A program made the translations under genes and the position numbers. This document shows positions 1 through 49,405 of a stretch of DNA of 49,405 nt, one piece after another; within the stretch, counting starts at the first letter, position 1, and each line of letters starts with the position of its first letter. The notes beneath the pieces are model-generated. The model did no database searches, was not told the origin of the DNA, and saw nothing but the letters and a program-made list of their open reading frames with translations. This DNA comes from a virus: IMG/VR virus record IMGVR_UViG_3300049459_000181, positions 1 through 49,405 of that record; one strand, given 5' to 3'.

Positions 1-15
1 CGGGCCTCTTGGTTT

Positions 16-70
16 TGTGCCACATGTGGCACACTCCGGGGCCCACGGAAAACGTGCCACATGTGGCACG
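16..70. promoter_or_regulatory. Pair of identical palindromes (candidate operator)
   Basis: Two perfect 18-bp palindromes, TGTGCCACATGTGGCACA (16-33) and CGTGCCACATGTGGCACG (53-70), share the 16-bp core GTGCCACATGTGGCAC. Their centres are 37 bp apart, about 3.5 helical turns. They lie downstream of the last minus-strand gene of the window. No protein is known from the sequence to bind them; a dimeric repressor or initiator site is an inference. No other copy was noticed in the window. Confidence 0.6.
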
Positions 71-85
71 GTTTCGGGGCGGGGG

Positions 86-346
86 TCAGGCCACAGCTTC
101 CCAGTCCTCGGGGGCCTCGCCGTCGGCGGTCTCGTGGTAGTCCAACTCGTCCACGTAGCGGGCTTCCTGGAACACGGCCTGCGGTATGCGGTCCCGCCCA
201 TCGAACTCCCGCAGCTCGTGCTGTCGGCACAGCCCGATGCCCGGGTGGTCCGTGCCGAACCCGGCGGCGCGCGGGCAGTAGCTTGGGCGGTCCTTGCTCA
301 CGGGGCAGCGGGGCGTGGTGGGCTGGACGATGGGCCAGTGCTGCAT
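86..346 (-). CDS. Small Cys/His-containing hypothetical protein
   Basis: An 86-residue protein starting at ATG 346, eight bases after the stop of the 355-888 gene, so probably co-transcribed with it. Cysteines near residues 14, 24 and 41 with nearby histidines could bind a metal, but there is no clear zinc-finger spacing. The C-terminal half is acidic. Family not recognised. It is the last gene of the leftward early operon visible here, followed by the paired palindromes. Confidence 0.6.
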   Translation of the reverse strand: MQHWPIVQPTTPRCPVSKDRPSYCPRAAGFGTDHPGIGLCRQHELREFDGRDRIPQAVFQEARYVDELDYHETADGEAPEDWEAVA

Positions 347-354
347 GGTGTCCC

Positions 355-888
355 TCACTTCGACAGAGCCGGGTTGATGCGGTGGGCGGGGGCGTGCTGG
401 CGGACCAGCTGGTCGAGGATGCGCTGCTCGACCTCCAGGGCGTACGCGTCGCGCGCGGCCTGGCCGACGAGGGGCCGGTGGTCGGCGAGCCAGCGGGCGT
501 ACGCGCCCATGCACTCGATGAGGTGCCCGCCGTGTATGTCCTCGTGGAGCAGGCACGGGCGGGGTTTGGCCGCGAGCGCCCGCATCCGCGCCCTCTGCGC
601 CTCCGCGGCCACCATCGCCTGGGTGGGCGGCTTGGTCATGTGCGGGTGGGCCCACCCCTGCTGGTAGCCGCAGCCGTTGGCCGGGCAGACCCAGCCGTCG
701 GGCTCGGCCGCCAGGACGCCTTCGTTGTCGGGGTGGTGCTCGCGCCGGCCGCACGTGAAGGGGTGGAACAGCCGGGCCGTCTGGTGCCAGTTGAGGTTGG
801 CCACCTGGTCGTCGGTCCACGGCGCGGCGACGAACGTCGGGCCGGTGTGCTCCGGGTCCAGGATGGCCGGGTTGAGTGGCGCGGGCAT
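355..888 (-). CDS. Hypothetical protein with Cys motifs
   Basis: A 177-residue protein starting at ATG 888. The middle contains a C-G-R-R-E-H-H stretch and a C-P-A-N-G-C motif around residues 45-75, which look like a small zinc-binding knuckle. The C-terminal half is helical and charged. It follows the initiator-like gene in the same direction and precedes a small Cys-containing gene. Codon use is typical of the phage, with high G/C at third positions. Function unknown; a nucleic-acid-binding accessory protein of the replication region is only a guess. Confidence 0.65.
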   Translation of the reverse strand: MPAPLNPAILDPEHTGPTFVAAPWTDDQVANLNWHQTARLFHPFTCGRREHHPDNEGVLAAEPDGWVCPANGCGYQQGWAHPHMTKPPTQAMVAAEAQRARMRALAAKPRPCLLHEDIHGGHLIECMGAYARWLADHRPLVGQAARDAYALEVEQRILDQLVRQHAPAHRINPALSK

Positions 889-964
889 GGTGTCCCCCTT
901 CGGGTTTCTGGTGGGTGCGCGGGCGCGCCGGCATGGCGCCGGGGCGCTGGTGGTCGGGTGTGGG

Positions 965-2320
965 TCAGGCGGGCAGCAAGGTGCCGTAGCCGTAGGCCGC
1001 CTCGAGTTCCGTGCGGGTGTCGTAGGCGCGCAGGACGTCGGAGCCGTAGATGCGCAGGGCCTCGTCCCGCCCGAGGTGCTCGATCATGGACCGCACGAGC
1101 CCCAGGTCCGCGGCCGCGGCCTCCCGCAGCGTGCCGCGGTCCCAGTTGTCCTCGGGCACCTGGTCCACCGTCGGGATCGTCTGGCTGGGCTGCTCCGGGC
1201 CGCGCTGGCGCACGGTGGCAGCGGCAGCCGCGAACGCCTCGTTCGGGGCCGTAGCGGCGCGAGCAGCGTCCGGGTCGGGGCCGTGGTGGGCGTGGCGGGT
1301 GTCGGCCTCGTCCTTGCGGCGCAGGGCGGCAGCGATGACGCGGTGGGGGAACCGCGGCCGCCACCGCGGCGCTCCGATCTCCTGGCCGACCTTGCCCAGC
1401 CAGGCCACGATCTGGTTCTCGGTCCAGTCGAGGGCCACCAGGTCCAGCAGCACCCACGACAGCTGGTCGTGGCTGGCGCCCTGGGTCCAGTTCACGAGCG
1501 GCCGGACCGTCCTTGCCAGCTGGCGGGCACGCTCGATGCGGGGGCCGGTGATCTTGTAGCCGGTGACGGTGAGCTTCTTCTTGCGGCGGGGGGACTTGTG
1601 GGCTGTCCGGGCCTGCCCGGTAGAAGAGTCTTTACTACCCACTACTTGAACCTGACCCTCTTCCTTAACCACCCAACGGGAAGGGGTCCACGCCGCCTCG
1701 TCGCCAGACTTTTCCACAGGGGCCTTACCCGCGGTATCCACAGGGGCCTTACCTGCGGTATCCACAGGCGAGTTGGCGGGCGCCTGGGGGCGGATGACCC
1801 GGGCCTCGTAGCCGCGGCCGGCCAGGACGTTGCCCTCCGCCTCGTCGTACGCGGGGGGGATGGTGGCCGCGTACACCGTGGCGGTGCGCGCGTAGCCGCC
1901 GGCCCGCAGGGCGTTGCGCAGGGACCCGTGCTCCACCCACACCAGCCAGCCGGCGGCGCGCAGCAGCGCCACGTGCTTGGTGACCGCGGCGCGACCGAGC
2001 CCGGTCTGCTTCATGACGTCCACCAGGACGTAGCGGGCGTGCCCGGTGTCGAAGCCCATACGGGTGCGCAGGACGTCAACGATGGCCCACGTGGAGTCGG
2101 TGAAGCCCGGAATCATCCCGCGCTTGACGGCGCGCTCGAGGGCCCTGCGCCAGGCGCGCGGACCGGTGTGACGCGAGCAGGTGCGCGCGATGGTCTCGGC
2201 GGGGGCGGGTGCCCACCGCTTCCGGCGGTCGGACGTCTGTTCGATTCGCGGGGTGGATTCGGGGACGACATGGTCGGAATGGGGTGCGCGAAGCTGACAA
2301 GTGACAAGAGTGTGCTGCAT
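965..2320 (-). CDS. Winged-helix replication-initiator-like protein
   Basis: A 451-residue protein from ATG 2320. Residues about 70-160 look like a winged helix-turn-helix (T-W-A-I-V-D-V-L, then G-R-A-A-V-T-K-H, then a basic wing). The middle (about 185-260) is a low-complexity basic linker and the C-terminal third is helical. The linker repeats K-A-P-V-D-T-A-G. The DNA encoding it holds three DnaA-box-like iterons 24 bp apart. An initiator carrying its own origin is the classical lambda O arrangement. Phage replication initiator is therefore the most likely role, but it is inferred from architecture rather than a recognised family. Upstream, TTGTCA at about -35 is a possible promoter element. 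Alternative: a wHTH transcriptional regulator. Confidence 0.6.
   Translation of the reverse strand: MQHTLVTCQLRAPHSDHVVPESTPRIEQTSDRRKRWAPAPAETIARTCSRHTGPRAWRRALERAVKRGMIPGFTDSTWAIVDVLRTRMGFDTGHARYVLVDVMKQTGLGRAAVTKHVALLRAAGWLVWVEHGSLRNALRAGGYARTATVYAATIPPAYDEAEGNVLAGRGYEARVIRPQAPANSPVDTAGKAPVDTAGKAPVEKSGDEAAWTPSRWVVKEEGQVQVVGSKDSSTGQARTAHKSPRRKKKLTVTGYKITGPRIERARQLARTVRPLVNWTQGASHDQLSWVLLDLVALDWTENQIVAWLGKVGQEIGAPRWRPRFPHRVIAAALRRKDEADTRHAHHGPDPDAARAATAPNEAFAAAAATVRQRGPEQPSQTIPTVDQVPEDNWDRGTLREAAAADLGLVRSMIEHLGRDEALRIYGSDVLRAYDTRTELEAAYGYGTLLPA
1618..1766. other. Candidate replication origin with three DnaA-box-like iterons
   Basis: On the plus strand TTTTCCACA (1710-1718), GTATCCACA (1734-1742) and GTATCCACA (1758-1766) each match the DnaA box TTATCCACA at 8 of 9 positions. 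They are spaced exactly 24 bp apart inside near-perfect tandem repeats. About 30-90 bases away (1618-1680) the DNA is markedly richer in A/T than its surroundings, suitable as an unwinding element. All of this lies inside the initiator-like gene. Origin function is inferred. Confidence 0.55.
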
Positions 2321-2536
2321 ACTCGTTCTCGACTAGAGGCACACCAAGGCCCTCTGACAAAGGGACTTGGAGACTGGCAACTGGGGCCCGGCTGACTGCC
2401 GGGTTCTTCGCCGGGGCTCGGGGTGACTCCCGATCTCGGCGGTGGCGTGAGGCTGGCTAGGTCAGGTGGTGACACACCAGACGGCCAGCGGGGCGGTAAG
2501 AGGCTCCTGACAAGAGCCGGGGCCGCCCCCTATTGA

Positions 2537-2725
2537 TCAACTTCCTTCCATCACCCTCCTTAGGGGTGCCGTAGTTGCCCGGCGGCCGGCGGCCGTCGGA
2601 AGTTCAACGCGTGTGACCCGGGTGCAGACATGCGAGAGCCCGCTCCTCGACGACGGTGTGACCTTCACGTCGGAGTAGCGGGCCGGGGTGTGCACGTTGG
2701 CGGGTACGCCAGTAACATCGGTCAT
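2537..2725 (-). CDS. Possible small hypothetical protein
   Basis: A 62-residue reading frame from ATG 2725, with a GAGGA sequence nine bases upstream. Third positions are fairly G/C-rich. A longer frame (2604-2822, TTG start) overlaps it in another register, and the choice between them is not secure. No recognised domain. The rest of 2321-3045 holds no convincing gene. It contains the initiator promoter region, possible promoter hexamers near 2925, and the 3003-3034 terminator. Confidence 0.3.
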   Translation of the reverse strand: MTDVTGVPANVHTPARYSDVKVTPSSRSGLSHVCTRVTRVELPTAAGRRATTAPLRRVMEGS

Positions 2726-3002
2726 GCGGCACCGTCCTCGTAGTAGGTGTCCGTCGGCGGAAGGCTTGCTCAAGGCGCTTCCGCACCCAACTGGGGTCCG
2801 TCTCCCGCTGGTGGTTGCTCAAGCCACCTGGGAGGGTCGGGCCCCAGTTCGTTTTCAGGTCTAGGGGTGGTCGGCGGGTCTGGAGTCTGGAAGATCCGGC
2901 ACCGCTGACGCGCGCCTAGCGTACAACTTCCTCGCGGCAAAAGCTCCCGCCTCCTGACGCCAAGTTTCGGCAGGTCGCACGCGTGTGACACACCCTCATA
3001 GA

Positions 3003-3034
3003 GCAGGGCCCGCACCACCCGGTGCGGGCCCTGC
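3003..3034 (-). terminator. Intrinsic terminator
   Basis: A perfect 14-bp stem (GCAGGGCCCGCACC with its complement, 4-base loop) begins 12 bases after the stop of the 3046-3303 gene. On the minus strand it is followed by TCTATG. It is a very strong hairpin with a weak U-tract, as is common in high-GC phages. Confidence 0.75.
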
Positions 3035-3045
3035 TGTGGTATGGG

Positions 3046-3303
3046 TCAGGCCGCGGGGGCGTCGACCTTCACGAAGCGGCCGTACCTGAAACCGCCCGTC
3101 TCCGTCTTCACCTCGGTGGCGTAGTGCCCGTAGACGGCGTGCTTCAGCTCGATGTGCCGGCCGCCGGTCGACGCCACGAGCCACACGTTCCCGAACGCGC
3201 CCTTCACGTACTCACCGGCCTGGGGGACGTACTCGGGGAAGCACCGCTCACACTCGAGGTCCAGGCACGTGTCGTAGTCGTGGGCGGCGGTGTTCTCGGC
3301 CAT
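3046..3303 (-). CDS. Small hypothetical protein
   Basis: An 85-residue protein from ATG 3303. The N-terminus has C-L-D-L-E-C-E-R-C (about residues 13-21), a likely metal knuckle. It continues with a beta-rich segment (E-Y-V-K-G-A-F-G-N-V-W-L-V) resembling small SH3-like folds. It is transcribed alone between the 3415-3450 hairpin and the 3003-3034 terminator. A TAGCTA motif occurs twice upstream (about 3347 and 3372), which may belong to its promoter. Family not recognised. Confidence 0.6.
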   Translation of the reverse strand: MAENTAAHDYDTCLDLECERCFPEYVPQAGEYVKGAFGNVWLVASTGGRHIELKHAVYGHYATEVKTETGGFRYGRFVKVDAPAA

Positions 3304-3392
3304 AGGGTGCTCCTGGTGTCCCGCCGGGGCTCTCCCGCCCCGCGCTGTAGCTACACACTCACACCACTGCGTAGCTATGTCTCCCCGTGGGC

Positions 3393-3427
3393 CCGATGAA
3401 CTGTCTAAGTAATAGGGGGGTCCAGAC
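3393..3427. repeat. 35-bp long-range inverted repeat, copy A
   Basis: This copy contains CTGTCTAAGTAATAGGGGGG. The reverse complement occurs at 22466-22500 with 33 of 35 positions identical, including a perfect 22-bp core. It lies in the gap between two minus-strand genes and overlaps a hairpin on one side. Function unknown. Confidence 0.85.
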
Positions 3428-3450
3428 CGCCGAGGCGGCCAGGACCCCCC
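3415..3450 (-). terminator. Terminator-like hairpin
   Basis: GGGGGGTCC pairs with GGACCCCCC, and the inner GACCGCC/GGCGGCC arms extend the stem with two mismatches. On the minus strand it follows the stop of the peptidase-like gene at 3476 and is followed by TATTACTTA, a moderately A/T-rich release tract. That tract is itself part of the long-range inverted repeat. Confidence 0.6.
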
Positions 3451-3475
3451 GAAACAGGCAGCTACGGGGAAGGGA

Positions 3476-4102
3476 TTACGACTTGCCGTCTCGCCGATGC
3501 CTGCGGCCCGTCACAGCGATCCCGATGTCGCCACCGGCGGCGACAGAACGCGCTCCCCATGCCGTGACCGTGAGTCCCCTCGGAACGGCCAGCAGGTGGT
3601 ACAGGTCCATGGGAGTCACGTACCCATCCCACCGCCCGTCACCGAACAGCTGGATCCCTGCGTCCGTGTACGCGCGGTCGACCAACTGCGAGCAGATCAT
3701 GTGCCCGGTCGACTCGACGTAGTGGCGCAGGCCCGGCACCGGCAGGTGGAACCGGTGCGTGGCAAGCGCCCCGTAGTCCACGAACGAGTACGGGACGTCA
3801 AGGTACTTGAGGGCGCAATCCCCGATGGCCTTCAGCTGGGCGGCCGTGAGGCCCACCGGCGACACGTACAGCACCTTGCGGTCGTCGTACACCGACAGCG
3901 GGCGGACGATGGCGCCGCCGGGCATGGCCTCGATGAGGCGGAGCTCGCCACCGGGGTACTCCGCGGGCAGCACGATGAACGCGTGCTGGTAGTCGCCGAA
4001 CCCGTCGCCGTTGAGCCACTGCCCGAACTCGATCAGCTTGCCGACGGGGCCGGTGATGCTCGTCAGGCCGATGTAGCCGGGCTGCGGGGTCTCGCGTATC
4101 AC
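3476..4102 (-). CDS. Permuted NlpC/P60-like (YiiX-type) cysteine peptidase/amidase
   Basis: A 208-residue protein from GTG 4102, overlapping the upstream stop (GTGA) with GGAG seven bases before. The order of motifs fits circularly permuted papain-fold (YaeF/YiiX, C92-like) enzymes. A histidine sits in Y-Q-H-A-F-I-V-L near residue 40. The Cys follows later, in H-M-I-C-S-Q-L-V near residue 136, after D-V-P-Y-S-F. Such enzymes cleave amide or ester bonds in peptidoglycan or lipids. It sits in the early region, far from the lysis genes, so a role other than lysis (host-wall modification, entry exclusion) is possible. The fold assignment is from motif order only. Confidence 0.55.
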   Translation of the reverse strand: MIRETPQPGYIGLTSITGPVGKLIEFGQWLNGDGFGDYQHAFIVLPAEYPGGELRLIEAMPGGAIVRPLSVYDDRKVLYVSPVGLTAAQLKAIGDCALKYLDVPYSFVDYGALATHRFHLPVPGLRHYVESTGHMICSQLVDRAYTDAGIQLFGDGRWDGYVTPMDLYHLLAVPRGLTVTAWGARSVAAGGDIGIAVTGRRHRRDGKS

Positions 4103-4356
4103 TTCAGGTCTCCGATTCCCATCAGGGGCGTGCAGTTCATGACCATGCGCTGGAGCCACGTCACGGTGAGGATTTCGGCGGCCGAGGGAGACCAGCCGCG
4201 GGCGAGGAGGTCGGCGCGCATGCCGTCCGCCGCGTCGAAGGCAGGGGTCAGGGACTCCCGGAGCGACAACATGCCGTTGGAGAGGTCACTGCGGGCCTTT
4301 TCCATCTCGTCGAGGTCAGGGAGCGGTGGCTCCTCGGCGGGCGTACGGAAGAACAC
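4099..4356 (-). CDS. Small hypothetical protein
   Basis: An 85-residue helical protein. GTG 4356 was chosen because AGGAGG lies four bases upstream. Its end is G-I-G-D-L-K, and the last codons carry the Shine-Dalgarno sequence for the next gene (GGAGACCTGAAGTGA). The same 15-base junction recurs at 6627-6641. No recognised domain. It is translationally coupled to the YiiX-like gene, so the two may act together. Confidence 0.6.
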   Translation of the reverse strand: MFFRTPAEEPPLPDLDEMEKARSDLSNGMLSLRESLTPAFDAADGMRADLLARGWSPSAAEILTVTWLQRMVMNCTPLMGIGDLK

Positions 4357-4364
4357 GAGGCCTC

Positions 4365-5093
4365 CTAGGCGGCGGGCATGGTGAACGGGAGGGTGATGAG
4401 GCCGGCCGCGGCGCCCAGCTGGTCCCACTCGGTGGGCCCGTACGCGCGGCGGCAGGTGTCGCAGCGGATGACCTTCTTGCGCGGGTCGTAGGTGAGCTGC
4501 CCGCCGCACTTCGGCGCCTCGGTGTCCTCGGTGTGACCGCGGGCCGGCATCGGGCAGCCGGGCTTCAACTCCTCACGCCGGCGCCGGTCCCCGGAGACGA
4601 GGCCGCGCATCTCCCCCAGGAGCTTGCGCAGCGCGCGGTCGAGGTCGTCGACGTCCGGGTAGGCGTGGCACGCCCAGTGCAGGTTCACCCGCAGCCAGGC
4701 CAGCACGCCCTTGAGGGTGTGGTCCTGGCCGCCGCGCTGCGGGGTGAGGGGGCAGTGGCGGGTCTTGCGCAACTCGCGGCGCCAGGCGTCCTCTTCCACG
4801 AGCAGCGGGTCGGTGACACCGCCGCCGAGGAGGGAGAGGGCCGCGAGGTTGCACGGGGCCTGCGAGCCGCTCGGGCCGGGTGCGCGAGGGGCGTCGCTGG
4901 CCTCGCCGCCGCCGGTGCCCTTGACGAGCAGCCCGGGCAGCAGTCGCCAGAGCTCGGCGACCTCGTCCAGTTGGCCTTCCAGCCGCTCCTCGCACGGCCG
5001 GCACACCAGGCGGCCGTGCCGTACCTCCAGGGGGAGCATGCGGCGCGGGCAGCACTGGCACACGGGGAACTGCGGCGTCTCGGGGGTGTTCAC
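4365..5093 (-). CDS. Double zinc-ribbon hypothetical protein
   Basis: A 242-residue protein from GTG 5093, overlapping the upstream gene by GTGA. The N-terminus carries C-Q-C-C ... C-R-P-C (about 12-33), and the C-terminus carries C-G-G ... C-D-T-C (about 205-225). These are two probable zinc ribbons. The middle is helical (W-L-R-V-N-L-H-W-A-C-H-A-Y-P-D-V-D-D). Proteins of this layout are common in Streptomyces phages without assigned function. Nucleic-acid binding in early transcription or replication is likely but unproven. Confidence 0.6.
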   Translation of the reverse strand: MNTPETPQFPVCQCCPRRMLPLEVRHGRLVCRPCEERLEGQLDEVAELWRLLPGLLVKGTGGGEASDAPRAPGPSGSQAPCNLAALSLLGGGVTDPLLVEEDAWRRELRKTRHCPLTPQRGGQDHTLKGVLAWLRVNLHWACHAYPDVDDLDRALRKLLGEMRGLVSGDRRRREELKPGCPMPARGHTEDTEAPKCGGQLTYDPRKKVIRCDTCRRAYGPTEWDQLGAAAGLITLPFTMPAA

Positions 5094-5431
5094 GCCAGGG
5101 CCCTCCTCGCCGGTGCGGAGGACCGGTAGCGGGTCCGCCAGTTGTCGATGCTCATCTCCATGGGGGCCGCCTGGTCGGGCGGCCAGATCACCCAGCAGCC
5201 GGCCTGTACGACCAGGGCGGCGATGGTGGCCAGCGCCGGGGCGACGTCGGCGTGGTCGGCGCGCACACGGCCCCAGCGGACGCGGGGCACGGTCAGCAGG
5301 GTCCACACCCCGTACTCGGTGCCCGGCTGCCACCGGCGGCCGTAGGCGGCCTCGCTGATGTCCTGCATGGCCTCGTACAAGACGGCGGCCGCCCCAGTGA
5401 GCTGGGGCGGCCGGTGGGTTGACTTCACCAC
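5090..5431 (-). CDS. Hypothetical protein
   Basis: A 113-residue protein starting at GTG 5431 (or the adjacent GTG 5428), with GGAGG seven bases upstream. The sequence is helix-rich with a hydrophobic stretch (A-L-V-V-Q-A-G-C-W-V-I-W). It is coupled to the zinc-ribbon gene by a GTGA overlap. No recognised family. Confidence 0.55.
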   Translation of the reverse strand: MVKSTHRPPQLTGAAAVLYEAMQDISEAAYGRRWQPGTEYGVWTLLTVPRVRWGRVRADHADVAPALATIAALVVQAGCWVIWPPDQAAPMEMSIDNWRTRYRSSAPARRALA

Positions 5432-5444
5432 GGGGGTCCTCCGT

Positions 5445-5843
5445 TCAGGCGCTGTCGGCCAGGGGTGGGGTGTCGTCGGCGAGCAGGTCGTAGACGCTCA
5501 CGCGGACGGGGGCGGGCAGGGCCTGGACGGGGGCCGGCTGCATGTCGCGGCGCCGGGCGCGGGCCTCGGTCGCCGCGGCGGTGCACTCCGGGGTGCGGCA
5601 GCGGTTGTTGACGTAGCAGGACTCGGACGGCTCGTGCCGCTTCCGCTTGTCCCGGAGGGCCGCGGCGCGGGCGCGCTGCATGGCCCGGCCCACCGCCTGG
5701 TCGCGGGCGGCGAGGTTGTAGAGGGTGGCCCGGGCAACGCCGAGCCGGGCGGCCGTGGCGGGCATGGACAGGCCGGACCGCAGCAGGGAGAGGAGTTCGT
5801 CGTACCGGTCTGGCTCGATCTTCGGGGGCTGGCCACGGCTCAC
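5445..5843 (-). CDS. Helix-turn-helix DNA-binding protein
   Basis: A 132-residue protein from GTG 5843. The segment S-M-P-A-T-A-A-R-L-G-V-A-R-A-T-L-Y-N-L (about 26-44) is a standard helix-turn-helix of the transposase/terminase-small-subunit type. It is followed by a basic region and a short C-x(5)-C-x(4)-C segment. It is coupled at both ends to small genes in the leftward operon. Role unknown; a small DNA-binding regulator is most likely. A TerS-like function cannot be excluded, but no large subunit is near. Confidence 0.6.
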   Translation of the reverse strand: MSRGQPPKIEPDRYDELLSLLRSGLSMPATAARLGVARATLYNLAARDQAVGRAMQRARAAALRDKRKRHEPSESCYVNNRCRTPECTAAATEARARRRDMQPAPVQALPAPVRVSVYDLLADDTPPLADSA

Positions 5844-6085
5844 TGTTCGGTCTCCTGACTGCCCAGGATCTGCAGGGCGTTGTCGACGACGGCGGACGCA
5901 GCGTTCAGGACGCGCTCGTCGGCCAGGCCGCGGCGCAGCTGCGCCACCTCGACGTGGGCACTGTGGGCGTCACGCGCCCGCTGGTCGTGTTCGGCGGCCA
6001 GCAACCGCACCATGCGGCGCCGGACCCACCAGGCGGGCCCCAGGCCGGCCAGGCAGGCGCCGGCCGCGATACCCAGACACCACAT
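5840..6085 (-). CDS. Small membrane protein with coiled coil
   Basis: An 81-residue protein from ATG 6085. The first 20 residues (W-C-L-G-I-A-A-G-A-C-L-A-G-L-G) form one membrane segment, followed by a basic stop and a charged helical, probably coiled-coil, tail. It overlaps the next gene by GTGA. It resembles, in layout only, many small phage membrane proteins of unknown role. Confidence 0.55.
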   Translation of the reverse strand: MWCLGIAAGACLAGLGPAWWVRRRMVRLLAAEHDQRARDAHSAHVEVAQLRRGLADERVLNAASAVVDNALQILGSQETEQ

Positions 6086-6100
6086 GCGGGCTCCTTCGGT

Positions 6101-6295
6101 TCAGGGGGTGTTGCGCCAGGCGGCGTAAACGATCTGCTCGGCGAGCTGCACCACCCGCTCGTCACCGAGGTGTTCGGCCGGCATGGTGCGGGCCCGCTCC
6201 ATCCGCCACCGCGGTGAGCGGGCGTGGCGGCGCAGGAACCAGCCGAGGGCGGCGAGCCACCCGAACCCGGCGGCCATCGCGCCGGCGGTGTTCAT
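6101..6295 (-). CDS. Small membrane-associated protein
   Basis: A 64-residue protein from ATG 6295, overlapping the upstream stop (ATGA). Residues 3-22 (A-G-A-M-A-A-G-F-G-W-L-A-A-L-G-W-F-L) are hydrophobic, followed by basic and acidic helices. The layout mirrors the neighbouring 5840-6085 gene. A pair of interacting small membrane proteins is possible. Function unknown. Confidence 0.5.
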   Translation of the reverse strand: MNTAGAMAAGFGWLAALGWFLRRHARSPRWRMERARTMPAEHLGDERVVQLAEQIVYAAWRNTP

Positions 6296-6630
6296 GCCGC
6301 CTCGTCGGCCGGCGGCACCCACCGGTACACCGAGATGCCGTGTCCCTTCGTGGCCGGGGACGTCGACGGCACCCGCCGGCCGGTGTTGACCAGGGGGCCG
6401 CGCTGGTGGGTAAGGCTGTTGAAGGCGGGCCCGATCAGCCAGTGCAGGTGGTCCTCCAGCACGAGCCGTATGTCGTTGGCGGACACCTCGCCGCGCTCCC
6501 TGGCGGCGGCGAGGATGACGTCCTTGACCCGGTCGACGTTCCACGGCCACGTGGAGGCGAGCAGGTCGTCGAGGGTGTGGTCGCGGACGGCGGCCGCCGC
6601 CCGCTCCTGCATGGTCTGTCCCTGGCTCAC
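6292..6630 (-). CDS. Hypothetical winged-helix-like protein
   Basis: A 112-residue protein. GTG 6630 was chosen for its GTGA overlap with the WhiB gene and the GGAG seven bases upstream. The middle (V-S-A-N-D-I-R-L-V-L-E-D, then I-G-P-A-F-N-S-L, then a wing ending in Y-R-W-V-P) reads like a small winged helix. It ends in the coupled small membrane gene. A DNA-binding role is inferred, not established. Confidence 0.55.
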   Translation of the reverse strand: MSQGQTMQERAAAAVRDHTLDDLLASTWPWNVDRVKDVILAAARERGEVSANDIRLVLEDHLHWLIGPAFNSLTHQRGPLVNTGRRVPSTSPATKGHGISVYRWVPPADEAA

Positions 6631-6977
6631 TTCAGGTCTCCCAGCTTGTTCGACCGGCGCTTCATCACGCGCCGCTCGTCCTCCGTCAGGCCGCCCCACA
6701 CCCCCCAGTCCTGGGCCGTGTCGATGGCCCACTTGAGGCAGTCGAGGCGGACCGGGCAGCCCGCGCAGACCTTCTTGGCCTCGTGAGCCTGCGCGATGGC
6801 GGCCGGGCTCGTGCCGACCGGGAAGAACAGGTCTGTCTCCTCACCGGCGCATGCGGCCTGGTGCCGCCACTCGTCCTCTTCCGGCAGGGCCGTCGCAGAA
6901 AGCGAAGGGAGCCGGACAGGTTCCTGTCCGGCTCCCCACCTCGACGGCCAGCGGGACTCATCCCCTGGCGCGCTCAC
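6627..6977 (-). CDS. WhiB-family iron-sulfur transcription regulator
   Basis: A 116-residue protein. The Wbl signature is complete: Cys near residue 43, then C-A-G-C and a fourth Cys in R-L-D-C-L-K-W (an Fe-S ligand set). These are followed by G-V-W-G-G-L-T and E-R-R. WhiB proteins bind the principal sigma factor and change promoter choice. Phage copies are known to interfere with host Wbl control, so early regulation is likely. The only in-frame start is GTG 6977, giving about 35 extra N-terminal residues. That extension contains a 14-bp perfect inverted repeat followed by a T-rich stretch on the minus strand. It follows the Sak4-like gene directly. Confidence 0.9.
   Translation of the reverse strand: MSAPGDESRWPSRWGAGQEPVRLPSLSATALPEEDEWRHQAACAGEETDLFFPVGTSPAAIAQAHEAKKVCAGCPVRLDCLKWAIDTAQDWGVWGGLTEDERRVMKRRSNKLGDLK
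6907..6936 (-). terminator. Terminator-like hairpin inside the WhiB coding region
   Basis: GGGAGCCGGACAGG and its exact complement flank two bases. On the minus strand TTCGCTTTCT follows. The hairpin lies 41-71 bases after the WhiB start codon, where it could act as an attenuator or as the terminator of the upstream Sak4-like gene. Confidence 0.6.
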
Positions 6978-7994
6978 TTACCCTGCCTTCCTCATCTCCG
7001 TGTTGTCGGTCGCCTCAGCGGCCCGGGTCGTTGCCGGGACGGGCTCGGGGTTCCGGGCCTGTCCCAGGCGGATGACCAGGTTGCCGAGGGTGGTCTGTTC
7101 CTTGGTCTCGGGGTCGAACATGGCGGCGCCGAGGAGGCCGCGCTGGGACAGCTCGCCCTGGTAGAGGTTCCGCAGCTGCTGGAACGTGAAGGCCGGGTCC
7201 ATGACCCGGTCGACGTACTCGCGGATGCTGGTCAGGCGCGTGCCCTCACCCAGCCACTTCACGATGTCGGCGCCGTGCCGGGTATTGGGCAGCTCGAGGC
7301 GCTGGCCGGGCTCCCACAGACCCGGGAAGGAGCACTTGGACACGGTCATGGTGTGGCTCATGTCCATGTCGCCGACGATGTCGAACTCGTACTCAACGTC
7401 GGCCCGCTGGTCGGGCTTAAGCCCGATCTTCGTCGGCTCCTTCTTGCCCTGCTGGTTCTCCACCAGCTCGTACGCCGTCTTGACGCGGAGGGTCATGATG
7501 ACGTGGCCCGGGTAGGCCATGATCGCGTCCCACATGTCGTGTTCGACGGGCTTGATGTTCTTCCAGCCGGACGTGAACGCGTTGCCGGAGCGGGAGGCGC
7601 TGGTGGTGTTGTCGACCTGGTCGAGGATGCCCGCCTTCCCGGACCAGTAGTGCGTGCCCGAGTCGATGATCATCACGTCGATGCCCTGCGCGGCACCCTG
7701 CGCCAGGGCCCGCACGAGGGTCTGCGGGGCGTAGTCGGGCATCCGCAGGTGCTTGAAGGGGAAGATGCCGGCGTAGTGGGACGCGCGGCCGCGCTCGGTG
7801 TCACAGACGCCGATCTTCGTGCCCATGCCGGTCGCCATCGCGAGGGCGGAGTACGTCTTGCCCGCGCTGGAGGGCCCGGTCAGGGCCATGAGGGCGTTGG
7901 TCTCGGGTCGGACCGCGTCTTCGAACATGAGGTCCGGCTTCGGGGTGCGCTGGGGGGAGCCACCGGCTTTGCCGGCGGCCTGGGGGCCTGCCAT
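6978..7994 (-). CDS. Sak4-like RecA-fold ATPase (recombination)
   Basis: A 338-residue protein from ATG 7994. The Walker A motif G-P-S-S-A-G-K-T is at about 40-47 and the Walker B-like motif V-M-I-I-D-S at about 108-113. The length and the core-only RecA fold fit phage Sak4-type single-strand annealing or RecA-like ATPases. These load on ssDNA and help recombination-dependent replication. The C-terminal part (about 270-338) is divergent. It lies between a ribbon-helix-helix gene and WhiB in the leftward early operon. An alternative is a generic AAA_24 ATPase, which is the same superfamily. Confidence 0.8.
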   Translation of the reverse strand: MAGPQAAGKAGGSPQRTPKPDLMFEDAVRPETNALMALTGPSSAGKTYSALAMATGMGTKIGVCDTERGRASHYAGIFPFKHLRMPDYAPQTLVRALAQGAAQGIDVMIIDSGTHYWSGKAGILDQVDNTTSASRSGNAFTSGWKNIKPVEHDMWDAIMAYPGHVIMTLRVKTAYELVENQQGKKEPTKIGLKPDQRADVEYEFDIVGDMDMSHTMTVSKCSFPGLWEPGQRLELPNTRHGADIVKWLGEGTRLTSIREYVDRVMDPAFTFQQLRNLYQGELSQRGLLGAAMFDPETKEQTTLGNLVIRLGQARNPEPVPATTRAAEATDNTEMRKAG

Positions 7995-8074
7995 CTGTGG
8001 TTGTTCTCCCTTGGGGCGGTGGTGTGCGGGGGCGCTGCCGGTGTCGGCTCCGGTCGGGCGCCCCCGGCGGTGCA

Positions 8075-8521
8075 CTACTCGCGCGCGGTGGCCGTGTCGT
8101 CTTCGAACGCTGCGATGAAGATGTTCACGGGCCGCACTGTCCACCCGAGTTGGGCGGACAGCTCCTTGCAGCGGGCTTCGACCCGCGCGAGTAGGTCGTC
8201 CGGGATGCGCACGGAGGTGGGGGCCTTTGCGCCGGCCGGGCCGCGCACGGTGCGGACCGGCTCCAACTGGCCGTTGAGGAACCGGGTGCATCCCGCTTCC
8301 GCGACCTGGGACTGCCGTCCCTCACCGACCCGCGCGAGCAGCTCGCGGTCGGCGCGGAAGCTCACCACGGTGCCGGCGGCACCGCTCCACCCGCGGAACC
8401 GCTGGTCGGCCAACTCCTCTACGGCGTTGGCGAGGTCGGGGCGGGGGCCGGTGCCGGCCCGCAGGGCGTCGATCGCGTCCCTGACGGTCTGGGCGGCACT
8501 GGTCTTCTTGGGGGAGGGCAC
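8075..8521 (-). CDS. Ribbon-helix-helix-like DNA-binding protein
   Basis: A 148-residue protein. GTG 8521 is preceded by AGAGGA at eight bases; ATG 8587 is an in-frame alternative adding 22 residues. Near the C-terminus P-T-S-V-R-I-P-D-D-L-L-A-R-V-E-A-R is a typical RHH strand and first helix. An earlier V-V-S-F-R-A-D-R-E-L-L-A-R-V segment (about 50-63) looks like a second, degenerate RHH unit, so the protein may be a pseudo-dimer. It is divergent from the 8714 gene across a region with repeated sites, which fits autoregulation. Confidence 0.6.
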   Translation of the reverse strand: MPSPKKTSAAQTVRDAIDALRAGTGPRPDLANAVEELADQRFRGWSGAAGTVVSFRADRELLARVGEGRQSQVAEAGCTRFLNGQLEPVRTVRGPAGAKAPTSVRIPDDLLARVEARCKELSAQLGWTVRPVNIFIAAFEDDTATARE

Positions 8522-8605
8522 ACGCGGTCCTCTCGGCGGGCGCGTCACCCCCTCACGGGCGGGTGGGCGCGTCAAATATCTCGGCATGCCAGTCTGCCTC
8601 TTCCG

Positions 8606-8690
8606 AGTCATACGCGCGCACCACTTCGGCACGCGGTGCCGGGTCTGTCCCGGCGTGACCCACCATACATGAAAGTCATACGCGCGCGTA
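8606..8690. promoter_or_regulatory. Direct-repeat operator in divergent promoter region
   Basis: AGTCATACGCGCGC occurs twice (8606-8619, 8674-8687). The second copy extends into the 12-bp palindrome TACGCGCGCGTA (8679-8690). The repeats lie between the RHH-like gene and the divergent 8714 gene. They are probable binding sites for the RHH-like protein. Confidence 0.55.
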
Positions 8691-8713
8691 AGACTGTGAG
8701 GTACGGTGAGGGC

Positions 8714-8863
8714 ATGACGAACACCCGCGAGGACCGGCCCCGCCCCATCTACCTGAGCACCGGCTGCCGTTGCAGCCACACCTACAACTGGCACGTCCCC
8801 GGCCGCGTCTGCCAGGTCCCCCGCTGCACCTGCAAGGACTTCACCCCCGCTGACCAGGCATGA
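8714..8863 (+). CDS. Small Cys-rich protein
   Basis: A 49-residue protein from ATG 8714, with GGTGAGG upstream. C-R-C-S-H ... C-Q-V-P-R-C-T-C-K-D-F (six cysteines and histidines in about 25 residues) indicates a small metal-binding domain of the type ending in C-x-C-x-D-F found in many actinobacterial small proteins. It is transcribed divergently from the RHH-like gene, and its stop overlaps the T6 side of the minus-strand terminator. Confidence 0.6.
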   Translation: MTNTREDRPRPIYLSTGCRCSHTYNWHVPGRVCQVPRCTCKDFTPADQA

Positions 8864-8898
8864 AAAAAGGGCCCCACCTCTAACTGAGGTGACGGCCC
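8863..8898 (-). terminator. Intrinsic terminator of the methyltransferase gene
   Basis: On the minus strand GGCCC/GGGCC plus CACCTC/GAGGTG stems with a 5-base loop are followed by six T residues (8863-8868). It ends the leftward 8958 transcript and collides with the end of the plus-strand 8714 gene. A second small hairpin (8901-8927) carries TATAAT on the minus strand in its loop. Confidence 0.8.
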
Positions 8899-8957
8899 AT
8901 GCGAGGGAGATTATAGATCACCCTCGCGGCAAACGGAACCCACAACTTCACGGAAGG

Positions 8958-9623
8958 TCACCGAGGGGCGCACGCCCTGACCAGCAGCGTGCCCAGGGCG
9001 CCGGCGTCCGGGTGGGGGAGCACCTCCGCTCGGACGTCGGTGAAGCCGTGACGCTTGAGGACGTCGGCCCACTGCGGAGCGCTGTACTGCCACCGGTACA
9101 CCGTCAGTTCCGTCTCGCGGCCCTCCAGCCACTTGCCGCCCATCTGCTGCGCGCCGTACTGGCCGGCGATCGGCTCCCGGTGGGAGAACGCGAAGACCCC
9201 GCCGGGGGCAAGGCGCTCGAGGACGCGGGGGAAGAGATCGTCAGGGTCGGTGAACCAGACCGCGCCCCACGTCGAGTAGATGGCATCCCACCACCGCAGG
9301 TCATCGTCGAGGAACGCGCAGGCCTCCGCGTGGACGAAGTCCAGCCCGGGCAGGCCGCTCCAGAACTCCCGGGCGCGGGCGACCTGCACGGGCGAGAAGT
9401 CCACGCCGGTGACCTCGACGCCGGAGCGCGTCAGGAAAGCGGCGTTCTCGCCCTCGGCCGGCCCCAGGTCGAGCGCTGCTTTCGGTGCGCCCAGGATCTC
9501 CGCCCCGGGCCCCTGGTCGCCCACGCCGACCCAGTCGAAGCGGACCGCCGCGGGGCGCTGCTGGGCCCCCGGCTTGTACTTGTCCCAGTATTCGGCTGCG
9601 GTCAGGGGGGCGGCGCTGGACAT
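8958..9623 (-). CDS. Class I SAM-dependent methyltransferase
   Basis: A 221-residue protein from ATG 9623. Motif I is A-A-L-D-L-G-P-A-E-G (about 48-57), followed by G-V-D-F-S-P (acidic strand 2). A motif IV-like D-A-I-Y-S-T-W-G-A-V segment and L-A-P-G-G-V-F-A-F-S complete the fold. There is no target-recognition domain or DPPY/PCQ motif, so a DNA base methylase of a restriction system is unlikely. A small-molecule, tRNA or protein methyltransferase is more probable. Monocistronic, with its own terminator. Confidence 0.8.
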   Translation of the reverse strand: MSSAAPLTAAEYWDKYKPGAQQRPAAVRFDWVGVGDQGPGAEILGAPKAALDLGPAEGENAAFLTRSGVEVTGVDFSPVQVARAREFWSGLPGLDFVHAEACAFLDDDLRWWDAIYSTWGAVWFTDPDDLFPRVLERLAPGGVFAFSHREPIAGQYGAQQMGGKWLEGRETELTVYRWQYSAPQWADVLKRHGFTDVRAEVLPHPDAGALGTLLVRACAPR

Positions 9624-9721
9624 GTGGCTCCTTCAGGGGAGAGACGGACTCCAGGGACGCCACGCTACCGACGCCGCCACCGTGGCGTCAGTGAAAGTCA
9701 GAAACCCTCACGTATGGGCAT

Positions 9722-9759
9722 AAAAAGTGCCCGGGGCCGCGTGAAGCGGTCCCGGGCAC
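9722..9759 (-). terminator. Intrinsic terminator
   Basis: A 14-bp nearly perfect stem (GTGCCCGGGGCCGC with a G-T pair, loop GTGAA) is followed on the minus strand by TTTTT (9722-9726). It lies 27 bases after the stop of the 9786-10247 gene. Confidence 0.85.
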
Positions 9760-9785
9760 CGGGTGGCCCCTACGGGCCTACGGGG

Positions 9786-10247
9786 TCAGTGGCAGTTGGA
9801 GCCGGGGCTGCACGGCCCGCACTTGGCGAAATCCGCCTCCCACAGCGGCCAGTCCACCGCGAACCCGTTGTCGGCGATGATGTGAGCGGTCCGCTCCACC
9901 GAGCCGTCGTACTTGAACGCGATCTCCGGAATGTGCTCCAGGAACCGGCCGTCGAACCACTTCGCGCAGAACTCCCGGTAGTTCCGGGTGTCGAGGATGA
10001 ACGTGTGGACCGCGATGTCGACGATCCGCCCGCAGCACATCTCCAGGCCCTGGCCCCACCGCTCCATGGCCGTGATGAGGTACGAGACGGCGCCGGCGAA
10101 CAGGCGCTCCGCCATCACCCTGTCGAACGGGTAGTCGCGCATGAGCAGAGTGACCTCGCGGTCCCACACGTCATCTGTGACGTAGGTCCGCGGGTCGCGG
10201 GTGACCACGTAGGTCTCCCGGTCCTTGTCGATCGTCGGTGTTGCCAT
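9786..10247 (-). CDS. Conserved-looking hypothetical protein
   Basis: A 153-residue protein from ATG 10247. The segment I-V-D-I-A-V-H-T-F-I-L-D-T-R-N-Y-R-E-F-C (about 75-94) resembles the helix found in glycine-rich-domain-type proteins. The C-terminus is C-G-P-C-S-P-G-S-N-C-H, a likely metal site. Monocistronic with a strong terminator, which suggests independent (possibly prophage-stage) expression. Function not recognised. Confidence 0.6.
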   Translation of the reverse strand: MATPTIDKDRETYVVTRDPRTYVTDDVWDREVTLLMRDYPFDRVMAERLFAGAVSYLITAMERWGQGLEMCCGRIVDIAVHTFILDTRNYREFCAKWFDGRFLEHIPEIAFKYDGSVERTAHIIADNGFAVDWPLWEADFAKCGPCSPGSNCH

Positions 10248-10385
10248 GGTGCCCTCCGATTCAGTCGGATTGCGTGGCGCTACCTACCCGGCCGCCGGAC
10301 GACGACCAGGCGCTCCCGCACCGCCCCAGGCGGTACGGGGGTCATGAGGGCCCGCCGGCGTACGCACGCAGGGGGCCGGAGGAGC

Positions 10386-10574
10386 TCAGGCGACAGCAGG
10401 CTGCCGCTGCATGAAGTACGCGTTCGCCTGCCGCTTGAGGCGGTCGAGGCAGCCCTTGCACACCATGAACGGGGCGTGCTGCCCGTCCCACTGCACCGGG
10501 CCGAGCCAGATCACCGGCACTCCGGTGCGCTCGCACCCGAGCCAGCAGTTACCGGTGACCCATTGCGCCTCCAT
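10386..10574 (-). CDS. Small Cys-pair protein
   Basis: A 62-residue protein from ATG 10574 (GGAG seven bases upstream). It has C-W-L-G-C and C-K-G-C pairs about 25 residues apart, i.e. one probable zinc ribbon. It overlaps the end of the upstream gene by 64 bases in another frame, longer than the usual 4-base overlaps here. It is the last gene of the XRE-regulator operon. Function unknown. Confidence 0.5.
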   Translation of the reverse strand: MEAQWVTGNCWLGCERTGVPVIWLGPVQWDGQHAPFMVCKGCLDRLKRQANAYFMQRQPAVA

Positions 10575-10948
10575 GGGGCGGCTCCTCCTTCGTGGTCGTC
10601 AGGCTGCTCGTACAAAGTGAGGAGCGCCCGGGACAGCGTCGCCAGGTCGAAGAGGTCGTCGGCCGACGACGCCCCGAGGACGGGAACGGCAAGGACGCCA
10701 CGCGCCCGGGTGATGACGTGCCGGGCGGCGCTCCGGTTGAAGGGGCCGGCCATGCCGGGCACCAGCCGCTCGACCGGAGGCAGCAGCAGCCACATGTGCC
10801 CGCGCAGGAGCCCGGCGAAATGCGCCCGCTGCTCCTCGCCCAGGCGCGGCGCACCGATCCGCGGATCCCCCAGAACCGACGTGTACGTGCGCCGTATTCG
10901 GGCGCTGTCGACGACCGGCGCGGCCGGCGCCCCGAGGGTGGCGGTCAT
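10511..10948 (-). CDS. Streptomyces-type hypothetical protein (DUF6415-like)
   Basis: A 145-residue protein from ATG 10948 (ATGA overlap with the upstream gene). The pattern L-L-R-G-H-M-W-L-L-L-P-P-V-E-R-L, then A-R-G-V-L-A, then L-A-T-L-S-R-A-L-L-T-L-Y recalls the short helical DUF6415-type proteins encoded beside XRE regulators in Streptomyces. The assignment is from memory of the pattern. It belongs to the XRE/TPR operon. Function unknown. Confidence 0.5.
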   Translation of the reverse strand: MTATLGAPAAPVVDSARIRRTYTSVLGDPRIGAPRLGEEQRAHFAGLLRGHMWLLLPPVERLVPGMAGPFNRSAARHVITRARGVLAVPVLGASSADDLFDLATLSRALLTLYEQPDDHEGGAAPWRRNGSPVTAGSGASAPECR

Positions 10949-11577
10949 CGGCGTACCGCCTCTCGGGACACCGGCGTCTGTGTGTGCGTGTCGACGACCG
11001 TGACGTCGGCGAGGGTCGCCGCCATCTGTCCGCCGATCATCCAGCGCAGCCGTCCGTCGCCGGCGAACAGGACCGTCTTCAGCGGCCGCCGCCCGGGCTC
11101 GTACAGCTCGCCGTACACGCCGTCGATGAGGACCCGGCGGGCGCGGACCGACACGAAGTTGCCCCGGTTCGGCGTGCACTGGAGGTTAGACACGGGCTGG
11201 CACTCCGGGCACACCGGGGGGTGCGTCGTCACTTCCCGCTCGGGCCAACCCGGCTCCCCGCGGTGGTCCTCCAGCAGCCACGGCCAGCCGTGTTCGTTCC
11301 GCTTCACGGGCCGGGCGCACACCTGACACATCATGCGCTGCATCACGTAGCGCTGCCGCGACACATGGACCTTGTCGAAGTAGGGCTCTCCCTGCCCCTG
11401 GCCGTCCAGCCACGGCTTCCACGTCACCCCACCCGACGACGGGTCGGGTGGGTGCCCCTCCAACCTGATACCGGCGGGGGTGACGAGGACGCGCGGTAAC
11501 TGAACCACCTCGGCGCTCCACGCGGCGATGAACGGGACGGGACGGCCCTTGTACCTGAGCGGTGTCGGTGCGGACAT
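10945..11577 (-). CDS. Conserved-looking hypothetical protein with Cys pairs
   Basis: A 210-residue protein from ATG 11577. It has C-Q-V-C (about 84-87) and C-P-E-C (about 124-127) with W and H residues between them, which looks like a treble-clef or HNH-related zinc site. The catalytic H-N-H residues are not evident. It sits in the XRE/TPR operon with ATGA coupling to the DUF6415-like gene. Function unknown. Confidence 0.55.
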   Translation of the reverse strand: MSAPTPLRYKGRPVPFIAAWSAEVVQLPRVLVTPAGIRLEGHPPDPSSGGVTWKPWLDGQGQGEPYFDKVHVSRQRYVMQRMMCQVCARPVKRNEHGWPWLLEDHRGEPGWPEREVTTHPPVCPECQPVSNLQCTPNRGNFVSVRARRVLIDGVYGELYEPGRRPLKTVLFAGDGRLRWMIGGQMAATLADVTVVDTHTQTPVSREAVRR

Positions 11578-11659
11578 GTCTCTCATCGGGGTCGCAGGGG
11601 TGGGAGGTGGAAGGCGCCGGCCGTGCGCGACGGGGGACGCACGCACGGCCGGCGCCGGT

Positions 11660-12217
11660 CTATGCGGTGCTCGGCGCGGCCGGTTCGGGCCGGGCCACGC
11701 ACGCGCGCAGCACCTCGTACAGGTGGTGCGCGACGACGTGCCGGCGGTCACCGCTGTCCGGGGGCGTCAGCCAGTACGGGCCGGGCGGCTCGACCCGGTC
11801 CAGGCGCGGCACCCCCACGTGGTGGATGTACGGCCTGGTGCCGCCCAGGCACTCCACTCCGACCGGGGCGAGGGTCCGCGGCCAGTCCCGATCCGTGCCC
11901 GCCGGCACCATGAAGTACAGGTGCGGACGGTACGGGTCGCAGAAGACCGAGCCGGACACCTTGAACTCCTCCAACCGCCGACGGAGTTCGGCCGGCTCGG
12001 TGCTGCGGTCGAAGTCCGGGTCTAGGAGGGCGTACGGCACGCGTACGGCGTCCCACGTGACGCCCGCGGTGAGCAGCGCCAGAGCATGCGCATCCCACTC
12101 CGTGGCGGCCGTGTGCCGGTCCGAGGCGGCCGCGAGCAGCCAGCTGTGCGCCGTTGTCCGGCGGGCCCGCTCCGCCCCGCTCAGTGGGTGCACTGGTGGG
12201 GTGCCGGGGTGCGTCAC
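11660..12217 (-). CDS. Streptomyces-type hypothetical protein of the regulator cassette
   Basis: A 185-residue protein from GTG 12217 (GTGA overlap). The N-terminal G-V-T-W-D-A-V-R-V-P, the central P-H-L-Y-F-M-V-P-A-G-T and the C-terminal P-P-G-P-Y-W-L-T-P-P match a protein type often found next to XRE regulators in Streptomyces genomes. It has some resemblance to prim-pol-like N-terminal domains. No catalytic residues are clear. It probably functions with the resolvase-like and XRE proteins of this operon. Confidence 0.5.
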   Translation of the reverse strand: MTHPGTPPVHPLSGAERARRTTAHSWLLAAASDRHTAATEWDAHALALLTAGVTWDAVRVPYALLDPDFDRSTEPAELRRRLEEFKVSGSVFCDPYRPHLYFMVPAGTDRDWPRTLAPVGVECLGGTRPYIHHVGVPRLDRVEPPGPYWLTPPDSGDRRHVVAHHLYEVLRACVARPEPAAPSTA

Positions 12218-12612
12218 TGGACCGCACCCTGCGCGGCCGGCGTCTCCTCGGAGAGGAACGCCTGCTGATCGCGCAGCCACTCCTCCAGCGCCGGGGCGGA
12301 CGGGGTGTCGGCGCACGCGGTGCGCGAGGTCGTCACGAGGCCCTTGGCCTGGCCGCTGGTGATGAACCGCTGGGCCTGCGGCCAGTTCGGCCGGTACTCC
12401 AGCGGGGTCGCGGTCGAGGTGTGGTCGACGACCTCGCCGGCGACCACCCAGTCACGGGCCTCGGCGTGTCGGCGCAGCCGGGCCGTGACGTCGTCCTGGT
12501 CCTGACCGGGCGCAATGCACGCGTAGAGCACGACCGTAGCTCGGGAAGGGAAGCCGCCGGCCGCGTCAGCGATGGAGCGGCGCCGGGTGATGTCGCCAGG
12601 TGTCCTCGTCAT
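12214..12612 (-). CDS. Catalytically altered serine-resolvase-like protein
   Basis: A 132-residue protein from ATG 12612. It has the resolvase N-terminal fold pattern: strand A-T-V-V-L-Y, a helix with D-D-V-T-A-R-L-R-R-H-A, D-W-V-V-A-G-E-V-V-D-H, R-P-N-W, and G-L-V-T-T-S-R. In active serine recombinases the first strand reads Y-x-R-x-S. Here it is Y30-A-C32-I-A34, so both the conserved Arg and the nucleophile Ser are gone. There is no C-terminal DNA-binding domain. It therefore is not a recombinase; a structural or regulatory partner of the XRE protein is more likely. Confidence 0.6.
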   Translation of the reverse strand: MTRTPGDITRRRSIADAAGGFPSRATVVLYACIAPGQDQDDVTARLRRHAEARDWVVAGEVVDHTSTATPLEYRPNWPQAQRFITSGQAKGLVTTSRTACADTPSAPALEEWLRDQQAFLSEETPAAQGAVQ

Positions 12613-12655
12613 GCCCGTAACCGTCTCGCTACGGAACGTGCAGGTACAGAAAGGA

Positions 12656-12739
12656 GGCGGACGACTTCGGAAACCCGTCAGGCCCCAAGTCGTCCGCCCC
12701 GCACCACTCTTGACGGAGCGACAGGTAAAAGTCGTCCGC
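12656..12739. repeat. Three-copy CGGACGACTT repeat
   Basis: GGCGGACGACTT (12656-12667) and its exact inverse AAGTCGTCCGCC (12687-12698) form a 12-bp inverted repeat with a 19-base loop. A third partial copy in the second orientation follows at 12729-12739, 42 bp on. They fill the gap between the XRE gene and the resolvase-like gene. They could be operators or a processing/terminator hairpin. Confidence 0.65.
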
Positions 12740-12757
12740 TACGTACCAGTCACCGGC

Positions 12758-13993
12758 TCACAGGGCCGTTTTCGTCGTCGCCGGCAGGAACCCCTGGATG
12801 CCCGGGGCCACCCCGATCAGCTCCGAGACCCGACGTAGCCGCGCCGTCGACGCGCGGCCGACCTTCTGCACGATGACCCCCGGCAGGGTCTGGTGCCGCG
12901 CCCAGCCCGGGGCGTCGCGCAGCGTCGTCTCCAACGTGTCCAGCGACGCGTCCCACATCTTGGCGTCGGCCTGCGCCAGCGCCTTGTCCATCGCGTACCG
13001 GTTCCGCGCGGCCTCGGTCAGCGCCGACACGTCATGGATGGAGTCGATGAGGGCCAGGGCCTTCCCGGTCTGCCCGAGGGCGACGTTGATACCGACGGCC
13101 TGCGTCGTCGCACTGACCGGGCCGAACAGCGTGCCGTGCGCCCGCACTTCCCTCCCCATCCGCGCGCCGGCGGCGTGCGACTGCGAGAGGAAGTCGGCGG
13201 CCCGCTCCTTGTCACCCATCCGGCTCGCGACGACCGCGGCGAAGTTGACGTGCGACCCGTACGCCGTCAGCTCCGCCGGCGTCGCCTGGGAGAACCGCGG
13301 CTCGATGTCCGCGGCCGACTTCTCCGCGAGCGCGAGCGCCTCGGGCAGCCGTGCGTCGCGCAGGTACACCCACGACCGGCCGGAGCCGACGAGGGCCACC
13401 CGCATATCGTCCGCGCCCCGCTCGGCGGCGTTCTGGGCGTGCCCGATCGCCGCGTACGCCAGGTCGCGAGCCCCCATCAGGTTGGCCACGTACCCGGCGA
13501 GCCGGTAGGCGTCGGACAGCACCCCCCACGCCGGCGCCTGCTCCCCGACCGGCTGGTCATGCAGGCGTGCCGCCGCCGCGGTGAGGAACGGCGCGACGAC
13601 CGAGCCGGCCTCGATGTACTGACCGCGCCAATACAGGTCCCAGCAGCGGTCGGTGGTCTCTTGCAGCTCGTCCAGGGCCATGGCCTCGACGTCGGCCGGC
13701 AGGATGCCGGCGGCGGTGTCGTGGACGGCCCGCGACAGGTCGCGGATCATCAGGCGGTCGCCCTGGGCCAGCGCGCGGCGCGGCGCCTGCTGACCGAGGA
13801 TGACCGACGTGTCGACGCTCAGCGCGTCAGCGATGGCGAGTAAAGTCGGCAGAGACAGCGCCTTGTCCTGCTCCGCCTTCTGGATGGTGACGATCGACAG
13901 GCCTGTCATCTCGGCAAGGTCGGACTGTCGGATCTCGCGGCCGCGGAGGATCTTGATTCGTTCACCGGTGCTGTAGTCGCTCCATTGGGGCAT
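12758..13993 (-). CDS. XRE-family regulator with TPR-like C-terminal domain (candidate repressor)
   Basis: A 411-residue protein from ATG 13993 with GGAG five bases upstream; GTG 14017 is a less likely earlier start. Residues about 9-65 form a standard XRE helix-turn-helix (R-Q-S-D-L-A-E-M-T-G-L-S-I-V-T-I-Q-K-A-E). The rest is all-helical with TPR-like repeats, a layout common in Streptomyces regulators that sense a ligand or peptide. It stands divergent to the plus-strand 14266 gene and heads a six-gene leftward operon. A dyad TTCCTAG-N6-CTAGGAA overlaps its leader. It is the best candidate for lysogeny control in the window. Confidence 0.75.
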   Translation of the reverse strand: MPQWSDYSTGERIKILRGREIRQSDLAEMTGLSIVTIQKAEQDKALSLPTLLAIADALSVDTSVILGQQAPRRALAQGDRLMIRDLSRAVHDTAAGILPADVEAMALDELQETTDRCWDLYWRGQYIEAGSVVAPFLTAAAARLHDQPVGEQAPAWGVLSDAYRLAGYVANLMGARDLAYAAIGHAQNAAERGADDMRVALVGSGRSWVYLRDARLPEALALAEKSAADIEPRFSQATPAELTAYGSHVNFAAVVASRMGDKERAADFLSQSHAAGARMGREVRAHGTLFGPVSATTQAVGINVALGQTGKALALIDSIHDVSALTEAARNRYAMDKALAQADAKMWDASLDTLETTLRDAPGWARHQTLPGVIVQKVGRASTARLRRVSELIGVAPGIQGFLPATTKTAL

Positions 13994-14003
13994 ACTGGCT
14001 CCA

Positions 14004-14023
14004 TTCCTAGCGTCCACTAGGAA
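14004..14023. promoter_or_regulatory. Dyad operator in the XRE leader
   Basis: TTCCTAG-CGTCCA-CTAGGAA, perfect 7-bp arms with a 6-bp spacer, ends 10 bases upstream of the XRE ATG. Position and symmetry suggest autoregulation by the XRE protein. Confidence 0.55.
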
Positions 14024-14053
14024 CGGTACCCCTGCCCGGCCGGTGGGAGACTG

Positions 14054-14090
14054 GAAAGCCCCTTACGTCCCCGTGACGTGAGGGGCTTTC
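14054..14090. terminator. Long hairpin in the divergent control region
   Basis: GAAAGCCCCTTACGTC and GACGTGAGGGGCTTTC pair over 16 bp (one G-T) around a 5-base loop. It ends in TTTC on either strand, so it may act as a bidirectional terminator insulating the XRE operon from the plus-strand genes, or as an operator. Confidence 0.6.
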
Positions 14091-14144
14091 ACATGTCTAC
14101 GGGGCCCCGGGATGTCGGCGGCGTGTGCCATAGTGACGTCGAAC

Positions 14145-14233
14145 CTCTTCCCCGCATACGCGGGGGTGGCCCCTTGGACGCCGAGCGCGCCAAGGAGGCA
14201 GCAAGTGCTCCCCGCATGCGCGGGGGTAGACGC
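14145..14233 (+). CRISPR. Two-repeat type I-E CRISPR-like mini-array
   Basis: GTGCTCCCCGCATGCGCGGG (start of the second repeat, 14205) matches the typical type I-E repeat pattern GTGCTCCCCGC-N6-GCGGGG of Streptomyces. The first copy (14145-14173) reads CTCTTCCCCGCATACGCGGG and continues GGTGGCCCC, like the canonical repeat end. The copies share 20 of 29 bases including the whole palindromic stem. The period is exactly 60 bases and the single spacer is 31 bases (14174-14204). No cas gene is present. An extended -10-like TGCCATAGT lies about 11 bases before the first repeat. Two unrelated terminator-like hairpins is the alternative. Confidence 0.65.
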
Positions 14234-14265
14234 AGCACACCCCCATGCCCAGGAAGAGGACCACC

Positions 14266-14877
14266 ATGGACCACCCGCTCGCCCGCGTCGTCGACCGCAT
14301 CGACCCCGACGCCCGATACGGCACCGCCGACCTCGCCGAACTCCTCGGCCTGGCCCGCTCGTCGACGAGCACCCTGGCCCTCAGCGGATGGTTCCCGGGC
14401 TCCGAGTGGGAACGGGTCCCAGGTGCTCACGGCCGGCGCCTGGTGTGGACCGGCGCGGCCCTCATCGCCGCGGCGGACACCGACCCGCCGGCCCTCGACC
14501 ACACCCGCTACGCCCCGTCCACGCTGTGGCGCCTCGGCTGCGGGTGCGATGACTGCCTGGCCTGGCACAACGCCGACTCCCTCACCCGCCGGCGCGCGGC
14601 CGCCGACGTTGTGTTTCCCGAGCAGCGACGCCGGCAGGTGCTCGAACTGGTCGCGGCCGGCGACGTCGCCACCATCGAGGAGGCCGCCGCCCGCGCCGAG
14701 GTGACCCCGGGCCAGGTGTTCGGTCTCGCCCGCCGCGATGACGACTTCCGGGCCGCGCTCGACGAGGCCGCCGTCGCGCTGTGCGTCGGCGGTGACCAGT
14801 GCGGCCGGCCGTGCGGGTACCGCAACGGGTGCCGGGGCACAGCATGCCGGCGCGCGCACCGGCCGCTCACCGTCTGA
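14266..14877 (+). CDS. Helix-turn-helix protein downstream of the CRISPR-like repeats
   Basis: A 203-residue protein. ATG 14266 was chosen because AGGAAGAGGA precedes it; ATG 14245 is possible. Residues about 18-38 (Y-G-T-A-D-L-A-E-L-L-G-L-A-R-S-S) look like an HTH. The centre has C-G-C-D-D-C-L-A-W-H-N-A-D-S, a metal-binding motif seen in actinophage proteins. A second HTH-like segment follows (T-I-E-E-A-A-A-R-A-E-V-T-P-G-Q-V), and the C-terminus is Cys-rich (C-x-G-x-x-C-x-R-P-C). It is divergent from the XRE operon, the position of a Cro/early regulator. Specific function unknown. Confidence 0.65.
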   Translation: MDHPLARVVDRIDPDARYGTADLAELLGLARSSTSTLALSGWFPGSEWERVPGAHGRRLVWTGAALIAAADTDPPALDHTRYAPSTLWRLGCGCDDCLAWHNADSLTRRRAAADVVFPEQRRRQVLELVAAGDVATIEEAAARAEVTPGQVFGLARRDDDFRAALDEAAVALCVGGDQCGRPCGYRNGCRGTACRRAHRPLTV

Positions 14878-14906
14878 CCTACGACGCCCCCGGCAGCCAC
14901 GTCACG

Positions 14907-15212
14907 TCATGCGAGACGAATTCCGTCCTCGGCCATCCACTGGTCGACCAGCTCAGGATCGCTTTCTTCCAGGCCCAGAGCCGTGCACACGACACCAGCG
15001 TCAGCAAGCAGCTCTCGCGTGGATGACCGCCCCGGGTACAAGCGCTCCAGGCGCTCAAGTTCGGGTAGCGCACCCTCGATCCGGTCGAGAGCCGCCGACT
15101 GGCGTTCGTTCTCGGCGAGCGCCGCTCCGGTGTTCGCTAGCACAGCCTTCAGCTTGCACAGCTCTGCTTCGGCAAGGAGCCGGGCGAGAGCCGGTTCAGG
15201 GGTTTCGGTCAT
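14907..15212 (-). CDS. Coiled-coil hypothetical protein
   Basis: A 101-residue protein from ATG 15212, entirely helical and charged with a likely coiled coil (A-L-A-E-N-E-R-Q-S-A-A-L-D-R-I-E). It is convergent with the 14266 gene and divergent from the integrase across 15213-15496. No recognised family. Confidence 0.55.
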   Translation of the reverse strand: MTETPEPALARLLAEAELCKLKAVLANTGAALAENERQSAALDRIEGALPELERLERLYPGRSSTRELLADAGVVCTALGLEESDPELVDQWMAEDGIRLA

Positions 15213-15496
15213 GCCCGGTCAACGACCGGCCCGCGTGAAGAGCACGCACCGTGCCAGTACGACAGCGGCCGGCCGTGACCGCGAGGTTGTCAATCCGTCC
15301 ATAGCGTGAACTATCAGACGGACCGCCAGGAACCCGACCCGCAGAACGGGGCCTTACGCGGCCGAACTCGGAGCCGCCGGTGTGACCGGACACCCGACGG
15401 GGCGTAGGGCCCTCAGGGAGCCGCACAGGGCGTTTGGGAGCCGTCTCCGCGCGCCGCCCCAGGCGAGTACCAGATAATTACTGTTATCGTGTACTC
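15213..15496. other. Integrase upstream region (possible attP)
   Basis: This 284-bp gap has no convincing gene. It contains an imperfect dyad (CCGTC-CATAG ... CTATCA-GACGG, about 15294-15320) and the 32-bp dyad directly before the integrase. An attachment site is expected near an integrase, but no tRNA-like 3' end that would identify a core was seen. Confidence 0.35.
15465..15496 (+). promoter_or_regulatory. 32-bp dyad abutting the integrase start
   Basis: Arms GAGTAC-N2-GATAA and TTATC-N2-GTACTC match in 11 of 16 symmetric positions. The right arm ends at the base before GTG 15497. GATAAT (15473-15478) is a good -10 element for a nearly leaderless message. Operator of int or recombinase core-site are both possible. 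Confidence 0.6.
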
Positions 15497-16588
15497 GTGA
15501 CGTCACGTGAGATCGAGCTGCGTCCGACGGTCGGTCAACTCGCCACCGCAACCCACGATCCGACGGACGACTGGCCCGAGGAGGCCATCGCCCTCGCCCG
15601 CGAACTCGCCGACCTCTACCCGGCCGGCGACCCGTTCCCCGGGCTGGCCGGCGCATGGATCGCCCGGCAGAAGACCGCCAACACCCGCCGAAGCTACGTC
15701 CGCCAGTTCCGGGTGTGGGAGCAGTACACCCGCGGCACCGGCAACCACCCCTTGCAGGCCCGGTTCACCCTGGCCGAAGCCTTCGCCCGCTACCTGGAGA
15801 CCGCGCCCACCATGCAGCCGGTCAAGGGCGGCCGCCGCGGGGAGAAGGCACCCACCGGCAAGCCCCGCTCCGACACCGCCCGTGCGAACCTGCTGTCGGC
15901 CTGCTCCTCCTTCTACACCTACGCCGTGCGCGCCAGAGCCGCCGAGGTCGACCCCTTCGCCCTGGTGCCCCGCCCCGACATCGACCCCGACTACTCCGAC
16001 ACCGAGGGATCCACCGAAGAGGAGACCGCCCGGCTCCTGGCCGTGGCCCGCACCGAGGGCCCCCGCACCTACGCCCTCTTCCTCGCCATCTACACCATGG
16101 CGCTCCGCGTCGACTCCGCCCTCAGCGCCAGAGTGGAAGACCTCGGCTACGACAAGGGCCACCGCACCCTGAACGTCCGCCTCAAGGGCGGCCGCCGCAA
16201 GAAGAAGCCCGTCCCCCCGGCCACCGGCCACGCCATCGACGTCTACCTCGACGGGCGTACAGACGGGCCCCTGTTCGCCACCCGCACCGGCAACCCCCTT
16301 GACCCGGCGTACGTGTGGCGGCTCGCGCGCCGCCTCGCCACGAAGGCCGGCCTCCCACACGCCGCGACGTTCCACCCCCACGTCCTCAAGCACGACGCGG
16401 TCACCCACGCCCTCGACGACCCGAAGTCGAAGCTCCACATCGTCCAGGACTTCGCCGACCACAAGGACCCCCGCACCACCCGCCGGTACGACCGACGCAA
16501 GAACCGGCTCGCCAGCAGCCCCGGCTACGGCATCGCCTCCCGCCTCGCCGAGCTGATGGACGACGACGAGGACGAGGAGAGCACGTGA
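15497..16588 (+). CDS. int: Tyrosine integrase
   Basis: A 363-residue tyrosine recombinase. GTG 15497 was chosen because upstream in-frame TTG codons lie in non-coding-like DNA and the start adjoins the dyad. A SAM-like core-binding domain (about 50-150) precedes the catalytic domain (about 175-345). Catalytic residues read Arg204 (M-A-L-R), Lys230 (R-L-K-G-G), His295, Lys298 where HxxR is expected (H-V-L-K-H), His322 and Tyr331 (R-R-Y). It should integrate and excise the prophage. The Arg-to-Lys change in box II is unusual. It is coupled to the small 16585 gene by GTGA. Confidence 0.9.
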   Translation: MTSREIELRPTVGQLATATHDPTDDWPEEAIALARELADLYPAGDPFPGLAGAWIARQKTANTRRSYVRQFRVWEQYTRGTGNHPLQARFTLAEAFARYLETAPTMQPVKGGRRGEKAPTGKPRSDTARANLLSACSSFYTYAVRARAAEVDPFALVPRPDIDPDYSDTEGSTEEETARLLAVARTEGPRTYALFLAIYTMALRVDSALSARVEDLGYDKGHRTLNVRLKGGRRKKKPVPPATGHAIDVYLDGRTDGPLFATRTGNPLDPAYVWRLARRLATKAGLPHAATFHPHVLKHDAVTHALDDPKSKLHIVQDFADHKDPRTTRRYDRRKNRLASSPGYGIASRLAELMDDDEDEEST

Positions 16589-16773
16589 TCGGCTACGGCT
16601 ACGACTACGACAAGTGTGACGGCGATGGCTGCGGCGTGCGGTCGAACCAGTTCCCGTTCCCGCACCGGCCCGGCTGCAAGTACGGCACGGGCGACTTCGC
16701 CCGCGACCTGCAAATCCAGCTCGAGGCGCAGGACAAGGCGGAAGCAGCGTACTGGCGCGGGCCGCCCTGGTGA
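16585..16773 (+). CDS. Small protein coupled to the integrase
   Basis: A 62-residue protein from GTG 16585, overlapping the integrase stop by 4 bases. It has C-D-G-D-G-C and a later P-H-R-P-G-C-K-Y, so a small metal-binding fold is likely. The coupling and size would suit an excisionase or directionality factor. However, the sequence has no winged-helix features and the role remains a guess. Confidence 0.55.
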   Translation: MIGYGYDYDKCDGDGCGVRSNQFPFPHRPGCKYGTGDFARDLQIQLEAQDKAEAAYWRGPPW

Positions 16774-16782
16774 ACCCGACGA

Positions 16783-17202
16783 CTACCGGCCGGGCGGAGT
16801 GATGCCGAGCCCGATCAGCGCGTCGTCGTTCCAGGTGCGGCGCTGCCCCGAGCGGGACCGCTGCGCGATGAGCTGGGCTGTGATGGCGAACCAGCTGGCG
16901 GGGGTGTGTACGGCCTCGCCCTCGCAGCACAGCAGGCACACCGGCTTGTCGGCCGGCCCGATGTGGCGGGAGATGGAGCCCCACCAGCCGAGGGCGACGG
17001 CGCGGGCGCACTCGGTGCACGCGACGAGGGCCTCGTCGTCCGTGGTGAGCCGGCCGTCCTCGGCGACGGTCTGCCCGGTGCCCATGTCGACCACCGGGCC
17101 CCGCTTGCTCATCTGGCGCAGGGCGTCTTGGAGCTGCGGGGGGAAGTCGTCGGCGGTGGCCGGGGGCAGCTCGCCCTCGGTGGGCGTCTCCTCGTGCGTC
17201 AC
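16783..17202 (-). CDS. Hypothetical protein with Cys pairs
   Basis: A 139-residue protein. GTG 17202 overlaps the toxin stop by GTGA; GTG 17214 is an alternative. The central C-T-E-C and C-L-L-C-C pairs (about 62-65 and 89-93) suggest a zinc ribbon. The N-terminus is acidic and Pro-rich. It follows the Fic/Doc-like pair in the same operon and may be carried with it. Family not recognised. Confidence 0.55.
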   Translation of the reverse strand: MTHEETPTEGELPPATADDFPPQLQDALRQMSKRGPVVDMGTGQTVAEDGRLTTDDEALVACTECARAVALGWWGSISRHIGPADKPVCLLCCEGEAVHTPASWFAITAQLIAQRSRSGQRRTWNDDALIGLGITPPGR

Positions 17203-17573
17203 TGGGTGATCCACTCCCTGATCTCGTCTGCGACCTGCCGGACACTGACCTCGCCGCGGTTGATGCGGGCCGCCAGGTCGGCGGCTACCTTCGGCTGCAC
17301 GTCCACCACCAGGCCGCTCGCCGCCAGGTACGAGGTGGCCACGACCACGCCGAACAGCTCGTTGAAGTTCTCCAGCCCGGGCACGCGCACCAGCTGGTGC
17401 ATGAGCGCGCCGGCACGGTGGTGCGGCTCGCCGTAGACGAGGGTGTCCATCACCTCGTCGGCGTGCCGGGCGGCCGCCGCGGCGAACGTGCCGTGGTCAG
17501 TGATGTCCGGGTCTCCGGGCAGGGTCTGGCGCGCGACCTCCGACAGCCACCCCCGGTCGATGCGAAGGATCAC
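17199..17573 (-). CDS. Fic/Doc-like toxin component (degenerate Fic motif)
   Basis: A 124-residue protein from GTG 17573 (GTGA overlap with the antitoxin). Its N-terminus (L-R-I-D-R-G-W-L), the central G-A-L-M-H-Q-L-V-R and the segment N-E-L-F-G-V-V-V-A-T-S-Y-L follow the pattern of short Streptomyces proteins labelled as Fic-family toxins. The canonical Fic motif HPFxxGN(G/K)R is not present at the expected place (about 64-75). AMP-transfer activity is therefore doubtful. Expected action, if active, is post-translational modification of a translation component. Confidence 0.6.
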   Translation of the reverse strand: MILRIDRGWLSEVARQTLPGDPDITDHGTFAAAAARHADEVMDTLVYGEPHHRAGALMHQLVRVPGLENFNELFGVVVATSYLAASGLVVDVQPKVAADLAARINRGEVSVRQVADEIREWITQ

Positions 17574-17803
17574 GCGGCCGCTGCTCCGTGGCCACCGTCG
17601 GCGGTGGGGTAGCCGAACGCCTCGGTGAAGGCGGGCGTGAACAGGGCCGTGAAGTGCTCCGCGGCGGCGAGGAACCGGCGCTTTTGCTCGGCCTCGGTGA
17701 GCACCCGGCCGGCGAACTCGGAGACCTCCATGCCGGCGGCCGCGGCCCGCTCCTCGATGCCCTCGAAGGTTCCGTCGTCGACCTGCACCCTGATCTCCCT
17801 CAT
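17570..17803 (-). CDS. Ribbon-helix-helix-like antitoxin
   Basis: A 77-residue protein from ATG 17803. The N-terminus R-E-I-R-V-Q-V-D-D-G-T-F-E-G-I-E-E-R-A-A reads as an RHH strand and helix, followed by a second helix and a tail. It lies directly before the toxin gene with a 4-base overlap, the usual antitoxin-first order. A 10-bp palindrome just upstream (17813-17836) is a likely autoregulatory site. Confidence 0.65.
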   Translation of the reverse strand: MREIRVQVDDGTFEGIEERAAAAGMEVSEFAGRVLTEAEQKRRFLAAAEHFTALFTPAFTEAFGYPTADGGHGAAAA

Positions 17804-17812
17804 GGAAGCAGC

Positions 17813-17836
17813 GTAGCGGCCCGGACGGGCCGCTAC
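17813..17836. promoter_or_regulatory. Palindrome upstream of the toxin-antitoxin pair
   Basis: GTAGCGGCCC-GGAC-GGGCCGCTAC, perfect 10-bp arms, 10 bases before the antitoxin ATG and 18 bases after the stop of the 17854 gene. It could be the TA operator or a terminator for the upstream gene. There is no U-tract, which favours the operator. Confidence 0.55.
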
Positions 17837-17853
17837 ACCCCTTCCCAGGACAG

Positions 17854-18102
17854 TCACCGGGGCAGTTCCCGCCGGGGGCGCCCCGGGGCCGGTGGCGGCC
17901 CGTCGGCGCGCTCCATGGTCACCGGACCTGGAGCGGCGGGCAGCAGCTCGAACACCACCCGGCGGCCGGGGCCGCGCTTGCCCAGCTCGGTCGGGCCGCC
18001 GGCCACCAGGCCCGTGCACGCGCGCACCAGGGGCAGCAGCATCTCCAGCACCGCGGTGACCTCGTCGGCGTCGTCGCCCATCACCCGTACCTGCGCCATC
18101 AC
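17854..18102 (-). CDS. Small hypothetical protein
   Basis: An 82-residue protein from GTG 18102 (4-base overlap with the upstream stop) or ATG 18099. It has an N-terminal beta-alpha segment (A-Q-V-R-V-M-G-D-D-A-D-E-V-T-A-V-L-E-M-L) resembling small actinobacterial regulators, and a Pro/Arg-rich tail. Function unknown. Confidence 0.5.
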   Translation of the reverse strand: MMAQVRVMGDDADEVTAVLEMLLPLVRACTGLVAGGPTELGKRGPGRRVVFELLPAAPGPVTMERADGPPPAPGRPRRELPR

Positions 18103-18872
18103 ACGGCCCCCGTCACGGTGAAGGGGACACGGGCCGCGACCAGGTCGAGGGTGTCGAGCAGGTCGTTGACGTAGTCGGCGTCATCAAGGCTCGGGGGCAC
18201 CGGCCGGCCCGCGCCGGGGCCGCAGACCACCGGCACGCCCTCCGGGTTGCAGCGGACCCGGGCGAGCCAGTCCGGCGGCAGCGGGGTCTCCGCGTCGAAG
18301 AGGACGTACCCGTCGGTGTGGGCCAGGCGCAGCGCGGAGGGTGCGGACGGCTCGGCGCGGCGCGTCACGGTCGCCGACCAGCCGGGAGTGGCCAGGTTGC
18401 TGATCCGGTCGAGGAACCCGACGTCTCCCAGGTGGATGGTCCAGCAGTTCCCCCAGTAGCCGAAGCCGGGAAGGTAGGCGGGCGGGGGCGTGTACGTGAG
18501 GGGCTCGACGACCAGGGCGGGCTCCCCGTAGTAGACGTCCGGCCGGGCGGTCAGCGACAGGATCGCTTCCTTCCCCGGGTTGGCGAGGGACTGCACCGCG
18601 TGCGGGTGGCAGTACTTCGCCGGACCGTCGGACCGCTCCGGGTAGTCGCTCATCCGCATGAGGAACCCGGGGATCTCGCTGGGCGGCTGCGTCGCGTACC
18701 AGAACAGCGGGTCGAAGTCGGTGGCGTCCGCGACCCGCAACTCCTCGTCGGTGGGCCCCTGGTGGACGGCCCAGCGCTCGACAATGCGGCGGGCCGCGGC
18801 GTACGTCAGGCCCTCCTCGTCGGCGAGGTCCCGGGCGGCGGTCTTCATGGCGGTGTGGTTGTGCTTCGACAC
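18099..18872 (-). CDS. Hypothetical protein with short N-terminal helical domain
   Basis: A 257-residue protein. GTG 18872 has GGGAG five bases upstream; ATG 18884 would add four residues. Residues 1-40 (A-M-K-T-A-A-R-D-L-A-D-E-E-G-L-T-Y-A-A-A-R-R-I-V-E-R) are of the helical type seen at the N-terminus of many Streptomyces mobile-element proteins. The rest is mixed alpha/beta with no motif recognised. It heads the short operon leading into the toxin-antitoxin pair. Confidence 0.6.
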   Translation of the reverse strand: MSKHNHTAMKTAARDLADEEGLTYAAARRIVERWAVHQGPTDEELRVADATDFDPLFWYATQPPSEIPGFLMRMSDYPERSDGPAKYCHPHAVQSLANPGKEAILSLTARPDVYYGEPALVVEPLTYTPPPAYLPGFGYWGNCWTIHLGDVGFLDRISNLATPGWSATVTRRAEPSAPSALRLAHTDGYVLFDAETPLPPDWLARVRCNPEGVPVVCGPGAGRPVPPSLDDADYVNDLLDTLDLVAARVPFTVTGAV

Positions 18873-19125
18873 AGCGTCTCCCATGTGCCGGCAGAGATCC
18901 CACGCATCCCCGCCGCTGGAAGAGGGCGGGCGAGCACGAACAACAGGGTGAATCTCGCGGGCCCTTGGGACCTTGGCCTCTCCCGTGGCGTGGGCTGCGG
19001 GGTGGGCGTCCGACGTGCGCGTCCAGCCGGTGCCCACACCGTAGCCGACCCCGCTGACAACGGCGGGGTGCCCGGGCCGCGGTCGAGTCGGCCCGAGCAC
19101 CCCCCGGGGGTGGTGCGGTGCTGGG

Positions 19126-19854
19126 TCAGATGGCCGCCACCCGCTCCGCCAGGTCCGCGCCCTGGGTGGCGATGTGGTCGCGGGCCGCCTTCTTCCACGC
19201 CTTCTGGATGTCGTTGGCGGTCGCGCCCTCGACCTTGGCCGCGGCCTTGGCCTCCGCGATGACCTCGGCCAGCTGGCCGTCGGTGACGCGGACGAAGTCG
19301 GTCACGATGGTGTCGGCGCCAGGCCGGCCGCCGGTCACGGTGACGATGAAGGCGTCGTTGCCGGTCTCGTGCTTGTTCTTGACCGAGGTGTAGGTGGTGG
19401 TGGCGCCCAGCGCCGCGGCGATGGCCTCCACCGCGGTGCGGCGCTGCTTGCCGTACTGGTCCTTGTTGTTGACCTCCACGTCGAAGGACGGGCCCTCGGC
19501 GACCGGGGCCTCCTCGGCGGCCTTCTTGGGGGCGCGCTTCTTCGGGGCCGGCTTGGCGGCGGGCTCCTCCACGACGGGGGCCTCGGCGACCGGGGCCTCC
19601 TCCACGGCCGGCTCCTCGACGACCACCGGGGCCTCCACCGCCGGGGCCTCCACCTCGGCCGGCTTGACCGAGGTCTTGCAGTAGGTGAAGGGGTATCCGT
19701 TCATCGCCGCGTACGACTCGGCGGTGGCCACGGTGTCGACCCCCCTCTTGTTGACGATGGTGCCGTTGACCCGGGTGCAGGTGCAGTCCGCGTGAATGTA
19801 GACCTTGGTGCCGGTGGAGGTCTTGCGGGCCGCGACGCGAACGATGCTGGTCAT
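19126..19854 (-). CDS. Two-domain protein with Ala/Pro/Glu linker
   Basis: A 242-residue protein from ATG 19854 with AAGGAG upstream. An N-terminal domain (1-62) with C-T-C and a third Cys is joined by a low-complexity linker (about 63-122, repeated A-P-V-V-E-E then a Lys-rich K-K-R-A-P-K-K) to a C-terminal alpha/beta domain. The linker recalls histone-like or DNA-binding proteins. It is transcribed away from the promoter region at 20142. The 348-bp gap 19855-20202 otherwise holds only short CGTACCCG tandem repeats (about 20035-20055) and promoter elements. Confidence 0.6.
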   Translation of the reverse strand: MTSIVRVAARKTSTGTKVYIHADCTCTRVNGTIVNKRGVDTVATAESYAAMNGYPFTYCKTSVKPAEVEAPAVEAPVVVEEPAVEEAPVAEAPVVEEPAAKPAPKKRAPKKAAEEAPVAEGPSFDVEVNNKDQYGKQRRTAVEAIAAALGATTTYTSVKNKHETGNDAFIVTVTGGRPGADTIVTDFVRVTDGQLAEVIAEAKAAAKVEGATANDIQKAWKKAARDHIATQGADLAERVAAI

Positions 19855-20141
19855 TTCGTGCTCCTTGGTGGTGAGTTGGTGTCCTGCGGGGCTTGTGTCC
19901 CGCTGACAAACACAACATTCACAGAGACCGGAGCCCCCGTCTCCCCCCGTAGGGAAAGCGCGGGGAAAGTCTCCGCAGGTCAGAGCCGGTGCCCCGGTCG
20001 GCCGCCCGGGGTCGGCCTCCTACTGGTCCGCGTGCGTACCCGCGTACCCGCGTACGCGTACACGTGCGCGCGGGTGTGGGGGTGTCTCCGCTCTAGAACG
20101 TAGGTCACACGGCTCTGACCTGGACCTTTGCCCGGCAATCC

Positions 20142-20170
20142 TTGTTTTTGATAAGGCTCCGTCGTATTGT
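20142..20170 (+). promoter_or_regulatory. Sigma-70-type promoter
   Basis: TTGTTT, a 17-base spacer and TATTGT, 33 bases upstream of the GTG at 20203, in a locally A/T-rich stretch. It probably drives the plus-strand cassette 20203-22424. Confidence 0.6.
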
Positions 20171-20202
20171 TGGCTTGTCAGCAGCAAGGGAAGGGAGTTA
20201 CG

Positions 20203-20409
20203 GTGTCGGCCAAGAAGGACTTCAAGCAGCTCCGCGAGGAGCTCGCCCGCCAGGAGTTCGAGGTGAAGCAGCTCAAGAGCAACCACTACGCCGTCTACAA
20301 GAACGGTGCGTGGGTGTGCGGCCTCCCCTCCACCCCGAGCGAGACGCGCGGCCTGGCCAACCAGATAGCGGCCCTGCGCCGTGCAGGGTTCGTCTGGAAG
20401 GGCCGCTGA
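20203..20409 (+). CDS. HicA-like small protein
   Basis: A 68-residue protein from GTG 20203 with GGGAG at the right distance. The order helix (F-K-Q-L-R-E-E-L), strand, N-H-Y-A-V-Y-K-N, strand, then L-P-S-T-P-S-E-T-R-G-L-A-N-Q-I-A-A-L-R-R-A-G-F fits the double-stranded-RNA-binding fold of HicA mRNA interferases. The histidine sits near the expected catalytic position. No HicB-like antitoxin is next to it, so it may be a domesticated RNA-binding protein. First gene of the rightward cassette. Confidence 0.5.
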   Translation: MSAKKDFKQLREELARQEFEVKQLKSNHYAVYKNGAWVCGLPSTPSETRGLANQIAALRRAGFVWKGR

Positions 20410-20488
20410 GCCGGCCAACCACGGTGGCCCCGGTTACTCGACCGGACCGGGGCCACCACCCCCACCACCCCCGAGAGGAACACCACCG

Positions 20489-21013
20489 ATGATCTGGAGC
20501 GCGTACATCGAGTACGCCGCCTTCAATGTGCCGGCGGAAGTCCACGAGCGCGCCCTGGAGATGCTGCCCGCGGACACGGACACCACCAGCACCGCCCCGA
20601 ACGGCAACCTGTCGATCTACCTGAACGTCGCGGCCCCCACCGCCGAGCTGGCCGTCCGCGAGGCCCTGGACAAGTCCGGCGAGGCCGTCCGCTACGCCTA
20701 CGGGCTGTGCGCGGTCTACGCCCTGGAGGTCGTGCCCCTGGACGAGCGGGAGCGCCGCAACCGCGAGCCCGTCCCCGTGCCCGAACTCGCCGGCCGCGCC
20801 GAGGTCGCCAAAATCATGACCGAGGAGACCGGGCGCACCGTCTCACCCACCCGCGCCGGCCAGATCATGCGCACCAAACGGTTCCAGGAACACGCCCCGA
20901 TCGTCGCCGAGTTGGCCTCCGGCCCGGTGGTCCTGGCCCCCCAGGTCCGCCGCTTCGCCGAGGTGTGGCCCACCCTCCCCGGCCCCAAGCCCGACCACCA
21001 CCAGGAGCACTGA
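20489..21013 (+). CDS. Hypothetical protein with C-terminal HTH-like region
   Basis: A 174-residue protein from ATG 20489 (GAGAGGA upstream). The N-terminal 90 residues are alpha/beta. The C-terminal part (A-G-R-A-E-V-A-K-I-M-T-E-E-T-G-R, then T-R-A-G-Q-I-M, then F-A-E-V-W-P-T) resembles an HTH used in actinobacterial mobile-element proteins. It lies between the HicA-like gene and a small acidic gene, all rightward. Regulator of this cassette is a reasonable inference. Confidence 0.55.
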   Translation: MIWSAYIEYAAFNVPAEVHERALEMLPADTDTTSTAPNGNLSIYLNVAAPTAELAVREALDKSGEAVRYAYGLCAVYALEVVPLDERERRNREPVPVPELAGRAEVAKIMTEETGRTVSPTRAGQIMRTKRFQEHAPIVAELASGPVVLAPQVRRFAEVWPTLPGPKPDHHQEH

Positions 21014-21014
21014 C

Positions 21015-21329
21015 GTGTACGACGACGCCGCCGACCTCGACCCCGACGAGCGCGCCGAGATGGACCGGTACGCCCGCCTCGCCGAGGACAACAGCATCCG
21101 GCACCTGGTCTCGTACTACGGGCTGCTCACCTACGTCGGGATGCCCGTGAAGTACAACGGCCGGCCCGGGGAGCTGGTCGGTTACGCCGGGCAGTACGTC
21201 AAGGTGCTGCTGGAGGGCGACGAGGAGCCGGTGACCTGCCACCCCACCTCGTCCATGGAATACCCGCCCGGTACGCAGGTCGGGCCGGGGCCCGACGAGC
21301 GGTTCGCCCACCTCGTTCAGGTCCACTGA
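21015..21329 (+). CDS. Small acidic hypothetical protein
   Basis: A 104-residue protein from GTG 21015, directly after the previous stop. The N-terminus is acidic and helical. The second half (V-K-Y-N-G-R-P-G-E-L-V-G-Y-A-G-Q-Y-V-K-V-L-L-E-G) looks like a small beta-barrel (SH3/KOW-like). No recognised family. It is followed by the large hairpin at 21341. Confidence 0.55.
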   Translation: MYDDAADLDPDERAEMDRYARLAEDNSIRHLVSYYGLLTYVGMPVKYNGRPGELVGYAGQYVKVLLEGDEEPVTCHPTSSMEYPPGTQVGPGPDERFAHLVQVH

Positions 21330-21340
21330 CCCAACGCAAA

Positions 21341-21410
21341 CAGGGACGCTCCCGCAAGTCTCGACCGAGGATGCCGTGTCACGGCTTCTCGCCCTGCGGG
21401 GGCGTCCCTG
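21341..21410. ncRNA. Large structured hairpin (possible RNA element or DNA site)
   Basis: CAGGGACGCTCCCGCA and TGCGGGGGCGTCCCTG pair over 16 bp with one G-T. They enclose 38 bases that hold two inner stems (CTCG-AC-CGAG and GCCGTG-T-CACGGC), giving a cruciform or three-way-junction shape. No U-tract follows on the plus strand. It lies between the 21015 gene and the degenerate recombinase gene. Transcription is unproven. Confidence 0.4.
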
Positions 21411-21455
21411 CGGCCATTCTGCACCACCGAGCCGTACCAGCTCTACCCTGCTGCT

Positions 21456-22424
21456 ATGCAGCCCCCCGCGCTCCAGCAGCTCCACACCGCCCTGCGCCGC
21501 GCCCTCGCCGACCCCGACATCAACACCGGGAACAAGCGAGCCGAGCGCCTGCGCACCACGGTGGCCACCCTGGAGCGCGCAGCCGCCGACCTCCCCGAGG
21601 AGGCTCTGCGGACCCTGCCGGCCCTCTTCCACAACGACGTCCTCGGCCACCCCAACCACCCGGACACCGTCCTCGCCCGGGTCGCGGCCGGCCAGTACCG
21701 CACCCGCCCGCCCTACGGGAAGCCCCTTGCCTCGGCCTCCCAGCGGTACCTCATGGACGGCATCGTCGACCTCAACCGGGCCGCCAGGGGCCGCCCCTTC
21801 TGGTGGGAGGTCCCCGGCGCGCGGCCCTGGTCCAAGCACACCCGCGTCCCCCTCGACCCACAGCAGCACATAGGGCTGCGCCGGGCCCTGTCCACGCCGG
21901 TCCACCCCTGGCGCGAGCCGTTCCGGCTGCGGCTCCTGGCCGCGCTGGAAGTGCTGTGGGCTACCGGCATTCCCCGGGAGGGCCTGGTGGCCGCGGACGT
22001 CGGGGACCTCACCGATGACCGCTCCACGATCCGGGTGACCCGGAACCCGCCCGGCCGTACCGAGGCCACGGAGGAGATCATCACCCTGCCGGCGAGCGCC
22101 CGGGCCGCCCTATACCTGTGGCTACCCGTCCGGGACGCGGTGGTCGACGAGCACCTGCGGGAGGGGAGCGAACACGAGGCGAACGACGCCCTGTTCGTGA
22201 CACTGCGGCACACCACCGGCGTCTACCCGGACGGCACGCCGCGCCAGGTACCGCCCGGGCTACGCATCACCGGCAACGGCCTGGAGATCAACTACTCGCA
22301 GTGGGCCCGCCGCCTCAACGGCGAGCACGTCGGGCAGAAGGGTTGGCCGGTGCCCACCGACCTGTACCAGATCGCCCGGGGCGGCCAGCTGGCCGCCGAA
22401 GAGGCCGAGCGGACCCGCGCCTGA
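21456..22424 (+). CDS. Degenerate tyrosine-recombinase-like protein
   Basis: A 322-residue protein from ATG 21456. Residues about 145-225 follow the opening of a tyrosine-recombinase catalytic domain: L-R-L-L-A-A-L-E-V-L-W-A-T-G-I, a D-V-G-D-L strand, I-I-T-L-P-A-S-A-R-A-A-L-Y-L-W-L. The box I arginine context T-G-[LI]-R is T-G-I-P-R here. The usual HxxR, H/W and Tyr motifs are not recognisable in the C-terminus. It is probably catalytically inactive and may be a DNA-binding relative of the integrase or an accessory factor. An unrelated helical protein is the alternative. Confidence 0.5.
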   Translation: MQPPALQQLHTALRRALADPDINTGNKRAERLRTTVATLERAAADLPEEALRTLPALFHNDVLGHPNHPDTVLARVAAGQYRTRPPYGKPLASASQRYLMDGIVDLNRAARGRPFWWEVPGARPWSKHTRVPLDPQQHIGLRRALSTPVHPWREPFRLRLLAALEVLWATGIPREGLVAADVGDLTDDRSTIRVTRNPPGRTEATEEIITLPASARAALYLWLPVRDAVVDEHLREGSEHEANDALFVTLRHTTGVYPDGTPRQVPPGLRITGNGLEINYSQWARRLNGEHVGQKGWPVPTDLYQIARGGQLAAEEAERTRA

Positions 22425-22465
22425 CCCACGGCCGGCACCCCCCGGGGCTCCGGCCCAAGCCGAGC

Positions 22466-22500
22466 GTCTCGACCCCCCTATTACTTAGACAGTCCATCGG
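22466..22500. repeat. 35-bp long-range inverted repeat, copy B
   Basis: Reverse complement of 3393-3427 with two mismatches. It lies just beyond the end of the degenerate recombinase gene, in the short convergent gap before the endolysin gene. Confidence 0.85.
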
Positions 22501-22513
22501 ACGCGAGGAGGGC

Positions 22514-22545
22514 GGGGGAGGCCCCCACCCGGCCCCGTAGGGCCG
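22514..22545. terminator. Convergent terminator hairpins
   Basis: GGGGG-AGG-CCCCC (22514-22526) and CGGCCC-CGTA-GGGCCG (22530-22545) lie between the rightward cassette and the leftward endolysin gene, where transcription from both sides must stop. There is no long U-tract on either strand. Confidence 0.55.
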
Positions 22546-22568
22546 AGCAGGGGTTGCCCGGGGGGCCG

Positions 22569-24026
22569 TCAGGCGACGACCTTGAACCCGTGCTTCTTCC
22601 CGAGCGCGGTCAGCGACTCGATGCCCGGGATGCCGTCCGCGGCCTTCCCGGAGAAGTGCAGCCGCTGCTGCCACTTCCGGTACGCCGTGACGGTGAGCGT
22701 CCCGAACGAGCCGTCGCCGGCGTACTTCTTGTCGAGGAGCCCTTCGGCGCGCAGCGCGGCCTCGACCAGCTTCACGCCGGCCTCGTAGGTCTTGTGACCC
22801 TGCTTCGCCTTCGGGTCGGTCTTCGCCGCCTGGATCAGCTTGGACAGATCGACGGTCGGCGTCGCGGCCGGCTTCGACGGCGTGGGCTTCGACGGCGTGG
22901 TGGGCTTCGAGGGCGAGGAGGCCGGCCCGGGCCAGCTGTAGGACGTCACGGCCGTGCCGCCGCGCGGGTCGCGCGGGTCCGCGGTGGGCGGGCACACGCC
23001 GTCGGGGAACTTCGGCGCGAAGTAGCCGACGACGGCCGCGTCCGTGCGGGCGTGGCTGTGGCTCCACACGCCGTTGCCCTGCCCGTTGTCGACGGCCCCG
23101 GACTGGATGGAGTTACCGCCCTTGGTGCGGACGGTCGTCGCGTCGAACCCGACGACTATCTCCGTGTGGGCGCCGTTGTTGAAGTTCACCCAGGCACCCA
23201 CGGACGGGTACAGCGACCACTGGCCGCGGGCCTTCGCCCAGGAGGTGAAGTTGTCGACGTTGTCCGTCTTCGGGACGCACGCGTCGAGGCCGACGTCGTG
23301 GTACATGTCCCAGTCGAAGATGACGCACCAGGAGACGCCGTCCTCGCCGTACTCGACGCCGAACTGGGTGTGGTTGTCCCACCCGTCGGTGCTGGTCCAC
23401 GTCTCGTAGATCTTCTCGGGGATGCTCTCGACGTGGTCGAGGAGCGTCCGCCACTGCGGTGTCCCGGACGGGGGCACGGTGGTGCCGGTCGCCCACGCCT
23501 TGAGGTCGGCCGCGGTCGCGAAGTTCGCCACGTCCGCGTCGATGGGGCTCTGGCTGTACTGGTGGAACAGCCACGGGTGCTGGATGGCCGGCGAGCCCGC
23601 CGGGTGGCTCCAGTCGGCGATCCACAGACCGTCTTCGCAGTACGAGGTCGTGTCGATGTTCAGCCAGAAGTCACGGCCGCAGTAGAGGACAACCTTGTGC
23701 GTCGGGCGCAGCGCCTTGACGGCCTTGAGCAGCGCGTCCTTGTCCGCGCAGGAGACGCCGGAGTCCTCCCAGTCGATGGCGAGGATGTCACCGTCGACGG
23801 AGTCGCACTGGGTGACGAAGTACTGCGCCTGCGCCTGCATGTCGCCGGGCCGCGCGAAGTGGTAGAAGCCGACGACGCAGCCGCCCGCGCGGGCGGTCGC
23901 GGCCTGGGCGGACTGCTCGGGGTTGGTGTAGGAGACACCCTCGGTCGCCTTGATGAAGACGAAGTCCTTGCCGGACACGTTCGGGGTGGACGACTGGTAG
24001 CCGCTGACGTCGATGCCGTTGAGCAT
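22569..24026 (-). CDS. Modular endolysin (GH25 muramidase + CHAP)
   Basis: A 485-residue lysin. ATG 24026 follows GGAGG at about seven bases; GTG 24029 is adjacent. Residues about 3-195 are GH25: G-I-D-V-S-G-Y-Q near the start, A-I-D-W-E-D with the catalytic acids, and L-W-I-A-D-W. Residues about 215-350 are CHAP: Cys in V-S-W-C-V-I-F and His in G-A-H-T-E-I-V-V. A Pro/Ser/Thr linker (P-S-K-P-T-T) leads to a C-terminal peptidoglycan-binding-like domain. It would cut both the glycan and peptide parts of host peptidoglycan. There is no signal peptide, so release needs a holin. Last gene of the late operon. Confidence 0.9.
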   Translation of the reverse strand: MLNGIDVSGYQSSTPNVSGKDFVFIKATEGVSYTNPEQSAQAATARAGGCVVGFYHFARPGDMQAQAQYFVTQCDSVDGDILAIDWEDSGVSCADKDALLKAVKALRPTHKVVLYCGRDFWLNIDTTSYCEDGLWIADWSHPAGSPAIQHPWLFHQYSQSPIDADVANFATAADLKAWATGTTVPPSGTPQWRTLLDHVESIPEKIYETWTSTDGWDNHTQFGVEYGEDGVSWCVIFDWDMYHDVGLDACVPKTDNVDNFTSWAKARGQWSLYPSVGAWVNFNNGAHTEIVVGFDATTVRTKGGNSIQSGAVDNGQGNGVWSHSHARTDAAVVGYFAPKFPDGVCPPTADPRDPRGGTAVTSYSWPGPASSPSKPTTPSKPTPSKPAATPTVDLSKLIQAAKTDPKAKQGHKTYEAGVKLVEAALRAEGLLDKKYAGDGSFGTLTVTAYRKWQQRLHFSGKAADGIPGIESLTALGKKHGFKVVA

Positions 24027-24111
24027 CACTGACCTCCGTCGGGTCGGGGGGTGCCGCGGCGGCGTCGCCGGCGGGCGTGGCTGGGTGAGGTCGGGGCGCG
24101 CGTGCAGGGCC

Positions 24112-24537
24112 CTACGCCTCGTCGTGGTGGTGGCGTAGGGACCGCGGGGGCAGCGGCGGCAGCTCTATGCCGAGCTTCGCGGCGATGGCCTGGTTGACCA
24201 GGTGCTGGTGCGCCTGGTCGCGGTCGTAGGCGTCGCGGAAGGAGGAGCCCGAGTTCGGGACGAGCTCGGCGGCGAGCGCGCGCACGGTCTCCTGGCTGCC
24301 GCGGACGTCGGCGACCTCTTCGCGGAGCGCGGCGACGTGCTCGAGGACCCCGGGGCGGGGCGGGCTGGTGTCCGGGTCGCCGAGGAGCTGGTCGAGCCGG
24401 TCCCAGCGGTGCACACGGCGCCGCAGCGTGGGCCGGATTCGGTGCGCGAGGGCGGCGACGGTGAGGACTGTGCCGAGGGCTCCCCCGGCGAAGGACATGG
24501 TCTCTAGGGCGCTGGCGCCCGAGGACGCGAGGATCAC
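24112..24537 (-). CDS. Membrane protein with coiled coil (lysis cassette, holin candidate)
   Basis: A 141-residue protein from GTG 24537 with AGGCGG upstream. One hydrophobic segment near residues 12-35 (S-F-A-G-G-A-L-G-T-V-L-T-V-A-A-L-A) is followed by a basic region, a predicted coiled coil (V-A-A-L-R-E-E-V-A-D-V-R) and a His-rich end. One-span proteins with a coiled coil directly upstream of the lysin are typical actinophage lysis-cassette members. Holin or lysis regulator is likely. Confidence 0.6.
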   Translation of the reverse strand: MILASSGASALETMSFAGGALGTVLTVAALAHRIRPTLRRRVHRWDRLDQLLGDPDTSPPRPGVLEHVAALREEVADVRGSQETVRALAAELVPNSGSSFRDAYDRDQAHQHLVNQAIAAKLGIELPPLPPRSLRHHHDEA

Positions 24538-24560
24538 GGATTGCCGCCTACAGGGAGCGG

Positions 24561-24585
24561 GCCCCGCGCAGGGGGTGCGCGGGGC
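24561..24585 (-). terminator. GC-rich hairpin after the HNH gene
   Basis: GCCCCGCGC and GCGCGGGGC pair perfectly around AGGGGGT, 33 bases after the HNH stop on the minus strand. Without a U-tract it may be a weak terminator or a processing element between lysis genes. Confidence 0.45.
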
Positions 24586-24617
24586 GGAACGGTGGGGGGT
24601 GCGGCCGGCGGGGGCCG

Positions 24618-25040
24618 TCAGGTGATGAGGCCGGGCACGTACAGCTGGGCCGTCCAGTCCGCGTGGCTCGCGGTGTGGGCGCCGCCGTGGCCGCGGTGGT
24701 GGAAGGCGCACAGCCAGCGGAACTCGCCCGGCGAGGATTCGAGCCAGTCGGCGATCTCGTCGGCGGTGGCGTCCTCGGGGATGTCCGGGAAGTCCTTGTG
24801 CAGGGCGCCCGGGTCGGCGGCGTTGGCCGTGGCGAACTCCAGCACCGAGTGGTGGAGTTCCAGGACGCCGGCGCAGCTGTCGTGCCCGGCGCGCTCGCCG
24901 ACGTAGCAGACGGCGCCGTCGCGGTGGTGGCGGCGGTACGCCTCGAAGGCCCGGTAGTGGGGGTCATCCTCGCGGGGGGCGTGCTGCGGGTAGTGCATGA
25001 CGTACCGGTGTGTCTGGGCCTGGTCGTGTGCTGCGGTCAT
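24618..25040 (-). CDS. HNH endonuclease
   Basis: A 140-residue protein. The ATG at 25040 precedes A-A-H-D-Q-A-Q-T-H. The core reads L-E-L-H-H-S-V-L-E-F (about 64-73) followed by W-L-C-A-F-H-H-R-G-H-G-G-A-H (about 109-122), the H ... N/H ... H pattern of a His-Me-finger nuclease. In many phages an HNH protein sits beside the terminase and aids packaging. Here it lies within the lysis cassette, so it could be a homing-type endonuclease or a displaced packaging factor. Confidence 0.7.
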   Translation of the reverse strand: MTAAHDQAQTHRYVMHYPQHAPREDDPHYRAFEAYRRHHRDGAVCYVGERAGHDSCAGVLELHHSVLEFATANAADPGALHKDFPDIPEDATADEIADWLESSPGEFRWLCAFHHRGHGGAHTASHADWTAQLYVPGLIT

Positions 25041-25061
25041 GGGGGTCCTTGCCGGGGGAGT

Positions 25062-25169
25062 TCAGCCGGCTTGGCCGGCTAGGGCGAGCACGAGCGCGAG
25101 GCCGTCCAGGGCCAGCGTTACGACCGCGAGTAGCCACAGCAGGGCCCCGGACCGCAGCCGGCCGGTCAC
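25062..25169 (-). CDS. 35-residue single-span membrane peptide
   Basis: GTG 25169 overlaps the protease stop (GTGA). After T-G-R-L-R-S the peptide is almost entirely a membrane helix (L-L-W-L-L-A-V-V-T-L-A-L-D-G-L-A-L-V-L-A-L-A). Such tiny one-span proteins in a lysis cassette may be holins or antiholins. The assignment rests on location and hydrophobicity only. Confidence 0.55.
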   Translation of the reverse strand: MTGRLRSGALLWLLAVVTLALDGLALVLALAGQAG

Positions 25170-25987
25170 GCCTTCGCCCGCAGCTGGATGGCGTCGATGT
25201 GGCGACGCAGCGCGACGTACGTGGACAGGCGCATCCGGAACTCGCCCGCCAGGCCCCACCCGGTGCTCCAGGAGTTGCGCAGGCGGATGACGGTCTTGGC
25301 GGGGATGACGTGGCCGCGGGCGTCCTGGGCGACCTCGTCCAGGCCGATCGCGAGTACCTCGTGCCCGCCGGCCAGCTGGCTGTTGGCCCAGTCACCGGAG
25401 TCGATGTAGCCGTCGGCGTCGGGGTTGAACCACGCCTGGAACCACGGCACGCCGAAGAGGACCGGGCCGTGCTGCAGCAGCGACGCGACGTCGTCGGCGG
25501 TGGTGGCGTGGACGTAGCCACCGATGAGGCCGCGGGCCTTGAGGGCGCGGGCGATACCGAGGCCGGAGGAGCCCGTGTCGTCCGGGGGCCACTCCCCCGA
25601 GAACTCGTCGTCGGCGGTCTCCTCGTGGTAGAGGCAGATCGCGAACCGCTCGCAGGCGACCGGGTCCGTGGCCGACAGGCCGACCTCGGCGAGCCGGGCC
25701 GCGCCCAGGAGGAACGCCAGGCCGCCAGTGCCGGCGTTGGCCGTGCAGCTGCCGAGGGCCTTCTCCTTCTTCGCGCCGGGCACCAGGACGCTGGTGTCGA
25801 TGCCCTGAACGTCGAGGTCTTCCTGGTCCAGGATCGGGATGGGGATCTCGTGCCGGACCGTGCGCAGCACGGTCTTCGTGTCGTGGCGGTGGAGGTAGTC
25901 CAGGGAGCGGGCGTCGAGGCGGCGGTGTCGGCCGAGGCGTACGTCGGTCGGCTGGTAGCGGTGCACAAGGGTGCCGTGCGTGAGCAC
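25166..25987 (-). CDS. Papain-family (C1) cysteine protease
   Basis: A 273-residue protein. GTG 25987 was chosen for the GGAGG four bases upstream; ATG 26002 lies only a few bases from a terminator and has no ribosome site. Catalytic residues are in C1A order: Cys81 in L-G-S-C-T-A-N-A, His209 in G-G-H-E-V-L-A-I-G, and Asn238 in R-N-S-W-S-T-G-W-G. There is no signal peptide or obvious propeptide. It is placed between a receptor-binding-like tail protein and the lysis genes. It could trim a tail protein, act on host surface protein during entry, or act in the cell. It is unusual in phages. Confidence 0.85.
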   Translation of the reverse strand: MLTHGTLVHRYQPTDVRLGRHRRLDARSLDYLHRHDTKTVLRTVRHEIPIPILDQEDLDVQGIDTSVLVPGAKKEKALGSCTANAGTGGLAFLLGAARLAEVGLSATDPVACERFAICLYHEETADDEFSGEWPPDDTGSSGLGIARALKARGLIGGYVHATTADDVASLLQHGPVLFGVPWFQAWFNPDADGYIDSGDWANSQLAGGHEVLAIGLDEVAQDARGHVIPAKTVIRLRNSWSTGWGLAGEFRMRLSTYVALRRHIDAIQLRAKA

Positions 25988-26002
25988 AGGGCCTCCAGGC
26001 AT

Positions 26003-26033
26003 GAGAAAGCCCCCCGGGGGTGCCTGGGGGGCT
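26003..26033 (-). terminator. Intrinsic terminator
   Basis: AGCCCCCC and GGGGGGCT pair perfectly around a 10-base loop. On the minus strand TTCTC follows. It separates the tail genes from the protease gene, whose ribosome site begins within about ten bases. Confidence 0.75.
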
Positions 26034-26060
26034 ACGAGTGGGTGCGGTGGGGGCGGTGGG

Positions 26061-26609
26061 CTATCCGGAGATCCACAGCGCGGACAGCGAGCAGGCCACA
26101 TCGCCGGCCGCGGCCGTGCTCAGGGTGCTGCCGGAGTTCTGGTTGACCTGGCACTCGATGTAGTCGCCGACGGAGCAGAAGGCCGTGCCCACGGTGGCGA
26201 GGCCGGATGATCCGCTGGTGTCCGGGGCGCCTGTCTTGACGAACGAGCCGTGAATCGGGCTTCCGTTGACGGTGAGCCGGGTGCCTCGGTTGGCGGTGGC
26301 GTTGGCGGCCAGGCCGATACTGCCGGTTATCAGGTACGTGCCGGCGACCTGCACCGTGTACCGGGACGTGTTCGTCGACGTGGAGTGCCCGTTGTCGGAG
26401 TCGTACTCCTCGGTGTCGATCGTGACCGACACCCACGTGTTGTTCGCTATGGACTGGGCCGTGCCCTGGTAGCCACGGAACCGGGGTACGCCGTTACCGG
26501 AGGCTCCCATGAGGAAGTCGCCCATCGCCTTCACGTTGGCGTTCCACAGGGCGCCGGTCAGGAAGTTCCCGGGGCTCTCGGATGCGATGACGGGCACCGT
26601 ACGTGCCAC
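26061..26609 (-). CDS. Small beta-sandwich tail protein (receptor-binding candidate)
   Basis: A 182-residue protein from GTG 26609. The second half (S-R-Y-T-V-Q-V-A-G-T-Y-L-I-T-G-S-I-G-L, then R-L-T-V-N-G-S, then a Y-I-E-C-Q-V-N-Q-N-S-G repeat of strands) has the strand pattern of C1q/TNF-like jelly rolls. Phages use this fold as trimeric tail-tip receptor binders. It follows the large minor tail gene by ten bases. Host adhesion is inferred. Confidence 0.65.
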   Translation of the reverse strand: MARTVPVIASESPGNFLTGALWNANVKAMGDFLMGASGNGVPRFRGYQGTAQSIANNTWVSVTIDTEEYDSDNGHSTSTNTSRYTVQVAGTYLITGSIGLAANATANRGTRLTVNGSPIHGSFVKTGAPDTSGSSGLATVGTAFCSVGDYIECQVNQNSGSTLSTAAAGDVACSLSALWISG

Positions 26610-26618
26610 GGAGGCCTC

Positions 26619-29600
26619 CTAGTAGGCGTAGGCGATCGAGTCGAACATGGCGACGCCGTCCCACGTCGTGGGGTCCGTCGTCCCGGCGGGCAGCGGCTCG
26701 CAGATGACGTCATTGGCCGTGTGCGCCTTGGTCGTCGGCGCGGTGAGTGTGATCGCGGCCGTCGTCCAGCCGGGGCTCGTCGCGCCGACCGACAGCACGG
26801 TGACCGTCTCGGCGTTGGCGGTGCCCTGCCCGAGGGTGAGTTGTTGTCCGGGTGCCAGTTGCGCGGCGAGCGGATTGACGTTGTCGGCCGGCGCCTTGAT
26901 GGTGATCGCGGAGACGCCCGCCGACACCGTCGTGTTCAGCTTGGTGTGCCAGGCGGCGAAGGTGCCGTAGGGGGTGAGGTCGGCCGGCGAACACTGGAGA
27001 GTCAGCCACGCCTCGGCGGCGTCGTCGAACTCCCACGAAATGTTCTCGACGAAGCACTCGACCTGTACGGGCGGGGCCCCGGGCGGCCGGCGCATCACCC
27101 GCACCCGGGTACCGAGGTCGAGGGAGAGACAGACCGGCCACAAGGCGGGGTTGGCGCTGGGGTGCAGCTTCAAGGAGCTGACCCGCTGGGCCGGCTGCCG
27201 GTACCGGGACAGCAGGTAGTCCGCGGCGTCCTGGCACTCGGCGGTGTTGCTCGCGTTGATGGTGCGCGACATGGTCCGCGGGAAGTACGCGGTGACCGAG
27301 GCGGCGTCGACGGCGGGAAAGTTTTGCTGCGTGCCTTCCTGCTGCACGGTGACCTGGTTCGACAGGTGCGTCGAGTCGTAGTCGAGGGTGACTTCCTCGT
27401 ACGGCCATTCACCGAGGTCGACGCGCTCCCCGAACGTGTAGGCGGGGCTGAGCGCGTTGTAGCGGGCGCTGCGTGAGCGGAACTGGATCGCGCCGGCCGT
27501 GTCGACGAAGTGGGCGCCGTTCTCCGTCTCGACGACCGCTTGCAGAGCGCTCATGGCGTCCTGCCCGGAGATGTTGGCGGGGCCCATCGACGTCGTCAGT
27601 CCGGGCTGGAGGTTGGAGACACCGTTGTACTTCGCATAGCGGAGGATCCGCCCGTAGCGGGCATCACTCGACTCGCCGGCACACGCCGACTTCCACGCCT
27701 GGTAGATGTTCTGCATGGCCGTCGATGACAGCGCCGAGGGGAACTCGGCGATGAAGGACATGTTGCCCTTGTAGTTGTAGGTGGTGCCGTTGCCTACGGT
27801 CGGGTCCACCCACGCACCGATGTTGTCGGAGACCAGGTCGGACGGCTCGAGGGAGGGGTCGAAGCTGCCGTAGAACGTCGCCCCGCCATCCACGCTGATG
27901 ATCAGCTGGGCGTTCGCGCGGCTGTAACTGGCGATGACGAGGTGCCAGTCGCCGTCCAGCATGCTGGTGTTGCTGGGCTGGAAACTCACGCCGGCCGACG
28001 TCGTGGGGCCGCCCATGACCAGGTGCAGGAGGCCGGCGGTGTCGATTTGCCAATACATCATGGAGCCGGACGGGTTGCCGTTGGTGCGGCTCCGGGAGAA
28101 CGCCGACCACGGCACCGTCATGACGGTCGGGGTCGGCCCGGTGTAGCGGAACGCGAACATGCGCGTCCACTGGCTGAGGTCTGCCGGGCCGACGATGCCG
28201 GCCGACGACAGTTTGAGGAACGATGCGCCGCCGGAGGTCAGGCCGGTGCCGGGGTTGCTGTTGCTGATCGTGGCGACGGTGTCCGTGCTGCCGGTGTAGA
28301 TACCGGTGGTCGCGTCGTTGGCCGTGATGGCGGCACCGAAGGTGATGGTGCCGGCGCCGTACTTGCCGACCCCGATCTGCACCGGCGCGTTGTTGCCCGC
28401 CCAGTCCGTCACCGACGTCGACCCGGCGGGGTCGTCGAGCTTGTAGACGAACCGTGGCGCGTTGGCGTTCAGCTCCATGGTGAGCGCGTCATCGAGCTGC
28501 TGCTGGCTCAGCAGGGAGAACGTGTCGACCATGGTGGGCTCGACAATCCCGTACAGGCCCTCCATGTCCCACGACGCCGGCCAGCGCTCCGTCCAGCCGG
28601 CGTACACGTTCGACCACACGCCCGGGCATGCCCAGGCGGAGGCGACCGCGCCCTTCTCCAACTGCCAGCCGTCGACCTGGAGGGACGCTGTAGCCGCGGC
28701 GGTGGAGGCGAGGGCAACGCCGACGTCGATGCCGGCTGCGTTCGCCGGCGCGGTGGCGGTCACGGTGAACGTCGTCCACCCGGCGGTCGTCGACCCGGTC
28801 AGGGTGCTGCTCGTGCCGTAGTTGAAGCTGGTCGGGGTGCTCGTCCCGACGGTGTACCAGCCGATGAAAGCCTGCACGCTCAGCGTCGTCGACGCCGTGA
28901 CGTCGCGGACGCGGAGCTGCACCGTGTACGTCTGCCCCGGGAGGACGGACCAGCGGGGTGTGTGGCAGGGCCGTGCACCGGCCGCGGAGCCGGACGGCAC
29001 CGAGAACTGCATGACGGTGCCGCCGGCCCAGGCCGACGGGGAGGAGACGAAGGAGCCGCCGGTGGCGTCCGTCGTGGAGAAGATACTCGGGCCGTTCGGT
29101 CCCGTCGGTATCCCGCCGAGTGCGTAGCCGCCGAGGTCGCCGCCGGTCGCCGTGACCTGGTCCAGGACGTTCCTGGTGGCCGGCCACTGCGCGCGCCGCC
29201 GGTAGGGCTGGTACGGGGTGATGTGGCCGGCCCACGGGCCGAGCGCGTTGACGGGGTCGAGGACGGCGCCGGTGTTGGCGAGACGCAGCGACACCTCACC
29301 GGATCGAACCTGGTCGGTCTCGTACTGCCGGCCCCGCTGCGCGGTCATGGTGCCGCGGGTCCAGTCGGACACCTCCACGTACCGGTCGATGGGGAAGGTA
29401 CCTGCGTTGGCGTTCCAAAACGGTGCCCAGCCGTCCTCGACGCGGGGCCAGTTGGGGTTGTACGGGCCGCCGGCGCGCGTGTTCACGTGGGAGATGGTGG
29501 ACACGCTGCCGGCGACCTCAGTCGCGGCTGCCTGCGACTCGAACCGCAGGGTGATGTTCGTGGCGTCCCAGGTGTAGGCCATGGACGCCTGCTGTGCCCA

Positions 29601-30047
29601 CGTGAGGCCGTCCGGGGAGGTGTCGGCGTAGAAGGACCCGCCGGCCTCCCGGAGCCGCCAGAATCGGTGCTGGTGCGGGTCGTAGGCCGGCAGCGTGGTG
29701 GAGGTGAGGGAACCACCGATCTGCATGGTCATCTTGAAGACGCCGGACTCGACGCGCATGGTGACGGCGTTGGTGGAGTCGAACCGCACCCGCATGATCG
29801 TTTTGGTGTTGCCGGCGCCGTTAGCCGTGACACCGACCTGCGCGTACACGGACGAACCGGTGGCGTCGTACAGGTTGTTCGTGCCGAACGTGTTGATGCC
29901 GCCCGACGCGGTCGGCACGGCCAGGACCACCTCGTCGTTGACGGCGTCCAGGGTCGCCGCACCGGCCGTGACGTTGTTCCACAGCGACGTGTCGATCGCT
30001 GGCGCGGTGAACGCATCGGCCAGGGTGGACAGCTTGGGGTTGGCCAC
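26619..30047 (-). CDS. Large minor tail protein with LamG-like domain
   Basis: A 1142-residue protein from GTG 30047, directly after the tape measure. The N-terminal 230 residues are beta-rich (carbohydrate-binding-like). A central part (about 240-320) resembles distal-tail/hub sequences (W-T-R-G-T-M-T-A-Q-R-G-R). About 535-790 reads as a LamG/concanavalin-type sandwich (L-N-A-N-A-P-R-F-V-Y-K-L-D-D-P). The C-terminus (about 830-1060) has a tail-hub-like pattern. One gene appears to combine distal tail, hub and adhesin roles usually split over two or three. Confidence 0.7.
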   Translation of the reverse strand: MANPKLSTLADAFTAPAIDTSLWNNVTAGAATLDAVNDEVVLAVPTASGGINTFGTNNLYDATGSSVYAQVGVTANGAGNTKTIMRVRFDSTNAVTMRVESGVFKMTMQIGGSLTSTTLPAYDPHQHRFWRLREAGGSFYADTSPDGLTWAQQASMAYTWDATNITLRFESQAAATEVAGSVSTISHVNTRAGGPYNPNWPRVEDGWAPFWNANAGTFPIDRYVEVSDWTRGTMTAQRGRQYETDQVRSGEVSLRLANTGAVLDPVNALGPWAGHITPYQPYRRRAQWPATRNVLDQVTATGGDLGGYALGGIPTGPNGPSIFSTTDATGGSFVSSPSAWAGGTVMQFSVPSGSAAGARPCHTPRWSVLPGQTYTVQLRVRDVTASTTLSVQAFIGWYTVGTSTPTSFNYGTSSTLTGSTTAGWTTFTVTATAPANAAGIDVGVALASTAAATASLQVDGWQLEKGAVASAWACPGVWSNVYAGWTERWPASWDMEGLYGIVEPTMVDTFSLLSQQQLDDALTMELNANAPRFVYKLDDPAGSTSVTDWAGNNAPVQIGVGKYGAGTITFGAAITANDATTGIYTGSTDTVATISNSNPGTGLTSGGASFLKLSSAGIVGPADLSQWTRMFAFRYTGPTPTVMTVPWSAFSRSRTNGNPSGSMMYWQIDTAGLLHLVMGGPTTSAGVSFQPSNTSMLDGDWHLVIASYSRANAQLIISVDGGATFYGSFDPSLEPSDLVSDNIGAWVDPTVGNGTTYNYKGNMSFIAEFPSALSSTAMQNIYQAWKSACAGESSDARYGRILRYAKYNGVSNLQPGLTTSMGPANISGQDAMSALQAVVETENGAHFVDTAGAIQFRSRSARYNALSPAYTFGERVDLGEWPYEEVTLDYDSTHLSNQVTVQQEGTQQNFPAVDAASVTAYFPRTMSRTINASNTAECQDAADYLLSRYRQPAQRVSSLKLHPSANPALWPVCLSLDLGTRVRVMRRPPGAPPVQVECFVENISWEFDDAAEAWLTLQCSPADLTPYGTFAAWHTKLNTTVSAGVSAITIKAPADNVNPLAAQLAPGQQLTLGQGTANAETVTVLSVGATSPGWTTAAITLTAPTTKAHTANDVICEPLPAGTTDPTTWDGVAMFDSIAYAY

Positions 30048-30095
30048 CGGGCACCACCAATCTGGCGCCCGGTGGCGCCCTCGATCTATCGGTTG

Positions 30096-33000
30096 TCAGC
30101 GCTTGTACTGGGCCCACGTCGTCGAGTTGCGCATGCCGAGCCGGAGCATCTGCTTCTCGACGACGTCGCGGAGCTTCTTCTCGGTGAGCACGTGCCCCTC
30201 CACGTTCACGTGGACGGTGTTGTAGACGACCGCGCCGCGGCCACTCGCGCCAGCGACGGCGAGGCCGCTACCGGCGAACGAGCCCGAGCCCGCGTCCGCC
30301 ACACGTCCGGCGAGGCGGGTGATAGCGCGGGTCGCATGCGTCGTGCCGCCCTCCACGCCGGCCGCCAGGCCCCGGGGGATCCACTGGCCGATCGAGGCGA
30401 ACACCCGCGACGGGGAGTGGATCCCGAGCGCGGACTTGATCGCCTTCTGCATAGCCTTAGCGATCTTGACCATCTGCTTCTCGATGGCCTTTTCCTGGCT
30501 CTGCAAGCCCTTCACGAGCCCCTGGGCGGCCTTGATGCCCGACCCGTACATGCTGTCGGCGACGGCCTTACCGGCGCTGTTCGCAGCGTTATTCGTCTGC
30601 TTGCTCAGGGCGTTGATCTGGTCTATCTGGCCCCGCGTAGCCGTCGACAGTGCGGCCGCCGTCGCCCCGCCCGAGTCGACGCCGGCGGCGGCGATCTGGG
30701 CTATGAGGTCCGCGGACAGACCCTTCTTCTGGAGCGCCTGGAGCTGGGCGGCGAATGCAGTGGCCTTCTGCATCTGATCTTGCATTTTGTTGATGACGTC
30801 TTGCGAGCTCAGCGCGACGCCGTCCTGCGGGGCCTCCGTGACGATGGAGAAGCCCTGCTTGATGCCGTCGGCCACGGACTTGACCTCGTCGGACCACTTC
30901 TTCTGGATGTCGGCGAGGTTCTTCTGCGCGGCCTTGATCTTCTTGGCGACGGCGTCACGCTTGGTGGCCAGGGCGCGGAGAACCTTGTCCTCCCTCTTGG
31001 CGTAGGCCTCCAGCTTCTTGATGGTGGCCTCGTGGGACTTGACCCACTTGTTGCTGACGCCCTTGCTGCCCCGCAGGTCAGCAACCTTGTTGTAGGTCTG
31101 CATCAGCAGCGTCTCGATACGCCGCGTCGCCGCCTTCACCTTGGCTGTGGAGCCGGTCAGGCCTTCGACGAGGCCCTCGTTCAGGTAAATACCGATCTGC
31201 CGGAACACACGCGACGGGGAGTTGATGCCGAGGATGCTCTTGATGCCGGAGACGGCCTCTGAACCGATGTGCTTCACGGCGCTGACGGCGTCGGCGGCCT
31301 TCGCCTCGACGCCGTGGATGAGGCCCATGATCAGGTCCTTGCCGGCGGACAGCAGGAGACTGGCCAGGTTGCCGAGCCCGGTCTTGATGCGGCCCGGCAG
31401 TCCCTTGACCCATGTGAGTAGGTCGGAGGCCTTGTTGACCGTGGACGTCTTGAAGCTGTTCCAGGCGTTGACGGCGACCGAGACGATCTTGGTACCGAGG
31501 GAGACGAGGGCGTCCCGCGCCCGTCCGGGCAGGCCGGCGATCCAGGAGACCAGGGACTTTCCGACGTTGACCGTGCCGTGGTAGGCCGACAGGAACCCGG
31601 ACTTGATCTTGCCCCAGTACTTGACGATCAGCAGGACCGCTATACCGATCGGTCCGGTGAGGATCGCGAGCAGCAGCGGCCAGTGCGACTTGACGAAGCT
31701 GACGACCCAGCCGATCGCTGCGCCGATCATGTGGAAGGCGGCGTTGACGAAGTTCCGGAACCAGCCGATCTTGTTGTACGCCAGGACCAGGCCCGCGATC
31801 AGTGCCGCGATCCCGAGAACGATCAACATCATCGGGTTGGCGTCCATCGCCACGTTCAGGAGCCACTGGGCGGCCGCGGTCGCCTTCTCCGCTACCGCGG
31901 TCGCCACCAGCTGGATCTTCTGCACCGCCCAGGCGGCGGCCGCACGGAGGCCGGAGGCCGCCGCCGTGAGCATCTTCTTCGACAGGTCCAGCGCGGCCGT
32001 CGCCGCGGTCTTCATGGCGCCGCCGACGCCCTTGAGGCCGGACACGATGCCCGACCAGGCCGCCTTACCGGCGGTCTTCGACACCCGGCCGACGCTCACC
32101 GCGAAGTCCTTCACGGCGCGGCCTGCGGTCTTCGCGCCGGACCCGGCGGCGTTGAAGCCCTTGCGGAGCACACCGCCGAACGTGCCGGCCTTGCCGGAGG
32201 CCTCGCCGGCGGCGACCTCGGCGGAGCGGAATCCGCGGACGACGTTCGCGCCGGCCTTGACCGCGGATACGCCCATCTTCCCGAAGGAGCCCACGGTCTT
32301 CGCCGCGGACATGGCCAGCTTCGCCGCATAGGCGACGACGGACAGGGCGAGGACGCCGCCGATGACCGCCGCGAGGGCGACGGCGACGTCCTTGTGCTTC
32401 CCGAACCAGCCGATCACCGACGTGACGACCGGGATCAGCTTGGTGCCGATCTCGATGGCCACGACCTGAAGTGTCTGCTTGGCCTTGGCCATCCGGACGT
32501 TGAAGAGTTTCTGGGTGGCGTCCCAGCCCTCAACATTTTTCGAGGCGTGGTGGAACGAGTCGCCGACCTTGCCGACACGGTCCTTGAACTTCTTGGTGTT
32601 CTCGCCGCTGAGCTGGAGGACGGTGTTAAGCCCGGTCGCGCCGCCCGTCATTTTCGCGATGGCCGAGGTGTACGTCTCCGCGGCCGGACCGCCCCGCTTC
32701 AGGGCGTCATTGAACCCGTGGCTCTTGTTCTGCAAGGTGGCGTACTGCTGCAGCAGGTTGGCCTGGTCCGGCGTCAGGGTCTTGAGCTTCTTCCGCCAGT
32801 CCCCGAGGGAAATGCTTCCGGAGCTGTACGACTTGGCGACGGCCTGGATGCCCTTGGGCATCTTGCGGATCATCGTGTCCGCGTCTTGGGCGGCCTGCTT
32901 GGAGCTGTTGAACGACGAGAGCAGGATCTTGCCGCCCTTGACGTGCTTCAGGACGGTGGCGTTGAGCAGGTCGAGGGTGCCGGTCAGGCCCCTCTTGCCA

Positions 33001-33794
33001 AGCTTGGTGGAGACGTCGACGGAGTTCAGGCCGAAGCGCTGCATCTCCGCGGCCGCAACGTTGTTGGGCTTGGCCAGGTTCCGAATGGTGTTGGCGAGTT
33101 CCTGCGTACCCTCGCGGGCGCTGGTGCCGTGCTGGGTGAGCGTGGCGAGGGCGCCGGTGACCTGCTCGAATGCGACGCCGTTGGCGGAGGCGATCGGGAG
33201 GACCGTGGACAAGCTGCCCGCGAATTCCTCCATGGTCATCTTGCCCTCGCCGGCGGCCGTCTTCAAACCATTCATGACGCGGGCGCTGTCGCTGGCGTGG
33301 AGGTGATACGACGCCATGACCGAGGTCATGGCGTTGGTGACCGTGCTGAGGTTGGCGTTTTCCTCACGCGCACCCTGCGCGGCGGCCCTGAGGACTTCCA
33401 GACCCTTGCCGCCGCGGTACCCGGCCTTCTCGACCTGGTACATGCCGTCGGTCAAGTTCTGGATGCCGGTGCCGGTGCCCTCGGAGATGTTGAGGATGCC
33501 CTTGCGGACCGTGGCCAGGCCCTTGACGGTCTCGCCGGCCGCGGTGTGCAGGACCATCGTCTCGGCCTGGAAGTCGCCGGCCATTTTCACCGACGCGACA
33601 CCGACGCCGACGCCGAGCAGAGACACCGAACGGCCCATCGTGGCGAGGCCGGTGAACGCGGTGGCGCCGGCCTTCTTGAAGCCGGACGCGGTGCCGTCGA
33701 CCTGCGTACGGGCCGCCGCGAGGGTGCCCTTGAGCTGGGTCATGTCGCCCATGAGGCGGACGACGACGGGCGGCAGCAGCGAGCCCTCGGACAC
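30096..33794 (-). CDS. Tail tape measure protein
   Basis: A 1232-residue protein from GTG 33794. The length and position after the tail chaperones are typical. The N-terminal third is helical and TP901-1-like (G-A-T-A-F-T-G-L-A-T-M-G, then A-M-T-S-V-M-A-S-Y). Several membrane-like segments lie at about 465-490 and 665-730 (A-L-I-A-G-L-V-L-A-Y-N, then L-L-A-I-L-T-G-P-I-G-I-A-V-L-L-I). The motif I-N-S-P-S-R-V-F occurs near 860, and H-S-P-S-R-V-F-A-S-I-G is repeated near the C-terminus. It sets tail length and helps DNA passage. Confidence 0.92.
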   Translation of the reverse strand: MSEGSLLPPVVVRLMGDMTQLKGTLAAARTQVDGTASGFKKAGATAFTGLATMGRSVSLLGVGVGVASVKMAGDFQAETMVLHTAAGETVKGLATVRKGILNISEGTGTGIQNLTDGMYQVEKAGYRGGKGLEVLRAAAQGAREENANLSTVTNAMTSVMASYHLHASDSARVMNGLKTAAGEGKMTMEEFAGSLSTVLPIASANGVAFEQVTGALATLTQHGTSAREGTQELANTIRNLAKPNNVAAAEMQRFGLNSVDVSTKLGKRGLTGTLDLLNATVLKHVKGGKILLSSFNSSKQAAQDADTMIRKMPKGIQAVAKSYSSGSISLGDWRKKLKTLTPDQANLLQQYATLQNKSHGFNDALKRGGPAAETYTSAIAKMTGGATGLNTVLQLSGENTKKFKDRVGKVGDSFHHASKNVEGWDATQKLFNVRMAKAKQTLQVVAIEIGTKLIPVVTSVIGWFGKHKDVAVALAAVIGGVLALSVVAYAAKLAMSAAKTVGSFGKMGVSAVKAGANVVRGFRSAEVAAGEASGKAGTFGGVLRKGFNAAGSGAKTAGRAVKDFAVSVGRVSKTAGKAAWSGIVSGLKGVGGAMKTAATAALDLSKKMLTAAASGLRAAAAWAVQKIQLVATAVAEKATAAAQWLLNVAMDANPMMLIVLGIAALIAGLVLAYNKIGWFRNFVNAAFHMIGAAIGWVVSFVKSHWPLLLAILTGPIGIAVLLIVKYWGKIKSGFLSAYHGTVNVGKSLVSWIAGLPGRARDALVSLGTKIVSVAVNAWNSFKTSTVNKASDLLTWVKGLPGRIKTGLGNLASLLLSAGKDLIMGLIHGVEAKAADAVSAVKHIGSEAVSGIKSILGINSPSRVFRQIGIYLNEGLVEGLTGSTAKVKAATRRIETLLMQTYNKVADLRGSKGVSNKWVKSHEATIKKLEAYAKREDKVLRALATKRDAVAKKIKAAQKNLADIQKKWSDEVKSVADGIKQGFSIVTEAPQDGVALSSQDVINKMQDQMQKATAFAAQLQALQKKGLSADLIAQIAAAGVDSGGATAAALSTATRGQIDQINALSKQTNNAANSAGKAVADSMYGSGIKAAQGLVKGLQSQEKAIEKQMVKIAKAMQKAIKSALGIHSPSRVFASIGQWIPRGLAAGVEGGTTHATRAITRLAGRVADAGSGSFAGSGLAVAGASGRGAVVYNTVHVNVEGHVLTEKKLRDVVEKQMLRLGMRNSTTWAQYKR

Positions 33795-33845
33795 GGCGCC
33801 CCCCCTTTCAGGGTCGGGCGCCCCTCGGCGCGGTAGTGCGGTGGG

Positions 33846-34307
33846 TCAGTGGCGGGCTATGGCTGCACGCCATGCGGAGTGGTAGAGGCTGGTCAGCGCT
33901 CCGGAGGCGGCCAACTTCTCGTAGGCCGGGCGTACGTAGGGGCGGGGAGGGAGCTCGGTGGCGCCTCCACGGCCGGTGACGCCGCCGAGTTCCTGGATCC
34001 GCCCGTATACGGCCGTCGGCCCGACCTGGGCCTCCCACCGGCCCATACCGAGTGGGGTGGGGCCCTTGACGGTGATGGAGCGGCGCAGGGTGCCCGTCAC
34101 GAGTGACGGCGGCTCGCCCGGACTGGACGGCGTCGGCGTGCCGCGCGGGTGGGAGGACGTGGCCAGCGTCTGTTTGATCTCCCGCTCCAGCAGGTGCGAC
34201 GCCTGCGCCGTCGCCGCCCGGGTGGCCCTGTTGAGTGACGCGACCATGCCCTCGAGGGCCCGGTTCAGTTGCGTGACGCCGACGACGTCGATCGCCATAC
34301 CAGGCAT
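33846..34307 (-). CDS. HK97 gp10-like tail/head-tail joining protein
   Basis: A 153-residue protein. ATG 34307 was taken; ATG 34298 is possible. The pattern L-E-R-E-I-K-Q-T-L, P-S-S-P-G-E-P-P, G-T-L-R-R-S-I-T-V, G-P-T-A-V-Y-G-R-I-Q-E-L-G-G and a final P-P-R-P-Y-V-R-P-A-Y is that of HK97-gp10-type proteins. Their usual place is before the tail tube. Here the gene lies after the chaperones and next to the tape measure, an order change worth noting. Confidence 0.8.
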   Translation of the reverse strand: MPGMAIDVVGVTQLNRALEGMVASLNRATRAATAQASHLLEREIKQTLATSSHPRGTPTPSSPGEPPSLVTGTLRRSITVKGPTPLGMGRWEAQVGPTAVYGRIQELGGVTGRGGATELPPRPYVRPAYEKLAASGALTSLYHSAWRAAIARH

Positions 34308-34311
34308 GTGG

Positions 34312-34895
34312 TCACCCCCGTTCGGCTTCCCGCATGGCCTTGTCGTGGGCTGCTTCCTTGGCCGCGTCGACCTCCATAGCCATCCGCGGCAGCCAGACGT
34401 CCAGCCATGCCGGGATCTCGTCGACCTCGGCCGGCGTCCACCGATACCGCTCCGCGTACCACAGGTAGTCGTACGCGTCGTCGATCGGTGTGACCGGGTG
34501 CCCGGCGGGGACGTCATGTCCCTCCAGCCGTGCCCTTAGGCGGCGGAGGGCTCGGTAGGGGACGCCGGGTCCGCGGCGTCCTTCGGGTCGGGCTTGCCCG
34601 GGAACAGCATCACCCGGGCCGGCTCGACGGATTCCGAGAGAGCGTCGTCGTCCTCGAGCGGGACGAGGTCGAGGGACGCCGGCGCCTCGCTGGGGATGGG
34701 GAACGGGTACGACCAGTCGATGATGAGGACGGTCAGGAGGCCGTTGATGAGGTCGAGGGCCTGGGCCAGGTCACCGGCGTCGGTGTCCTGCACGGCACGC
34801 ATGGCCTTCTGCTTGTCGCCGCGGCGCAGGGTGTGCGGGTCGCGGAGCTGAACCCAGGCGCCGGAGGGAAGGGGGACACGCTCGGTGGTGGACAT
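34312..34895 (-). CDS. Tail assembly chaperone, long form by -1 frameshift
   Basis: Ribosomes can shift -1 at CCCGGGC (34596-34602) in gene 34536-34895. They then continue in the other frame through A-L-R-R-L-R-A-R-L-E, Y-L-W-Y-A-E-R-Y and E-I-P-A-W-L-D-V-W-L to the stop at 34312. The extension has no convincing start of its own. This is the conserved gpG/gpG-T arrangement, in which both products bind the tape measure during tail assembly. Confidence 0.7.
34536..34895 (-). CDS. Tail assembly chaperone, short form
   Basis: A 119-residue protein from ATG 34895 with GGAGAG upstream. It has a helical core (K-Q-K-A-M-R-A-V-Q, A-L-D-L-I-N-G-L-L-T-V-L-I) and an acidic, Pro-rich end. Located between tail tube and tape measure, the place of gpG-type chaperones. 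Its last quarter contains the slippery sequence used for the long form. Confidence 0.75.
   Translation of the reverse strand: MSTTERVPLPSGAWVQLRDPHTLRRGDKQKAMRAVQDTDAGDLAQALDLINGLLTVLIIDWSYPFPIPSEAPASLDLVPLEDDDALSESVEPARVMLFPGKPDPKDAADPASPTEPSAA
34596..34602 (-). promoter_or_regulatory. -1 ribosomal frameshift site (CCCGGGC)
   Basis: C-CCG-GGC in the zero frame fits the X-XXY-YYZ rule. The -1 frame is open from here to the stop at 34312, and its product matches chaperone extensions in length and position. Confidence 0.65.
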
Positions 34896-34921
34896 GGCTC
34901 TCCATTCGAGGGGGGTGAGGG

Positions 34922-36169
34922 TTAGTAGGTGCCGGCCGGGACGTTGTTGGTGACGGACACCTTGATCGGGCTGTAGCCGCCCGACCCACCGGCATTGGTG
35001 GTGTTGAACAGGGCCTGGAAGCCGTTGCCGTACTCGACGGCGCTCTTGGTGCCGTCGGCCTCGGAGTCGGTGAACGCCGCGATCTGGCAATCCACCTGGA
35101 AGGTCACCTTGTTGGCGCCCGTGAGGCCGTTGTCGATCAGGAGTTGCAGCTGCGGCTGGGTGTTGTTGAGCATCCAGAGCAGCGGGGACTCATCGGCCGC
35201 GACGAAGTTGAGCTTGCCCTCGACGGACAGGCCACCGCGCTGGATCACGTACGGGTTCTGCGTGCCCGTGGAGGCGTAGTACGGGGACAGCTCCCGCTTG
35301 ATGGTCAGCTCGCCGTCGGTGACAGTCGCTATCAGCGTGCCGCCGGAGGCGGGGCCACCGATGCCGACGAGCATCCGCCAGGAGGCGACGGGCAGCGACG
35401 TCGACGCAGCCGCAACCGGGGCGGAGCCGAGCGCCACGGACGGGAAACTGGAACCCTTCGCGGACCAGGTCAGCAGCTCGCTCTCGGAGTTCCACTTGAG
35501 GCCCAGTTCGGACAGGCACATGCCCGGGTACTGGCGCGCCCCGGAGGCCGCGGTCGGGCCGAGGAAGTGCGTCAGCGTGTGGCTGAGCGGCTGCCCGGAC
35601 CCGGAGTTGAGCAGGGAGTGCGCCTGCGTGAACGGGGCCGTGACGGGCTGCACCGGCTGGCTCGATGCGTGCTGGTAGGCGAGGCCGCCGGTCGGCGTGG
35701 CGAGGGGGATCGTGTACGGGCCGGCACCGGTCGGGGTGCCCGTGACGAAGACCTCGGCGCTCGCGCCGCTACCGATCTGCACGGTCGTGCCGGCCGGGAT
35801 GGTTGCCGCGGTGGAGATGGTGGCGGCGCCGACGGCCGCGGACGCGGACAGCGTGGTGCCGCCGGATCCGGTGGAGGTGCCGGTGTACGCGAGGTCGCCG
35901 AGGATGTTCCGCAGGAAATACCCGATGCCGTCGCCGTAGGCGGGGCCCCCGAGCTCGACTTCGGCGATCTTCGTTCCGGCGATCTTCGCGAAGCTGTCGG
36001 TGCCCATGGACCCACGCCACGACTTGTCGTCGAGGAAGTTGGGGTTGTCCTTGGGCTTGACCTCGTCGACCAGGACGGTTGCCGTCATCGCCACGGGGGT
36101 GCCCTGGCTGACCTCGTTGGCGATGCCGACGAACTGTTTGGCGGGTGCAAAGGTCTGGGGGGTCGGCAC
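34922..36169 (-). CDS. Major tail (tube) protein
   Basis: A 415-residue protein from GTG 36169 with GGGAG upstream. The N-terminus (F-V-G-I-A-N-E-V-S-Q-G-T-P-V) and the E-V-E-L-G-G-P-A-Y-G segment are typical of tail tube proteins. A large insertion (about 105-165, T-L-S-A-S-A-A-V-G-A) looks like a surface-exposed beta domain. It is followed by a standard chaperone and tape measure, which supports the call. Many copies form the tail shaft. Confidence 0.85.
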   Translation of the reverse strand: MPTPQTFAPAKQFVGIANEVSQGTPVAMTATVLVDEVKPKDNPNFLDDKSWRGSMGTDSFAKIAGTKIAEVELGGPAYGDGIGYFLRNILGDLAYTGTSTGSGGTTLSASAAVGAATISTAATIPAGTTVQIGSGASAEVFVTGTPTGAGPYTIPLATPTGGLAYQHASSQPVQPVTAPFTQAHSLLNSGSGQPLSHTLTHFLGPTAASGARQYPGMCLSELGLKWNSESELLTWSAKGSSFPSVALGSAPVAAASTSLPVASWRMLVGIGGPASGGTLIATVTDGELTIKRELSPYYASTGTQNPYVIQRGGLSVEGKLNFVAADESPLLWMLNNTQPQLQLLIDNGLTGANKVTFQVDCQIAAFTDSEADGTKSAVEYGNGFQALFNTTNAGGSGGYSPIKVSVTNNVPAGTY

Positions 36170-36172
36170 CGG

Positions 36173-36493
36173 TTACTCCCTGCTGGTGAGAGGCCCGGCG
36201 TTGTCCGCGGCCTGGTTCGGCGTCTTGGTGGTCGGGGTCCAGCGGCCGTCGTCCGGCGGGCCGAACGGCCAGTCGAAGACGGTCGCCGGGGTGTCCGCGG
36301 TCGCGGCGCGGGCGGTGAGCGGGACGTGCGGGTACACGGCGTCGGCGAAGTGGCTGTACTCGTACGTGCCGGGCTCGGGCGCCTGGGCCGGTACGGGCGC
36401 CTCGGCGGGCGCCGCGGGGGTGTCGACGGGCGGGGCCGCAGCTTCCTCCGGCTGCGGTGTCGGCTCGTCCTTGGGGGGCTTGGCAATGGGCAT
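36173..36493 (-). CDS. Pro/Ala-rich hypothetical protein
   Basis: A 106-residue protein from ATG 36493. The first 45 residues are Pro/Ala/Glu repeats. The rest (Y-S-H-F-A-D-A-V-Y-P-H-V-P-L-T-A-R) is compact. It sits between the tail terminator-like and tail tube genes and is probably a minor head-tail protein. Family not recognised. Confidence 0.55.
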   Translation of the reverse strand: MPIAKPPKDEPTPQPEEAAAPPVDTPAAPAEAPVPAQAPEPGTYEYSHFADAVYPHVPLTARAATADTPATVFDWPFGPPDDGRWTPTTKTPNQAADNAGPLTSRE

Positions 36494-36541
36494 GCGGACT
36501 CCGCAGGCAGGAAAGGGTGATCAGGGGGAAGGCGCGGCCGG

Positions 36542-37078
36542 TCAGGCGCTGACGAACTCGATTGCCGCGAAGGTGATCTCGACGAACGACTTGGTGAGTT
36601 CGGCTTTCGTCTCCGGCTGGCCGTACGAGATGTCGATGCCGTCCATGCCGTCGGTGTTGTGCTCGCCGGCCTGGAAGACCGCGCCGCCGAGGGTGCGGTC
36701 CGCCCGCATGTGCTCCATGAGCGCGTCGCGCAGGGCGTAGACGTCGTCCTGGGCGTCCTCGGCGTAAGGGCAGTTGGAGCGGACGAAGCAGTTCAGGACC
36801 ACCTCGTAGGTGACCTGCTTCATGCCGCCGTGCTCGCCTCCCAGGGCGATGCGGCGCTCGGAGCTTCGGGGGATTTGAACGACCATCTGGCAGCCGGTAC
36901 GGGTGCCGGGCGGCATGCCCCAGAAGTAACCGGCGTGGTCGTCGCGCTTGGCCCACGCCCGGCGTACGACACCGATGCCGGCCTTCGACAGGGGTGAGGA
37001 CCGGTAGGTGCGGGTCTGCTCGTCGTACGCGCCGCCGAAATAGCGGCAGATGCCGTCAAGGACTTTCTGGACGCTCAC
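36542..37078 (-). CDS. Tail terminator / head-tail joining protein
   Basis: A 178-residue protein from GTG 37078, overlapping the connector stop by GTGA. The order of strands and helices (M-V-V-Q-I-P, then Q-V-T-Y-E-V-V-L-N-C-F-V, D-V-Y-A-L-R-D-A-L-M-E-H-M-R, I-T-F-A-A-I-E-F) and the place between the connector and the tail tube match tail terminator (gpU-like) proteins. These cap the tail tube at the head side. Confidence 0.65.
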   Translation of the reverse strand: MSVQKVLDGICRYFGGAYDEQTRTYRSSPLSKAGIGVVRRAWAKRDDHAGYFWGMPPGTRTGCQMVVQIPRSSERRIALGGEHGGMKQVTYEVVLNCFVRSNCPYAEDAQDDVYALRDALMEHMRADRTLGGAVFQAGEHNTDGMDGIDISYGQPETKAELTKSFVEITFAAIEFVSA

Positions 37079-37914
37079 ATGCGCCTCGCATAGGAGCTGA
37101 GGATGCGTTCGGCTTCGGCGACCAGGCCGCTGCCGTCCTTGCGGCTGTCCTGCTGCCGGGTGGCCGGGGACAGGGAGGTGTCCGGGTAGGAGTCCTCCGC
37201 CGCGGTGTCCGGGCGCATGAGCTGGGCGACCGTGTAGTTGACGATCGCCAGGCGCATCTCGGCGGGCATGCCGGACCAGCCGGAGCCTTTGGTGTGGGCG
37301 TACACGGTCGGCGCGGTGAGCGGTACCGCGGCCGGCGTCGTCGTTGCGGGTGGGGTCCAGGTCGGGGAGACAGTGACGGTCTCCTCGCTGCCGGGCTCCC
37401 ACAGCCGGTAGGACGCGCCGGGCAGGATCCCGGTGGGGTCCGCAACGGTCAGTGTCTGTGCGCCGGCCGAGGCATCGCCCGCCAGGACGGTGGACACCCA
37501 GCCGGCGGTGTACGTGATGTCGACCCACACCCGGCCGCGGGTCCCAACGCCCCCGACGGGGATATAGATCGTCTGGTTCTTGTCGACCCGCGCCGCCGGC
37601 GTCGGGATGTACGACATGCGGGAGAACGTCGAACCGTAGGAGACCGCGGCCACGGACAGCACCGGCCGGTCCGACGGGAAAACGATCAGGTTGCCGTCCT
37701 GGTCGATGCGGCCCTGCGTGCTGAGGTCCACCCGGTGCGCGCCGAGCGGCTGGTTACAGATGTTGTCGGCCCACCCGGACGCCATGAGCAGTTCGTTGAC
37801 CAGCTCGGCGGTCTGTGCGGCCGGGTCCATGATCCCGGACCGCAGGGTCTCAAGGTCGAGATAGGTCGGGTGCGCGGTGAACTCGGCGGCGGTCACGTAC
37901 GGGGCGGCTGGCAT
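37075..37914 (-). CDS. Head-tail connector protein
   Basis: A 279-residue protein from ATG 37914. The N-terminus (Y-V-T-A-A-E-F-T-A-H-P-T-Y-L-D-L) and the helix A-E-L-V-N-E-L-L-M-A-S-G-W-A-D-N are typical of gp6-type connectors. A beta domain of about 100 residues is inserted (V-T-V-A-D-P-T-G-I-L-P-G-A-S-Y type, seen in other phage structural proteins). It ends with the expected helices. It sits between portal/capsid and tail. Confidence 0.75.
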   Translation of the reverse strand: MPAAPYVTAAEFTAHPTYLDLETLRSGIMDPAAQTAELVNELLMASGWADNICNQPLGAHRVDLSTQGRIDQDGNLIVFPSDRPVLSVAAVSYGSTFSRMSYIPTPAARVDKNQTIYIPVGGVGTRGRVWVDITYTAGWVSTVLAGDASAGAQTLTVADPTGILPGASYRLWEPGSEETVTVSPTWTPPATTTPAAVPLTAPTVYAHTKGSGWSGMPAEMRLAIVNYTVAQLMRPDTAAEDSYPDTSLSPATRQQDSRKDGSGLVAEAERILSSYARRM

Positions 37915-37940
37915 GGGCAGTCACCTCCTCCCGGGCCGGG

Positions 37941-38285
37941 TTACTGGTCGGCCGGCTTGGCGGCGGCGCGCTTGCTGGGGGTCTTCTTCACCGAGACCGG
38001 TTCGGGGGCGGTCAGGGGCTGGACCGCCCGCGCGGCCTGGACCAGCTGCTCGACCGCGGACAGCAGCGTCGCGGGGTCCTTGCGGCGGTCCATCTCCTCC
38101 GAGATGAGCCGCTGCTGCCGCTCCACGTCGGTCTCCCACATCGGCTTGCCGCCCATGTGGAAGGCGTGGAGGCGGTCGGAGACCTCGTCGGGGAAGTCGA
38201 ACCCGCCGGTCTCGGGGTCGGCGTCGAAGTGGCCGAACTCGGGGTCGTCGAGGGCGGTTACGCCCGTGCGCGAGTACAGGCGCAT
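37941..38285 (-). CDS. Small hypothetical head protein
   Basis: A 114-residue protein from ATG 38285 with GGAG upstream. The N-terminus R-L-Y-S-R-T-G-V-T-A-L-D-D-P-E-F-G is seen in proteins encoded just after actinophage capsid genes. The C-terminus is Lys/Ala-rich. It follows the post-capsid terminator, so its expression may be lower than that of the capsid gene. Role unknown. Confidence 0.6.
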   Translation of the reverse strand: MRLYSRTGVTALDDPEFGHFDADPETGGFDFPDEVSDRLHAFHMGGKPMWETDVERQQRLISEEMDRRKDPATLLSAVEQLVQAARAVQPLTAPEPVSVKKTPSKRAAAKPADQ

Positions 38286-38326
38286 GCCTGCTCCAATCAA
38301 GGGGTGAGGGAAGAAGAACGCCGGGC

Positions 38327-38359
38327 CGGGGCCCCGCAGCGCACGGCTACGGGGCCCCG
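38327..38359 (-). terminator. Terminator after the major capsid gene
   Basis: The palindrome CGGGGCCCCG occurs twice, 13 bases apart, forming a 10-bp stem on the minus strand. It is followed after nine bases by GTTCTTCTTCCC. It begins 12 bases after the capsid stop, a common place for a partial terminator. Confidence 0.65.
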
Positions 38360-38370
38360 ACAGGGGGCGG

Positions 38371-39867
38371 TTAGCCGACGTTGGAGAGGGTCGCCATGGC
38401 GACCGGGGCGCGGTTGACGAACGCGCCGACCGAGCGGATCTCGAACTCGCGGCGCGGGCCGCCACCGGCGGTGCCGGCGATGCGGCTGATGCCGTAGTCG
38501 AACTGCGCGGTGTCACGCAGGTTGCGGTACTCCAGGACGTTGGAGATGTTGGCCTGCGGGAACGGGACGCGGTCGGTGCGGGCGATGATCGTGCCCGGGG
38601 GCAGCGAGGTGTGGACCTCGATCGGGACGGTCACACCGCCGGCCGGGGCGTTGACGATCTCGCCGACCCGGCCACCCGCGGTCACGCTGATGCGGCCGCT
38701 CGAGTCGGTGTTGAGGAACGTGGTCGACGCGGACGACGACAGGACCAGGTTCGCGATCTCCTGGGCCTGCGCGGCGTTCATCATCAGGGCCGTCGGGGAC
38801 GCCTTGATCTGGTTCCACAGGGACAGGAAGATGTAGTTCTCGATCTCCTGGACCTGGCCGCCGGCGAAGGTCAGCGCGGCACCGTCGAGGCTCTTGAACG
38901 TCGACGGGTTCGCGGTGCCGGTGCCCGGGGTGACCCACTGGCCGTTGCCGTTGTAGTCGCCGGCGAGCGAGGCCATGAAGCCGTCGTAGTCGTTGGCGTT
39001 GGCGCTTCCGTTGTCGGCCGCGGCGTTGAACGTCGGCTTCGTGTTCGCGGCACCCTTCCACGAGGTGGTCAGGTCCGGGACGGCCGTGCCGGTCGGCAGC
39101 GCCTGGTCGACGGCGATCACCTTGTTGAAGGTGACGGTGTTGACCGTGGTGGTGGTGTAGTAGTACCAGGTCGAGCCGTTCGCCGACTGGAACCAGTCGT
39201 AGGCGACCGCGCCGCGGACGGCGGGGGTCGAGGCGTTCAGGGAGTTCGTCGCGCCCGACGCGAACGTGGTCGAAGCCGAGTTGCCCTGGCTGTTGCCCGA
39301 CCCGTAGTAGTAGCCGGAGCCGGTACGGGCCGCGACGCCGACGTACACGGTGACCGCGCCGATGGTGCCGCCGGACGCCACCTGGGCGATGGTCGGGGCC
39401 GACGGGCGGGCGAGCGCGAAGGACTGGCCGCCGAGCAGCTTGCGGTCGTCGCCGATGAGCACCTGGTTCAGGGTCTGGAACGTCGCGACCTGGAAAGGAT
39501 CGGCGTAGCCCGTGCCGAGGTCGAACGCGTCCTGGGTGACCAGGCCGGCGAGGCCGGTCGGCTTGTATCGAGCCTGGAAGTCCTGCTCCTGGAACACGAC
39601 TTCGTTGGCCGCGAAGTCGAAGCCCATGGAGGGGTCGGGCTGCGCGGCGGTCGTGTCCATGATCGCGCGCCACACCGCGTAGGGGTTACCGTCCGAGCTC
39701 TTGACGCGGGAGACGATGTCGCGGAACGGGGTGACGACCGGGATCAGCGAGACCAGGGGGGACAGGTCGTAGCTGTAGACGCCGGTGCTGGTGAGGATGC
39801 CGGTCGTCTGAGCCTTGGAGATCGCGGCCAGCGTCTCCTCGGTGACGTTTTCGAGCGGAGCGCTCAA
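38371..39867 (-). CDS. Major capsid protein
   Basis: A 498-residue protein. TTG 39867 was chosen because AGGAGG lies six bases upstream; ATG 39885 lies before that site. The start (E-E-T-L-A-A-I-S-K-A-Q-T-T-G, then L-I-P-V-V-T-P-F-R-D) and the end (I-I-A-R-T-D-R-V-P-F-P-Q-A-N, then R-E-F-E-I-R-S) follow the HK97-fold pattern of actinophages. A long Ser/Thr/Gly/Asn-rich insertion (about 190-330) would form an extra surface domain. It is preceded by protease and scaffold genes. Confidence 0.88.
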   Translation of the reverse strand: MSAPLENVTEETLAAISKAQTTGILTSTGVYSYDLSPLVSLIPVVTPFRDIVSRVKSSDGNPYAVWRAIMDTTAAQPDPSMGFDFAANEVVFQEQDFQARYKPTGLAGLVTQDAFDLGTGYADPFQVATFQTLNQVLIGDDRKLLGGQSFALARPSAPTIAQVASGGTIGAVTVYVGVAARTGSGYYYGSGNSQGNSASTTFASGATNSLNASTPAVRGAVAYDWFQSANGSTWYYYTTTTVNTVTFNKVIAVDQALPTGTAVPDLTTSWKGAANTKPTFNAAADNGSANANDYDGFMASLAGDYNGNGQWVTPGTGTANPSTFKSLDGAALTFAGGQVQEIENYIFLSLWNQIKASPTALMMNAAQAQEIANLVLSSSASTTFLNTDSSGRISVTAGGRVGEIVNAPAGGVTVPIEVHTSLPPGTIIARTDRVPFPQANISNVLEYRNLRDTAQFDYGISRIAGTAGGGPRREFEIRSVGAFVNRAPVAMATLSNVG

Positions 39868-39886
39868 GGGGTGCCTCCTGGGCATG

Positions 39887-39918
39887 CAAAAACCCCCGAC
39901 GCGGTCCGCGTTCGGGGG
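39887..39918 (-). terminator. Intrinsic terminator just upstream of the capsid gene
   Basis: On the minus strand CCCCCGA-A-CGCG and CGCG-TCGGGGG form an 11-bp stem (loop GAC, one bulge) followed by TTTTT. It stands only 14 bases before the AGGAGG of the capsid gene, in the same direction, after the scaffold gene. Confidence 0.8.
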
Positions 39919-39956
39919 TTCGGGGGTTCGGGGAGTGGGTGAGGAAGGTGCGGCGG

Positions 39957-41549
39957 TTAGGCGCCGCGGTGGATCGCCTTGAGCGCTTCGATCGCGGCCG
40001 ACTGCATCTCCACAGCGGCGGCGTTCTGCTCGGGGGCACTACCGGCGTACATGGTTCGCTTCAGCTCTCGGGCCTTAGCCATGTCGACCGGGGGCGCTCC
40101 CATGTCCTGGCCGCGCATCAGGTGCGCGGGCGGGATCGCTCCGTTGGCGAAAACACCGGGCTGGGCGGGCTGCTCCTCCAGCGCCACAACCTGGCCCTTG
40201 AGCGTCTCGACGAGTTCCGCCAGTTCCACGATGGCCTCACCCTGCGTGGTGAGCTGTGCCGTGTGGCCGGCGCTCTGTTCGCCGACGATGCTCTTGACCA
40301 GCTCCGTGAGGCGGCTGCTCTTGAGAATGTCGTCCGAGTCGGTGTCGGTGGTCTTGGTGACGTCGTCGCCGGTGGCGGTGTCGTCGGTGGTGGCGTCGGC
40401 CTCCTTGGCGACGTCCTCGTCCGCGGGGGTACCGACGGCGTCGGCCGGGGCCGGCGCCAGGACGTCCGCGGCGGCCTCCGGAGCGGTCTCCGCAGCAGCG
40501 GGGGCCTCCTCGGAGGTGTCTTCGGTGGCGTCGGCCCCGGAGATCGGGGTGATCTCGCCGGGGTCCACGATGCCGACGAGCTTGCCCTTGGCGTCGTACA
40601 CGGCGACCATCGGCGGCTTGCCCTCGCCGTCGGCCTTGCCGACCGGCTCGACGGTCGCGGGCTCGATCTCGGGGGTCTCCGGCATGTCGGTCTCCTTCTT
40701 GGCGACCGGAAGGCCGCTTTCCTGGGTGTCGGGGGCGGCCGGCAGGCTGGCGAGAACCTTCTGGAGGGACTCGACCGCGGACCGGATCGCCTGCTCGTTC
40801 GCGGAGGACAGGGACCGGCCGGCCTTCCGTACCTGCCCGAGGGACTCGATGACCTCCAGCGGATCGAGCAGCCCGGTGAGGGCCTTCCCGACCGCCTCCA
40901 GATCGGCGGTGCCCTGGATGACCTCGGCCTCCTCGTCCACCGCGAACGGCGCGAGCACCGATATGGCGTAGTCGATGGCGCAGGCCGCATCGTCGAGGTT
41001 GAGGGCGCTGTCGAAGTCGTCGGGGTCACCCCCGGCGGCCTCCAGCAGCTCCCGGTCGGCCATCACCCCGAGCGCCGACTTAGCCCGGGACAGAATCGAC
41101 GTCCACTTGCGGGCGGTGGCCGCGTCAACGGCCTCCCAGGCGGGGCTGCCGGGGGTGTTGACGTCGCCGGGGGCGTCCTCGGCGGGCTCGGCCAGGACCA
41201 CGGTCGGGTCGAGGTCTTCGGGGGTGGCCATGGCCGCTTCCTTCACGATGCTGGGGTCGGCGGCCGGCCGGCCGACGGACTTGGCGATGAGGCGGGCGAA
41301 CGTCTCGGCGTCGGGGAGTCCGTCGATCCGGAGCGTCATGTGGGTGTCGCCGGCCGGTTCGGGCTTGGGGTCGGCGGCCTTGCCGATGAGGCCGCGGACG
41401 ATGTCCGGGTTGATGAGGCCGGCGGGGCTTCCGTCGGCCGCCTTGGCGATGAGGAAACTCGTACCGTTCGCGGCCTTGTCGACCAGGTCGACGCGGGGAA
41501 TGGTCGCGTCCACCAGCTCGGTGAACTCGCCGTCGGGGGGTGTGGGCAT
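39957..41549 (-). CDS. Scaffold-like protein with XkdF-type N-terminus
   Basis: A 530-residue protein from ATG 41549 (one-base stop/start overlap TGATG with the protease gene). The N-terminus (D-A-T-I-P-R-V-D-L-V-D-K-A-A-N-G-T-S-F-L) is the motif usually found at the end of XkdF-type proteases. The middle is acidic, Ala/Pro/Glu-rich and disordered (about 290-420). The end (T-E-L-V-K-S-I-V, A-E-L-V-E-T-L-K-G-Q-V) is coiled coil, as in scaffolds. It appears to be a protease-associated scaffold split from the protease domain. Confidence 0.7.
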   Translation of the reverse strand: MPTPPDGEFTELVDATIPRVDLVDKAANGTSFLIAKAADGSPAGLINPDIVRGLIGKAADPKPEPAGDTHMTLRIDGLPDAETFARLIAKSVGRPAADPSIVKEAAMATPEDLDPTVVLAEPAEDAPGDVNTPGSPAWEAVDAATARKWTSILSRAKSALGVMADRELLEAAGGDPDDFDSALNLDDAACAIDYAISVLAPFAVDEEAEVIQGTADLEAVGKALTGLLDPLEVIESLGQVRKAGRSLSSANEQAIRSAVESLQKVLASLPAAPDTQESGLPVAKKETDMPETPEIEPATVEPVGKADGEGKPPMVAVYDAKGKLVGIVDPGEITPISGADATEDTSEEAPAAAETAPEAAADVLAPAPADAVGTPADEDVAKEADATTDDTATGDDVTKTTDTDSDDILKSSRLTELVKSIVGEQSAGHTAQLTTQGEAIVELAELVETLKGQVVALEEQPAQPGVFANGAIPPAHLMRGQDMGAPPVDMAKARELKRTMYAGSAPEQNAAAVEMQSAAIEALKAIHRGA

Positions 41550-41923
41550 CAGCTACTCCGGGGGGAGATGCGGCGCGCCGAACCCTGCGGGGACCAGCCG
41601 GTGACGCGCCCGGATTTGTAGAGCTGCCAGGCGTGTTCGTCGAGGATCGCCCCGACGAGCCAATCGCCCGACTTGACGACGACGTCGCCGAGGTCCCAGT
41701 CCGGGCCGCGGTAGATGTAGCTCTCGACGACCGTGGCCGCCCCCGTCGTGCCGTCGGCGTGGAAGAGGCCCACCTCGGCGCCGTTGGGGAGGTATCCCCA
41801 CGCCGCTTTCTCCAGCTCCTCGGCGCTGAAGTAGTCGCGGCCGCCGTCCGCGCCCCGCTTGATCATGGGGTCGGGGCCGGCCTGGTAGGCGACGCCGAGC
41901 ACGTAGCGCTGTTCGTCGGGCAT
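41549..41923 (-). CDS. XkdF-like prohead protease
   Basis: A 124-residue protein from ATG 41923, sharing one base with the portal stop (TGATG). The motif S-G-D-W-L-V-G-A-I-L-D-E-H-A-W-Q-L-Y-K-S, followed by G-R-V-T-G-W-S-P-Q-G, is the signature of XkdF-type serine proteases. These mature the prohead by removing scaffold. It is short because the normal C-terminal extension seems to be encoded by the next gene. Confidence 0.75.
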   Translation of the reverse strand: MPDEQRYVLGVAYQAGPDPMIKRGADGGRDYFSAEELEKAAWGYLPNGAEVGLFHADGTTGAATVVESYIYRGPDWDLGDVVVKSGDWLVGAILDEHAWQLYKSGRVTGWSPQGSARRISPRSS

Positions 41924-44900
41924 CAGGCTCCTCCTGTCACGGGTACGAGGGCGCAGCGGCACCAGGGGTGTCCGGGCGGCGAGGTGTGCCCGGAGGGGAA
42001 GGTGTCGCCGGGGCGACGGGGGCCGGCGTCTTGGTTGGTCTGGCAGATCGGGCAGACGCGGCCGTCGCCCGCGCTGTCCCACTCGATGCGCTCGATGCCG
42101 TTCGCCAGGTAGGTGCCGAGGCTGGCCTGGGACACGGCCCGGCACAGCTCGGTCGTGGCGATCATCTCGGCGCGGGTGCTGTCGCTGAGGAGGCCCTCAA
42201 TCGCCGCGGCGATGGTGGTGGGGCTGTCGCCGCGCTCGGCGCCTTCGGCCAGCAGCCGGCCCAGGGCGTTCAGGCGGGTGCTGGCGATGGAGCGGATGGT
42301 CACCCCGCTCTCGTTCAGCAGGCTGTCCAGGCCCGCTCCGTCGCCCTTGGGGCCGAGGAGGAGGCGGGCTGCTTGCGCGTCGCCCGGTTCCCACCCGGCC
42401 CAGTCGATGCCGGCCGCGACCGCGCCGCTGGCTTCAGCGACGGCGGCCTCGGCGGCTACGACACCGATGACGTAGCCGTCGGTGTAGACACCGGCGATGG
42501 TGTCCTCCAGTGCAGCAGCCAGTTCGGGGGCGTGCTGCTCCAGCCACTGGCGGGCCTGTGCGTTGAGTTCACGCAGCCGGTCGGCCTTCCGCCCGTCGGT
42601 GGGCTGTGCGGCCGCGGACAGCCACGCCTTGGCCAGCTGGCGGGGGTTGAGGGCGCCGCGGAGGGCGGCGGCTATCCGGGGTGCCCAGTGACGGACGGCC
42701 TTGAGGTCCATCCGCCATCCGAGCCACCGTTCGGCCGCGCCTTCTTCAGCGCCCTCACCTTTTGGGTGGGCCGCCTTGATGAGGTGCTGCATCTTCTCGG
42801 TGACGGACTCGCCGTCGGTGTGACCGTGGGAGCCGTCGGTGTGCTGCCACCCGTCGAGTTCGTCGTACTGGACGGGCATGCCGCACGGGCATACGCCGTC
42901 GTCGTCGGCGATCGGGGCGCCGAACGCCTCGAGGACGATGTCGAGGTCAGCCCGGAGTTCGGGGCGGACGACGGTGTTACCGCGTAGCTGCTCGGGGTCC
43001 CACCATGCGACGGCTTCGACCTGGTCGCCGTCGGGGTCGTCGGGGTTGTTCACCTGGTCGCGTCGGGTGAGGTCGAGGACGCTCTCCGAGCCGACGGTGT
43101 AGACGTAGCCGGCGTAGATGCCGGACACCCACGCCGGGTCGGCGGACGCCAACTCGGCCATGCCGTCGGGGTCGAACGGGAGGATGAAGCGGGTTTCCTC
43201 GCACCACTCGCGGACGGCGCCGGCCACCGGGCGCTCGTTGCCCTCGAGGTGGCCGCCGGGGAACTCCCACGTGCCGCCGGCCGGGTCGTCCGGGTGGAGG
43301 GCGCGCTGGAGCATGAGGACGCGGCCGGTGTCGGCGGCGCGGACGACGAGACCGGCGCATGCGATCTCGCCGGAGTCCTTGCGTATCTGTGCGCGCCCGT
43401 GCTGGTTGAGGCGGCGGCCGGCGCGCGGGTCGACGTGCCGGAACTCGAAGTCCCGCCAGGCGCCGGAGCGGCGGCGGGCCTTACGGAAGGACCGGAAGGC
43501 GGCCATCTCGCGCTTGACGAGCTCCTGGTCTGGCTCGTTGTCGCCGTCGTCGAGGTCGTAGCCGTGCAGTCCGGTGTCGCTGGTGATGCCCTCGGCGGCC
43601 GCGGGTGCGGCCTCCTTGGCGAGCTGCGCGGTGTCGTGCACGGCGGACTGGTAGGTGTCCTCAGCGGCCGATGCCGCGGCCGCTTCCGTGGTGCCCTGCG
43701 CGGGGAGGACCCCGGGCGCGGGGACGAACGGCTGCGTGGGCAGGGCCTGGTCTTCGGCCGGCGCGTACGTCTCCGGGTCGACGTGACCGCCGACGCCGTC
43801 GATGTTGAGCAGGGGGACCGGGCCGAGGCGGCTGGTGTTGAAGAAGCGGGGAGTCGGCCGGCGCGGGTCTGCGGGCAGGCCCAGCAGCTCCTCGCGGCCC
43901 TCGTCGGGGCTGGCCATGCCGGACTCGATGTAAATCTGCCACGCCTGGGCGAGGGTGAGGCGGTCTTCCTTCTCCTGCCCGGTGTCGAAGCTGAATTCCA
44001 GCGGCAGGCCGAGGTCGTGCTGGAGGAACGAGGTCAGGACGCCCTCGATGTGGCCGACCAGGGGCAGGTCACCGACGCGGTGCTGCACGTCGGCCTGCGT
44101 CTCACCGGACGACCGGTTGACGCTCTCGGTGAAGCCCATGTCGGACGGGACGATGTGGAAGGACGCGCACGTCTTCCGCATCAAGAACAGGGAGAAGGAG
44201 TCGGAGAAGTCCTTCTCGTTGGACCAGACGATGCTGCCGCCGCCGGGCATCCACTTGATCTGGTGCTTGACCGACTGGTCGCCGAGCATGAAGGCGTCCC
44301 AGTAGCCCTGGAACTCCTCGATCTGCTGCGGTGTCCACGACTCCGGCGCGCTGGCGAACGCTTCGGGGATGTTGCCCTCGGTGAACCGCTGGAGGAAGTA
44401 CGCCTGGAACCGGAGATCGGTGTTGGCGTTGAGCAAGATGCTCTCGAGCGGCGCGTATCCGTAGGGGCTGTTCGCCCGCGGCCGGAACGGGGTGTACACC
44501 AGGTCGTTGCGGGTGAGCCAGTTCCACGGCAGGCCGTTGGCGTACTGGACATACGCCTCGGCGGGCGCCTCGGGGCTGTTGCCCCAGTAGTCCAGGAGCG
44601 GCGCGATCGTGGTGCCGTCGACGACCCGCAGGCCGATGACGCGGCCGCCGCGGTTCCGCAGCCGGTACAGGGTGCCGGCGTCGTACGCGAGGATGTCGTA
44701 CAGCCAGGTCGCCAGCCAGGTGGAGAACGAGTTCTGCCGGTCGGGCTTGGCCAGCACCTGCATGCCGATGTCGATGGCCTCGTCGGCGTCGCCGCGGAAG
44801 CCACGGGCAGGGACGAGGGCCCAGTCCAGGGCGCGGATGGAGTCGATCCGGTGCCAGATGCACATCTGCGCCACGTCGTAGGAGTCGACCAGGCCGCGCA

Positions 44901-45126
44901 GGGTCTCGAAGGAGACCCGCTCGTTCGCCTTGGGCCGGGCGTTGATGTTGTACCCGGTGACGAAGTCGTGGGTGCGGGGGGTGCGGCTGTAGCCGTCGTA
45001 CGGGCCGATGGGCTGGCCCGGGGAAAACGGCCGGGTCTGGGTCATCCCGGCGGTTTCTTCGGCTGCCTGCATGGCGGCCGGCGGGCGGGCACCGAACGCC
45101 TTGACGAAACGGTCGCGGAGGCTCAT
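41923..45126 (-). CDS. Portal-Nudix-MuF fusion protein
   Basis: A 1067-residue protein from ATG 45126 (AGGAGG 11 bases upstream). Residues about 1-440 are portal (K-A-N-E-R-V-S-F-E-T-L-R, S-P-Y-G-Y-A-P-L-E-S-I, L-F-L-M-R-K-T). About 585-740 is a Nudix domain with a complete box, Gly625 to Glu644 (G-x5-E-x7-R-E-x-x-E-E). About 860-1063 is MuF-like, ending C-P-I-C-Q ... F-P-S-G-H-T-S-P-P-G-H-P-W-C-R-C. Portal-MuF fusions are known. A catalytically intact-looking nucleotide or ADP-ribose hydrolase between them is unusual and would be present in about twelve copies in the virion. Confidence 0.88.
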   Translation of the reverse strand: MSLRDRFVKAFGARPPAAMQAAEETAGMTQTRPFSPGQPIGPYDGYSRTPRTHDFVTGYNINARPKANERVSFETLRGLVDSYDVAQMCIWHRIDSIRALDWALVPARGFRGDADEAIDIGMQVLAKPDRQNSFSTWLATWLYDILAYDAGTLYRLRNRGGRVIGLRVVDGTTIAPLLDYWGNSPEAPAEAYVQYANGLPWNWLTRNDLVYTPFRPRANSPYGYAPLESILLNANTDLRFQAYFLQRFTEGNIPEAFASAPESWTPQQIEEFQGYWDAFMLGDQSVKHQIKWMPGGGSIVWSNEKDFSDSFSLFLMRKTCASFHIVPSDMGFTESVNRSSGETQADVQHRVGDLPLVGHIEGVLTSFLQHDLGLPLEFSFDTGQEKEDRLTLAQAWQIYIESGMASPDEGREELLGLPADPRRPTPRFFNTSRLGPVPLLNIDGVGGHVDPETYAPAEDQALPTQPFVPAPGVLPAQGTTEAAAASAAEDTYQSAVHDTAQLAKEAAPAAAEGITSDTGLHGYDLDDGDNEPDQELVKREMAAFRSFRKARRRSGAWRDFEFRHVDPRAGRRLNQHGRAQIRKDSGEIACAGLVVRAADTGRVLMLQRALHPDDPAGGTWEFPGGHLEGNERPVAGAVREWCEETRFILPFDPDGMAELASADPAWVSGIYAGYVYTVGSESVLDLTRRDQVNNPDDPDGDQVEAVAWWDPEQLRGNTVVRPELRADLDIVLEAFGAPIADDDGVCPCGMPVQYDELDGWQHTDGSHGHTDGESVTEKMQHLIKAAHPKGEGAEEGAAERWLGWRMDLKAVRHWAPRIAAALRGALNPRQLAKAWLSAAAQPTDGRKADRLRELNAQARQWLEQHAPELAAALEDTIAGVYTDGYVIGVVAAEAAVAEASGAVAAGIDWAGWEPGDAQAARLLLGPKGDGAGLDSLLNESGVTIRSIASTRLNALGRLLAEGAERGDSPTTIAAAIEGLLSDSTRAEMIATTELCRAVSQASLGTYLANGIERIEWDSAGDGRVCPICQTNQDAGPRRPGDTFPSGHTSPPGHPWCRCALVPVTGGA

Positions 45127-45159
45127 CGGGGGCTGTGCCTCCTATCTACGCTTCGGGCA

Positions 45160-45564
45160 TCAGGCGCCGGTGATCCAGTGGTCGGGCAGCTGGAGGGCCG
45201 CCGGGGTCTTGTCCAGCGGCTCGGGCGTCGGGGTTCCCGGGGTGCAGTCGCAGCCGGGCAGGTTGGCCATGTCCGGGGCCGTGCACGTGCTCTCGTGGAT
45301 GAGGGCGGCCCGGTCGAGGGAGATGGCGTGCTGGGCGCACGCGTAGACGCTGCGGGTCATGCCGTCGCTGGTCGGTAGCGGCCCGAATTCGGGCGGCCCC
45401 AGGAGCGGGTCGGCCAGGAGCGTGAGCGTCGCGCGGCGTTCCTCCTCGGTCGCTACGAGGTGGGCGACCTCCGCCTCGGTGGGGCGGCGCTGCCAGTTCA
45501 CGACCGCGCCATCGCCGCATGCCGCGCAGAAAGGCCCCGCGGACAGGGGGGTTGGGGTGGCCAC
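45160..45564 (-). CDS. Hypothetical protein with Cys knuckles
   Basis: A 134-residue protein from GTG 45564 with AGGAGA upstream. An N-terminal F-C-A-A-C-G, a central Y-A-C-A-Q-H and a later C-D-C suggest a zinc site. Proteins of this type often precede the portal in Streptomyces phages. Function unknown. Confidence 0.6.
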   Translation of the reverse strand: MATPTPLSAGPFCAACGDGAVVNWQRRPTEAEVAHLVATEEERRATLTLLADPLLGPPEFGPLPTSDGMTRSVYACAQHAISLDRAALIHESTCTAPDMANLPGCDCTPGTPTPEPLDKTPAALQLPDHWITGA

Positions 45565-45580
45565 TGCGGGTCTCCTCAGG

Positions 45581-45901
45581 TCAGGTGACGACGAGTTGCC
45601 CGACGGGTATGACGGGTTGTTCCGGGTTGTCGGTGATGCGGAGCCACACGGCGTACCGGCCAGGCGTGAGGGTCGGGCCGCTGCTGGCGGGCCCGACGAG
45701 GACTTGCGCCCTGTACGCGTTGGTGCCGGGTATCGGCTCGATGCCGTCCCAGCCGCCCGTGTACCAGGTGGCGGGTCGGCCGCCGACGGCCGCGAAGGCG
45801 AACTCCACGGGGTCGTCGGTGGGGTTGAAGGGCTGGCCGGCGACGGTGACGTCCACGTGGGCCTGCACGTACTGCCGGGAGTCGCGGTCGATGCTCTGCA
45901 C
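45581..45901 (-). CDS. Ig-like structural protein
   Basis: A 106-residue protein. GTG 45901 has GGGGAG upstream; the frame is open further upstream but only as an overlap of the repeat-protein gene. The pattern Y-V-Q-A-H-V-D-V-T-V-A-G-Q-P-F-N-P ... A-Y-R-A-Q-V-L-V ... P-G-R-Y-A-V-W-L-R-I is an Ig-like beta sandwich, common in phage adhesion or decoration proteins. It lies between the repeat protein and the portal region. Confidence 0.6.
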   Translation of the reverse strand: MQSIDRDSRQYVQAHVDVTVAGQPFNPTDDPVEFAFAAVGGRPATWYTGGWDGIEPIPGTNAYRAQVLVGPASSGPTLTPGRYAVWLRITDNPEQPVIPVGQLVVT

Positions 45902-45915
45902 CCGGGTCTCCCCTG

Positions 45916-48375
45916 CTATTCGTCGGTGTTCCAGCGGCTGCCGGTGAGCCAGGCCCGCCAGGTGGCGCCGGGCTGGCCGGCCGTCCAGCGGGTGACGGTC
46001 CCGGCGGCCGTCACGATGAGGTCGCGCACCGCGCGAGTGACATGTGCGCTCGTTGCCGCCGCGGTGGCGGCGGCCGCCGCGAGGAGGAGAACGAAGACGC
46101 GGGCGGTACTCATGGACGCCGCCCCGTGCGCCGTGGCGGTCGTGGGCCGGCTGATGTTCCGGCGGAGCAGTGCGGTGGTGAGGGCGTTTGCGTGGGCGTT
46201 CAGCGCCGCCCCGCGGACCAGGGCCGCGGTCGTGGTGGCGGTCGCCGTGTGACGCAGCGCAGCCGCCCGCAGCATCGCTACCGTCGGCGATGCTGCGGTG
46301 GCGAGGACGCGGTTTACCGCGGACTGGATCGCCGGGTGCGCGGACGCTGCGGCGGTGAACGGGCGTGCCAGCGCGCGGCGGACAGCGGCGGTGCCGGCCG
46401 CGGCGCCCGACACGGTCAGTGCGGGCCATCGGATGATGTCGCCCTCGGCGGCCGCGGTCCCCCTGGTGGTCATGCTGGCGCCGCGGGTGATGCCGGTGGT
46501 GCCGGTGCCCGCTGCGGGCAGTGTGGTGCGGGCGCCGCGGCCGAGGGCCCCGGCGGTGTGCACGCCGACGGTCAGGGTGAGGAGGGTGGTTCGGGTCCAG
46601 GTGAGCGCCCGGGCAGCGGTCGCGGTGGCCCCTAGAACGAGCTGTCGCGCCGCCTGGCGGGCCGTGGTGGCGGTTCCGGTAACTGCGGTCACCTGGGGGC
46701 GTTCCAGGCCCCTACGGAGCGAGCCAGCGGCCCCCAGGCTCGTTGGGAGGCTGGCGCCTACCGTGCGGGTCAGGGTGCCGGTGCTCGAGGCCGTCCCGGT
46801 GTGGGTGCGGCTGAGGGCCCGGCGGATGCTGCCGGCCGCGGACGCGGTGGCCGCGAGCGTGGCGGACAGGGCCCGGCCGATGGTCAGTGCGGCGCCAACC
46901 GTGCTTGTCACGGCGAGGATGAGCACGCGAAGCGTGCCGGTTGTATGTGCCGCGGTGGCGGTGGCCGCCGCGGTGAGGCGCCTGCCGATCGCTCGCATCG
47001 TCGTGGCGGACGCGGTCGCCGTCGCCGTGTAGGTACGGGCGAGCGTCGCCCGGACGGTTGCGGCCGTCGTGGAGTTGGCGGCGGTGGCGTACATGCGGGA
47101 TGCGGCCCGGCTGATCGTGCCGGTGGCCGCGGCGGGGACGGTGACGAACGTGCTGGCCGCGCGCCGCAGGGTGCCGGCGGCGGCCGCGGACCCGGTCAGG
47201 GTGCGGCCCACACCGCGCCTCGTTGTCACGGCCCCGGTGCTGGTGACCGTGAGGTTGAGGCCGGGGATGTAGGTGAGGAGCCCGGTGCCGTGCGCGGCCC
47301 GGGCCAGGCCGAGTTGCAGCCCGCGGGTGAGTGCTGCGCCGGCGGCGCGGGCGGTGGGGAAGGCGGCTGCGAGTGCCCGCTGCATGCTGACGCTGCCGGC
47401 GGCCCCGGCGAAAAATGGCCGGCCGGTGTCGCGGCGTAGCGTGCCGGTGCTGGTGGCCGTCGCGGGGACGGGCCGGCCGACGCCGCGGCGTAGCGTGCCG
47501 AGACCTGCGACGCCGGCCACGAACAGGAGCGTCCGCACGGTGGCGGTTGTAACGCTCCGCGCGGCCGTCGCCGTGGCGGCCAGGCGGCTGGCGATGTCGC
47601 GGCCGACTGCGGACGTCGCCGTTGCCGTCGCGCTGCGGGCGACGGAGGCGGCCCGGGTGATGCTCGTGCCGCTGGTCCCGATAGCCGTCTGGATGAGTCC
47701 GGGCCGTCGGCCCAGGCCGGCTGACGAGGCGGCCGTACCGGCGAGGCTGACCGTGCCGGCGGCGCGGACGAGGACGGCGAGGGTGGCGACGTTGCCCGCT
47801 ACGTCCTGCGTCGCGGTCGGTGCGGCCGCCGCGGTGACGGCCGCGTTCCACACCACGCCGTTACCGGCGGCGGTGACGGTGTACGTGAAGCCGCTGGTGG
47901 AGCCAGCCACCACGTTGTTGCTGACGTACGCGTACCCGATGTACAGCTCTTTGCCCGCGCTCGGGGTGAGCGTGGACCAGGTGACTGACGTGGTGGCGGA
48001 GCCGGAGGTGCTGCCGCCCGTACCGTCCGCGGTCCAGGCGGTGTTGGCGAGGTTGGAGGAGAACTGTTCGGCGCACAGTTCCGTCGCCACGCCGGTGATG
48101 TCGGAGTTGAAGGCGACAGTGATCGTCGTCGGTGTCGTCGCCGTGATCGGGCCGAGCCAGATCTCTATCGTGCCGTTGACGACCGTCTGCGCCACCGACG
48201 CGATCCGGGTCCAGGCCGCGGGCCCGCCGCCGGTGACGGAGGAGACGCCGATTGCCTGGTCTGCGACGCGCACGATGAGCAGCCAGGCGTTTCCCACCAC
48301 GGCGCCGGAGACGGTCAGGGTGCTGACGCCGCTACCGCGGTTCTGCTGGAGGCTGCCAACGGCGGAGATCGTCAC
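45916..48375 (-). CDS. Large Ala/Thr/Arg-rich repeat protein
   Basis: An 819-residue protein from GTG 48375 with GGGAGG upstream. Residues 1-205 form a beta-rich domain (T-L-T-V-S-G-A-V-V-G-N-A-W-L-L-I-V-R-V). From about 205 to 770 the sequence is roughly 30 imperfect repeats of about 18 residues, pattern [T/S]-[L/I]-R-R-x-x-x-R-x-x-x-A-T-A-x-x-x-G. It is almost free of Asp/Glu and so very basic. A W-rich end follows (W-R-A-W-L-T-G-S-R-W-N). The 18-residue period could form beta-solenoid coils. The neighbours are structural, so a virion fibre or cell-wall/teichoic-acid binder is inferred. Reading-frame artefact is unlikely because the start, spacing and neighbours fit. Confidence 0.7.
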   Translation of the reverse strand: MTISAVGSLQQNRGSGVSTLTVSGAVVGNAWLLIVRVADQAIGVSSVTGGGPAAWTRIASVAQTVVNGTIEIWLGPITATTPTTITVAFNSDITGVATELCAEQFSSNLANTAWTADGTGGSTSGSATTSVTWSTLTPSAGKELYIGYAYVSNNVVAGSTSGFTYTVTAAGNGVVWNAAVTAAAAPTATQDVAGNVATLAVLVRAAGTVSLAGTAASSAGLGRRPGLIQTAIGTSGTSITRAASVARSATATATSAVGRDIASRLAATATAARSVTTATVRTLLFVAGVAGLGTLRRGVGRPVPATATSTGTLRRDTGRPFFAGAAGSVSMQRALAAAFPTARAAGAALTRGLQLGLARAAHGTGLLTYIPGLNLTVTSTGAVTTRRGVGRTLTGSAAAAGTLRRAASTFVTVPAAATGTISRAASRMYATAANSTTAATVRATLARTYTATATASATTMRAIGRRLTAAATATAAHTTGTLRVLILAVTSTVGAALTIGRALSATLAATASAAGSIRRALSRTHTGTASSTGTLTRTVGASLPTSLGAAGSLRRGLERPQVTAVTGTATTARQAARQLVLGATATAARALTWTRTTLLTLTVGVHTAGALGRGARTTLPAAGTGTTGITRGASMTTRGTAAAEGDIIRWPALTVSGAAAGTAAVRRALARPFTAAASAHPAIQSAVNRVLATAASPTVAMLRAAALRHTATATTTAALVRGAALNAHANALTTALLRRNISRPTTATAHGAASMSTARVFVLLLAAAAATAAATSAHVTRAVRDLIVTAAGTVTRWTAGQPGATWRAWLTGSRWNTDE

Positions 48376-48401
48376 GGGTCACCTCCCGCCGGCGGGGTCG
48401 G

Positions 48402-49040
48402 TCAGGAGAACGACAGCTTCGTGGTGGCCGTCAGGGTGTCGCCGTTGTTGAGGGCGAGGCCGGTGAACGAGGCGTGGACGAGGAGCGATCCGTTCGTCAC
48501 GGCGGTCGAGCCGGGAGCGTTGCCGCCGGTGACCGTCGCGCCGCTGGAGTGGGTCGCGGCGGTGGAGCCGTTGACGCCGCGGGTCACGGTCCACGTGGTG
48601 GTGCCCTGACCGCCGGTCACGGTCATGACCTCGGAGTCGACCTGGATGTTGTAGTTGCCCGAGCCGGGGAAGCCCGCCGCCGAGGTGACGGTGATCGACG
48701 TGGCGCCGGTGGTGGCGATGGCCCCGGACAGTGTGGTCGCCGCGGGCTTGGACGCGGAGTCACTGAGGAACGTCTCGGTGATCGTCTGCGAGCTGGCCGA
48801 GGTGAGCGTCCCGGATACCTGGTAGGTGTCGTTCGTGCTCGTGGTGGTCACCTGGCTGCTGGTGCCGGCGACGCGGGCCTCGGTGGCTTCCTGGAACGGG
48901 GCGACGTCGGTTGCGGCGGCGGTGCCGGCGCCGATGCCCCACCCGAGGTTTTTCGGCTCGACCTGGCTCGGGGTGGCGCCGATGAGCCGGCCGGCCACGA
49001 TCTCGCGGCCCTTGCTGGTGAATGCGACCGTGGTGGCCAT
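48402..49040 (-). CDS. Structural protein with phage beta-module
   Basis: A 212-residue protein from ATG 49040 with AGGAG upstream. The N-terminus (F-T-S-K-G-R-E-I-V-A-G-R-L-I-G) resembles tail-fibre or baseplate bases. The segment T-S-I-T-V-T-S-A-A-G-F-P-G-S-G, then V-D-S-E-V-M-T-V-T-G-G, then W-T-V-T-R-G-V-N is a beta-module shared by many phage structural proteins. Probably a virion fibre or decoration protein. Confidence 0.65.
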   Translation of the reverse strand: MATTVAFTSKGREIVAGRLIGATPSQVEPKNLGWGIGAGTAAATDVAPFQEATEARVAGTSSQVTTTSTNDTYQVSGTLTSASSQTITETFLSDSASKPAATTLSGAIATTGATSITVTSAAGFPGSGNYNIQVDSEVMTVTGGQGTTTWTVTRGVNGSTAATHSSGATVTGGNAPGSTAVTNGSLLVHASFTGLALNNGDTLTATTKLSFS

Positions 49041-49042
49041 TG

Positions 49043-49267
49043 CTACGTCTCCTTGCCGGCGGCGCGTGCCGCGCGTCGGTTGGCCGCTGCTGCGCGGCGG
49101 TTGAAGCGGGGCTGGCCCCACAGGCGCCACACCAGGCGGCGGAGGGGGTTGCGGTGCCAGTAGACGCCGACGCCGAGGTCAACGACCGTGCCGTCAGCGC
49201 GGGTGATGACGAAGTACGTTTCGGCGGCCCGGTGTGACGCCTTCGCGGTGTCGGTCGTGTCGGTCAT
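49043..49267 (-). CDS. Small basic hypothetical protein
   Basis: A 74-residue protein from ATG 49267, overlapping the upstream stop (ATGA). A short beta segment (Y-F-V-I-T-R-A-D-G-T-V-V-D-L-G-V-G-V) is followed by a very basic tail (R-R-L-V-W-R-L-W ... N-R-R-A-A-A-A-N-R-R-A). Function unknown. Confidence 0.55.
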   Translation of the reverse strand: MTDTTDTAKASHRAAETYFVITRADGTVVDLGVGVYWHRNPLRRLVWRLWGQPRFNRRAAAANRRAARAAGKET

Positions 49268-49405
49268 GACGCCTCCCGGTTCGCGGTGTGGGCGGCGATG
49301 TGCTGGCGCCAGGGCCCCATGTCGACGGTGAGGTTGAAGACGTACTCGTCGGGTCCGTCGTCGACGCGGTGGACGTGGCCGGTGTTGAGGTGCCGGACCG
49401 GCACC
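49264..49405 (-). CDS. Partial CDS cut by the window edge
   Basis: The last 46 codons of a gene entering from the right: H-L-N-T-G-H-V-H-R-V-D-D-G-P-D-E-Y-V, then G-P-W-R-Q-H-I-A-A-H-T-A-N-R-E-A-S and TGA. It overlaps the next start by ATGA. A GTG at the very edge (49404) makes a complete small gene possible, but no ribosome site can be seen. Family not recognised. Confidence 0.55.
   Translation of the reverse strand, partial: VPVRHLNTGHVHRVDDGPDEYVFNLTVDMGPWRQHIAAHTANREAS

Follow-up and report, generated by a model that had tools for sequence, protein, structure and literature searches.

A phage gene for an uncharacterised protein is preceded by two directional repeats that resemble those of type I-E CRISPR arrays, and nearly every intact homologue found has a comparable leader, with 1–6 such repeats that mostly lie 60–61 nt apart. 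The window, meaning here the whole stretch of 49,405 nucleotides that was analysed (IMG/VR record IMGVR_UViG_3300049459_000181), belongs to a siphophage that encodes portal, tape-measure and endolysin proteins as well as a tyrosine integrase, which makes it reasonable to place the repeats in a lysogeny region, as an earlier note on this DNA had done. The same note described a phage-borne CRISPR mimic. Mimicry, direction and conservation across phages and plasmids, mostly without nearby cas genes, speak for a mimic; however, it is not an isolated mini-array, since the repeats make up the 5′ leader of the gene starting at 14266, which is conserved and had been overlooked. The best explanation, to which a probability of about one half is given, is that the element acts as a decoy RNA for Cas6e and Cascade, similar to the RNA anti-CRISPRs known as Racrs, and is fused to the mRNA of a regulator. 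Perhaps the same leader also renders this mRNA responsive to Cas6e.

The motif CCCCGC-N4-GCGGGG occurs exactly twice in the window (14150–14165 and 14210–14225), compared with a mean of 0.12 copies in dinucleotide shuffles, none of which (0/100) reached two. Both copies are the hairpins of 29-nt units on the plus strand: repeat 1 (14145–14173, CTCTTCCCCGCATACGCGGGGGTGGCCCC), which carries the handle GTGGCCCC, and repeat 2 (14205–14233, GTGCTCCCCGCATGCGCGGGGGTAGACGC), which contains the exact type I-E start GTGCTCCCCGC that the earlier note had claimed for it. The two units point in the same direction with a 60-nt period and are separated by a 31-nt spacer (14174–14204, plus strand), so the pair is as first described and is unique in the window. 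Outside the stems, identity to genuine I-E repeats reaches 12/17 for repeat 1 (P = 0.004) and 11/17 for repeat 2 (P = 0.02) against a mean of 7.7/17 for random 29-mers of the window, and this excess, together with the directional signature, upholds the likeness to type I-E. The copies are diverged, with 24/29 (repeat 1) and 23/29 (repeat 2) identity to the closest genuine repeats collected. A tblastn search of the window with four I-E Cas proteins as queries found no cas genes, in agreement with the first reading; an Rfam scan gave no match and a tRNA scan no tRNA.

Upstream of the pair, an extended −10-like motif (TGTGCCATAGTG, 14124–14135, plus strand) would place a transcription start about 7 nt further downstream, just before repeat 1. 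The extended −10 proposed earlier is thus present, and it is conserved in relatives, yet no promoter came out of a strict sigma-70 scan. Either TGTGYCATAGTG or TGTGCCATCATG lies 24–43 nt upstream of the first repeat in the window, in L010, L002, L011, L012, L014, L030 and L117, and in the stand-alone arrays L104 and L124 (see below); TGTGCCATAGTGG is common to both of these arrays and to gene-linked leaders. Conservation in relatives extends from near the −10-like motif down to the start codon, and an alignment of six of them includes a conserved ACACCCCCATGCCCAGG stretch and the Shine-Dalgarno sequence AGGAAGAGG (14237–14259, plus strand).

The window leader is predicted to fold far more stably than shuffled sequences (z = −4.7). 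The hairpin of repeat 2 has a predicted formation probability of 0.98, but in the full leader a competing fold is predicted to prevail over repeat 1: in the minimum-energy structure CCUCUUCC is paired with GGAAGAGG and repeat 1 is excluded, and forming both repeats costs 7.0 kcal/mol. This predicted absence of repeat 1 at equilibrium, together with the divergence of the window copies, weakens the decoy reading. Despite the equilibrium fold, the 5′ hairpin may form first during transcription. A switch that sequesters the Shine-Dalgarno sequence through the CCUCUUCC/GGAAGAGG pairing was dropped from the main claim, being inconsistent across relatives. A terminator reading of the hairpins was rejected as well: they have no terminator-like T-run, and relatives with up to six repeats and a retained inner handle do not fit terminators that drift independently.

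The open reading frame at 14266–14877 (plus strand) starts 32 nt after the end of repeat 2 and encodes a 203-residue protein with HTH and Cys motifs. No Pfam, PADLOC or NCBIfam family matched this protein. Its AlphaFold model is mostly helical (mean pLDDT 84.5), and comparison with solved structures by sequence and by fold gives weak matches at the level of the HTH only. Relatives show weak matches to HTH_23/HTH_28. The family's protein has two HTH-like regions and conserved Cys pairs, and the conserved Cys motifs suggest metal binding. The neighbouring genes encode a divergent Cro/C1-type HTH regulator (12758–14017, minus strand, Pfam HTH_26 and HTH_3) and the tyrosine integrase (15434–16588, plus strand, Pfam Phage_integrase).

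Homologues of the 203-residue protein occur on plasmids, in Streptomyces genomes (18 loci in GTDB) and on viral contigs. The regions 430 nt upstream of 25 family loci hold 92 hairpins, with a T preceding the stem in 74/92 and RT following it in 63/92; at least 45 hairpins across the 25 loci carry both, compared with about 0.2 expected from the rate in flanking DNA (0.0087 per 430 nt). The linkage is also recovered without reference to the protein: among the matches listed when IMG/VR was scanned for repeat pairs by DNA pattern alone, at least two new family members (L074 and L117) lie behind arrays. More distantly, Foldseek pairs the window protein with gp54 of the Streptomyces phage Eklok (probability 1.00, 31% identity), and a tblastn search from the L042 homologue supports this connection (9e-8). 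Six repeats lie in the gap before the gp54 start in Eklok, and this six-repeat leader hardly varies among eight cultured phages of cluster BP (Eklok, Vondra and others). Because of this near identity, the leader of these phages is a fixed structure and not an actively growing array; this, and the lack of a Cas match in the window, set the element apart from a type I-E locus with cas genes and an expandable array. The paper on the cluster-BP phages mentions neither CRISPR nor repeats (PMC9583777). A distant homologue, the HTH/Cys-motif gene of L043 (1483–2073, minus strand), has four I-E-like repeats ahead of its start, which suggests that the leader class extends past the family of the window protein. 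The position of a homologue in L041 relative to repeats could not be set.

Such linkage in 25 loci, its recovery by DNA pattern and its reach to Eklok gp54 and L043 support the decoy reading. Another possibility is an ordinary structured leader or attenuator whose GC-rich hairpins came to look like I-E repeats by chance, the genome being high in GC. High GC content and a fold z-score of the kind seen in many leaders would agree with this, but the directional handle, the 60–61-nt period, the presence of up to six copies, the host-like loops, the independent recovery of family members by DNA pattern and the missing T-run make it very improbable.

Constraint within the units follows the layout of CRISPR repeats. 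RTGnnCC, which follows the stem, corresponds to the 5′ handle of I-E crRNAs. Inner repeats (52 counted) retain this handle as well as the T that precedes the stem, whereas last repeats keep the hairpin and lose RTGnnCC; hairpins were picked for pairing and, in the inner/last comparison, mostly for the preceding T too, which inflates these two statistics, while the handle was not a criterion. Loss of the handle in last repeats would be expected if the last unit ended in mRNA. The stem of repeat 1 is invariant in six close relatives, and the stem of repeat 2 shows a compensatory change from CCCCGC/GCGGGG to CTCCGC/GCGGAG in three relatives (subfamily 1, RNAalifold). Other two-sided stem changes are CCCTGC/GCAGGG in L022 and CCCCGT/ACGGGG in L015.

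Arrays near Cas6e genes in the host genomes of the family have two main repeat classes, A, (S)TGCTCCCCGC-N4-GCGGGGATGGNCCC, and B, GT(C/G)(C/G)TCCCCGC-CGAC-GCGGGGGTGNNCCG. The Streptomyces I-E classes combine a variable loop with an ATGG handle or a CGAC loop with a GTG handle, and appear to be tied to different Cas6e score groups. Units nearer class A and units nearer class B occur together in 16/25 leaders, and CGAC, the loop of class B, is found in the leaders more often than any other loop (15/81 repeats); a first position weight matrix, trained on a few plasmid arrays, proved too narrow for scoring them. In S. prunicolor, the L013 leader and an array of the same genome have GTCCCCGCCGACGCGGGGGTG in common, 21 contiguous nucleotides including the loop. 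The handle constraint, the two-sided stem changes and the mimicry of both I-E classes favour the decoy reading.

Linkage of the family to cas genes is confined to one locus, on the plasmid of Streptomyces sp. NBC_00445, where the family gene lies behind the cas8e-cas7-cas5-cas6e operon of a divergent I-E system. The leader hairpin there, CCCCAC/GTGGGG, equals the altered stem of the plasmid's own repeats, a single case. This locus (L047, 6678–15640) encodes a helicase, Cas8e with a weak Cas11-like C-terminus, Cas7, Cas5 and Cas6e; no cas1 or cas2 is annotated nearby, three degenerate repeats have altered stems, and the repeats are followed by a homologue that, compared with the window protein, is extended at its C-terminus. 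A small linear plasmid of Streptomyces sp. HUAS 14-6 (L004, 2400–4500) holds a long I-E-type CRISPR array, with no cas genes among the annotated neighbours shown. Cas6e is present in 44% of the sampled Streptomyces genomes and is not enriched in those that carry the family (6/17 vs 88/199 in the genus, Fisher P = 0.61), which weakens the decoy reading.

A different role for the repeats would be that of a guide, either as a mini-CRISPR directing host Cascade to a rival phage, as the earlier note had offered, or as a CreTA-like element silencing a linked promoter. The 60–61 nt spacing of many leaders and the partial conservation of spacer sequence among orthologues are in line with this. The best matches of the window spacer are at chance level in phages (E = 0.2) and in plasmids (E = 0.05), and IMG/VR contains no exact copy of its core. 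When 33 spacers were set against the loci they come from, their scores did not differ from those of shuffled ones, and 47 spacer seeds give 0 nearby matches where 2.6 are expected from shuffles. In the window, positions 14172–14177 can pair with 14190–14195 (CCTTGG/CCAAGG), a spacer stem that is kept as CCCTGG/CCAGGG in L002 and L011, and among close relatives (subfamily 1) the spacer drifts in length between 23 and 31 nt with this internal stem retained. Since no spacer match rises above chance, guide functions are unsupported and are considered improbable; the targeting of a competing phage, in particular, finds neither a database match above chance nor a self-target. Virus-borne mini-CRISPR arrays likewise consist of few repeats carried by a virus without cas genes, but have host-identical repeats and spacers mostly directed against related viruses (PMC6858448, PMC11656645), while the window repeats are diverged and no target of the spacer was found in phages, plasmids or, for the exact core, IMG/VR. 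creA is described as a degenerate mini-CRISPR that guides Cascade to repress an RNA toxin (PMC8501985, PMC9458426). The window element similarly places a degenerate repeat pair next to a gene; in contrast to CreTA, this gene is protein-coding, and matches of spacers and seeds to their own loci, the linked promoter included, do not exceed shuffles.

Repeats of the same kind also occur alone. Among the matches listed from the IMG/VR scan are multi-repeat elements that lack a gene, including L072, L099, L104 and L124, and the phage-plasmid ZL12 has a three-repeat stand-alone version. Several of them have a period of about 50 nt (spacers near 20 nt) and, as read by eye, a GC-rich inverted repeat downstream. 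L072, L099, L104, L112, L114, L124 and L175 (about 2430–2620, in ZL12) show 3–7 repeats with a terminator-like hairpin after them, and lack a gene. Because repeat arrays occur with no gene behind them, a function of the RNA itself is indicated. These stand-alone relatives agree with the Cas6e/Cascade decoy that had been anticipated, and by their sequence they are candidate multi-repeat RNA anti-CRISPRs. Together with the stem match in NBC_00445 and the lack of spacer targets above chance, they add support to the decoy reading.

As a decoy, the element would work as follows. A promoter at about 14124–14135 would give rise to a single RNA consisting of two I-E-like repeat units and then the mRNA of a DNA-binding protein. 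Cas6e of a type I-E host would recognise the leader hairpins and, in relatives, would cut the leader into crRNA-sized pieces that start with a 5′ handle, contain a non-targeting spacer and end in a 3′ hairpin. Cas6e and Cascade subunits would thus be occupied and immunity weakened, in a Racr-like manner. Because decoy and gene share one transcript, binding or cutting by Cas6e beside the ribosome-binding site would probably alter expression of the downstream protein, which is taken to be an Aca-like regulator. A pure decoy is weakened by the crRNA-like spacing of 60–61 nt in most relatives, which a decoy does not need, and regulation accounts better than a decoy alone for the persistent linkage to a single gene family.

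Regulation could be the entire function, with host Cas6e binding or cutting the last repeat, close ahead of the ribosome-binding site, and thereby switching the regulator on or off; the element would in this way sense host I-E immunity, and titration would be incidental. In the main subfamily, where spacing is typically 60–61 nt, the last hairpin starts at about −37 from the start codon (range −35 to −39), a near-fixed position. Last repeats drop the handle and retain the hairpin, the linkage to one gene family holds down to about 31–45% protein identity, and the NBC_00445 leader hairpin fits the linked I-E variant. However, some arrays stand without a gene, several repeats per leader exceed what a switch needs, and forced repeat formation shifts the predicted accessibility of the ribosome site slightly and inconsistently. 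Such a switch on its own is a minority view, though not a negligible one. Less probable still is that the HTH/Cys protein binds its own hairpins, as RNA or DNA, for autoregulation like an RNA-binding Aca, possibly also serving as an anti-CRISPR that coats host repeats. The near-invariant gene-repeat link, the two HTH-like regions and the conserved Cys pairs would suit self-binding. So would the L042 gene (1510–2136), whose leader has no repeats of its own and which keeps a stand-alone I-E-like array of about seven units, lying on the other strand about 1 kb past the gene (3082–3410); for the decoy reading this same gene is a weakness. Self-binding leaves handle conservation, two-class mimicry and gene-less arrays unexplained, and the repeats are directional (T before the stem, RTG after it), unlike a plain operator.

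Decoy and sensor readings are not mutually exclusive. Tentatively, and with less confidence than the decoy alone, the repeat-mimic leaders of actinobacterial mobile elements may do both: processing by Cas6e would release crRNA-like decoys covering both Streptomyces classes and would at the same time set expression of the regulator. If so, a mobile element would measure and answer CRISPR through one RNA.

Phage acr-aca operons carry HTH regulators, including the RNA-binding Aca2. In the window, too, a phage gene for an HTH protein follows a structured leader, but this leader mimics CRISPR repeats and the protein has no Aca homology in the libraries searched. The nearest known counterparts are Racrs, RNA anti-CRISPRs derived from solitary repeat units, which bind Cas6/Cas7 and inhibit immunity (PMC10651486). 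Shared features are a phage- or plasmid-borne mimic of the host repeat in sequence and hairpin, no cas linkage in the window and a spacer for which no target was found. Racrs lie immediately downstream of a promoter; here a promoter is likely, with a conserved −10-like motif ahead of the repeats and a negative strict sigma-70 scan. In contrast to Racrs, window-type leaders hold several repeats 50–66 nt apart and share one mRNA with the gene of a regulator family. The SRUFinder search demands at least 90% identity to a known repeat, drops full matches less than 100 bp apart and masks predicted open reading frames (PMC10651486). Identities to the closest repeats collected fall below this cut-off, and the second repeat lies only 60 nt from the first, so the element is formally no Racr, yet by analogy it may work like one. 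Because neighbouring repeats and reading frames are filtered, this leader class would largely be missed by SRUFinder, and the stand-alone arrays would be discarded too. No earlier description of such leaders was found in the literature searched, most subscription journals lying outside its coverage.

Known RNA anti-CRISPRs are solitary repeats, whereas here a protein-coding mRNA begins with the mimics. These leaders persist in phages, on plasmids and in bacterial genomes, eight cultured phages having a distant version, and their sequences suggest that viruses use them to distract or sense bacterial CRISPR defence. If functional, they would combine a decoy with gene control, an architecture that would be new and that the design of the published search method excludes. 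The cultured cluster-BP phages make the leader idea directly testable, and, if it holds, Streptomyces phages could detect or blunt type I-E immunity.

Follow-up and report, generated by a model that had tools for sequence, protein, structure and literature searches.

A long, repeat-bearing open reading frame on the minus strand of a virus record raises the question whether it encodes a real protein and, if so, what that protein does. The window analysed is the whole 49,405-base record. The features on which the answer rests are all on the minus strand:

41923–45126, minus strand: portal–NUDIX–Mu gpF fusion protein
45160–45564, minus strand: coding sequence of a 134-aa cassette protein, conserved along with the cassette
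45581–45901, minus strand: coding sequence of a 106-aa Ig-like protein, a proposed adaptor, starting at GTG with GGGGAG upstream; a syntenic family, joined to the repeat protein in loci L052 and L066
45916–48375, minus strand: coding sequence of the 819-aa repeat-stalk fibre protein (putative), GTG start
45919–45990, minus strand: C-terminal Trp motif of that protein, residues 796–819 (RWTAGQPGATWRAWLTGSRWNTDE), probable foot
45991–47754, minus strand: repeat stalk, residues 208–795, approximately 30 units of 18 (some 20–22) residues with one conserved Arg each
47755–48375, minus strand: N-terminal head domain, residues 1–207, from the structure model and dN/dS; residues 10–105 are a predicted β-sandwich/jelly-roll
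48382–48387, minus strand: Shine-Dalgarno-like GGGAGG of the 819-aa gene, read directly
48402–49040, minus strand: coding sequence of a virion protein of approximately 212 aa that weakly resembles families of tail fibres (phrog_9851 among others); the ATG start was picked to match the relative in locus L007

The 819-residue frame and its relatives

The frame proposed by a sequence-only reading of this DNA was confirmed, with its GTG start and GGGAGG upstream, and lies in a tight run of minus-strand genes with intergenic gaps of approximately 15–35 bases. Relatives of the protein were found on ten viral contigs, at identities falling from 99% to 41%, and a further search added one at 49%. The complete relatives (41–99% identity) contained no stops and no frameshifts, so the frameshifts that the earlier reading had named as a check were absent. 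Most relatives were 819–822 aa long; the two exceptions (858 and 880 aa) owed their extra length to pieces of 20 residues and fewer. Indels were almost absent in relatives at 62–78% identity. In close relatives, dN/dS was 0.19–0.44 for the head (residues 1–207) versus 0.50–0.91 for the stalk, indicating weak constraint on individual stalk residues, though the register is strict.

The region has a GC content of approximately 76% and carries long spurious frames on both strands, and one pair reached a dN/dS of 0.91, as might be expected if the frame were a by-product of high G+C and repeats with no real protein behind it. This explanation is highly improbable: in a six-frame comparison of the stalk across six pairs, only the 819-aa frame was stop-free in all pairs while each of the other five carried one or more stops in every pair, the N-terminal dN/dS was low, a ribosome-binding site was present, and length was nearly constant across 62–99% identity. 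Judged by these sequence comparisons, the frame is a real, translated gene.

The protein had no match among Pfam, PHROGs and NCBIfam profiles. Against PDB sequences a single insignificant match was obtained (LapA3, E 0.15), and none by profile. Searches of 50,697 phage records with tblastn, using the whole protein, the head or a relative with regular 18-residue units (L077) as queries, returned nothing, a result in which the low-complexity filter probably hides the repeats. The gene had no matches in the genome contig collection, and nothing relevant was found in the literature on the 18-residue repeat or on Streptomyces fibres. An artificial consensus array matched phrog_25143 (E 2e-4), which we judged to be a low-complexity chance hit.

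An 18-residue repeat marked by arginine

The whole protein had been described as about 30 basic repeats of 18 residues. Approximately 30 units were indeed present, confined to residues 208–795; the first 207 residues are non-repeat, residues 796–819 form the Trp motif, and some units extend to about 20–22 residues. Repeat detection recovered the period, with a self-identity of 0.269 at lag 18 (z about 9–10; 9.0 against shuffles, residues 211–800) and harmonics at 36, 54 and 72; the Arg pattern alone gave z 8.8 at lag 18 (residues 211–800). The profile built from nine relatives had the unit consensus T-G-x-[LIV]-R-R-A-x-G-R-x-[LF]-T-A-T-A-T-G, with Arg at one position in 89% of units, Leu, Ile or Val at −2 and Leu or Phe at +6 from this Arg, and Ala or Thr elsewhere. 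Arg was also the most conserved residue type in the stalk (mean 0.83; 26 of 61 invariant). The repeats are rich in Ala, Thr, Arg and Gly, and their basic character and near absence of acidic residues held up (8 acidic residues, 64 Arg and 0 Lys in residues 211–819).

At the DNA level the array has decayed. Tandem Repeats Finder detected only one 37-base piece within the gene, and units were approximately 25% identical to one another. Each unit was closer to its positional counterpart in relatives than to other units, indicating that the array is old and neither expanding nor homogenising. Repeat number, which the sequence-only reading had suggested comparing among related phages, was nearly constant, and rapid change in it was ruled out by the protein lengths given above and by the units staying in place. 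The Arg-marked 18-residue repeat is an undescribed repeat family, within which the row of Arg may have a structural or ligand role.

Structure prediction modelled the head and left the repeats without a confident structure, which is not equal to disorder. The full-length AlphaFold2 model had a pLDDT of 34.7, and in two models the repeats stayed at about 25–40 without a regular fold, even when relatives' repeats, aligned in register, were supplied. Low-confidence helices in the repeats of the full-length model were disregarded, as was a Smac match to residues 382–527 that stems from them. The runs were made on single chains, and the low values for the repeats are compatible with an intertwined trimer as well as with disorder; trimer assembly would explain why monomer prediction failed.

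The β-solenoid inferred earlier from the 18-residue period found no support in these models, which demonstrated neither a solenoid nor disorder. Left-handed β-helix (hexapeptide) solenoids likewise have 18 residues per coil, but self-similarity above z 3 was absent from the repeats at lags 6 and 12, the motif [LIV]-[GAED]-x2-[STAV]-x recurring every six residues was missing from the 18-residue profile, and no solenoid was predicted. The triple β-spiral is the fibrous repeat shaft of the adenovirus fibre and reovirus sigma1. The stalk resembles such shafts in its repeat length range and in some two-residue alternation, but has no strongly conserved Gly/Pro turn (Gly reached at most 34% at any unit position) and carries an Arg in every unit. 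Alternation of large hydrophobic residues scored z 2.2–7.2 in eight proteins with this repeat; the α-helical angle scored z 0.9–4.4 in the same eight, so the β signal is not clean.

A conserved putative foot and adaptor with exchangeable heads and stalks

In the AlphaFold2 model, residues 1–207 formed a separate, all-β, non-repeat domain. The second run, with in-register repeats, improved this head (pLDDT mostly 58–89 per ten-residue block, residues 11–110). Its best match among solved structures was the receptor-binding head of phage Tuc2009 (Foldseek E 4.8e-3), which also ranked first in VIA-align 2 (Z 7.6, 3.7 Å over 97 residues; Z 7.2 with the other model); these scores are moderate: the fold is a frequent one, for which Z values under 8 are common, and the Foldseek E is modest. 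Among the best predicted viral structures was a mycobacteriophage minor tail protein (E 1e-3). The likeness to these minor tail proteins (SkiPole D2XRK1; TM-score 0.52 on the target, 2.6 Å) concerns the predicted head fold, on which alone they were compared; sequence similarity was not detectable by tblastn in the phage collection. A head profile run against the open reading frames of the related loci revealed no further head beyond the close family. The modelled similarity to a receptor-binding head lends support to a role in attachment and is not proof of it.

Tuc2009 BppL (PDB 5e7t, 5e7f), with its adaptor BppU, resembles the 819-aa protein in the predicted fold of the head and in the proposed arrangement of head, stem and separate β-sandwich adaptor. 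It differs in showing no sequence match to the 819-aa protein, in the stalk, which here consists of hundreds of residues of 18-residue repeats, and in gene position, the genes here lying beside terminase and portal. The polarity is also reversed relative to lactococcal receptor-binding proteins, the head being N-terminal in the 819-aa protein.

The Trp motif in the last 24 residues was present in all full-length relatives. For the adjacent 106-aa protein, the label "Ig-like" reflects a pattern in the sequence; the profile of this protein had no meaningful match in PDB or Pfam. The genomic setting was compared across 80 related loci collected through portal-protein alignment, together with four named Streptomyces/Kitasatospora prophages and one from Arthrobacter. 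Prophages of Streptomyces prunicolor NBRC 13075 and S. cylindrosporus are among those with the slot. The closest relatives had the order terminase, fibre-like gene, 819-aa type, 106-aa Ig-like gene, 134-aa gene, portal, and in L007 the terminase large subunit precedes the fibre-like gene. The location among virion genes noticed earlier was thus borne out by fibre-like, portal and terminase neighbours. At many other, more distant loci (Streptomyces-type prophages) the terminase adjoins the portal and the cassette lies upstream of the terminase; the terminase also adjoins the portal in Sonali and Mufasa8, two Arthrobacter isolates whose portal is of this type.

A single chain of 1067 aa (41923–45126, minus strand) combines a portal with a NUDIX hydrolase domain and a Mu gpF-like one; in the Arthrobacter phage Sonali its relative carries the annotation of a portal–MuF-like fusion, and one Mufasa8 record gives the relative there as MutT/NUDIX hydrolase. 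After the tape measure, a 1142-aa protein (26619–30047, minus strand) matched phrog_5313 (E 6e-127). Upstream of the terminase in L007 lies a ParB-like nuclease–DNA methyltransferase fusion (L007:50–1429), with a similar-looking gene in L030 (3257–4819).

In loci with enough upstream sequence, the gene preceding the Ig-like gene usually encoded a tandem-repeat protein with terminal Trp motifs (L033, L036/L107, L077, L042, L106, L053, L038, L068, L090 and others). Repeat lengths in this slot were 16, 18, 20, 22 and 44 residues, and net charge per 100 residues varied between about +12 and −3. The profile of the window family recognised the same 18-residue unit in L077 (z 22) and L036 (z 10.7); stalks built of 20-, 22- or 16-residue units and that of L066 did not score as this type. 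Stalks were near-neutral or slightly negative in L042, L106, L068, L090 and L052. In L052, as in L066, the repeat protein and the Ig-like domain form one chain, although the Ig-like part of L066 was recognised by eye and is absent from the profile matches. L081 and L059 had just a short Trp peptide ahead of the Ig-like gene, which indicates that the stalk is dispensable and that the pairing of Trp foot and Ig-like protein is the constant part.

The recognisable heads varied as well. In L036 the head is a LamG-like domain on its own gene (PF13385, above the cut-off), and heads in L106 and L068 matched virion structural protein families (phrog_2804 and phrog_8510, respectively). A protein encoded upstream of the terminase resembled tail-collar fibres in L044 and L108, and pectin lyases in L054. 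Across the compared loci, phages swap head and stalk types but keep the Trp foot and the Ig-like partner, and positive charge, by the same comparison, belongs to the 18-residue repeat type and not to the slot.

Individual loci showed further features. The LamG-like gene of L036 (749–1978) matches positions 1–383 of phrog_14065 (profile length 1152); the 762-aa repeat protein downstream has no match to this family. In L052:3186–5789, an array of Asp/Arg repeats of 20 residues continues in frame into the Ig-like domain. The 1142-aa slot protein of L038 (1966–5391) repeats with great regularity every 44 residues (z 28), with a unit of another type (RRLVPQQRPYVSDPxLLxTALLExPLLGGADD). A Kitasatospora prophage carries a long tail-collar-fibre-like protein (L044:2016–5777 and L108:3019–6777) where others carry the repeat fibre.

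A probable host-attachment fibre

The product of the 819-aa gene is probably the main subunit of a fibre with which the virion of a Streptomyces phage attaches to its host. It would consist of a carbohydrate-binding-like N-terminal β-sandwich as recognition head, a stalk of 18-residue repeats, and a Trp foot that docks to the 106-aa Ig-like protein and so to the virion. We assign this role to the slot because of its synteny, the swapping of parts and the fusion of repeat protein and Ig-like domain. The protein would accordingly be expected in the virion, at the tail or the neck. In lactococcal phages, receptor-binding proteins form trimers that β-sandwich BppU domains hold in place (PMC3893620), and our model of adaptor and foot is drawn by analogy with these baseplates. 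By this analogy the fibre would be a trimer whose head may bind a cell-surface sugar, whose repeats (residues 208–795) would hold the head at a distance from the particle, and whose Trp foot would bind the Ig-like adaptor, which in turn would join the fibre to the virion.

Several observations speak against a fibre. Conservation among close relatives is higher in the head than in the stalk, unlike in a fast-evolving receptor binder; the genes adjoin head genes and are not placed after the tape measure; the head is N-terminal, the reverse of the lactococcal arrangement; and AlphaFold2 gave the repeats no confident fold. A gene between terminase and portal, with a product that has a net charge of about +9 per 100 residues and Arg as its most conserved residue, could instead encode a polycationic, DNA-associated packaging or ejection factor whose Arg row binds DNA. 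We consider this unlikely, since the stalk is near-neutral or slightly negative in proteins whose ends and neighbour are of the same kind, the cassette is often located upstream of the terminase, and the heads are lectin-like or receptor-binding-like. The same stalks bear on the earlier suggestion of a positively charged fibre that binds teichoic acids or DNA: the fibre is supported by synteny, head similarity and the contents of the slot in relatives, whereas binding through charge is weakened as a general function.

Two tentative readings of the stalk keep the fibre role. The repeats may be intrinsically disordered and act as a flexible, basic tether, not as a folded shaft, with the row of Arg keeping the chain extended or sticking it to anionic wall polymers, as suggested by the low pLDDT, the composition rich in Ala, Thr, Arg and Gly, the stalk dN/dS and the wide variation of the repeat unit among slot proteins. 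A strict 18-residue register with a fixed Arg exceeds what a tether needs, however, and the near absence of indels at 62–78% identity also argues against one, as does the two-residue hydrophobic alternation, though tempered by the helical signal. Alternatively, and just as tentatively, the Arg-marked repeat could be a new fibre-shaft fold, presumably a trimer of intertwined chains in which the row of Arg lies inside or at the surface. Shafts of several unrelated types (16, 18, 20, 22 and 44 residues), this one among them, would then be exchanged by Streptomyces-type phages in one slot, between a head that can be swapped and a joint of Trp foot and Ig-like adaptor that stays constant.

The class of function proposed here, a host-attachment fibre, is ordinary; the organisation with an exchangeable stalk is unusual. 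To our knowledge, the proteins by which Streptomyces phages attach to their hosts have been poorly described. A fixed slot that allows separate exchange of head and stalk, next to a constant Trp foot and Ig-like partner, would provide a rule for spotting receptor-binding fibres in actinobacterial prophages that works where sequence families fail, and it makes the question of whether the stalk is a rigid shaft or a basic tether testable.
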